Shown here: positions 1 through 37,356 of the stretch, one piece after another
Layout of the letters: every line of letters begins with the position of its first letter
Position numbering within the stretch: the first letter of the stretch is position 1
DNA from: Clostridium sp.
GTDB taxonomy: Bacteria; Bacillota; Clostridia; Clostridiales; Clostridiaceae
DNA length: 37,356 nt
NCBI GenBank assembly: GCA_022767515.1
Contig: JALENK010000062.1
Span: forward strand, 1 to 37,356
Direction of reading: 5' to 3'
Notes under the pieces: model-generated
Database searches by the model: none
Told to the model about the DNA's origin: nothing
The model's input: only the letters and a program-made list of their open reading frames with translations
Translations under genes and position numbers: made by a program

Positions 1-12
1 TTCGCAACTCCT

Positions 13-730
13 TTACTTTTTATTTGGTGCTCCCAATGCTAAATAACCTAAAATTTTTGGACTTAAGAATTTTTGGCAAATCAAAGTTAATATAAGGCAT
101 ATGATAAAGGTTATTATTGAATTAAGTGGGAAAACCATTAAAGAATAATACCCTGGTATCATTAGTATCGTTGATGGTTATTTTATCACTCGTTATAAAT
201 ATATATGCTAAAAACTCAATTGCAATACATAAAGCTACAGAAGATAGTTTCATTATAGTTGTTGCCATATCGAAATTATTGTCTAGATAGTACCAAGCAA
301 ATCCTTCAGCTGAACAACATAATAGTGTGATTATATACAATAACATTGTCTTTTTTCCGCTAATACGATAATTTATTACTTTGTTTTTTATAGCCATACC
401 AAGGTAATAATAAGTAAACCAATTTAAGAATATTGTTTTTTTGAAAGGTTCTACAATTTCAAATCCAGCAAAAGGGAAAATATATCTAGCGATTATAATA
501 AACAATGGAGTTATAATAAAACCTATCCAATTGTATTTTGATTTTAATAATTTTATTACTAGTGGGGTTAATAAAACTAATTGTATGTATACAAATATAT
601 AATAGAATTGTATGCCAGCGTTAGCAGATAACAAATTTATTAGGAATTTTTTAAATCCTCCCCAGAAAAGTAATGAATAAATTACTGTCCATATTACATA
701 AGGGATAGCTACTTTAGAAATTCTTGTCAA
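13..730 (-). pseudogene. Decayed membrane O-acyltransferase (acyltransferase 3 family)
   Basis: The open frame at 122-730 (first possible start TTG at 730) encodes a run of hydrophobic helices. It opens with an RISKVAIPYVIW stretch, typical of the region just before an internal helix of acyltransferase-3 enzymes, which acylate surface sugars at the membrane. The usual first 70-90 residues, with the catalytic His region, are absent: the frame is closed by a TAA at about 761-763 and 731-960 shows no coding continuation. At the other end the frame stops at 122, but a second minus-strand frame from about 177 to the stop at 13-15 encodes another membrane helix and an LGYLALGAP tail that looks like the true C-terminus. 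The penultimate segment normally found between them also seems missing. I read this as a gene broken by N-terminal loss plus an internal deletion or frameshift. The family call is moderately sure; loss of function is likely. Confidence 0.7.
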
Positions 731-794
731 AGTAATGAGTGGAGCTATTTTACTATGATATTAGCAAAAAATATTTGTTTAGCAACATATAAAT

Positions 795-844
795 CACGAA
801 TTATAAATTTAAAATATCTCATAAAAATTCGCTATATAACGAAT
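795..844. promoter_or_regulatory. Candidate PurR boxes upstream of the purine operon
   Basis: CGAA at 797-800, TTCG at 828-831 and CGAA at 841-844 lie in AT-rich context upstream of the purL promoter. ATTCG at 827-831 and CGAAT at 840-844 form an inverted pair. The gap between the first CGAA and the TTCG (27 bases) resembles the paired, inverted PurBoxes of Bacillus subtilis PurR, which centre on CGAAC/GTTCG. The match is short and AT-rich sequence gives such words by chance, so this is a suggestion only. Confidence 0.3.
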
Positions 845-869
845 GATATCATAGGCACAATATGAAATA

Positions 870-898
870 TTGACATAGTGAAAATAAGGTAGTAAACT
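870..898 (+). promoter_or_regulatory. Sigma-A promoter of the pur operon
   Basis: TTGACA at 870-875 is a perfect -35 box; after exactly 17 bases comes TAAACT at 893-898 (4 of 6 matches to TATAAT). Transcription would begin near 905, leaving a leader of about 60 bases before purL. No purine riboswitch fold or T-box is recognisable in this leader. The ribosome site GGAGG is at 950-954. Confidence 0.7.
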
Positions 899-963
899 TG
901 AATTAAGAGTGTAAAAAATCAAATATTTATAAAAACAACAAGAGTGATGGAGGTATTAAAATA

Positions 964-3900
964 ATGAATGTCAGATGCATTTTCGTTGAAAAGAAGAAAG
1001 GCTTCGATGTAGAGGCTAGAAGTTTATTAAATGACTTTAAAAGCAATTTAAGAATTGACAAATTATCAGAAGTTAGAGTTATTAACAAGTATACTTTAGG
1101 GGAGGTTACAGAGGAGTATTATAAGAAGGCATTACATACTATTTTTTCCGAATTGACAGTAGATAAGGTATATGAAAATGAATTACCTTTAGAAAAAGAC
1201 GATATTGCATTTGCAGTAGAATACTTACCAGGACAATATGATCAAAGAGCTGATTCTGCCTCAGAATGTTTTCAATTATTAACAGCAGAAGATAGAATAG
1301 AAGTTAAATCTTCAAAGGTAATTGTATTAAAAGGAAAAATATCTAAGAAAGATGTTGAAAGAATAAAAAATTATTACATAAATCCAGTAGATTCTAGAGA
1401 GGTTTCTATAAATAACAAAGAATTACAATCTAAATTAAGTATGCCAAAGGATGTTCAAATTTTAGATGGCTTTATTGGATATTCAGTTAAGGATTTAGAA
1501 GCTTTCCATAAGTCTGAAGGCTTAGCTATGAGTATGGAAGACCTTATCATGATTAGAGATTACTTTAAGAATGAAGAAAATAGAAATCCAAGTATAACAG
1601 AAATTAAGGTAATTGATACATATTGGTCAGACCATTGTAGACATACTACATTCTCAACAGCAATTCAAAAAGTAGAAATAGAGGACAATATATATACAGC
1701 CCCAATAAAGAAGAGTTATGAAGACTACTTAAAGTCAAGAGAATTTGTTTATGGCAGTAATACAGACAGAAATATTACTTTAATGGATATGGCTGTTATT
1801 GCTATGAAGGAAATGAGAAAGAAGGGAATGCTTGATGATTTAGATGTTTCTGATGAAATCAATGCATGTTCTATAAATATAGATGTTGAAACAGATAAGG
1901 GTGTTGAAAAGTACTTATTGATGTTTAAGAACGAAACACATAACCATCCTACAGAAATAGAACCATTTGGAGGAGCAGCAACTTGTCTTGGTGGAGCTAT
2001 AAGAGATCCATTATCAGGAAGAACTTATGTATATCAAGCAATGAGAGTAACAGGTGCAGCAGACCCAACAGTTCCAGTTGAAGAAACACTTAAGGGAAAA
2101 TTACCTCAAAGAACTATTGTATTAAAGGCAGCACATGGTTATAGTTCATATGGTAACCAAATAGGACTTGCAACAGGTGAGGTTTCAGAAGTATATCATC
2201 CAAACTATGTTGCTAAAAGAATGGAAGTTGGAGCAGTTATTGCAGCAGCACCAAAGGCTAATGTAGTGCGTGAAGAGCCAACTGTTGGAGATGTTGTAAT
2301 TCTTCTTGGTGGAAGAACAGGTAGAGACGGTGTAGGTGGAGCTACTGGTTCATCAAAGGAACACAATGAAGAATCAATTAATACATGTGGAGCAGAAGTA
2401 CAAAAGGGAAATCCTCCAACAGAAAGAAAGATACAAAGATTATTTAGAAATCCTGAAGTTGCTAAAATGATTAAGAGATGTAATGATTTTGGTGCAGGTG
2501 GTGTATCAGTTGCTATTGGTGAACTTTGTGATGGTCTTGATATTGACTTAGATAAGGTTCCAAAGAAATATGAAGGATTAGATGGAACAGAACTTGCAGT
2601 ATCTGAATCACAAGAAAGAATGGCTGTTGTTGTTCATAATTCTCTAGCAGAAAGATTTATTGAATTATCAAATCAAGAAAACTTAGAAGCAGTTTTAGTT
2701 GCTAAGGTTACTGATACAAACAGATTAAGATTGTTCTGGAGAGGTAAGAACATTGTTAACTTAAAGAGAAGCTTCTTAAATACTAATGGAGCAACTCAAA
2801 AAACAGATATAAAGGTTGTTGCACCAGAAAAGTATCCATATGAAGTTGGAGATGTTGATGTTAAGGCTAAATGGCTTGAAAATCTTAAGGATTTAAATGT
2901 ATCATCTCAACAAGGATTAGTTGAAAGATTTGACTCAACTATTGGTGCTAGAACAGTTCTTATGCCATTTGGAGGTACTTATTGCAAGACACCAGCAGAA
3001 GGTATGGCAGCTAAGATTCCAGTAGTGAATGGAAACAGTAAGAATGCTTCAATTATGACTTATGGATTTAATCCATACTTAGGTAGCTGGAGTCCATATC
3101 ATATGGCATTTTACTCAGTAATAGAATCTGTTGCTAAGCTTACTGCAATGGGTGGCGATTATAGGCATGCTAGATTAACTTTCCAAGAATATTTTGAAAG
3201 ATTAGGAAAGAAAGCTGAAAGATGGGGAAAACCATTTGCAGCATTACTTGGTGCATATAAGGCACAAGAAGAATTAGGAATTCCAGCAATCGGTGGTAAG
3301 GACTCAATGTCTGGTACTTTTGATAATATTGATGTTCCACCATCACTTGTAAGCTTTGCAGTAGGATATGAGTTAGCTGATAGAATAATATCACCAGAAT
3401 TAAAGGTATATGGTTCTTCTTTAGTACTTCTTAAGGCTACTAAGCTTGAAGATGGATTGATTGATATGAAGAAATTCAAGAAGAATATGACTACAGTTTA
3501 CGATTTAATTGGTGCAAAGAAGGTAATATCAGCTTCAGCTATTAAGTTTGGTGGAGTATCAGAAGCAATAACTAAGATGGCACTTGGTAATAAGGTTGGG
3601 GTTAACTTAGATAAGATTACTCAAGATGAATTATTTGGATTTAACTATGGTTCATTATTACTTGAAGTTAAGCCAAACGTAGATATAGAAAAGGAATTTG
3701 AAGGATTAAACTACAAGGTTATTGGTACAACAATTGCTGATGAAATGATTATTTCTAAAGAATATGACTTTAAGTTTGATATAAATACATTAGAAGAAGT
3801 ATATGAAGAAAAATTATCTGAAGTATTTAAGATAAAGACAGCTGATTCTAATAAGAAGGTAGAAAAGATTAGTTATGAAAATAGAACAATCATTTCTCCT

Positions 3901-4713
3901 AAGGTTAAGGTTACTAAGCCAAAAGTAGTTATTCCAGTATTCCCAGGAACAAACTGTGAAGAGGATTCAGCAAGAGCATTTATGAAAGAAGGAGCTGAAG
4001 TATCAGAAGTTATTTTGAGAAACTTAACAAAAGAAGCTTTAGTAGATTCTATCAAGAAGCTTGAAGCAGAAATTAAGACAGCTCAAATAGTAATGCTTCC
4101 AGGAGGATTCTCAGCAGGTGATGAACCAGATGGTTCTGGTAAGTTTATAGCTACAGTTCTTAGAAATGAAAGAATTAAAGAAGCTGTAATGGAACTTTTA
4201 AATAATAGAGATGGTTTAATGTTAGGTATTTGTAACGGCTTCCAAGCATTAATCAAGCTAGGATTAGTTCCATATGGTGAAATTAGAGATATTAAAGAAG
4301 ATATGGCAACACTTACTTATAATGATATAAATAGACATATGTCTTCAATAGTTAGAACAAGAATTTCTTCAGTTAAGTCACCTTGGTTTAACTCAGTTAA
4401 TGTAGGAGATATTCATAGAGTTGCAATCTCTCATGGTGAAGGTAGATTTGTAGCACCAGAAAGCTTAATTAAAGAATTAATTAAAAATGGTCAAGTGGCT
4501 ACTCAATATGTAGATTTTAATGATGAAGTATCTTTAGATATGCCATACAACCCTAATGGTTCTATGTTTGGTATAGAAGGTATTACAAGCCCAGATGGTA
4601 GAGTTTTAGGAAAGATGGGACACTCAGAAAGAATAGGAACAAATCTTTATAAGAATGTTCCAGGAGATTTTGACCAAAAGATATTTAAATCAGGAGTTAA
4701 TTATTTTAAATAA
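964..4713 (+). CDS. purL: Phosphoribosylformylglycinamidine synthase, single-chain form
   Basis: Converts FGAR, glutamine and ATP to FGAM, step 4 of purine synthesis, in the cytosol. At 1249 residues it is the fused one-chain form found in Clostridium and Streptococcus, so separate PurS and PurQ are not needed. The synthetase part carries the conserved SDHCRHTTF block near residues 221-229 and KNETHNHPT near 322-330. The C-terminal third is a class I glutamine amidotransferase: VFPGTNCEEDSARAF, then GICNGFQAL with the nucleophile Cys1090, and the HGE triad part at 1157-1159. ATG is preceded by GGAGG with 9 bases between. It heads the operon; purE follows after 38 bases with its own strong ribosome site. 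Identification is secure. Confidence 0.97.
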   Translation: MNVRCIFVEKKKGFDVEARSLLNDFKSNLRIDKLSEVRVINKYTLGEVTEEYYKKALHTIFSELTVDKVYENELPLEKDDIAFAVEYLPGQYDQRADSASECFQLLTAEDRIEVKSSKVIVLKGKISKKDVERIKNYYINPVDSREVSINNKELQSKLSMPKDVQILDGFIGYSVKDLEAFHKSEGLAMSMEDLIMIRDYFKNEENRNPSITEIKVIDTYWSDHCRHTTFSTAIQKVEIEDNIYTAPIKKSYEDYLKSREFVYGSNTDRNITLMDMAVIAMKEMRKKGMLDDLDVSDEINACSINIDVETDKGVEKYLLMFKNETHNHPTEIEPFGGAATCLGGAIRDPLSGRTYVYQAMRVTGAADPTVPVEETLKGKLPQRTIVLKAAHGYSSYGNQIGLATGEVSEVYHPNYVAKRMEVGAVIAAAPKANVVREEPTVGDVVILLGGRTGRDGVGGATGSSKEHNEESINTCGAEVQKGNPPTERKIQRLFRNPEVAKMIKRCNDFGAGGVSVAIGELCDGLDIDLDKVPKKYEGLDGTELAVSESQERMAVVVHNSLAERFIELSNQENLEAVLVAKVTDTNRLRLFWRGKNIVNLKRSFLNTNGATQKTDIKVVAPEKYPYEVGDVDVKAKWLENLKDLNVSSQQGLVERFDSTIGARTVLMPFGGTYCKTPAEGMAAKIPVVNGNSKNASIMTYGFNPYLGSWSPYHMAFYSVIESVAKLTAMGGDYRHARLTFQEYFERLGKKAERWGKPFAALLGAYKAQEELGIPAIGGKDSMSGTFDNIDVPPSLVSFAVGYELADRIISPELKVYGSSLVLLKATKLEDGLIDMKKFKKNMTTVYDLIGAKKVISASAIKFGGVSEAITKMALGNKVGVNLDKITQDELFGFNYGSLLLEVKPNVDIEKEFEGLNYKVIGTTIADEMIISKEYDFKFDINTLEEVYEEKLSEVFKIKTADSNKKVEKISYENRTIISPKVKVTKPKVVIPVFPGTNCEEDSARAFMKEGAEVSEVILRNLTKEALVDSIKKLEAEIKTAQIVMLPGGFSAGDEPDGSGKFIATVLRNERIKEAVMELLNNRDGLMLGICNGFQALIKLGLVPYGEIRDIKEDMATLTYNDINRHMSSIVRTRISSVKSPWFNSVNVGDIHRVAISHGEGRFVAPESLIKELIKNGQVATQYVDFNDEVSLDMPYNPNGSMFGIEGITSPDGRVLGKMGHSERIGTNLYKNVPGDFDQKIFKSGVNYFK

Positions 4714-4751
4714 TATAAATTATAAATATAAGATATGGAGGTAATATTTTA

Positions 4752-5231
4752 ATGAAAGTAGCAATAATTTTTGGAAGTAAGTCAGATACTGAAGTAATGA
4801 AGGGTGCAGCTAATGCACTAAAGGAATATGGAATTGACTATAAAGCTTTTGTATTATCAGCACATAGAGTTCCAGAAAAGTTAACAGAAACTATTAAAAA
4901 TTGTGAAAATGAAGGATGCGAAGTAATAATTGCAGGTGCAGGACTTGCAGCACACCTTCCAGGTGTTATAGCATCACAAACTGTTTTGCCAGTAATAGGT
5001 ATACCAGTTAAAGCAGCGCTTGAAGGAGTGGATGCATTACTTTCAATTGTTCAAATGCCAAAGTCTATTCCAGTTGCAACAGTTGGAATAAATAACAGCT
5101 ATAATGCAGGAATGCTTGCTGTACAGATGCTTTCATTAAAATATCCAGAAATAAAGGAAAAGTTAATTGCAAATAGAGCTGCAATGAAAAAGAAATTCAT
5201 TGAAGACAATGGAGATGGAGTAGAATTATAA
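4752..5231 (+). CDS. purE: N5-carboxyaminoimidazole ribonucleotide mutase
   Basis: A cytosolic enzyme of 159 residues that moves the carboxyl group to give CAIR in purine synthesis. The N-terminal GSKSD (8-12), SAHRVP (36-41) and AGAGLAAHLPG (61-71) are the substrate-binding signatures of the PurE family. Class I PurE normally uses the product of PurK, but no purK occurs in the window; it may lie elsewhere, or the enzyme may work with AIR and CO2 at high bicarbonate. GGAGG at 4739-4743 sets the ATG start. It sits between purL and purF, where many clostridia also carry purC; here purC is missing. Confidence 0.95.
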   Translation: MKVAIIFGSKSDTEVMKGAANALKEYGIDYKAFVLSAHRVPEKLTETIKNCENEGCEVIIAGAGLAAHLPGVIASQTVLPVIGIPVKAALEGVDALLSIVQMPKSIPVATVGINNSYNAGMLAVQMLSLKYPEIKEKLIANRAAMKKKFIEDNGDGVEL

Positions 5232-5253
5232 AATCATTAAAGGAGAATGGTGT

Positions 5254-6690
5254 ATGATAAAATCAGAATTTGATTTGATATTAGATCCAACATTAGATAA
5301 GTTTAAAGATGAATGTGGTGTTTTTGGTGTATATGCAAACAGGCCAATGGACACAGCAGGATTAACATATTATGGACTATATGCACTTCAACATAGAGGA
5401 CAAGAAAGTGCAGGAATTGCTGTTTCAGATGGAACAAAGATTGATATACATAAAGGTTTAGGTCTTATTACAGATGCATTTAAAGACAAAGAGGATTTAC
5501 AAAAGCTAAAAGGAAATATAGCAATTGGACACGTTAGATATTCAACTACAGGCGCAAATACAGTTGAAAATTCTCAACCACTTGTTTCAAATTCTAAAAT
5601 TGGGGCAATTGCAATGGCTCACAATGGAAATCTAGTAAATGCTGATGTTATTAGAGGTTTACTTGAAGATGGAGGACATATTTTTCATACTTCAATTGAT
5701 ACAGAGGTAATTGCAACTTTGCTTGCAAGAGGAGCTTCAAAAGGAATACAAAGAGCAGTAGTTGATGCGATGCAAGCTGTTAAGGGAAGCTTTGCACTTG
5801 TTATTATGACAAAGGATCAATTAATTGGTGCTAGAGATCCTCATGGAATAAGACCACTTTGTATTGGTAAGCTTGATGATGATGCATATATATTGACATC
5901 AGAAAGCTGTGCTCTTGATTCAATTGGTGCTGAATTTGTAAGAGATGTAAAGCCAGGAGAAATAGTAGTAATTGATAAAGATGGAATAAAATCTATATTC
6001 TATGCAGAAGATGCAGGATGTCAAACATGTTCATTTGAATATATATATTTTGCAAGACCAGATTCAAAAATTGATGGTTTAGATGTTTATACTACAAGAG
6101 TTAAGTTTGGTGAACAGCTATTTAGGGAACACCAAATAGAAGCTGATTTAGTTGTACCAGTTCCAGACTCTGGTATTCCAGCCGCAATAGGATATTCAAA
6201 GGCATCAGGTATCCCTTATGGAACAGGATTTATTAAAAATAGATATGTAGGAAGAACATTTATTTCACCTTCACAAGAAGTAAGAGAAAGAGCTGTCGCA
6301 GTTAAGCTTAATCCATTAAAGGTTAATGTTGAAGGTAAGAGAGTAATTCTTATTGATGACTCAATAGTTAGAGGAACTACTTCAAAGCATTTAGTAGATG
6401 CTATGAAGAGAGCAGGAGCAAAAGAAATTCACTTGTTAATTTCCTCTCCACCAGTTAAGTTCCCATGTTATTTTGGAATAGATACAGCATATAGAAGTGA
6501 ACTTATGGCAGCAAATCACTCAGTAAGTGAGATGTGTGAGATGTTTGGAGCAGATTCGCTTGGATATTTAAGCATGGAAGGAATGTATAAGTGCTTAGAA
6601 GGTAAAAAAGGTTTCTGTGTAGGATGCTTTAATGGAGTTTATCCAGTAGCACCACCAATAGAAGCAGGAAAAGAAATTCTTGAAAAGTAG
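5254..6690 (+). CDS. purF: Amidophosphoribosyltransferase
   Basis: Catalyses the first committed step of purine synthesis: PRPP plus glutamine to phosphoribosylamine. Cys21, in DECGVFGVY, would be the N-terminal nucleophile after removal of a 20-residue propeptide. The glutaminase domain (HRGQESAGIA, HVRYSTTG) is followed by a phosphoribosyltransferase domain with the PRPP loop VILIDDSIVRGTTS. Cysteines in the QTCSFEYIYFARPDS block, the FPCYFGIDT block and the GFCVGC pair match the four ligands of the structural 4Fe-4S cluster of the B. subtilis type, so the enzyme is probably oxygen-sensitive. AGGAG lies just upstream of the ATG; purM follows after 11 bases. Confidence 0.97.
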   Translation: MIKSEFDLILDPTLDKFKDECGVFGVYANRPMDTAGLTYYGLYALQHRGQESAGIAVSDGTKIDIHKGLGLITDAFKDKEDLQKLKGNIAIGHVRYSTTGANTVENSQPLVSNSKIGAIAMAHNGNLVNADVIRGLLEDGGHIFHTSIDTEVIATLLARGASKGIQRAVVDAMQAVKGSFALVIMTKDQLIGARDPHGIRPLCIGKLDDDAYILTSESCALDSIGAEFVRDVKPGEIVVIDKDGIKSIFYAEDAGCQTCSFEYIYFARPDSKIDGLDVYTTRVKFGEQLFREHQIEADLVVPVPDSGIPAAIGYSKASGIPYGTGFIKNRYVGRTFISPSQEVRERAVAVKLNPLKVNVEGKRVILIDDSIVRGTTSKHLVDAMKRAGAKEIHLLISSPPVKFPCYFGIDTAYRSELMAANHSVSEMCEMFGADSLGYLSMEGMYKCLEGKKGFCVGCFNGVYPVAPPIEAGKEILEK

Positions 6691-6701
6691 GAGGAAAAAA
6701 G

Positions 6702-7703
6702 ATGATAACTTACAAAGAGTCAGGTGTAAACATAGAAGAAGGATATAAATCAGTTAAATTAATAAAGGATTTAGTTAAGCAAACTTATAGCAAGTATGTT
6801 TTAAACGGGCTTGGAAGCTTTGCAGGAATGATGGAACTTCCAGAAGGATATAAGAAACCAGTTTTAGTATCAGGAACAGATGGAGTTGGAACAAAGCTTG
6901 ATATAGCTTGTAAGAAGAAAAAGTATGATACAGTTGGAATAGACTGTGTAGCTATGTGTGTTAATGATATTTTATGTCATGGTGCTAAGCCATTATTTTT
7001 CTTAGACTACATTGCATGTGGAAAGCTAGATGCAAATGTTTCCTCTGATTTAGTTAAAGGGGTTACTGATGGTTGTATACAATCAGATTGTGCTTTAGTT
7101 GGTGGAGAAACTGCTGAAATGCCAGGATTTTATAAAGAAGGAGACTATGATATAGCAGGATTTGCTGTTGGTATAGTTGATAAGGATAAGATAATAAATG
7201 GTAGTAACATTAAAGAGGGAGATAAGCTAATCGGTATAGCATCTTCAGGAATTCATTCAAACGGATTCTCACTTGTTAGAAAATTATTTACTGATTTAGA
7301 TATGGAATTTAATGGTGAAGAAGTTTGGAAGACATTAATAACTCCAACAAAGATATATGTAAAACCAGTATTAAGCTTATTAGAAAAGTATGAAATTAAA
7401 GGTATGTCACATATAACTGGTGGTGGATTTATTGAAAATGTTCCAAGAATGTTTGCATCAGACAATATGACTGCTGTGATAAATAAAGATAGCTATGAGA
7501 TACCTGCTATATTTGAAAAGATGATAGAACTTGGAGTAGATAGAGACCATATGTATAACACATTTAATATGGGTATAGGATTTGTATTATGTGTTAATGA
7601 AAAGGATGTTGAATCAATTATAAGTGACTTAAAGGCTATGGGAGAAGAAGCTTATGAAATTGGTTATGTAACATCTGGAGGTGAAGGTGTTTGCTTAAAA
7701 TAG
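6702..7703 (+). CDS. purM: Phosphoribosylformylglycinamidine cyclo-ligase (AIR synthetase)
   Basis: ATP-dependent ring closure of FGAM to AIR; cytosolic homodimer. The 333-residue length is typical. Visible family signatures are YKESGVNIEEGY at the N-terminus, VSGTDGVGTKL, the MCVNDILCHGAKPLFFLDY block, GGETAEMPG and SGIHSNGFSLVR. The start is set by AGGAGG ten bases upstream of the ATG. Its last 13 bases overlap the start of purN, and the purN ribosome site lies inside this gene, so the two are probably translationally coupled. Confidence 0.97.
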   Translation: MITYKESGVNIEEGYKSVKLIKDLVKQTYSKYVLNGLGSFAGMMELPEGYKKPVLVSGTDGVGTKLDIACKKKKYDTVGIDCVAMCVNDILCHGAKPLFFLDYIACGKLDANVSSDLVKGVTDGCIQSDCALVGGETAEMPGFYKEGDYDIAGFAVGIVDKDKIINGSNIKEGDKLIGIASSGIHSNGFSLVRKLFTDLDMEFNGEEVWKTLITPTKIYVKPVLSLLEKYEIKGMSHITGGGFIENVPRMFASDNMTAVINKDSYEIPAIFEKMIELGVDRDHMYNTFNMGIGFVLCVNEKDVESIISDLKAMGEEAYEIGYVTSGGEGVCLK

Positions 7704-8302
7704 CAGTATTAGCTTCTGGCGGTGGAACAGATTTTCAATCTATAATTGATGCCGTTGAAAGTAAACAAATAAATTGTAAAATTGAAATGCTTATTGCAAG
7801 CAAAGATGGAATTTATGCACTTGAAAGAGCTAAAAAGCACAATATACCAAGCTTTGTAGTATCTAAAAAGGAATATAAAGATTCTCAGTCTGATAAAATT
7901 TTAGAGTTAGTTTCTGGAAAAGTAGATTTGATAGTTTTAGCTGGATATATATCAATACTTCAAGGAAAAATATTAGATGAGTTTAGTAATAGGATAATAA
8001 ATATACATCCATCATTAATTCCATCATTTTGTGGTCCTGGAATGTATGGACTTAAGGTACATGAAGCCGTAATAAATAGTGGAGTTAGATATTCAGGATG
8101 TACAGTTCATTTTGTAAATAATGAAGTTGATGGAGGAGCTATAATTCTTCAAGATGTAGTTGATGTTTACTTTGAAGATGATGCTGAAACTCTTCAACAA
8201 AGAATATTAGAAAGGGAACATATGATTTTACCTAAAGCAATTGGATTAATTGCAGATGGAAAGGTAAAGATTCATGGTGCAAGAGTAGAAATTCTTAAAT
8301 AA
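7691..8302 (+). CDS. purN: Phosphoribosylglycinamide formyltransferase
   Basis: Transfers the formyl group of 10-formyl-tetrahydrofolate to GAR (step 3). The protein has 203 residues with the N-terminal phosphate loop [12 protein letters not shown] (7-18) and the catalytic trio Asn104, His106 (in [10 protein letters not shown]) and Asp147 (in NEVDGGAI). The start is TTG at 7691; GGAGG at 7677-7681 inside purM is 9 bases away, and the overlap with purM is 13 bases. Using formyl-THF rather than formate (PurT) ties this pathway to the folate pool. Confidence 0.95.
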
Positions 8303-8336
8303 AGCAAAAATGAAGGACATTTCCCTTCATTTTGCT
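8303..8336 (+). other. Stem-loop between purN and purH
   Basis: The arms 8303-8316 and 8324-8336 pair over 13 bases with one bulged A, around a 7-base loop. The following bases are only moderately T-rich (ATTTTATAT). It could be a leaky internal terminator that lowers purHD expression or an mRNA processing or stability element. It begins right after the purN stop codon. Confidence 0.5.
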
Positions 8337-8363
8337 ATTTTATATAAAAAAGGAGTAGATAGT

Positions 8364-9869
8364 GTGAAAAAGAGAGCTTTAATTAGTGTATTTGATAAGA
8401 CAGGTGTTGTTGATTTTGCTAAATTTTTAGTTGAAAAGGATGTTGAAATTTTATCAACTGGTGGAACATACAGACATTTAAAAGAGAATGGAGTTCCAGT
8501 AATAGAAGTTAATGAAGTTACTAATTTTCCAGAAATGCTTGATGGAAGAGTAAAGACATTACACCCAGTTATACATGGTGGAATTTTAGCTATAAGAGAT
8601 AACAAGGAACATATGGAAACTATTAAGAAGCACAATATAAATCCTATAGATTTTGTTGTTGTTAACTTATATCCATTTTTTGAAAAGGTAAAGGAAGACC
8701 TAACATTTGAAGAAAAGGTTGAGTTTATAGATATCGGTGGACCAACAATGCTTAGAGCAGCAGCTAAGAATTTCCAAGATGTAACTGTAATTTCAGATGC
8801 TAAGGATTATGAAACAGTTAAAGCTGAAATAACTGCTGAAGGAGAAGTTTCATACAACACTAAGAAGAGATTAGCAGGTAAGGTATTTAACTTAATGAGT
8901 GCTTATGATGCTGCAATTTCAAACTTTATGCTTTCAGATATTGAAGAATATCCAGAATATTTATCAGTATCATTCAAGAAGAAACAAGAATTAAGATATG
9001 GTGAAAACTCGCATCAAAGTGCTGCTTTCTATGGTTCTACAATGGTAGATGGTGCTATGAATACTTTTGATGTATTAAATGGTAAGGAATTATCATATAA
9101 CAACTTTAAGGATATGGATATAGCTTGGAAGTGTGCTTCTGAATTTGATGAACCTTCTTGCTGTGCATTAAAGCACAATACACCTTGTGGAGTTGCAATT
9201 GGTGAAAATCCATATGAAGCTTATATGAAGGCTTATGAAGTAGATCCAACATCAATATTTGGTGGAATAGTTGCATTCAACAGAAAGGTTGATAAGAAAA
9301 CTGCAGAAGAAATGGTTAAGATATTCTTAGAAGTTGTAGCAGCACCAGATTATGATGATGACGCTTTAGAAGTATTAAAGACTAAGAAGAACTTAAGAGT
9401 TTTAAAGGTTCATACAAAGCCACAAGATTCTAAGTACATGGTTACTGTTGATGGTGGTATTTTAGTTCAAGAAGAAGATAAGAAGTTAATTGATGAAATT
9501 AAAGTAGTTACAGAAAAGAAGCCAACTGATGAAGAAATGAAAGATTTATTATTCGGAATGAAGGTTGTAAAATATGTTAAGTCTAATGCTATAGTAGTGG
9601 CACATAATGGTGTTGCTCTAGGAATAGGAGGAGGTCAAGTTAACAGAATATGGCCAACTCAAGATGCATTAAAGAGAGGAAAAGGAGCTACTATTCTTGC
9701 ATCAGATGCGTTCTTCCCATTTGGAGATGTTGTTGATGAAGCAGCTAAGTACGGAATAAAGGCTATAATTCAACCAGGTGGTTCTATAAGAGACCAAGAA
9801 TCAATTGATGCTTGTAATAAGTATGGAATAGCTATGGTATTTACTGGTCTTAGACATTTCAAACACTAA
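8364..9869 (+). CDS. purH: Bifunctional AICAR transformylase / IMP cyclohydrolase
   Basis: Carries out the last two steps to IMP. The N-terminal IMP cyclohydrolase (MGS-like) domain starts [17 protein letters not shown] and contains STGGTYRHL and DGRVKTLHP; the C-terminal transformylase domain contains [14 protein letters not shown] and the [11 protein letters not shown] catalytic block. I place the start at GTG 8364, giving 501 residues, because AAGGAG at 8350-8355 precedes it and the family signature begins immediately. A longer frame from ATG 8310 begins inside the purN-purH hairpin and adds 18 residues unlike the family. purD follows after 25 bases. Confidence 0.95.
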
Positions 9870-9894
9870 AATAGTATAAGTGGAGGAAGATAAT

Positions 9895-11148
9895 ATGAAA
9901 AAATTATTATTAGTAGGTTCAGGTGGAAGAGAACATGCTATAGCTTGGAAATTGGCTCAAAGTGATAAGGTAGAAAAGATTTATGTTGCTCCTGGTAATG
10001 GTGGAACAGCTATCGAAAATAAATGTGAAAATGTTAATATTACAGAAATATCTGAACTTGTAAAGTTTGCTAAGGAAAATGATATATATTTAACTGTAGT
10101 TGGACCAGAAGATCCATTAACAAAAGGAATTACAGATGAATTTAAAAAGGAAGGTCTTAGAATATTTGGACCTGACAAAAGAGGAGCTCAGCTTGAAGGA
10201 AGTAAAAGTTTTTCAAAAGAATTTATGAAAAAGTATGGAGTAAAGACTGCTGCATATGAAGTATTTACAGAAGCTTCTAAAGCACTTGAATACTTAGAAA
10301 CTTGTCCATACCCAACAGTTATAAAGGCTGATGGATTAGCTGCTGGTAAAGGTGTTGCAATTTGTGCTAATAAAGATGAAGCAGTAAAAGCAATAAATGA
10401 TTACATGGTAGAAGATATATTTAAAGGTGCAGGTCAAAAGGTTGTTATTGAAGAATTCTTAGAAGGAATAGAAGCTTCAATATTATCAATTTGTGATGGG
10501 AAGACAATAATACCATTTATATCAGGAAAAGACCATAAGCAAATATTTGATGGTGGAAAAGGACCTAATACTGGTGGTATGGGTGTTGTTGCTCCAAATC
10601 CATTTGTTACTGATGAGGTTCTTGAACAATTTGTTGAAGATATAGAAATGAATACACTAGCAGGAATTCATCAAGAAGGGTTTGATTTTAAGGGGATAAT
10701 TTTCTTTGGTATAATGATTACTAAAAAAGGAACTTATTTACTTGAATATAATGTAAGAATGGGAGACCCAGAAACTCAATCTGTATTAAGCTTAATGGAT
10801 AGTGATTTATTTGAACTTATAGAAGCGGCTATGGATGAAAGATTAAGTGATGTTGAAATTAAATGGAAGGATGAAGTTTGTATAAACGTAGTTCTTGCAT
10901 CTAAGGGATATCCAGGAAGCTTCACTAAGGGGTATGAAATAACAATTGATGATTCTATAAAGGATAGAGTATTCTTAGCAGGTGCTAAGTTTGAAGATGG
11001 TGTTTTAAAGACTAATGGAGGAAGAGTACTTTCTGTTATTGGTAGAGGAAAGACTGTTGAAGAGGCTAGAGAAGATGCATATGCTAATGTTAAGCTTGTT
11101 AATTTTAAGGATTCATATTGTAGAACTGATATAGGTATATGTAAATAA
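9895..11148 (+). CDS. purD: Phosphoribosylamine-glycine ligase
   Basis: Joins phosphoribosylamine and glycine with ATP to form GAR (step 2). The 417-residue protein has the N-terminal loop VGSGGREHAIAWKL, an ATP-grasp domain with ADGLAAGKGVAI and the GGMGVVAPNPF block, and the YNVRMGDPETQ metal-binding segment. ATG 9895 is chosen over the in-frame GTG 9880 because GGAGG at 9882-9886 lies 8 bases upstream of the ATG and would be inside the gene otherwise. It is the last gene of the operon, followed by a strong terminator at 11165. Confidence 0.96.
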   Translation: MKKLLLVGSGGREHAIAWKLAQSDKVEKIYVAPGNGGTAIENKCENVNITEISELVKFAKENDIYLTVVGPEDPLTKGITDEFKKEGLRIFGPDKRGAQLEGSKSFSKEFMKKYGVKTAAYEVFTEASKALEYLETCPYPTVIKADGLAAGKGVAICANKDEAVKAINDYMVEDIFKGAGQKVVIEEFLEGIEASILSICDGKTIIPFISGKDHKQIFDGGKGPNTGGMGVVAPNPFVTDEVLEQFVEDIEMNTLAGIHQEGFDFKGIIFFGIMITKKGTYLLEYNVRMGDPETQSVLSLMDSDLFELIEAAMDERLSDVEIKWKDEVCINVVLASKGYPGSFTKGYEITIDDSIKDRVFLAGAKFEDGVLKTNGGRVLSVIGRGKTVEEAREDAYANVKLVNFKDSYCRTDIGICK

Positions 11149-11164
11149 AATAAATAATAAATTG

Positions 11165-11214
11165 AAAAAGACTAGTTGTTTATGATATATTATCTATAAA
11201 TAACTAGTCTTTTT
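11165..11214 (+). terminator. Terminator of the pur operon
   Basis: A 19-bp stem (11165-11183 with 11196-11214, one G-U pair) closes a 12-base loop and ends in TTTTT; the A-run on the other side would let it work from both directions. This marks the end of the seven-gene purine operon. Confidence 0.85.
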
Positions 11215-11254
11215 ATGTCGAATAAAGAGAAAATATTAATTACTAAAGAAGAAG

Positions 11255-11521
11255 GTGAAGGATTTGGTATTTTTAAATGATGCAAATTTTGTAGAATTAT
11301 TAAAAGATAAAATGAATCTAAAAATTGAAGAGAATGTTAGAAAGTACGGAAGTCTTGGCACAGTTTGTCCACAATACAATTTAGAAAAAGTAGCTGTTAA
11401 TATAGCTGAGAAATTTTTGGTAAATGAAAGGATAGAAAATCCAGTAATATTTGCAATGAGTTCTTATGGATTTATATATGTTATAAATAATGTATATGGA
11501 TATAAATGTTATAGAAAATAA
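11255..11521 (+). CDS. Small protein of unknown function
   Basis: I do not recognise this gene. The frame encodes up to 88 residues, starting at GTG 11255; TTG 11264, which has AGGTG six bases upstream, gives 85 and may be the better start. The product is soluble-looking, with an amphipathic N-terminal half (LLKDKMNLKIEENVRK), a TVCPQYN segment, and a hydrophobic beta-like C-terminus ending in YGYKCYRK. No signal peptide or membrane segment is seen. It stands alone between two strong terminators, and no clear promoter was found between them. Base use matches its neighbours, so a real small gene is likely, but it could be a non-conserved frame. Confidence 0.55.
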   Translation: MKDLVFLNDANFVELLKDKMNLKIEENVRKYGSLGTVCPQYNLEKVAVNIAEKFLVNERIENPVIFAMSSYGFIYVINNVYGYKCYRK

Positions 11522-11546
11522 AATCAATATAATATTTGAATAAATT

Positions 11547-11585
11547 AAAAAGGGATTATTAGTAGACTACTTTTAATCCCTTTTT
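11547..11585. terminator. Bidirectional terminator between convergent genes
   Basis: AAAAAGGGATTA at 11547-11558 pairs with TAATCCCTTTTT at 11574-11585. The A-run and T-run on opposite sides suit termination of both the small gene (plus) and nadC (minus), whose stop codon lies 16 bases away. Confidence 0.8.
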
Positions 11586-11600
11586 AAACTAAGTGAGCTA

Positions 11601-12449
11601 TTATATAAGTGTTAAATTTTTCAATGATATATCTAATACCTTAAATGAATGTGTTAATGCACCGACAGATATAATATCTACTCCAGTTTGTGCATAATCA
11701 TGGATGTTATCTATTGTAATGTTTCCAGATGTTTCAACAATAGCTCTGCCATTAATAAGCTTAACCATATCAGCAACCATATCTGGTGTCATATTATCAA
11801 GCATTATTATATCTGCTTTAGCATCTAGAGCATCTAGAACATCTTGTTTTGATTCTGTTTCAACTTCTACTTTAGTTGTAAAGGAAGCATTCTTTTTAGC
11901 TAAAGTAACAGCATTTTTTATTCCACCAGCTGCATCTATATGATTATCCTTTATAAGTATAGAATCAGAAAGAGAGTAACGATGATTTTTTCCTCCACCA
12001 CATCTAACAGAATATTTATCAATATATCTATATAATGGTGTAATCTTTCTTGTATCAACTACACTTGCATTAGTATCTTTAATCTTTTCTGCAAATGCAT
12101 GAGTTGTAGTTGCAATTCCGCTCATTCTTTGCATTAGGTTAAGAGCAATCCTTTCGCCTTGAAGAATTTTCCTAGTATTACCTGTTAAAACAGCAAGTTT
12201 TTGCCCCTTTACTACAGCGTCGCCATCTTTTACAAAAAAGCTTACAGTAACATTACCTATAAGTTCAAAAACTCTACTAAATACTGTACATCCACATATT
12301 ATACCATCTTCCTTACAATAAAGGTTAGCGTTGCATTTACTGTCTTCGCTAATTGTGCTATTTGTTGTTATGTCGCCATAAGGCATGTCTTCTTTTAAAC
12401 CTTCAAGTATAATATTATCAATCATTAAGAAGTCTAACATAATTATCAT
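11601..12449 (-). CDS. nadC: Nicotinate-nucleotide pyrophosphorylase (carboxylating)
   Basis: Converts quinolinate and PRPP to nicotinate mononucleotide, the third step of de novo NAD synthesis. At 282 residues it shows the family blocks EDMPYGDITTNS, GERIALNLMQRMSGIAT, VVDTRKITPLYR, CGGGKNHRYSLSD and LIKDNHI, and the C-terminal TSGNIT and VDIISVGALTHS phosphate-binding part. It overlaps the 3' end of nadB by 32 bases if the first ATG (12449) is used. AGGG lies only about 5 bases from that ATG and about 14 from the next in-frame ATG (12440), so the true start is uncertain by three residues. Confidence 0.95.
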   Translation of the reverse strand: MIIMLDFLMIDNIILEGLKEDMPYGDITTNSTISEDSKCNANLYCKEDGIICGCTVFSRVFELIGNVTVSFFVKDGDAVVKGQKLAVLTGNTRKILQGERIALNLMQRMSGIATTTHAFAEKIKDTNASVVDTRKITPLYRYIDKYSVRCGGGKNHRYSLSDSILIKDNHIDAAGGIKNAVTLAKKNASFTTKVEVETESKQDVLDALDAKADIIMLDNMTPDMVADMVKLINGRAIVETSGNITIDNIHDYAQTGVDIISVGALTHSFKVLDISLKNLTLI

Positions 12450-13692
12450 TCACCCTTTCTTTGAAAAAGTTCATTAATTTATGAGTATCAATTGGGCTAT
12501 AGTTTGAATTTACACTTAGGTATGAATTTATTTCCTCAGCACATCTATAGCCAAAAACTAAACCTTCAAGTAAAGAATTGCTAGCTAGTCTATTACTTCC
12601 ATGCACACCAGTACAGGCTGTTTCTCCAACAGCATAAAGATTTTTAAGACTTGTTTCGCTATTCATATTAACTTTAATTCCTCCCATAGCATAGTGATGA
12701 GCAGGGGAGATTGGTAACATATCTTTTTCCATTGCATAGCCACGTTTTAAACATTCATTATATAAAAATGGAAAACGCTTAATTAAAAAATCTTTATCTA
12801 GATGAGTTAAATCTAGATAGACATATGGCTTATCAGGAGTTTTTTTGATTTCATTAAGTATAGCATTAGACACTACATCTCTAGGTTTTAAAGAGTCTAC
12901 AAACTCTTCACCATTTTGATTTTTAATAATAGCACCTTCACCTCTTAATGACTCTGATAGTAATAATCTTTTGCAGTTAGAATCTTTTTCATAAAGAACA
13001 GTAGGATGTAATTGAAGATAATCAATATCCTTTAGCTCTATATTATTTTTTAATGCAATAGCTATTCCATCACCTGTTAAAGTTGGAACATTAGTGCTTG
13101 AAGTAAATAGTCCTCCAAGTCCTCCTGTTGCTAAAACAGTATATTTTGAATGAATTTCAAAAATTTCATTATTATATGTACATATACCACCTAAGCATTT
13201 TGAATCTTTGTTTATGATGTCTATCAAGCTACAATTTTCAATTACAGTAATGTTTTTTCTTGTTTCTAATTCTTTATAAAGAGATTGCATTACAAATTTT
13301 CCAGTTTCATCTTTAATATGAAGAATTCTAAATTTATCATGTCCACCTTCTCTAGTATAAGCTAAGGTATTGTCTTCATTTTTGTCAAACTCAACATGTA
13401 AATTTTCTAATCTTTTAATATTATCACGAGATTCCTTTACTAAAATTTCAACAGCTTCTCTGTTATTTTTATAGTTTCCAGCAGCCAAAGTATTTTCTAT
13501 GTAATTGTCATAGTCATCACTGTCTAAAGCAACAGAAATACCTCCTTGAGCTAGATAGGAATTACAATCAGTCAGACCTTCCTTTGTGATTAACATAACA
13601 TTTAGCTTACTATCTAAATTTAATGCAGTATATACGCCAGCAACACCTGTTCCAACGATTAATACATCACAAGATTTATTCAAATTATTCAT
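12418..13692 (-). CDS. nadB: L-aspartate oxidase, short form
   Basis: FAD enzyme that oxidises L-aspartate to iminoaspartate, the substrate of NadA. The N-terminal dinucleotide fold (DVLIVGTGVAGVYTALNL), SYLAQGGISVAL, the TREGGHD region, ATGGLGGLF, the ISPAHHYAMGGIKV active-site block and the C-terminal HGSNRLASNSLLEGL are all present. It has 424 residues against about 530 in E. coli and lacks most of the C-terminal helical domain, as in other clostridial forms I know. ATG 13692 overlaps the nadA stop by 8 bases, but GGGG directly abuts this ATG; TTG 13683, three codons on, has better spacing and would start one base after the nadA stop. Confidence 0.93.
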   Translation of the reverse strand: MNNLNKSCDVLIVGTGVAGVYTALNLDSKLNVMLITKEGLTDCNSYLAQGGISVALDSDDYDNYIENTLAAGNYKNNREAVEILVKESRDNIKRLENLHVEFDKNEDNTLAYTREGGHDKFRILHIKDETGKFVMQSLYKELETRKNITVIENCSLIDIINKDSKCLGGICTYNNEIFEIHSKYTVLATGGLGGLFTSSTNVPTLTGDGIAIALKNNIELKDIDYLQLHPTVLYEKDSNCKRLLLSESLRGEGAIIKNQNGEEFVDSLKPRDVVSNAILNEIKKTPDKPYVYLDLTHLDKDFLIKRFPFLYNECLKRGYAMEKDMLPISPAHHYAMGGIKVNMNSETSLKNLYAVGETACTGVHGSNRLASNSLLEGLVFGYRCAEEINSYLSVNSNYSPIDTHKLMNFFKERVNDNYVRLLND

Positions 13693-14593
13693 CCCCTAAC
13701 AAATGCATATTTTGTAAAGCAGTTAATGCCTTTACTCTTTGTGCTTCATCAATTATAATTTCATTTGTTTCATCCTTTAAGCAATCATACACCTCTTGAA
13801 GTGTAGTCATCTTCATGTTAGGGCAAAGCATAGCCTCTTTCATAGTTATGAAAGTCTTATTAGGGCTCTTTTCTTTCATTTGATATAATACACCCTCTTC
13901 AGTAACAACAATGAAACCTTCTTTATCTGAAGAAGCAGAATAATTAATTATTTCTGAAGTACTACCAATATAGTCAGCAGCATCTCTAACTGCCTTATTA
14001 CATTCTGGATGAACTAGTACTTCATATTCTGGATATTCCTTTTTTAATTCTGTGATATTTTCTGCTGTGATTCTTTCATGTGTTGGACAGAAACCATCAT
14101 ATAGGATGAAGTTTTTATCAGGAAAATGTTCAGCAATATAGTCTCCTAGATTTCTATCTGGAACAAAAATAATATCTTTTTCTTTTATATTGTTCATTAT
14201 CTTTAAAGCAGATGAAGATGTTACACAAACATCAGATATTGCTTTTATATCTAAATTAGTATTAATGTAACTAATTAATTTTGCATTTGGATATTGCTCT
14301 TTTAGTTCTTTTACTTTTTTTGTAGTAGCCATATCTGCCATTGGACATCTTGCATTTTTGGCTGGTAAGAGAACTTTCTTTTCTGGAGAAAGAATTTTAG
14401 CACTTTCTGCCATAAAACCTACACCACAAAATATAATTAAATTTGAAGAAGATTCGACAGCTTTTTTGCTTAAAAAATAAGAATCTCCAACAATATCAGC
14501 GATTTCTTGAATCTCAGGTCTTTGATAAAGGTGAGCTAAAATTAAAGCACCTTTTTCCTCTTTTAATTTTAGTATTTCTTTTTTTATATCCAA
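13685..14593 (-). CDS. nadA: Quinolinate synthase A
   Basis: Condenses iminoaspartate with dihydroxyacetone phosphate to quinolinate using an oxygen-labile 4Fe-4S cluster. Taking TTG 14593 as start (AAGGAG at 14603-14608, well spaced) gives 302 residues, the usual length of this class. The cluster ligands are Cys56 (FCGVGFMAES), Cys198 (VHPEC) and Cys257 (MLCPNMK). HLYQRPEIQEIADIVGDS near the N-terminus and YINTNLDIKA are substrate-binding blocks. The longer frame to 14626 has no ribosome site. First gene of nadABC, read from the promoter at 14640-14668. Confidence 0.95.
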   Translation of the reverse strand: MDIKKEILKLKEEKGALILAHLYQRPEIQEIADIVGDSYFLSKKAVESSSNLIIFCGVGFMAESAKILSPEKKVLLPAKNARCPMADMATTKKVKELKEQYPNAKLISYINTNLDIKAISDVCVTSSSALKIMNNIKEKDIIFVPDRNLGDYIAEHFPDKNFILYDGFCPTHERITAENITELKKEYPEYEVLVHPECNKAVRDAADYIGSTSEIINYSASSDKEGFIVVTEEGVLYQMKEKSPNKTFITMKEAMLCPNMKMTTLQEVYDCLKDETNEIIIDEAQRVKALTALQNMHLLGDE

Positions 14594-14639
14594 TATAATA
14601 CACTCCTTAAAATAACGATTAAACATACCTATTTTCTAA

Positions 14640-14668
14640 AGTGTAAAACATAAGAAAATTTTTGTCAA
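14640..14668 (-). promoter_or_regulatory. Sigma-A promoter of nadABC
   Basis: Read on the minus strand: TTGACA (14668-14663), 17 bases, TACACT (14645-14640). This is a near-consensus promoter with the start expected near 14633, about 40 bases before the nadA TTG. I could not identify an operator for a NAD-responsive repressor such as NiaR. Confidence 0.7.
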
Positions 14669-14748
14669 ATATCTTTTTATGTATAAAAAAAATAAAAAGT
14701 GGTAATAATCTAAAATAACTTAAAAACATTTAATTTAGGAGGATTTTT

Positions 14749-15282
14749 ATGGTAAAAAGAGTAATTTTAGTTTCAACGATTATTATGACTATATTTTCAC
14801 TTAGCTATTTTGGAAATAATATTTATGTTCTTAGTAAAAGTATAGAGGATAAAAATAATAATTATATAGATGAAGATATGAAAATCTCATTATCTAAAAG
14901 GGATTTGTTAGAAAAAGAACTTACTGTAAGGGAATTAAAGGAGGACAACAATATAACAGATAATCTTACTGAAGAAGAAATTAGCAGTATTTTAAGAAAA
15001 GATGGATATTTGTTAACAGAGGAGTGTAGTAGTACAATTTATTATCAGAGAAATATTGTTCCTAATAAATATTATATATATAAATATGATGATTATTTAG
15101 CTATATATAAAAGTGATAGCGATTTAGAATTAATAATTGAAGATAAAAAGAATGATATATATGATGATGGGATAAGTTTCTCTGATTTAAGAGAAGGAGA
15201 TAAAACTAAAATATTAAATTATGAGATGGAATTTGATACAAAATCTCAAGCAGAAGAGGCAATATCTGAGTTGATATCATAA
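14749..15282 (+). CDS. BofC-like membrane-anchored protein
   Basis: A 177-residue protein with an N-terminal hydrophobic segment (residues 4-27), then a long acidic and lysine-rich exported part. The last 70 residues, with YYIYKYDDYLAIYKSDSDLE and a terminal helix ending in EEAISELIS, look like the BofC C-terminal domain. B. subtilis BofC (170 residues) controls the SpoIVB checkpoint of sporulation from the intermembrane space, and its gene also lies just upstream of ruvA; position and architecture therefore agree. Similarity is weak by eye, and the SpoIVB-regulating role is an inference. GGAGG at 14738-14742 supports the start. No convincing sporulation-type promoter was found. Confidence 0.55.
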   Translation: MVKRVILVSTIIMTIFSLSYFGNNIYVLSKSIEDKNNNYIDEDMKISLSKRDLLEKELTVRELKEDNNITDNLTEEEISSILRKDGYLLTEECSSTIYYQRNIVPNKYYIYKYDDYLAIYKSDSDLELIIEDKKNDIYDDGISFSDLREGDKTKILNYEMEFDTKSQAEEAISELIS

Positions 15283-15368
15283 TATAGAAAAAAATTTGTT
15301 TTACAACTAAAATATATTTTGTTAAAGTATTAGAGGAGAACATACTTTCACATTGGAGGCGTGCGGTT

Positions 15369-15977
15369 ATGTATGAATATATTACAGGAAAGTATATTGG
15401 TTTTAACAAAGATTATATTATTTTAGAAAACAATAATATTGGATATCGAATATTTACATCTGGTGCTACTATGGCAGAGTTACCTGGAAAGGACGAAGAG
15501 GTTACTTTATTTTTAGAACAGATAGTAAGAGAGGATTTTATTGGATTATATGGTTTTACTACACAAGAAGAACTTAATATGTTTAAGCTTTTAATAAATA
15601 TAAATGGTGTTGGTGCAAAGGCAGCTTTATCACTTTTGTCTATTTCAAAAGTTAATAATTTAAAATATGCAATTATTACTGGGGATGACAAATTAATATG
15701 CAGAGCACCAGGAATTGGTAAGAAGACAGCAGGAAGAGTAATTTTAGAATTAAAGGATAAGCTTAAGAAAGAGAATATGGTTGTATCTAAGAGTGTCTTA
15801 GAAGACAATAATATAGATAGTGATTATATTGAATCAAATAATATACTAGAAGCAAGAGAAGCACTTATTTCTCTTGGATATACAGAAAAGGAAGCGGATA
15901 AGGCACTTGAAAAAGCTGATAAAACTTTAACTGTTGAAGAGATTATTAAATCTAGTTTGAAAATTTTAATGGGTTAG
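15369..15977 (+). CDS. ruvA: Holliday junction branch migration protein RuvA
   Basis: Binds four-way DNA junctions and loads RuvB during recombinational repair. The 202-residue protein has the N-terminal OB fold (MYEYITGKYIGFNKDYIILE, with REDFIGLYGF), two helix-hairpin-helix motifs (LLININGVGAKAALSLL and RAPGIGKKTAGRVILEL) and the C-terminal RuvB-contact domain (ALISLGYTEKEADKAL). GGAGG lies upstream of the ATG. ruvB follows after 11 bases, the classic arrangement. Confidence 0.97.
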   Translation: MYEYITGKYIGFNKDYIILENNNIGYRIFTSGATMAELPGKDEEVTLFLEQIVREDFIGLYGFTTQEELNMFKLLININGVGAKAALSLLSISKVNNLKYAIITGDDKLICRAPGIGKKTAGRVILELKDKLKKENMVVSKSVLEDNNIDSDYIESNNILEAREALISLGYTEKEADKALEKADKTLTVEEIIKSSLKILMG

Positions 15978-15988
15978 GTGGTTAATTT

Positions 15989-17011
15989 ATGGAGAGAATT
16001 ATTACGCCAGAAGAGTTAGTTGAGGATTCAAATAACAAATTAAGTTTAAGACCACAGAAAATTGAAGAATATATTGGTCAAAATAAGGTGAAAAACAAAT
16101 TAGATATCTTTATAAGAGCAGCTCAAAATAGAGGTGAATCATTGGACCATGTGTTATTATATGGACCACCAGGACTTGGAAAGACTACTCTTGCAAATAT
16201 AATTGCTAATGAGATGCATGGCGATTTAAAGATTACATCAGGACCTGCAATTGAGAGAGCAGGAGACTTAGCAGCAATTCTTACTTCGCTTAGGGATAAT
16301 GATGTTTTATTTATTGATGAAATACACAGATTAAATAAGAGTGTAGAAGAAATTTTATATCCTGCTATGGAGGACGGAGCTCTTGATATAGTAATAGGTA
16401 AGGGAGCAGCTGCAAAATCTATAAGAATAGACCTTCCAAGGTTTACTTTGATAGGGGCTACAACGAGGGTAGGAATGCTGACAGCACCCCTTAGGGATAG
16501 GTTTGGAGTTCTTTGTGCTTTAGAATATTATGATGTTGATGATTTAAAGGAAATTATAGTTAGAAGTGCTGCAGTGCTTGAGTGTAATATAACATTGGAT
16601 GGTGCATTTGAGATTGCTAGAAGATCACGTGGAACACCAAGAATAGCTAACAGATTATTAAAAAGAGTAAGGGATTATGCACAGGTATGTTCAGATAATG
16701 TGATAAGCTCAAAGGAAGCAAAAGAGGCTCTTGATATGTTAGATGTGGATAAGGAAGGCTTTGATAGAGTAGATAATAAAATATTGGAGGCAATAATAGA
16801 TAATTTTAATGGAGGACCTGTTGGAATTGAAACTTTATCGTATTTTATTGGAGAAGAACTAGGAACCATAGAAGATGTTTATGAGCCATATCTTTTACAG
16901 AAAGGCTTTATATTAAGAACACCTAGAGGAAGGGTTGCAACTGAAAAAGCATACAAACATTTAAACAGACAAATGAATAAACAGATTAACAAACAGGGTT
17001 CTTTTTTTTAA
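15989..17011 (+). CDS. ruvB: Holliday junction DNA helicase RuvB
   Basis: AAA+ motor that drives branch migration with RuvA. The 340 residues hold Walker [10 protein letters not shown] (59-67), Walker B with DEIH at 110-113, the sensor segment [21 protein letters not shown] with its arginine finger region, and the C-terminal winged helix ([15 protein letters not shown]). The tail is extended by an Asn/Gln/Lys-rich end. AGGTGG upstream supports the ATG. ruvA-ruvB-queA-tgt is a conserved Firmicutes order. Confidence 0.97.
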
Positions 17012-17018
17012 GCAAGAG

Positions 17019-17043
17019 CCCCAAAAGCTTTAAAGCTCTGGGG
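17019..17043 (+). terminator. Weak hairpin after ruvB
   Basis: CCCCA (17019-17023) pairs with TGGGG (17039-17043) and AGC with GCT inside, with a small bulge, followed by TAATTTTAT. The T-run is poor, so this is probably a partial terminator or a processing site between ruvB and queA rather than a full stop. Confidence 0.35.
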
Positions 17044-17095
17044 TAATTTTATAAATACATTAGATAAATATAGTATAGTAGAAAGAGGCGTTTTT

Positions 17096-18121
17096 ATGAA
17101 AGCTAGTGATTTTTATTTTGATTTACCTGAGGAGCTTATTGCACAGCATCCTTTGGAAAAGAGAGATGAATCAAGATTAATGGTGCTAGATAAGGTTACA
17201 GGGGAAATTGTTCATTCAAAGTTTTATGAAATAGTAAATTATCTAGAAAAGGGTGATACATTAGTACTTAATAACACAAGAGTTTTACCAGCTAGATTAA
17301 TTGGCGAAAAAGAAGTATCAAAAGGCAAGATAGAATTTCTTTTATTAAAGAGATTGGATAAAGATAGATGGGAATGTTTGGCAAAGCCTGGTAAAAGTGC
17401 TAGAGAGGGAAGAAAATTTACCTTTGGTAATGGTAAATTAAAGGCTGAGGTTATAGAGGTTCTTGAAAATGGCAATAGAATAGTAGAATTTAAATATGAA
17501 GGAATATTTGAGGAGGTTTTAGATGCACTTGGAGAAATGCCTCTACCACCATATATTCATGAAAGATTAGAGGATAGGGAAAGATATCAAACTGTATATT
17601 CAAAAGAAGAGGGCTCAGCTGCAGCACCTACAGCAGGATTACATTTTACTAAAGAACTGTTAGAAAAAATAAAGGAAAAAGGAGTAAATATTGTTTATTT
17701 AACATTACATGTTGGGCTTGGAACATTTAGACCTGTTCAGGTAGAGAATGTAGAGGACCATCAGATGCATTCAGAATTTTATATGTTATCTAAGGAGGGA
17801 GCAGAAATAATTAATAATACTAAAAAAAGTGGTAAGAAAGTTATTTCTGTTGGAACTACATCAACAAGAACATTAGAAACAATTGGTGATGAGAATGGAT
17901 TTGTAAGAGAACAGAGTGGATGGACTAATATATTTATTTATCCAGGATATAAGTTTAAGGTAGTAGATAGGCTAATTACCAATTTTCATTTGCCAGAATC
18001 AACCCTTATTATGTTAGTATCTACTTTAGCAGGAAAGGAAAATGTATTAAATGCATATAATATTGCAGTAAAAAATAAATATAGGTTCTTCTCTTTTGGA
18101 GATGCTATGTTTGTTAAGTAA
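17096..18121 (+). CDS. queA: S-adenosylmethionine:tRNA ribosyltransferase-isomerase
   Basis: Transfers the ribosyl part of SAM to preQ1 at position 34 of tRNA to form epoxyqueuosine. The 341 residues include the N-terminal [20 protein letters not shown] block, [13 protein letters not shown], the [14 protein letters not shown] segment, [10 protein letters not shown] and the C-terminal [16 protein letters not shown]. The ATG has GAGGCG upstream. tgt, which inserts preQ1, follows directly, so the two consecutive queuosine steps are co-transcribed. Confidence 0.97.
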
Positions 18122-18140
18122 ATTAAGGGAGGGTACAGCT

Positions 18141-19274
18141 TTGAATAAGTATACATTAATAAAAAAGGATAAAAGAGCTCGTAGAGGAAGATTTGAGACG
18201 GTTCATGGTGTTATTGAAACGCCTGTATTTATGAATGTTGGAACCTTAGCTGCTATTAAGGGAGCATTATCTGCTTTGGATTTAAAAGAAATAGGATGTC
18301 AAGTAGAATTATCCAATACATATCATCTTCATTTAAGGCCTACTGATAAGGTTGTATATGAAATGGGTGGTGTAAGAGAATTTATGAACTGGGATAAGCC
18401 AGTACTTACTGATTCGGGTGGATTTCAAGTTTTTTCATTGTCAAAGATGAGAAAAATAAAAGAAGAGGGTGTATATTTTAATTCTCATATAGATGGGAAA
18501 AAAATATTTATGGGACCTGAAGAGTCAATGCAGATACAGAGCAACTTAGCTTCAACTATAGCAATGGCATTTGATGAATGTATTGAAAATCCAGCACCAA
18601 GAGAATATGTAATTAAATCTGTTCAAAGAACTACTAGATGGCTTGAAAGATGTAAAAAGGAAATGGATAGATTAAATTCTTTAGATACTACCATAAATAA
18701 AGAACAAATGCTTTTTGGTATTAATCAAGGAGGAATTTATGAGGATATAAGAATTGAGCATGCAAAAGAAATTGTAAAGCTTGATTTAGATGGATATGCT
18801 ATAGGAGGTCTTGCTGTTGGTGAAAGTCATGAGGATATGTATAGAATTATAGATGCAGTAGAGCCATATCTTCCTGATGATAAGCCAAAGTATTTAATGG
18901 GAGTTGGAACACCGGAGAATATATTAGAAGCAGTTGAAAGAGGAATAGATTTCTTTGACTGTGTATTGCCCGCTAGAAATGGTAGACATGGAAATTTCTA
19001 TACTAGCTATGGAAAGATTAATATATTCAATGCAAAGTATGAAACAGATAATACTCCTATAGATGAAAAATGTAATTGTCCTACATGCAAGAATTTTACA
19101 AAGGCATATGTAAGACATTTATTTAAAGCTAAAGAAATGCTTGGAATGAGACTTGCTGTATTACATAATTTGTATTTTTATAATAATTTAATGCAAGAAA
19201 TAAGAGATGCTATCGATAATGATTGTTATAGTGAATTTAAGAAAAAGAAATTAAATGATTGGAACAACAAGTAG
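18141..19274 (+). CDS. tgt: Queuine/preQ1 tRNA-guanine transglycosylase
   Basis: Exchanges guanine for preQ1 at wobble position 34 of tRNAs with GUN anticodons. I start it at TTG 18141, with AGGGAGGG at 18125-18133, giving 377 residues that begin NKYTLIKKDKRARRGRFETV as the family does; an in-frame ATG at 18096 would overlap queA and place this ribosome site inside the gene. Visible are DSGGFQVFSL, GGLAVGES, the nucleophile block DCVLPARNGRHG and the zinc ligands Cys311, Cys313, Cys316 and His342. Confidence 0.95.
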   Translation: MNKYTLIKKDKRARRGRFETVHGVIETPVFMNVGTLAAIKGALSALDLKEIGCQVELSNTYHLHLRPTDKVVYEMGGVREFMNWDKPVLTDSGGFQVFSLSKMRKIKEEGVYFNSHIDGKKIFMGPEESMQIQSNLASTIAMAFDECIENPAPREYVIKSVQRTTRWLERCKKEMDRLNSLDTTINKEQMLFGINQGGIYEDIRIEHAKEIVKLDLDGYAIGGLAVGESHEDMYRIIDAVEPYLPDDKPKYLMGVGTPENILEAVERGIDFFDCVLPARNGRHGNFYTSYGKINIFNAKYETDNTPIDEKCNCPTCKNFTKAYVRHLFKAKEMLGMRLAVLHNLYFYNNLMQEIRDAIDNDCYSEFKKKKLNDWNNK

Positions 19275-19299
19275 AAAATAATTATTTTTTTATAAATAG

Positions 19300-19328
19300 T
19301 TGACTTTTAAAAAAAATATATATAAACT
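19300..19328 (+). promoter_or_regulatory. Sigma-A promoter of yajC
   Basis: TTGACT (19300-19305), 17 bases, TAAACT (19323-19328). The transcript would start near 19335, giving a leader of about 30 bases before yajC. Confidence 0.65.
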
Positions 19329-19364
19329 TTATTTCATTAAGTAAAATTGGAAAGGATGAAAGAT

Positions 19365-19658
19365 ATGCAAGCGTTAGTACAATTTTTACCATTGGTAATT
19401 GTTTTTATTTTATTCTATTTTATGCTTTTATTACCAGAGAAAAAAAGAAAAAAGAAATATAATGAGATGATATCAGAACTAAAGGTAAATGATGATATTA
19501 CAACTATTGGGGGGATTGTTGGAAGAATAGTTTCAATAAATGATGAATATGTTGTTATTGAATCAGGTCCAGATAGATCAAAAATAAAATTTGTTAAAAA
19601 TGCAATACAAGGTAAAGTAGTAAAAGAAGAGAATAAATCTGAAGTTAAGAGTAAATAA
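19365..19658 (+). CDS. yajC: Preprotein translocase accessory subunit YajC
   Basis: A small single-pass inner-membrane protein that associates with SecDF at the Sec translocon. It is 97 residues from ATG 19365 (GGAAAGGA at 19349-19356 as ribosome site; TTG 19347 is in frame but unlikely). Residues 3-24 form the membrane helix, followed by LPEKKRKKKYNEMISEL and the conserved beta segment DDITTIGGIVGRIVSI. Its place between tgt and secD is typical of Firmicutes. Confidence 0.93.
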   Translation: MQALVQFLPLVIVFILFYFMLLLPEKKRKKKYNEMISELKVNDDITTIGGIVGRIVSINDEYVVIESGPDRSKIKFVKNAIQGKVVKEENKSEVKSK

Positions 19659-19666
19659 TCAAGTGA

Positions 19667-19699
19667 TGCACCTTCAAGTTTAACAATATTGAAGGTGCA
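19667..19699 (+). other. Perfect hairpin after yajC
   Basis: TGCACCTTCAA (19667-19677) and TTGAAGGTGCA (19689-19699) form a perfect 11-bp stem with an 11-base loop. No T-run follows, so it is not a classical terminator; it could protect the 3' end of yajC mRNA. A promoter for secD lies downstream. Confidence 0.55.
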
Positions 19700-19786
19700 A
19701 AATTATGAAAAATATTGAAAAGGGTTTCTTAATATAGTTTTATTTTTGTATTTTTAGTGTTAAAACTTTATTCATATTATTTAGTG

Positions 19787-19795
19787 TGATATAAT
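19787..19795 (+). promoter_or_regulatory. Extended -10 promoter of secDF
   Basis: TGATATAAT (19787-19795) is an extended -10 box with a perfect TATAAT; the matching -35 region is poor. It lies 43 bases before secD, after the yajC hairpin. Confidence 0.55.
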
Positions 19796-19837
19796 GGTTC
19801 TATATGTTAAATAGGTCCAACTTTGAGGAGGAGAAAA

Positions 19838-21100
19838 ATGAAAACAAAAAGAAAAGGAAGAGTTAAAAGTATTTTATTTTTAGTATTATTTACTTTATTC
19901 ATTGGAATTTTTACTTTTGGTGGAATCCAAGGATTTGAGCTATTTGGATACGAATTTAGAACTTTTGACAGAGTAATTACAAAGGGGCTAGATCTTCAAG
20001 GAGGAGTATCAGTCTTAATGGAAATTCAAGAGGATGAGGTATCAAAAGAAGATCTTGAAAAAACAAAATCACAATTAGCTTTAAGAGTTAATAAAATTGG
20101 TGTTGCTGAAACTGTTGTAACAACTGAAGGAGATAAGAGAATAAGAATTGAGATTCCAGGTCAATATGATTCTTCAAGTATTGTTGAAAGTTTACAAAAG
20201 ACTGGTGAATTAACATTCAAATCACCAGAGGGAGATGTTTTATTAACAGGTTCAGATATTGAAAAAGCACAAGTTGTTACAGAACAAAATACTGGAGAAA
20301 TTCAAATTCAATTACAAATGAATTCAGATGGAAAACAGAAATTTGCTGAAGCAACTCAAAAATATATTGGAAAGCAAATATCTATTAATCTAGATGAAGA
20401 GCAACTTGTAAATCCAACAGTTAATACTGCAATTACAGATGGTACTGCTGTTATTACAGGTGGATATACATTATCAAAAGCAAAAAATTTAACAGGACTT
20501 ATTAATGCTGGAGCATTACCATGTAAAGTAAAAGCAGTTTCTGTACAAGTTATAGGAGCTCAGCTTGGTGCAGATGCACTTCCGAATGCTTTACTTGCAG
20601 GTGCGATTGGTTTAGCATTGGTATTCTTATTTATGATTTTTGTATACAGAATACCAGGATTTTTATCTTGCATAGTATTAACATTATATACATTATTAGT
20701 ATTATTTGTTATGGAAGAAATAGGAACTACTTTAACATTACCAGGAATTGCAGCGTTATTACTTACAATAGGTATGGCGGTTGATGCCAATGTATTAATA
20801 TTTGAAAGAATTCGAGAAGAGGTTAAAAAGGGATTACCTGCTAAGAATGCTGTTGAAAGAGGATTTGAAAATGCATTATCATCTATTGTTGACTCAAATA
20901 TTACAACAATAATAGCAGCAATAGTACTTTACTTATTTGGTACAGGTTCAGTTAAGGGATTTGCTGTTACCTTATTAATTGGTGTACTTGTAAGCTTGTT
21001 TACATCATTAGTTATAACTAAGCTTTATGTTAAGTGCTCAGTTAATGCTGGATTATTAACTAAGCCGTCTCATTTCAGAGTGAAGAGGGGAGAAGAATAA
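19838..21100 (+). CDS. secD: Protein translocase subunit SecD
   Basis: Membrane protein that uses the proton gradient to help pull secreted proteins across the membrane. From ATG 19838 (GAGGAGGAG just upstream; TTG 19823 would lie in front of the ribosome site) it has 420 residues. One helix lies near residues 9-29, followed by KGLDLQGGVSVLMEI, a large outer domain, and five helices with the conserved LLLTIGMAVDANVLIFERI block. SecD and SecF are separate genes here, unlike the fused SecDF of B. subtilis. The stop overlaps the secF ATG by one base, so the two are coupled. Confidence 0.96.
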   Translation: MKTKRKGRVKSILFLVLFTLFIGIFTFGGIQGFELFGYEFRTFDRVITKGLDLQGGVSVLMEIQEDEVSKEDLEKTKSQLALRVNKIGVAETVVTTEGDKRIRIEIPGQYDSSSIVESLQKTGELTFKSPEGDVLLTGSDIEKAQVVTEQNTGEIQIQLQMNSDGKQKFAEATQKYIGKQISINLDEEQLVNPTVNTAITDGTAVITGGYTLSKAKNLTGLINAGALPCKVKAVSVQVIGAQLGADALPNALLAGAIGLALVFLFMIFVYRIPGFLSCIVLTLYTLLVLFVMEEIGTTLTLPGIAALLLTIGMAVDANVLIFERIREEVKKGLPAKNAVERGFENALSSIVDSNITTIIAAIVLYLFGTGSVKGFAVTLLIGVLVSLFTSLVITKLYVKCSVNAGLLTKPSHFRVKRGEE

Positions 21101-22026
21101 TGTCAAAGATAGATGAAGGTAAAATGTATAAGATTGTTGAAAAGAAAAAAATTTGGTTTTTAATATCAGCAGCAATAATTGTTGTTGGAATAGTTTTTGG
21201 ATGTATAAGAGGATTAAATTTTGGTATTGACTTTTTAGGTGGTTCTAAGGTTGTTTTAGATTGTAAAGAAGGTTTTGATAAAGATAAAGCAGATGAAATT
21301 GTTAATAAGCATGTTTCTGACGCAGTAACTAATACAGTGGAAAATCAAGAAGATGGAAAAAAACAATATGAAATTAAATCAACTTCTCTTGATTCAGAAA
21401 AGTTTGCTGATTTATTTACAGAATTAAAAAATGATGCAAATATTGCAGATGAAATAGCATCACAAGAGGAAGTTGGTGCTTCGTTTGGAGCTGACCTTGC
21501 AAAAAATTCATTAATAGCACTTGGTATTGCATTTGTAGCAATGCTTATGTATATAGCTATAAGATTTGAGTTTAAGTTTGGTTTAGCTGCATTAATGGCA
21601 CTTGTACATGACGTTTTAATTACTCTTGCTTTCTATGCTGTTTCTAATATGCTTATAAATACTCCTTTTGTTGCAGCAATATTAACAATTATAGGTTATT
21701 CAATAAATGCAACAATAGTAATATTTGATAGAATCAGAGAAAATAATAAGTCTATGAGAACAGCTAGTACAGATAACAAGATTAATAAGAGTATAACTCA
21801 AACTATGTCAAGATCGGTTAATACATCATTAACTACATTATTTACAATCGTTGCTGTATCAATATGTGTACCATCAGTTAGAGAATTTGCTCTTCCAATC
21901 ATTGTTGGTATACTTTCAGGTACTTACTCTTCAATAGTAATAGCACCTTCAATTTATTCATTGTTAAAGAATAAATCTAATAAAAAGAAAACTACTGCAG
22001 TAAAAAGTGAAACAGTAGGTGTATAG
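21100..22026 (+). CDS. secF: Protein translocase subunit SecF
   Basis: Partner of SecD in the Sec accessory complex. The 308 residues show the first helix (IWFLISAAIIVVGIVFG), the NFGIDFLGGSKVVLDC motif, a small outer domain, and the helical bundle with ATIVIFDRIREN and MSRSVNTSLTTLFT. The last 15 residues are lysine- and threonine-rich and cytosolic. Translation is coupled to secD by a TAATG overlap. A terminator follows at 22040. Confidence 0.96.
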   Translation: MSKIDEGKMYKIVEKKKIWFLISAAIIVVGIVFGCIRGLNFGIDFLGGSKVVLDCKEGFDKDKADEIVNKHVSDAVTNTVENQEDGKKQYEIKSTSLDSEKFADLFTELKNDANIADEIASQEEVGASFGADLAKNSLIALGIAFVAMLMYIAIRFEFKFGLAALMALVHDVLITLAFYAVSNMLINTPFVAAILTIIGYSINATIVIFDRIRENNKSMRTASTDNKINKSITQTMSRSVNTSLTTLFTIVAVSICVPSVREFALPIIVGILSGTYSSIVIAPSIYSLLKNKSNKKKTTAVKSETVGV

Positions 22027-22039
22027 ATAAAAAGTTTTT

Positions 22040-22066
22040 AAACCTAGCATTTTGTATGCTAGGTTT
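22040..22066 (+). terminator. Terminator after secF
   Basis: An 11-bp perfect stem (22040-22050 with 22056-22066) with a 5-base loop, followed by TATTTGTATTTATTTT. It ends the yajC/secDF unit. Confidence 0.75.
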
Positions 22067-22093
22067 TATTTGTATTTATTTTAGTAAAAATAA

Positions 22094-22122
22094 TTGCTTA
22101 TATATAAAATATACACTATAAT
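22094..22122 (+). promoter_or_regulatory. Sigma-A promoter of the recJ-like gene and apt
   Basis: TTGCTT (22094-22099), 17 bases, TATAAT (22117-22122), a strong promoter about 36 bases before the gene. Since apt follows closely, it likely serves both. Confidence 0.7.
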
Positions 22123-22157
22123 ATAAGTTGTTTTCTTATTTTATGGAGGGATAGTTT

Positions 22158-22988
22158 ATGCGTAAATATTGGGAGAGTATATATAGTCCGAATTATATAT
22201 CGGGTTATAATCCCTTTTTGCTTAAAAATATGAATAAAGCTATAAAGAAGCTTGCTTATGCAATTAACAATAGAAAGAAGATAGTCATCTATGGTGTTTC
22301 TACAGTGGATGGAATTTGTTCTATCTCATCACTTAGTTTACTTCTTAATTATTTAAATGCAGATACAGAATATCTTATTCATGAAAATAAGGAAGGAGCA
22401 AATACTATTACAGAGCAAGATATAAGAGAAGAAGTTGATTTTTTAGGTGCTGATTTATTAATTACACTGGGATTAGATTTTGAATCTAAAGCAGTGCTTG
22501 ATTTGTGTAGAAATTTAAATATTGATGTTATGGTTTTTGAAACTAGAAAAACTGATGCAGAGCCTGATTATGATTATGTTAATCCGAATCAGAAGGGATG
22601 CCAATATAGATTTAAAAATATATCTCTTAGTATTTTGACATTTAAACTTATGCAAGCAGTTGCCATATATTATAATATGAAAAGTATAAATAAATATTTA
22701 GATTTAATACTACTTGGTACAAAATGTGAAAGAGTTGAGGAAAAGGGAGAAAATCTAGTCATACTCAAAGAAGGAAAAAAGTACTTAAGTAACACTAATA
22801 ATATAGGGATTTGTGCTATAGTAGATTTAGCAGGAAAAAAAGATATAAATGAAGAATACATAATAGGGCAGATTACACCATCTGATAATACTGTTGGAGT
22901 GGTCAATAATGCAAAGATAATAGTTGAACTTCTTACAACTAATGATAGAGATAGAGCAGAACAAATTGTTAAATATTTATATAAATAA
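22158..22988 (+). CDS. RecJ-like DHH-family protein, truncated and without catalytic motifs
   Basis: The 276 residues align in order with the N-terminal part of RecJ, the single-strand 5'-3' exonuclease: NPFLLKNMNKAIKKLAYAI, then the strand before motif I, VNPNQKGCQYRFKNISLSIL, the GTK...GEN segment and an SDNTVG segment matching the SINAAGR region. The metal-binding motifs are gone. Motif I (GDYDVDG in RecJ) reads GVSTVDG at 46-52, keeping only Asp51; the TVDCG motif reads TLGLD; DHH is replaced by Glu-Thr-Arg at 128-130; and GTVAD reads GTKCE at 187-191. The DHHA1 and OB domains of full RecJ (about 560-780 residues) are absent, and the gene stops normally before apt. The frame is intact with a good promoter and a GGAGGG ribosome site, so this looks like an expressed non-catalytic protein. 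Its function is unknown. Confidence 0.75.
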   Translation: MRKYWESIYSPNYISGYNPFLLKNMNKAIKKLAYAINNRKKIVIYGVSTVDGICSISSLSLLLNYLNADTEYLIHENKEGANTITEQDIREEVDFLGADLLITLGLDFESKAVLDLCRNLNIDVMVFETRKTDAEPDYDYVNPNQKGCQYRFKNISLSILTFKLMQAVAIYYNMKSINKYLDLILLGTKCERVEEKGENLVILKEGKKYLSNTNNIGICAIVDLAGKKDINEEYIIGQITPSDNTVGVVNNAKIIVELLTTNDRDRAEQIVKYLYK

Positions 22989-23008
22989 TTTATTTGGGAG
23001 TGGTATAA

Positions 23009-23527
23009 ATGGATATTAAAAATGAAATAAGAGTTATTGAAAATTTTCCAAAGGAAGGAATTAGCTTTAAAGATATTACAACACTGATTGGTAATGGAAA
23101 AGCATTAAAATATACAATTGATTTATTTGTAGAGTATTTAAGAGATAAGAATATAGATGCTATTGTAGGACCAGAAGCACGTGGCTTTATTTTTGGTGTT
23201 CCTGTTGCTTATGCATTAGGTGTTAGCTTTATTCCAGTTAGAAAGAAAGGAAAGCTTCCATTTGAAACAGAATCAGTTACTTATGATTTAGAGTATGGTA
23301 CTGATACACTTGAAATTCATAAGGATGCTATAAAGAAGGGACTAAGAGTTGCAATAATTGATGATTTAATTGCAACAGGAGGTACTATAGCGGCTGTTTC
23401 TAATCTTGTAGAAAAAATGGGTGGAGAAATAGTAACACTTGAATTTTTAATAGAATTAACAGGATTAAAGGGAAGAGACAAGTTAAATAAATATGATGTT
23501 AAGTCATTTGTAGAATATGAGTTTTAA
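23009..23527 (+). CDS. apt: Adenine phosphoribosyltransferase
   Basis: Salvages adenine to AMP with PRPP. The 172-residue protein shows [24 protein letters not shown] (54-63), the RKKGKLP flexible-loop segment, and the PRPP loop [13 protein letters not shown] (114-126). GGGAG precedes the ATG. The order recJ-apt-rel is shared with B. subtilis; here the RecJ-like gene lies 20 bases upstream and a terminator follows. Confidence 0.96.
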
Positions 23528-23530
23528 TAG

Positions 23531-23562
23531 AAATGATTGGGAAATTTTCTCAATCATTTTTT
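23531..23562 (+). terminator. Terminator after apt
   Basis: A 12-bp stem with one G-U pair (23531-23542 with 23548-23559), loop AATTT, and a following T-run. Confidence 0.75.
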
Positions 23563-23599
23563 GCTAAAAACTAATATGTTATACAATGACTAAATCACA

Positions 23600-23628
23600 T
23601 TGAAAAATTTATAATAATAATATATAAT
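23600..23628 (+). promoter_or_regulatory. Sigma-A promoter of rel
   Basis: TTGAAA (23600-23605), 17 bases, TATAAT (23623-23628). The leader of about 70 bases contains a small stem AGCTGG/CCAGCT (23651-23656 with 23664-23669) followed by TTTTACATTTTT, which could attenuate transcription. Confidence 0.7.
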
Positions 23629-23707
23629 TATTTGTAAGTATTGAAAGTTTAGCTGGTTTTTAGCCAGCTTTTACATTTTTAGATGACGGTTAAGGGAGTG
23701 TTCTTTT

Positions 23708-25903
23708 ATGTTAGATATTTTATTAGATAAAATCAAAGATAATTGTACTAATATCGATATAGATTTAGTAAAAAAGGCATTTTATTTTGCAAGTGAGGCG
23801 CATAAAGATCAAAAAAGACTTTCAGGGGAACCATATATAATTCATCCAGTTAATGTTGCATGTATCTTAGCAGAGCTTGGAATGGATACGGATACTATTG
23901 TGGCAGGACTACTTCATGATGTGGTTGAAGATACAAAATATACATATAATGATACTGTGAGATTATTTAATACTGAAATAGCCAACATAGTTGATGGGGT
24001 TACAAAGCTTGGAAAAATTGAGTATAAGACAAAGGAAGAACAACAAGCAGATAATGTAAGAAAGATGCTGCTTGCTATGGCTAAGGATATCAGAGTAATA
24101 ATAGTAAAGCTAGCTGACAGATTACATAATATGAGAACATTGAAATACCGTCCTAAAGAAAAGCAACAAAAGACTGCACAAGAAACTTTGGATATATATG
24201 CACCACTTGCTCACAGACTTGGTATGTCTAAAATTAAATGGGAACTTGAGGATTTATCTTTTAGATATTTACATGAAGAAGATTATTATAGTTTAGTAAA
24301 ACAGATTGCTGAAAAGAGAAAAGAAAGAGAAGACTATATTAAATCAATTTGTACGCAATTAAGAGAAGAATTAGATGATGCAGGTATTGATGCTGATATT
24401 GATGGAAGACCTAAGCATTTTTATAGTATATATAGAAAGATGGTTAATAAGAATAAAACATTAGAGCAAATATTTGACCTTACAGCGGTTAGAATATTAG
24501 TCAATTCAGTTAAAGACTGTTATGGAGTGCTTGGAATAGTACATACAATATATAAGCCTATACCGGGTAGATTTAAAGATTATATAGCTATGCCTAAGCC
24601 TAATATGTATCAATCATTACATACAACTGTTATAGATTCTAAAGGAAAGACTTTTGAAATTCAAATTAGAACCTTTGATATGCATAAGACTGCCGAATAT
24701 GGTATTGCAGCTCATTGGAAGTATAAAGAAGGTGGAAGTAGCAATAACAATGAAGATGATGAGAATAATTTTGAAAAAAAGCTTGTATGGCTTAGAGATA
24801 TGCTTGAATGGCAAAAGGAAGCATCTGATGCTGAAGAATTTATTCAGGGATTTAAAATTGATTTGTTCTCAGATGAGATATTTGTATTTACTCCAAAGGG
24901 CGTAGTAATAGATTTAGCTAGTGGAGCTACGCCTATAGATTTTGCTTATAGAATTCATACTGATGTTGGTAATAAGTGTGTAGGGGCAAAAGTAAATGGT
25001 AAGATGGTTCCACTTGATTATCAATTAAAGACAGGACAGATTGTAGAAATTATTACTTCTGCAACAGCTAAGGGACCAAGTATGAACTGGCTTAATATTG
25101 CTAAGACTAATCAAGCCAAAGGAAAGATAAGAGCTTGGTTTAAGAAAGTAATGAGAGAAGAAAATATTACAAAAGGAAAAGAACTTCTTGATAAGGAGCT
25201 TAAAAAGCAGGGAGTACAATTTGTTTCTATTGCTAAGGGTAATTCTTATGAAAGAATGCAGAAGAGATATAATATACACAGTATAGAGGATTTGTATTCT
25301 AATTTAGGACTTGGAATTATGAATGCATCAACATTTGTTTCAAGACTAAAAGAGGATAATATGGTTGAAAAGGCACCTGAGGATATTACAAGGACTATTG
25401 AAGAACACATTCATAAAAGTGAAGAAAAAGGTAAGAAAGAAAAGAGTCTTTCAAAGGGAATTAATGTCAAAGGTGAAAATAATCTAATGGTTAGATTTGC
25501 AAGATGCTGTAGTCCTGTACCTGGAGATAATATAATTGGATTTATTACAAAAGGAAGAGGAGTATCAGTTCATCGTGAGGATTGTATTAATATACAAAGT
25601 CTTATTCAGACAGAGCCTGAAAAGATAATTGAAGTTAATTGGGGAATAAGTGAGGGAGTATCTTATATTGCTGAAATTGTTATAAAATCAGATGGTGAAA
25701 TGACAATTTTAAAAGATATTATGCAAGTTATTTCAGATTTAAATATTAATTTAAATGGATTGAATGCTGATGGAGGTAAAGCAAATTCAGAAAGTATAAT
25801 AACTATTAAGGTTAAGATAAATACAAAGGAACAGCTTAATGGTCTTATTAAAAAGTTAAAGAACATACGTGGTGTAACAGATGTTTATAGAATGAATTGT
25901 TAA
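23708..25903 (+). CDS. relA: Bifunctional (p)ppGpp synthetase/hydrolase
   Basis: The long RSH protein that makes and degrades the starvation alarmone (p)ppGpp on and off the ribosome. Its 731 residues carry all expected domains: an HD hydrolase with intact His46 and His70-Asp71 (GLLHDVVEDT), a synthetase with GRPKHFYSIYRKM near 233 and the GRFKDYIAMPKPNMYQSLHT block, TGS from about 388, a helical and zinc-finger region with the Cys pair in RCCSPVPGDN near 599, and a C-terminal ACT domain. An RFKD motif (rather than EFDD) together with the intact HD suggests both activities. GGGAG supports the ATG. It begins the run of genes through aspS. Confidence 0.96.
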   Translation: MLDILLDKIKDNCTNIDIDLVKKAFYFASEAHKDQKRLSGEPYIIHPVNVACILAELGMDTDTIVAGLLHDVVEDTKYTYNDTVRLFNTEIANIVDGVTKLGKIEYKTKEEQQADNVRKMLLAMAKDIRVIIVKLADRLHNMRTLKYRPKEKQQKTAQETLDIYAPLAHRLGMSKIKWELEDLSFRYLHEEDYYSLVKQIAEKRKEREDYIKSICTQLREELDDAGIDADIDGRPKHFYSIYRKMVNKNKTLEQIFDLTAVRILVNSVKDCYGVLGIVHTIYKPIPGRFKDYIAMPKPNMYQSLHTTVIDSKGKTFEIQIRTFDMHKTAEYGIAAHWKYKEGGSSNNNEDDENNFEKKLVWLRDMLEWQKEASDAEEFIQGFKIDLFSDEIFVFTPKGVVIDLASGATPIDFAYRIHTDVGNKCVGAKVNGKMVPLDYQLKTGQIVEIITSATAKGPSMNWLNIAKTNQAKGKIRAWFKKVMREENITKGKELLDKELKKQGVQFVSIAKGNSYERMQKRYNIHSIEDLYSNLGLGIMNASTFVSRLKEDNMVEKAPEDITRTIEEHIHKSEEKGKKEKSLSKGINVKGENNLMVRFARCCSPVPGDNIIGFITKGRGVSVHREDCINIQSLIQTEPEKIIEVNWGISEGVSYIAEIVIKSDGEMTILKDIMQVISDLNINLNGLNADGGKANSESIITIKVKINTKEQLNGLIKKLKNIRGVTDVYRMNC

Positions 25904-25917
25904 GGATGTGTTAAATA

Positions 25918-26367
25918 GTGAGAGTGGTAGTGCAAAGAGTTTTAAAATCATCTGTTAAGGTAGATGGAAAGTTAGTTGGAAGCATTGAAAGAGGTATAAA
26001 TCTTTTAATAGGCTTTTGTATAGATGACACTGAAGAAGATATAAATTACATAAAAGATAAGGTTGTTAATTTAAGAATTTTTGAAGATGAAAATGATAAA
26101 TTAAACAAGTCACTTATGGATATAAATGGTGAAATACTTGCGATATCTCAGTTTACTTTATATGGTGATTGTAGGAAGGGGAGAAGACCTAACTTTATGG
26201 AAGCTATGCCTGGGAAGGAAGCAGAAGCATTATATTTATCATTTGTTCAAAAATTAAGAGATACAGGATTGAAGGTGGAAATGGGAATCTTTGGTGCTGA
26301 TATGAAAGTAGATATATTAAATGATGGTCCTGTTACTATTTTAATTGATAGCAGTAAGAAATTTTAA
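25918..26367 (+). CDS. dtd: D-aminoacyl-tRNA deacylase
   Basis: Removes D-amino acids and glycine wrongly attached to tRNA. The 149 residues begin MRVVVQRVLKSSVKVDG and contain the two active-site motifs SQFTLYGDCRKGRRPNF (77-93) and NDGPVT (135-140). The start is GTG 25918, 14 bases after rel, with AAGGATG upstream. The order rel-dtd-hisS-aspS is conserved in Firmicutes and groups translation-quality genes. Confidence 0.95.
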   Translation: MRVVVQRVLKSSVKVDGKLVGSIERGINLLIGFCIDDTEEDINYIKDKVVNLRIFEDENDKLNKSLMDINGEILAISQFTLYGDCRKGRRPNFMEAMPGKEAEALYLSFVQKLRDTGLKVEMGIFGADMKVDILNDGPVTILIDSSKKF

Positions 26368-26383
26368 AAATGGAGGAATATAT

Positions 26384-26983
26384 ATGATAGTTAAGGCATA
26401 TGAAGCAGGTATTTACTATGCTAATTGTTATTTAATAATGGATGAAGAATCAAAAGAAATAGCAATAATTGATCCAGGTGGAGATGGACCAATGCTTTCA
26501 TCAAGAATAGATGAATTGAAAGGTGCACCTAAATTCATACTATTGACACATGGACACGTAGACCATGTTGGTGCTGTGGAATATTTATCAGAAAAGTATA
26601 AGATTCCTTTTTATATTAGTAAAAAAGATAATGAGTATATTAAAAAAGGAGATACTATATTTGGAAACCTTAGAGAACCAGATGGATACATTAGCGAAGG
26701 AGAAACCTTTTCTATTGGAAGTGACAAGATAGAAGTTTTAGAAACTCCAGGTCATACAGAAGGTGGAGTGTCATTTGTTTTAAATGATATGGTATTTACA
26801 GGTGATACATTATTTAGAGGTTCAATTGGAAGAACTGATTTCCCAGGGGGAAGCCTTCAAGAAATAATTAAAAGCATAAACTCTAAGCTTATGTCTTTAG
26901 ATGGAAATATGATAGTTTATCCAGGACATGGCCCAGCATCTACTATAATATTTGAAAAAAATAATAATCCATATTTAATTTAG
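26384..26983 (+). CDS. Metallo-beta-lactamase-fold hydrolase, glyoxalase II-like
   Basis: A 199-residue cytosolic protein with the full dinuclear zinc set: HGHVDH at 56-61, His in ETPGHTEGG, Asp in FTGDTLFRGSIGRTD, and a last His in YPGHGPAST. This is the small glyoxalase II-like (YcbL/YqgX) subgroup, which hydrolyses thioesters; the actual substrate is unknown. ATG 26384 is chosen because GGAGG (26372-26376) is 7 bases upstream; a longer frame beginning inside dtd is unlikely. It lies between dtd and hemZ, a common clostridial order. Confidence 0.9.
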   Translation: MIVKAYEAGIYYANCYLIMDEESKEIAIIDPGGDGPMLSSRIDELKGAPKFILLTHGHVDHVGAVEYLSEKYKIPFYISKKDNEYIKKGDTIFGNLREPDGYISEGETFSIGSDKIEVLETPGHTEGGVSFVLNDMVFTGDTLFRGSIGRTDFPGGSLQEIIKSINSKLMSLDGNMIVYPGHGPASTIIFEKNNNPYLI

Positions 26984-26992
26984 GAGAATCAC

Positions 26993-28429
26993 ATGGATGA
27001 AATAAATATAAAGCTAAATGATTATACTTATAGGTATGATATATATCATATTTTTAATATATACTATAATCTTAAAAAGATTAATTTTTCTAATGAAAGT
27101 GGTGATTTTAAAATAAATGTTGATGAAGAAAAAATCACCTATGAATATTTAGATAGATATGCTGAAGAAAAGTTTAATAATTATGAGAAACCAAAAGAGA
27201 CAATTAAAAAATTGCTTTTTAGAGAGCTTAAGACTCTAACAGGTGATAACTATCCTTGGGGGACTTTAATTGGAATAAGACCTTCAAAAATAGCATTACT
27301 GCATTTAAAGGAGGGCAAAACTGAAGAGGAAATACAAGACATATTTTATCAGAAGCATTATACTGACAAGGAAAAAAGCCAGATATGTATTGATGTGGCT
27401 AAGGTAGAGGAAAAGTATGTAAATACGGATAAAAATTATGTTTCCATTTATATTGGAATGGCTTTTTGTCCTACAAGATGTCTTTATTGTTCATTTGCAT
27501 CTAATCCTATAGAGGCTAATAGAAGAACACTTGTCAGACCATATTTAGATGCATTAAAATATGAAATAGATGCAATAAAAAATTATATAAATGATAAAAA
27601 AATAAATGTTGAAACTGTATACTTTGGTGGAGGTACGCCTACATCTGTAAATGAAGCTGAATTTGAAGAAATAATGGAAGTAATATATAATTCTTTTATA
27701 AAAAATAGGGATGTTAAAGAATTTACAGTTGAATGTGGAAGACCAGATTCATTAAGTGATAAGAAGTTTGAAATTATGAAAAATTATGAGGTAAATAGAA
27801 TTAGTATAAATCCTCAGACTATGAATGATGAGACTTTAAAGCTTATTGGAAGAAATCATACAGCACAAGATATAATTGAAAAGTTTAATATGGCTAAGAA
27901 ATATAATTTTAATCATATTAATATGGATATTATTATAGGACTTCCAGGAGAAGGCTACAAAGAGGCACAGCATACTATGGAAGAAATTAAGAAGTTAGGT
28001 CCGGATAGTATCACAGTTCATGGTTTATCTTTAAAGAGAGGCTCAATTATGTTTGATAATTTTATTTTAAAAAAAGGTCTTGGAATTAAGGAACAGAGTG
28101 AAATTGAGAAGATGTATGAGGCTAGTAAGGCTTTAGCAAGGGACCTAGGGTTACATCCATACTATATGTATAGACAGAGAAATATGGTTGGAAATATGGA
28201 AAACCTAGGCTATACAAAAGGTGATAAGGTTTGTCTTTATAATATAGAGATGATTGAAGATAAGCAAACAATAATAGCTCTTGGGGCTGATGCAGTTACT
28301 AAGGTGGTCTTTTTAGAGGAAAATAGAATTGAGCGTTTTGGTAATGTAAAGGACGTAAGAGAATATGTTAATAGAATACAAGAATTAGTAGAAGGTAAAA
28401 TTTCACTATTGAATACTTTATATAAATAA
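26993..28429 (+). CDS. hemZ: Radical SAM protein HemZ (coproporphyrinogen dehydrogenase-like)
   Basis: A 478-residue radical SAM enzyme of the HemN/HemZ group. The cluster motif CPTRCLYC gives Cys159, Cys163 and Cys166; YFGGGTPTS and ECGRPDS (SAM binding) and the [19 protein letters not shown] block follow. The long N-terminal domain before the radical SAM part is typical of HemZ, not HemN. HemZ is named for oxygen-independent coproporphyrinogen oxidation, but its true reaction is not settled and no haem genes lie nearby. Spacing to hisS is 11 bases. Confidence 0.9.
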
Positions 28430-28440
28430 GGAGGATATTT

Positions 28441-29691
28441 ATGGAATTACAGGCACCTAAGGGTACAAAAGATATGCTTCCAGAAGATGGATATAAGTGG
28501 AAGTATGTAGAAGAGGTTTTTAGAAACACAGCAAAGAAATATGGAATGATGGAAATTAGGACTCCCATATTTGAAAATACAGAATTATTTTTAAGAGGAG
28601 TTGGAGATACAACAGACATTGTTCAAAAAGAAATGTATACTTTCAATGATAAGGGTGGAAGAAGTGTTACATTAAAGCCTGAAGGAACAGCACCAATTGC
28701 AAGGGCTTTCGTAGAAAACAGATTATTTAATGAAGCACAACCAACTAAACTATGTTATGTAACACCATGTTTTAGATATGAAAATGTACAAAAGGGAAGG
28801 CTTAGACAATTCCATCAATGTGGAGTTGAAGTATTTGGTTCAAGTGAGCCATCTATGGATGCTGAAGTTATTGCACTTGCAATGGATCTTTTAAAGAATT
28901 TAGGTCTTAAAAGTTTAAAATTAAATATTAATAATTTAGGATGTTCAGAGTGCAGACCTAAGTATAATGAAGCTCTTAAAAATTTCTTAAAGGATAATTA
29001 TGATGATTTATGTCCTACATGTAAGGCAAGATTTGAAAAGAATCCAATGAGAATCCTTGATTGTAAGGAAAAGAAATGTAAGGAAATAATAAAGAATGCA
29101 CCTGTAATTTTAGATTATATGTGTGATGATTGTAATAGTCATTTTGATAAGGTGAAAGAATATTTAGAGTTATTAAATATTGAATATGAGGTTGACCCTG
29201 GAATAGTAAGAGGATTAGATTATTATACAAGAACTATTTTTGAAATAATAAATGATGATTTTACTGCTATAGGTGGTGGAAGATATAATAAAATGATTGA
29301 AGAGCTTGGTGGACCAGATATGCCGGCAGTTGGTTTTGCGATGGGTATGGAAAGAACTATTATGACTCTTGAAAAGGAAGGAATTGAAATACCTAAAGAA
29401 GAAAGATGTACTTTATATATAGGTTCAAGAGGCGGAGAAAATGAATATAAGAAGTCATTTACTCTTGCAAATGATTTAAGGCAAAAGGGTATTAGCGTTG
29501 AAATTAATCATATGAGCAGAAGTGTAAAGGCTGAAATGAAGTTTGCAAATAAATTAGGTGCTAAATTCACTACAATAATTGGTGAGGATGAAGTAAATAG
29601 CAATGTAATTAAGCTAAAGAGAATGAGCGATGGAGAAAGTTTTGAAGTATCACTTAATGATTTAGATAAAGTAGCAGAAGTATTAAAATAG
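28441..29691 (+). CDS. hisS: Histidyl-tRNA synthetase
   Basis: Class II synthetase that charges tRNA-His; 416 residues. Seen are [14 protein letters not shown], motif 1 region [11 protein letters not shown], motif 2 [19 protein letters not shown], the histidine-specific [12 protein letters not shown], motif 3 [11 protein letters not shown] and the C-terminal anticodon-binding domain. An insertion of about 70 residues carries four Cys pairs (CSEC, CPTC, C with KKC, CDDC) and probably binds metal, as in other clostridial HisRS. No T-box precedes it; it is read through from hemZ. Confidence 0.96.
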
Positions 29692-29707
29692 AAAGGAATG
29701 ATACAAA

Positions 29708-31492
29708 ATGGGAGAAGCTTTACTAGGACTTAAAAGAACTATGTATTGTGGAGAACCAAGAGAAGAACATATAGGTAAGGTAGTTACTTTAATGGGATGG
29801 GTTCAAAGAAACAGAAATGCAGGAGGTCTTTCTTTTATTGTATTAAGAGATAGAACAGGGCTTATGCAGGTTGTGTTTACAGAAGAAATTAATAAGGAGG
29901 CCTTTGAAAAGGCAAAATCAGTTAGAAGTGAATATTGTTTAGCTGTAACTGGTAAAATAGTAAGAAGAGAATCACCAAATCTAGAAATGGAAACTGGAAT
30001 GGTTGAATTACAATGTACTGATATAAAGATATTATCAGAAGCAGATACACCACCAATAATGGTTGTTGAAGGGTTAGATGCAGCGGAACAAATAAGATTA
30101 AAGTATAGATATTTAGATTTAAGAAGACCAGATATGCAAAAGATTTTCTTTATTAGAAATAGAACAACTAAAGCTATCAGAGATTTCTTAGATGAAAATG
30201 GATTTATAGATATTGAAACTCCAGTTCTTGGTAAGTCTACACCAGAAGGTGCAAGAGATTACTTAGTACCATCAAGAAACTACAATGGAATGTTTTATGC
30301 ACTTCCACAATCACCTCAGCTTCATAAGCAATTACTTATGGTGTCAGGCTTTGATAAGTACTATCAAATCACAAAGTGTTTTAGAGATGAGGACTTAAGA
30401 GCTAATAGACAACCAGAATTTACACAGGTTGATATGGAGCTTAGCTTTGTAGAAGAAGATGATGTAATGGAATTAAATGAAAGATTAATTAAACATGTCT
30501 TTAAAGAGGTTGTAGGATATGATGTTAAGCTTCCAATAGCTAGAATGACATATAAGGAAGCAATGACAAAGTATGGTTCAGATAAGCCAGATTTAAGATT
30601 TGGATTAGAAATTACAGACATATCAGAAGAAGTTAAAAATGCAGATTTTAAGGTATTCCAAAGTGCATTTGAAATGGGAGGTTCTGTTAGAGCATTATGC
30701 TTAAAGGGCGGAGCTTCAATGGGAAGAAAAGACTTAGACAGATTAGGTGAATTTGTAAAGACATATAAAGCAAAGGGATTGGCTTATATTCAATTAAAAG
30801 AGGATGAGATTAAATCACCAATTGCTAAATTCTTAAGTGAAGAGGAAATGAATGCTGTTATTTCTAAGATGGGAGCAGAAACAGGAGATGCAATACTTAT
30901 AGTTGCAGATAAGAACAGTGTAGTATTTGCAAGTCTTGGTGCTTTAAGATTAGAACTTGCTAAGAAGTTTGATTTAATAAAGGATAAGGATGAGTATAAG
31001 TTTACTTGGATTACTGAATTCCCATTATTTGAATACAGTGAAGAAGAAGAAAGATACACAGCTTGTCACCATCCATTTACAGCTCCAATGGATGAAGATT
31101 TAGATATGATTGAATCTAATCCAGGAGAAGTTAGATCAAAGGCATATGATTTAGTATTAAATGGAGAAGAACTTGGAGGAGGTTCTATAAGAATTCACAA
31201 TATGGAACTTCAAGAAAGAATGTTTAAGGCATTAGGATTCTCTAAGGAAGAGGCTTGGGATAGATTTGGATTCTTATTAGAAGCCTTTAAGTTTGGACCA
31301 CCACCACATGGAGGACTTGCATTTGGTCTTGACAGAATGGTAATGTTCTTAGCTAAGACAGATAATATAAAAGATGTTATTGCATTCCCTAAAAATCAAA
31401 ATGCATATGATTATTTAAGTGAAGCACCAAATATAGTAGATAAGAAGCAACTTGATGAATTAGGAATAAAAATTCCAGAAAAAGAAGAATAA
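29708..31492 (+). CDS. aspS: Aspartyl-tRNA synthetase, bacterial type
   Basis: Charges tRNA-Asp; 594 residues, with the N-terminal OB anticodon domain, the class II core (GKSTPEGARDYLVPSR, motif 2 FRDEDLRANRQPEFTQ, motif 3 GGLAFGLDRMVMFLA) and the bacterial GAD insertion between. In the anticodon domain the stretch RNRNAGGLSF has Ala38, where discriminating enzymes usually have Leu and relaxed Asp/Asn enzymes often His; specificity cannot be settled by eye. AAAGGA precedes the ATG. Last gene of the block, followed by a hairpin terminator. Confidence 0.95.
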   Translation: MGEALLGLKRTMYCGEPREEHIGKVVTLMGWVQRNRNAGGLSFIVLRDRTGLMQVVFTEEINKEAFEKAKSVRSEYCLAVTGKIVRRESPNLEMETGMVELQCTDIKILSEADTPPIMVVEGLDAAEQIRLKYRYLDLRRPDMQKIFFIRNRTTKAIRDFLDENGFIDIETPVLGKSTPEGARDYLVPSRNYNGMFYALPQSPQLHKQLLMVSGFDKYYQITKCFRDEDLRANRQPEFTQVDMELSFVEEDDVMELNERLIKHVFKEVVGYDVKLPIARMTYKEAMTKYGSDKPDLRFGLEITDISEEVKNADFKVFQSAFEMGGSVRALCLKGGASMGRKDLDRLGEFVKTYKAKGLAYIQLKEDEIKSPIAKFLSEEEMNAVISKMGAETGDAILIVADKNSVVFASLGALRLELAKKFDLIKDKDEYKFTWITEFPLFEYSEEEERYTACHHPFTAPMDEDLDMIESNPGEVRSKAYDLVLNGEELGGGSIRIHNMELQERMFKALGFSKEEAWDRFGFLLEAFKFGPPPHGGLAFGLDRMVMFLAKTDNIKDVIAFPKNQNAYDYLSEAPNIVDKKQLDELGIKIPEKEE

Positions 31493-31541
31493 AAATATAT
31501 GATATGTAAATAATATATCTGAGGGTTGATAGATAAGATAG

Positions 31542-31576
31542 AAGACAGTGACTTATTATTTATAGGTTGTTGTCTT
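31542..31576 (+). terminator. Terminator after aspS
   Basis: AAGACAGTGAC (31542-31552) pairs with GTTGTTGTCTT (31566-31576) with two G-U pairs and one mismatch, followed by TTATTTTTC. Confidence 0.6.
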
Positions 31577-31610
31577 TTATTTTTCACAAAAAATATTTTA
31601 TGAGAATAAA

Positions 31611-32315
31611 ATGGAGAAAAGGAAGAAATTAAAAGGAAGAGTTTTTAAGGTGTTATTGATATCTTTATCTGTTATACTTATAGGTATTATAGCATGTGCA
31701 TTTATGATAAATTGCGTAGATGAAAAAGGAGTTAAAAATATCATTTCATTTGAAGAAATTAGTGATAATGAAGTTGATGCAATTATAGTTTTAGGAGCAG
31801 GGGTAAAGGAAGATGGCTCACCTTGCCAGATGCTTGAAGACAGATTAAAAACTGCAATTGCTGTTTATAATAAGCTTGATAAAAAATGTAAGATTCTTTT
31901 ATCTGGAGACCATGGACAAGATAATTATAATGAAGTAAAGACAATGAAAAAATATATATTAGATAATCTATCTATAAGTGAGTCGGATATTTTTATGGAT
32001 CACGCAGGCTTTTCTACTTATGATACTATGTATAGAGCAAAAGATATATTTGAGGTAAATAAGGCGATTGTCATAACAAATGAATATCATTTGCCTAGAG
32101 CATTATATTTAGCACAGAAAAAGAATATAGAGGCTCTTGGGGTGGCTTCGGACCTGCGAGAGTATTCAGGAATAGATTACTATAAATTTAGAGAAAGATT
32201 TTCTCAAATAAAAGCATTTTTAATGAGTAATATTACAAAAAGTAAGCCTAAATTTTTAGGTGAAAAAATTCCTATTTCTAGTTCTGATGGAAGAATAACA
32301 GAGGACGGAAAATAA
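31611..32315 (+). CDS. SanA/YdcF-type membrane protein (DUF218)
   Basis: A 234-residue protein with a basic N-terminus, one membrane helix (about residues 13-33) and an outer DUF218 domain. The domain shows IIVLGAGVKEDGSP, LLSGDHG, DIFMDHAGFSTYDTMYRA and TNEYHLPRALYLA, which are typical of the SanA (vancomycin high-temperature exclusion) branch. Members act at the cell envelope, but the reaction is not known. The C-terminal tail is Ser/Lys-rich and low in complexity. The ribosome site is weak (GAG only), so expression may be low. It stands alone after the aspS terminator. Confidence 0.85.
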   Translation: MEKRKKLKGRVFKVLLISLSVILIGIIACAFMINCVDEKGVKNIISFEEISDNEVDAIIVLGAGVKEDGSPCQMLEDRLKTAIAVYNKLDKKCKILLSGDHGQDNYNEVKTMKKYILDNLSISESDIFMDHAGFSTYDTMYRAKDIFEVNKAIVITNEYHLPRALYLAQKKNIEALGVASDLREYSGIDYYKFRERFSQIKAFLMSNITKSKPKFLGEKIPISSSDGRITEDGK

Positions 32316-32391
32316 ATAATAATATAGGTATTTAGTTTTTATTTATTTTTTCGATAATTATGTATATACCAAGGAAGGGAGATGAAATATT

Positions 32392-32721
32392 ATGCTAGAT
32401 AATATTAGAATTGCTATGGAAAGACAAATTTCAAGGGAAAATTCAACAGTAAAAAGTGCTAGTGTTGCAAATAGAATAAAAAGAGAGGGAGAAAAACAAG
32501 GTTCTAAGCAAAATTTCAAGGATGAGATGAACAAAAAAACTCTTAAAAATTCAGGAAATACAATATCAGTTGATGCAGTAAAAGATCCGGTAGAGGAAGA
32601 TATAATAGTTTCAAAAAGCTTAAATAAAACAATGGAAGAGCAGAGAAAAATAGCAGAACTTGTTAATGAAAAGTTTGTAGAGAATCCAATGTTAAAAGGT
32701 AAAATTGATTTTGATAAATAG
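32392..32721 (+). CDS. Small charged protein of unknown function
   Basis: I do not recognise this family. The 109 residues are highly charged, with a basic first half (RIKREGEKQGSKQNFKDEMN), an acidic middle (DPVEEDIIV) and a helical C-terminus ending in KGKIDFDK. No signal peptide or membrane helix is present. AAGGGAG upstream of the ATG and a terminator downstream mark a real single gene. The layout recalls small disordered regulators such as FlgM, but the FlgM helix signature is not visible, so I make no functional call. Confidence 0.65.
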   Translation: MLDNIRIAMERQISRENSTVKSASVANRIKREGEKQGSKQNFKDEMNKKTLKNSGNTISVDAVKDPVEEDIIVSKSLNKTMEEQRKIAELVNEKFVENPMLKGKIDFDK

Positions 32722-32742
32722 GCGGCTTAACAAAGACCGCCT
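32720..32742. terminator. Bidirectional terminator between convergent genes
   Basis: AGGCGG (32720-32725) pairs with CCGCCT (32737-32742); TTTT follows on the plus strand. The left arm covers the stop codon of the 109-residue gene and the right part covers the 3' end of the minus-strand J-protein gene. Confidence 0.6.
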
Positions 32743-33224
32743 TTTGAATTATTATTACATAGTGCATTAGATTTATTATTTTGTTTTATTGATTGTTTAT
32801 TTATGCTTATTTTTTCTTTTAGTTGCTTCATTGTAGTTTTATATTCTTCGTTATAGGGATTTATGTTTATAGCTTTTTGAATTTGAATTATACCAGAATC
32901 AACCCATCCTTTTTTTAGAAGGAGAATACCACTTAGGTAATTCCATTCTGCAGAGTTTGGGTCAGATATAATGTTAAGCTTTGCTTCAGCATTAATAAAG
33001 TTATCTATACTTATAAGTTCTCTGACTTCTTTAAAAATTAATGATTTTATAAGTGTAGTGTAGGCAAGGTTAATTTCAGATAGTTTTTGTAAATATATGT
33101 CTTGTGTTTCCTCATCTTCAATTGAAGAGGTATCATATTTTTTGAGTAAAGCTTTATAGCTTTCTTGAATTTCTTCCTTTGTGGCATCTTTAGCTATATT
33201 AAGGATTGAATAAGGGTCTTCCAT
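32727..33224 (-). CDS. J-domain-like protein with TPR-like part, lacking HPD
   Basis: Residues 1-60 (MEDPYSILNIAKDATKEEIQ, then ESYKALLKKY and LSEINLAYTTL) read as a J domain, but the His-Pro-Asp needed to stimulate DnaK is Asp-Thr-Ser at 31-33. Residues about 78-134 form a TPR-like helical repeat (AEWNYLSGILLLKKG, INPYNEEYKTTMKQL). The tail is Asn/Lys/Ser-rich and ends GGLC. AGGAG precedes the ATG. The gene lies 35 bases after the DUF5685-type gene and is surely its operon partner; the same pairing with HPD-bearing J proteins is something I know from other Firmicutes. Without HPD it may act as a scaffold rather than a co-chaperone. Confidence 0.75.
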   Translation of the reverse strand: MEDPYSILNIAKDATKEEIQESYKALLKKYDTSSIEDEETQDIYLQKLSEINLAYTTLIKSLIFKEVRELISIDNFINAEAKLNIISDPNSAEWNYLSGILLLKKGWVDSGIIQIQKAININPYNEEYKTTMKQLKEKISINKQSIKQNNKSNALCNNNSKGGLC

Positions 33225-33259
33225 AATGGTTGCTCCTAAGATTAATATAGTAATATATA

Positions 33260-34126
33260 TTATAAATTATTAAAAATATTCATATAGCTATTAACAAGAC
33301 CATGAGAAATTGTACTATTAATAATACTTTCATTACGTTTTAAAGGAATATTTTTTAATTCATCATTACAGCTTGTAGCAAGAGTCATTAATGTAAAGTC
33401 AATGGGTTTTTTGACTTTTGAAATTAAATTGTCATATGAACTATTATCTTCATTATATATATAATTTAGTGGATTAAATTTATGTTTTTTCATATCCATT
33501 TTTAAATCATCAAGAGCATCAGTTAAATATAACCATTTACCAAGCAAGTACCCAAGGTGATATAGATTATTTCTGAAGGCTTTGGAGTCTTCACTAAGTT
33601 CAAATGGAACAGAAAAAAATATAGTTCCAATTAAATTACTGAAAGGATGGCATAAGATATCTAAATTCTTAACAGGTGGATTTTTTTCATAGGAATTTAA
33701 TAAAGAAAGGTTAGTTTCAAAAGTATTTAACATAGAAGTATGTGTGGTATTTTCTATATAAGGTTTAAAAATTTGCATTAAAATTTTGGCTTTTAAGGTA
33801 TTATCATCATTAATATCATCAATAAGCTTGTAATAAAAGCAAAGAATATTGAAATCGGTGCTATAATCTAGACTAGGATTAGAAAGTATTATATTACGTT
33901 TTGATAAAGGATGTTTAAGGCAGGTTATATTTATTGAGACAGGCTCATAGGGGACTAAGGAATTAAAAAATAAAGCAAAGAAGGTAGCATCATAGCTTAA
34001 GCTAAGTCTTGGAATATTACCAAATTTATTTTTTATAGAAATACACAGCCCACAATAATATTTTTTTACTATATTGATATCAGTTTCAGAGAGATTTGAT
34101 AAAAGGGGATTAATATAACCAAACAA
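33260..34126 (-). CDS. DUF5685-type protein of unknown function
   Basis: The 288 residues start MFGYINPLLS and hold the family marks: YCGLC (Cys25, Cys28), LSLSYDATFFALFF, CLKHPL (Cys69), YYKLIDDINDD (Asp103, 104, 107, 108), CHPFSNLIG (159-167) and TDALDDLKMDMKKHKFNPL (Asp203, 206, 207, 211). The start is TTG 34126, supported by GAGGTGA (34134-34140) and by the conserved MFGY opening. Cys/His pairs suggest a metal site; two Asp-rich helical motifs recall, but do not prove, an isoprenoid-synthase-like fold. A TATAAT at 34165-34160 (minus) may be the -10 box; no good -35 is seen. Function unknown. Confidence 0.75.
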   Translation of the reverse strand: MFGYINPLLSNLSETDINIVKKYYCGLCISIKNKFGNIPRLSLSYDATFFALFFNSLVPYEPVSINITCLKHPLSKRNIILSNPSLDYSTDFNILCFYYKLIDDINDDNTLKAKILMQIFKPYIENTTHTSMLNTFETNLSLLNSYEKNPPVKNLDILCHPFSNLIGTIFFSVPFELSEDSKAFRNNLYHLGYLLGKWLYLTDALDDLKMDMKKHKFNPLNYIYNEDNSSYDNLISKVKKPIDFTLMTLATSCNDELKNIPLKRNESIINSTISHGLVNSYMNIFNNL

Positions 34127-34212
34127 AATAGAGTCACCTCAACATAAAATTATGTTTCAATTATAGGTTTATTCATAAAATATAATAGTATTCATATTTT
34201 ACAAATTAAGCC

Positions 34213-34253
34213 AAAATAAATCCGACAGACGTTTTGTCTGGCGGATTTATTTT
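34213..34253 (-). terminator. Strong terminator of the large right-edge gene
   Basis: An 18-bp stem with one mismatch (34213-34230 with 34236-34253) around loop GTTTT. Flanking A- and T-runs let it work in either direction; it lies 24 bases after the stop of the large minus-strand gene. Confidence 0.85.
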
Positions 34254-34276
34254 GTGCATTGATATATAAATAGAAA

Positions 34277-37200
34277 TTATGAAATCATAAAAATTGCATA
34301 TAAGGTATCACTTAAGTTTATATTTTCAAAACGAGCATCCTCATCTTTTGACCAATAGATATGAGATTGACCATAGTGTGCTCTTTCAAAAACAGTTTGT
34401 GTATTGTATGAGCAGGTATTTAAATTGAAAACAGTAGCTTTTTGTTTTTCGTAGATTTCAAAATAGCTTTTATTATTTTTTCCAATTTTATATTTTTGAT
34501 CAACCTTGTAATCAGAGTAATGCTGATCTATACATGTAAGCTCGACGCTTCCATCTAAAGGAAAACTTTCTGTGCTTAAATCACTTGCAAGTACCAAATT
34601 GGTATTTGAATTCAATTTGAAAATATCACTATTTGTCATATAGTCCATAAATGATATTCCAAGATTCATAGCATCAAAACGATTTTTAATTATATTAAGT
34701 TGAGTTCCAGAAAGTACATTAACATTTTTTAAGCTATTTTTTGTGTTTTGATCCACTAGATTTACATAATCAAAATTCAATCCAAAATATCTATAGCGTA
34801 TGCTTTCCTTTTTAACACCCTTAGCTCTTAAATGGTCAATCTTCGTTCTGCTATTTACAGAATAATGACGTGTAACTTTCACTGGAGTTATAGACACAGG
34901 TCTTCCGATTACATAACACCATTTTGTGCCGTTTTCTTCTTTGTGTAAACCAGTATCTTTAAGGGCTTTTAATGCACTGCTCCATGAGTCGGAAATACTT
35001 GTATCATCATCACTGATTCCTGTATGATAATCTGCAATATAAGAAGCAAAGCAGCCATATTTGAATAATGTAACAGTAAGATAGTTGTTCATATTTATAA
35101 GCTTGTCTTCAGCTTCTTGTTGGAAGTTGTAAACAGATGATATGTAAGTATAGTATGCATTTAAAGCCGAATTTGTATTTGTTCCAGAAATTGCATTACA
35201 AAGATTTTTGTATTGCTGAATAAATTTATTATTGAATTCATTCTCATCTAGTGTTTGAAGAGAAATTTTTGTTTTAATAGAATTTAAAAGCATTTCTGCA
35301 TTTTCATCTGTGGCTTTAAAATAGTCAACATTGTTACTTTTTAATATTTCAAGTAAATCAGTTTTCAATCCTTCAATTAAGTCATTGCTATATTTATTTT
35401 TATGATTTTTAAGTGCTTCTAGTGAATTCTTTAAGTTGCTGTTGTTAAGTTTAAATGTTATTGTTTTTGAAGGATCGATTTCAGTTCCATCCATTGATAT
35501 TAGAGTTCCTCTTACTTCACCCTTTAGAAGTGTCATTTTACCATTAACATCAAAGTAAACATCAAGACTATCATCATTAGTAATGAACTCTACAGTCTTC
35601 TTTTGAAGATTTGCAGTATAAGTATCTATACTGTTTTCAAGTGGCTTAATGTAATTACTGATAAAGTTTTCCCATCTATTACATGCAGTCTGAATTGTTG
35701 CCTTGTCAATGCCAATTTGTAAATCAGCAGTTGTATGCGAAAGCTTATCATTAAGGTCAACTATTTTTTTATCAATATTCTGAACCATAAGCTTAGTATC
35801 CAATACTATTGACTTTATTTCATCAATCTTTTTTTTATCAGAACTTCTAGTGTCTATTATTCCCAATAAACCTAGAATAGACTTTGATGTTCCGAAAGCG
35901 TCAGAATATTTTGCATTATAAACTTGCTTGCCCAATTCCATTACTTTTAAAACAAAATCTTTTGCTTTAAATAGAATAGCGTTATCTTTCTTAATTTTTT
36001 CTACAAACTCTTTAATTTCATCATATCCTGAAGCTTTGCTAGTTTCGAATAAATATTCTGCATTTGAAGACAATAAGTCAGAAGCTGTGCCCCATTCGTT
36101 AATAAGCTTATTATCAGTGAGTTTTACAATTCCTGAGAAAATAGTCTTTTCGACATCGTTACAAGTAAAGCTGAAATCAAAGGTATAGCTGTTGTTTTCC
36201 TTTTTTATTGAAGTGATTTCAGCATTTGCAAAATCTCTTTCAAAGGAAATATCAGTTTTTTCAAGATTATTTAAATTGCCACTTACAGAATAAATTTCAG
36301 CATTTGCAGTATATTTATTAGAATTACCTTCAGGCTTGTCAATAGAATTAATATTTACTTTAAACGAAGCCTTGCTTAGTGAAATAATGTGTTCTATTTT
36401 AGGCTCTAAATCAATAGAAAGAGTTTTATTATTTAATTTAGTTACTGCCTCATCAATATCTTTTGCATCAACATTTACATAAAGCTTGAATGACTTTTTA
36501 TCCTTTGAAATTTCTGTTTTTTCTACTTTGAAATTATCAATTTTTATTGAGGAAGCAAGCTCCTTATCAGTAATATCAAGCTCTTTACCTGCAACATCAA
36601 CATCAAAGCTTAAAATTTTGTCGCTGTATTCAAAGGTTGCATCATCAATATATACATCAATATTATTAATCTCGGTAAAAGCCAAAATTTCTTTTTCCGC
36701 ATCATTTGTTTTAGCTGAAAGGTCAACATAGCCGTACGGTGCGTCGGTAATCTTTACTGTTCCGACTGTCTGCAATTTGATTGTATCAGCGGATGCTTCT
36801 ACTGACGAAATCTTCAAATCTTTAAAAGCACCAGAAAGAGTAATGTCCTCTGCTTTTATTTCACTGACAGGCTTTGCGTTATTAAGCTTTAATTCAAGCG
36901 TAGGATTTTCCTGCAAATTAGCGTGATTTGTTGCAATATTACCTGTAGGAGCTGCTTTTTGGGTTGGGTCTATATAATCCGAACCTATTGCGTAAACATT
37001 GTCTTCTACACAGTCCTTGTGAACAAAATACATATATACACAAGCACTGTCGTATTCCTCTTCCTTATAGCTTAAAACAAGACTTTTGTTGTCTTTCTGC
37101 TCTAAAGGAAAGTCATCAACGAATTTCTCTTTGCTTACAACCTCTGTATCATCTGCTTCGTCCGTTGAAGATGAAGAGTCTCTTTCTTCGGTCGAATATG

Positions 37201-37356
37201 ACAATAAATCTTCTTCAGATAAAGGCAAAGCGGTGATACACACTTTATCCTTGCTTATGTCGGACTTTAGTTCTGATTCTTCGCTTGTCAGTGTAACGGT
37301 TCTCGTTCCGTCCTTCAATTCCGTTTCTGAATCAAGGAATATTGCGTTTCCGTAGT
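34277..37356 (-). CDS. Large protein of unknown function, 5' end beyond the window
   Basis: The frame runs from the stop at 34277 through the right edge; the first in-frame TTG at 37318 is not a convincing start because the frame stays open (YGNAIFLDSETE) to 37356. More than 1020 residues are visible. The first part is acidic and Ser/Asp-rich, then come about 300 residues of beta-strand-like segments alternating D and K with hydrophobics (e.g. KILSFDVDVAGKELDIT, NSYTFDFSFTCNDVE), which look like tandem Ig-like sandwiches. Then follows a long helical region with a hydrophobic GLLGII stretch and heptad-like runs (KLMVQNIDKKIVDLNDKL), and a mixed C-terminal domain ending SDTLYAIFMIS. No catalytic motif, cell-wall anchor or C-terminal membrane helix is seen. 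The architecture resembles secreted or surface helical-bundle toxins and adhesins, but only loosely. The 5' part is richer in G+C than the rest, hinting at acquisition. Confidence 0.7.
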   Translation of the reverse strand, partial: YGNAIFLDSETELKDGTRTVTLTSEESELKSDISKDKVCITALPLSEEDLLSYSTEERDSSSSTDEADDTEVVSKEKFVDDFPLEQKDNKSLVLSYKEEEYDSACVYMYFVHKDCVEDNVYAIGSDYIDPTQKAAPTGNIATNHANLQENPTLELKLNNAKPVSEIKAEDITLSGAFKDLKISSVEASADTIKLQTVGTVKITDAPYGYVDLSAKTNDAEKEILAFTEINNIDVYIDDATFEYSDKILSFDVDVAGKELDITDKELASSIKIDNFKVEKTEISKDKKSFKLYVNVDAKDIDEAVTKLNNKTLSIDLEPKIEHIISLSKASFKVNINSIDKPEGNSNKYTANAEIYSVSGNLNNLEKTDISFERDFANAEITSIKKENNSYTFDFSFTCNDVEKTIFSGIVKLTDNKLINEWGTASDLLSSNAEYLFETSKASGYDEIKEFVEKIKKDNAILFKAKDFVLKVMELGKQVYNAKYSDAFGTSKSILGLLGIIDTRSSDKKKIDEIKSIVLDTKLMVQNIDKKIVDLNDKLSHTTADLQIGIDKATIQTACNRWENFISNYIKPLENSIDTYTANLQKKTVEFITNDDSLDVYFDVNGKMTLLKGEVRGTLISMDGTEIDPSKTITFKLNNSNLKNSLEALKNHKNKYSNDLIEGLKTDLLEILKSNNVDYFKATDENAEMLLNSIKTKISLQTLDENEFNNKFIQQYKNLCNAISGTNTNSALNAYYTYISSVYNFQQEAEDKLINMNNYLTVTLFKYGCFASYIADYHTGISDDDTSISDSWSSALKALKDTGLHKEENGTKWCYVIGRPVSITPVKVTRHYSVNSRTKIDHLRAKGVKKESIRYRYFGLNFDYVNLVDQNTKNSLKNVNVLSGTQLNIIKNRFDAMNLGISFMDYMTNSDIFKLNSNTNLVLASDLSTESFPLDGSVELTCIDQHYSDYKVDQKYKIGKNNKSYFEIYEKQKATVFNLNTCSYNTQTVFERAHYGQSHIYWSKDEDARFENINLSDTLYAIFMIS

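Follow-up and report, generated by a model that had tools for sequence, protein, structure and literature searches.

A RecJ relative reduced to its DHH half, with a degenerate active site, in the recJ slot of Clostridium and related genera

Bacterial RecJ is a 5′–3′ exonuclease of single-stranded DNA. In the window analyzed here, the whole 37,356-nucleotide stretch of Clostridium sp. DNA, the slot between secF and apt that holds a full-length recJ in other families contains instead a gene for 276 residues with degraded RecJ motifs. We asked whether this gene is a decaying remnant, a disguised enzyme or a protein with another role. Its neighbors are presumably secD, secF, apt and rel, names recognized from their translations, and the features of the immediate locus are as follows.

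22158..22988, + strand: short pseudo-RecJ gene (DHH half only, 276 aa), from the reading frame and Pfam, NCBIfam and PDB comparisons
21100..22026, + strand: secF, upstream neighbor in the conserved slot, from the ORF list and locus comparison
23009..23527, + strand: apt, downstream neighbor after a 20-base gap, from the ORF list and locus comparison
22145..22150, + strand: ribosome-binding site GGAGGG, ending 7 bases before the ATG, read by eye
22040..22066, + strand: terminator-like hairpin after secF (z −4.23), from a hairpin scan

The ATG-initiated frame scored 43.8 bits against the Pfam DHH model (cut-off 28.1), matched NCBIfam recJ (TIGR00644) at E 1.6e-35 over model positions 21–298 of 546, and matched a RecJ structure in the PDB at E 7.2e-17. 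Homology to RecJ, in both sequence and DHH fold, is far above chance. The protein nevertheless fails the curated NCBIfam score, with 122.4 bits against a cut-off of 396.9, and beyond the point at which model coverage stops there is no family match to DHHA1 or OB. The first-pass annotation had described a RecJ-like protein with degraded motifs that lacks these two domains; both observations are confirmed, and the structural comparison on which it had made the RecJ assignment depend returned RecJ. A split enzyme, with the C-terminal half encoded by a separate gene, was considered and rejected: in 20 relatives including G000, every frame in which the RecJ OB model exceeded its cut-off was either RecJ-sized or a piece of a RecJ that was broken or ran into a contig end (G040, G006), and G011 gave one sub-threshold match in a 408-aa frame.

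The hairpin at 22040–22066 separates the gene from secF. A candidate promoter (TTGCTT-17-TATAAT, 22094–22122) was read by eye and is absent from the list of the promoter scan, which performed at chance level (10 matches versus 12.3 expected); the earlier claim that frame, promoter and ribosome site are all intact thus stands for the frame and for GGAGGG, while the promoter is weaker than proposed. Because the gap to apt spans just 20 bases, the two genes are likely to share a transcript, and a second terminator-like hairpin in the apt–rel intergenic region (23651–23669) suggests that rel is transcribed apart from them.

We then compared the active site with that of full-length RecJ. Residues were mapped to Deinococcus radiodurans RecJ by profile alignment, using the residues named in PMC4846377, and the remnants of the five motifs were placed by alignment.

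22293..22313, + strand: motif I remnant GVSTVDG (GDYDxDG in RecJ), with the equivalents of D79 and D81 lost and that of D83 kept
22467..22478, + strand: motif II remnant LGLD (VDCG or CDNG in RecJ), with the metal-binding Asp replaced by G105, which is Gly in 89 of 94 short forms
22539..22547, + strand: motif III remnant ETR in place of DHH (residues 128–130)
22716..22730, + strand: motif IV remnant GTKCE (GTxAD or GTxxD in RecJ), with the Asp lost and E191 in its place
22887..22901, + strand: motif V remnant NTVGV (NAxGR in RecJ), with the equivalent of Arg280 lost

D79, D81, D135, H159, H160 and D223 of the D. radiodurans enzyme correspond to V47, T49, G105, T129, R130 and E191 here, the assignment of D223 as the motif IV Asp being our own reading of the alignment. 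The window copy therefore keeps none of the six metal ligands of motifs I–IV and DHH histidines; motif I reads V47, S48, T49, and D51 is its only remaining Asp. Among 94 distinct short forms including that of the window (L122, L124 and L131 were counted apart), 48 keep none of the six, 28 keep one, 16 keep two and 2 keep three, with D79 kept in none, D135 in one and D223 in one. All six are present in 34 of 34 full-length RecJ proteins, a set that includes L122, the first part of a long gene with a broken frame; L123 was assigned to neither group. The phosphate and base contacts R109, Y114 and R280 survive in 15, 10 and 19 of the 94 short forms, respectively, and the DNA contacts Y114, F269 and R280, which have become N82, G237 and V248 in the window, in 10, 5 and 19. 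The motif losses read in the first-pass annotation (two Asp of motif I, DHH to ETR, and the Asp of motifs II and IV) are all borne out by the alignment, and the protein is predicted to lack catalytic activity.

The slot itself is highly conserved. In 80 short-form loci (L036–L115), chosen by similarity and genus spread rather than at random, apt follows on the same strand in 80 and rel lies beyond it in 79; secF precedes the gene in 79, the one remaining locus being truncated. These loci overlap in species with the 94 short forms, and a few are duplicates of a single contig. A RecJ of 737–809 aa fills the same slot in nine loci from other families (L116–L121, L126–L128), in agreement with the earlier placement of the gene in the recJ position. 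A second type of RecJ, of ~600 aa, is encoded in the same genomes, and none of 18 such loci contained a secF, apt or rel match. Since the slot is kept and the ~600-aa RecJ lies elsewhere, the short pseudo-RecJ has inherited the position of the ancestral recJ. TnpB-like transposon genes lie beside apt or between apt and rel in L085 (4486-side apt) and L090 (4007–4903, turned), and leave the short gene untouched.

In an unrooted tree of 74 DHH regions, built by a quick search with catalytic columns removed and no bootstrap, 38 short forms fell on one side of a single branch (SH-aLRT 100), 23 RecJ proteins of the ~600-aa type lay on another branch (SH-aLRT 99), and slot RecJ lay between. The tree shows the short forms as one clade, with an apparent single, old origin and descent from RecJ. 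In family f2 of the same order, genera g2, g4, g6 and g9 encode a long slot RecJ, genera g8 and g10 a ~600-aa RecJ together with a degenerate slot copy, and genus g7 a ~600-aa RecJ behind secF. The degenerate copies are L131 (G045:C2:21100-27000), which is in two frames, and L124 (G049:C44:300-7900), each in a genome that also has a ~600-aa RecJ. In L130 (G042:C1:611700-618100), where the stretch read contains no apt match, a RecJ of ~591 aa lies directly behind secF, so that the second RecJ type occupies the old slot. L124 and L131 were rejected as early members of the short-form clade: the tree places both with the slot RecJ of f2, at fork supports of 81 and 93, and most of the residues characteristic of the short forms are absent. 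The slot copy has thus decayed where another RecJ is present at least two times independently, and has been rebuilt and kept only in family f1, most of whose named loci are Clostridium. Decay in the presence of a second RecJ is not enough to produce a protein of this kind, since L124 and L131 degenerated on their own and lack most of the new residues.

How widely is the short form retained? By our tally, 104 of 116 sampled f1 genomes and 40 of 46 genera carry it, with open frames of 255–341 aa (255–313 aa in 80 of 80 loci read). Each of these 104 genomes has at least one further RecJ-type match, which is identified as the ~600-aa RecJ among the matches listed and hence not for every genome. 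Among 35 relatives of the same genus, the short form is present in 34 and a second RecJ-type match in 33; the one relative that shows no short form, G012, is 83% complete and also lacks a true apt. G020 has the short form and no second RecJ-type match. The first-pass annotation had allowed that close relatives might carry an active recJ at this position; they carry the same dead short form, and the second, full-length RecJ it had suggested looking for lies elsewhere in the genome. Clean losses, in which secF adjoins apt, occurred in G061, G073, G093 (weak secF match), G101, G129, G146 and G158, and so the gene is not essential everywhere and is dispensable in some genera. Two other f1 genomes lack the short form, one in an assembly without apt (G102) and one in which the contig ends at apt (G168). 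Three genomes of one f1 genus (G069, G109 and G133, two of them 97% complete) gave no RecJ match at E 0.001 with either protein or profile queries, with apt present. Besides its ~595-aa RecJ, G061, one of the genomes with a clean loss, has another long RecJ-like frame, of 764 aa (G061:C20:323350-324111).

No reliable short form was found outside the order, either among the matches listed for the class sample (142 of 148 genomes outside the family) or in the phylum sample (118 of 119 outside, two shared with the class sample). Frames below 400 aa in G261, G263, G305, G430 and G295 were discarded because a contig end is no more than 226 bases away, as was that of G253, at 76–411 of its contig; in the order sample, G040 and G053 proved to be frame-broken long RecJ genes.

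Evolutionary constraint on the short form was assessed in named Clostridium loci. The median NG86 dN/dS was 0.091 (113 pairs), similar to apt (0.106, 117 pairs) and rel (0.079, 103 pairs) and below secF (0.199, 116 pairs); the pairs are non-independent, dS is often near saturation, and pairs with dS outside 0.05–1.5 were dropped (for the short form, 118 computed and 113 used). For the window copy, dN to L036 was 0.208, compared with 0.202 for rel and 0.289 for secF. These values place an inactivated DHH domain under purifying selection and agree with the earlier judgment that decay explains the gene poorly. Conservation is, moreover, inverted with respect to RecJ. Eleven active-site and DNA-contact columns have zero entropy in full-length RecJ; in the short forms, seven of them fall in the most variable quarter of the 276 positions (ranks 215–272), three are middling and G105 is conserved. 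Conversely, residues nearly fixed in the 94 short forms are rare in 33 full-length RecJ proteins: N37 (92 versus 4), L61 (93 versus 2), Y65 (93 versus 2), N67 (93 versus 5), E71 (90 versus 4), Y172 (94 versus 7), D182 (94 versus 9), T260 (88 versus 6), Q269 (93 versus 6) and Y273 (94 versus 6). The conserved residues fall into five patches.

22266..22280, + strand: patch 1, N37-x-R39-x-K41, just before strand 1 and, from secondary structure, apparently on the other pole from the old active site
22338..22373, + strand: patch 2, L61, Y65-L66-N67-A68-D69 and E71-Y72, just before and in strand 2 (alignment, entropy)
22668..22718, + strand: patch 3, Y171-Y172-x2-K175-x4-Y180-x-D182-L183-x3-G187, in the helical part (alignment, entropy)
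22794..22808, + strand: patch 4, T213-N214-N215-x-G217 (alignment)
22935..22979, + strand: patch 5, T260-T261 and the C-terminal helix R266-A267-x-Q269-I270-x-K272-Y273-L274 (alignment, entropy)

The model strands span residues 41–46, 69–74, 100–104 and 123–127. As the catalytic residues follow the C-terminal ends of strands and N37/R39 and Y65/N67 precede N-terminal ends, this topology would put the latter on the pole that faces away from the dead active site. The helical part and the final helix hold the remaining conserved residues, and patch 5 falls where RecJ's connecting helix begins, which is also where the short pseudo-RecJ ends. Many of the conserved residues, including N37, R39, N67 and E71, are missing from a single highly divergent copy, L105.

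A retained fold, lost chemistry, a newly fixed putative surface and strong constraint form the pattern expected of a docking pseudoenzyme, and we consider it probable that, after a second RecJ had been acquired, the slot RecJ was trimmed down to the DHH half and took on a docking role as a non-catalytic subunit. In this scenario, a second, shorter RecJ (~600 aa, from another branch of the RecJ tree) would have supplied the nuclease in the f1 ancestor, whose slot recJ would then have lost DHHA1, OB, all later parts and the catalytic residues; that acquisition preceded decay is suggested by a family of the same order. The DHH half would have been kept as a folded docking protein that binds one or more partner proteins through the side facing away from the dead active site (N37, R39, Y65, N67, D69, E71), the helical part (Y172, K175, Y180, D182, TNNxG) and the C-terminal helix (R266, Q269, I270, K272, Y273). 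The new residues may thus form one protein-binding patch, and ancestry would lead one to guess at a partner from replication or repair. Against docking stand the clean losses of the gene, the divergent copy L105 and the independent decay of L124 and L131; the conservation of G105 in motif II, moreover, means that one active-site column is not free. The structural role that the first-pass annotation had offered as possible is, on sequence evidence, the likeliest here.

Neutral decay of a redundant recJ would account for the second full-length RecJ, the freely varying catalytic columns, the loss of the gene in several genera and the independent degeneration in f2, where L131 is already in two frames. 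It fits poorly with a frame open in every one of the 80 loci and a single old origin, and in f1 it is refuted by the low dN/dS and by new residues fixed at 90% or more; we give it almost no weight. Retention of D51, E198 and N199, and of one or two of the six catalytic positions in many members, might instead point to a still-active hydrolase with a rebuilt metal site, which we regard as highly improbable: these three residues are also conserved in active RecJ beside the six, and no acidic or His residue is conserved among the short forms as a replacement at the lost ligand positions. The old pocket might sense AMP, ppGpp or cyclic dinucleotides and inform apt or rel, both of which act on nucleotides, as DHH relatives bind mono- and dinucleotides (NrnA, DhhP, PDE complexes). 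However, the apt–rel neighborhood was inherited from ordinary RecJ, as the nine full-length loci indicate, and is uninformative on function; the pocket residues are lost and variable, and with the metal ligands gone and R109, Y114 and R280 so seldom kept, the nucleotide-sensing role proposed earlier is not upheld and seems improbable.

Less easily dismissed, though still unlikely, is a regulator of the ~600-aa RecJ, in which the dead DHH half docks on that enzyme or competes for proteins that bind it, SSB or a helicase for instance, and thereby sets the site of resection. The RecJ half lost here carries contacts to the SSB tail and to helicase in other bacteria, as established for D. radiodurans RecJ, so that a free DHH half could be a natural modifier; both proteins are of RecJ descent, and a further RecJ-type match accompanies the short form in 104 of 104 f1 genomes. 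Yet the ~600-aa RecJ also occurs without the short form (seven clean empty slots in f1; G042), and so such a partnership is possible and not required, and G020 has the short form without a second match.

Short stand-alone DHH/DHHA1 enzymes such as NrnA, PAP phosphatase and DhhP have DHHA1 and intact DHH motifs, whereas the short pseudo-RecJ descends from RecJ and lies in the RecJ slot. Nor, judged from its sequence, is it a RecJ exonuclease, as it lacks DHHA1, OB, the C-terminal parts, the six catalytic positions and most DNA contacts, and has a conserved residue set of its own. Eukaryotic Cdc45 works within CMG, together with MCM and GINS. It retains DHHA1 and, according to PMC4846377, the DNA-binding residues, including the stacking and helical-gateway residues of RecJ, whereas the bacterial, DHH-only short form has no DHHA1 and has lost most DNA contacts of the DHH half; by these features it is not a Cdc45. 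The comparison with Cdc45 drawn earlier therefore holds for the loss of activity and fails for DHHA1 and the DNA contacts. A bacterial counterpart of Cdc45's conversion from nuclease to scaffold is only a tentative possibility. In this reading, once a second RecJ had taken over cutting, the native clostridial RecJ would have become a stable non-catalytic subunit of replication or recombination in most genera of the family, with a new interface on the pole away from its dead active site.

Archaea and eukaryotes are known to contain inactivated relatives of RecJ (PMC3307487 and PMC5484177), and PMC3307487 places inactivations of RecJ homologues in archaeal lineages; on that account, the short pseudo-RecJ would have an origin separate from those and from Cdc45. 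Within the open-licence PMC literature, we found no report of an inactive or short RecJ in clostridia or of a bacterial, DHH-only, family-wide form, which may thus be new within the known class of inactivated RecJ relatives. As the gene passes the Pfam DHH cut-off and is labeled purely by homology, it is easily mistaken for an active phosphoesterase or RecJ. Intact in one family, dead once and kept in a sister family, and decayed independently in two genera of another, the slot gene offers a dated natural experiment. The enzyme-to-scaffold step, of which Cdc45 shows only the end product, becomes testable in tractable, solvent-producing clostridia such as Clostridium beijerinckii, whose orthologue is in L051, and the locus points to an unrecognized conserved protein contact in these bacteria.

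Elsewhere in the window, a 1013-aa frame with repeated, beta-rich looking stretches occupies the end of the sequence (34277–37318, − strand).
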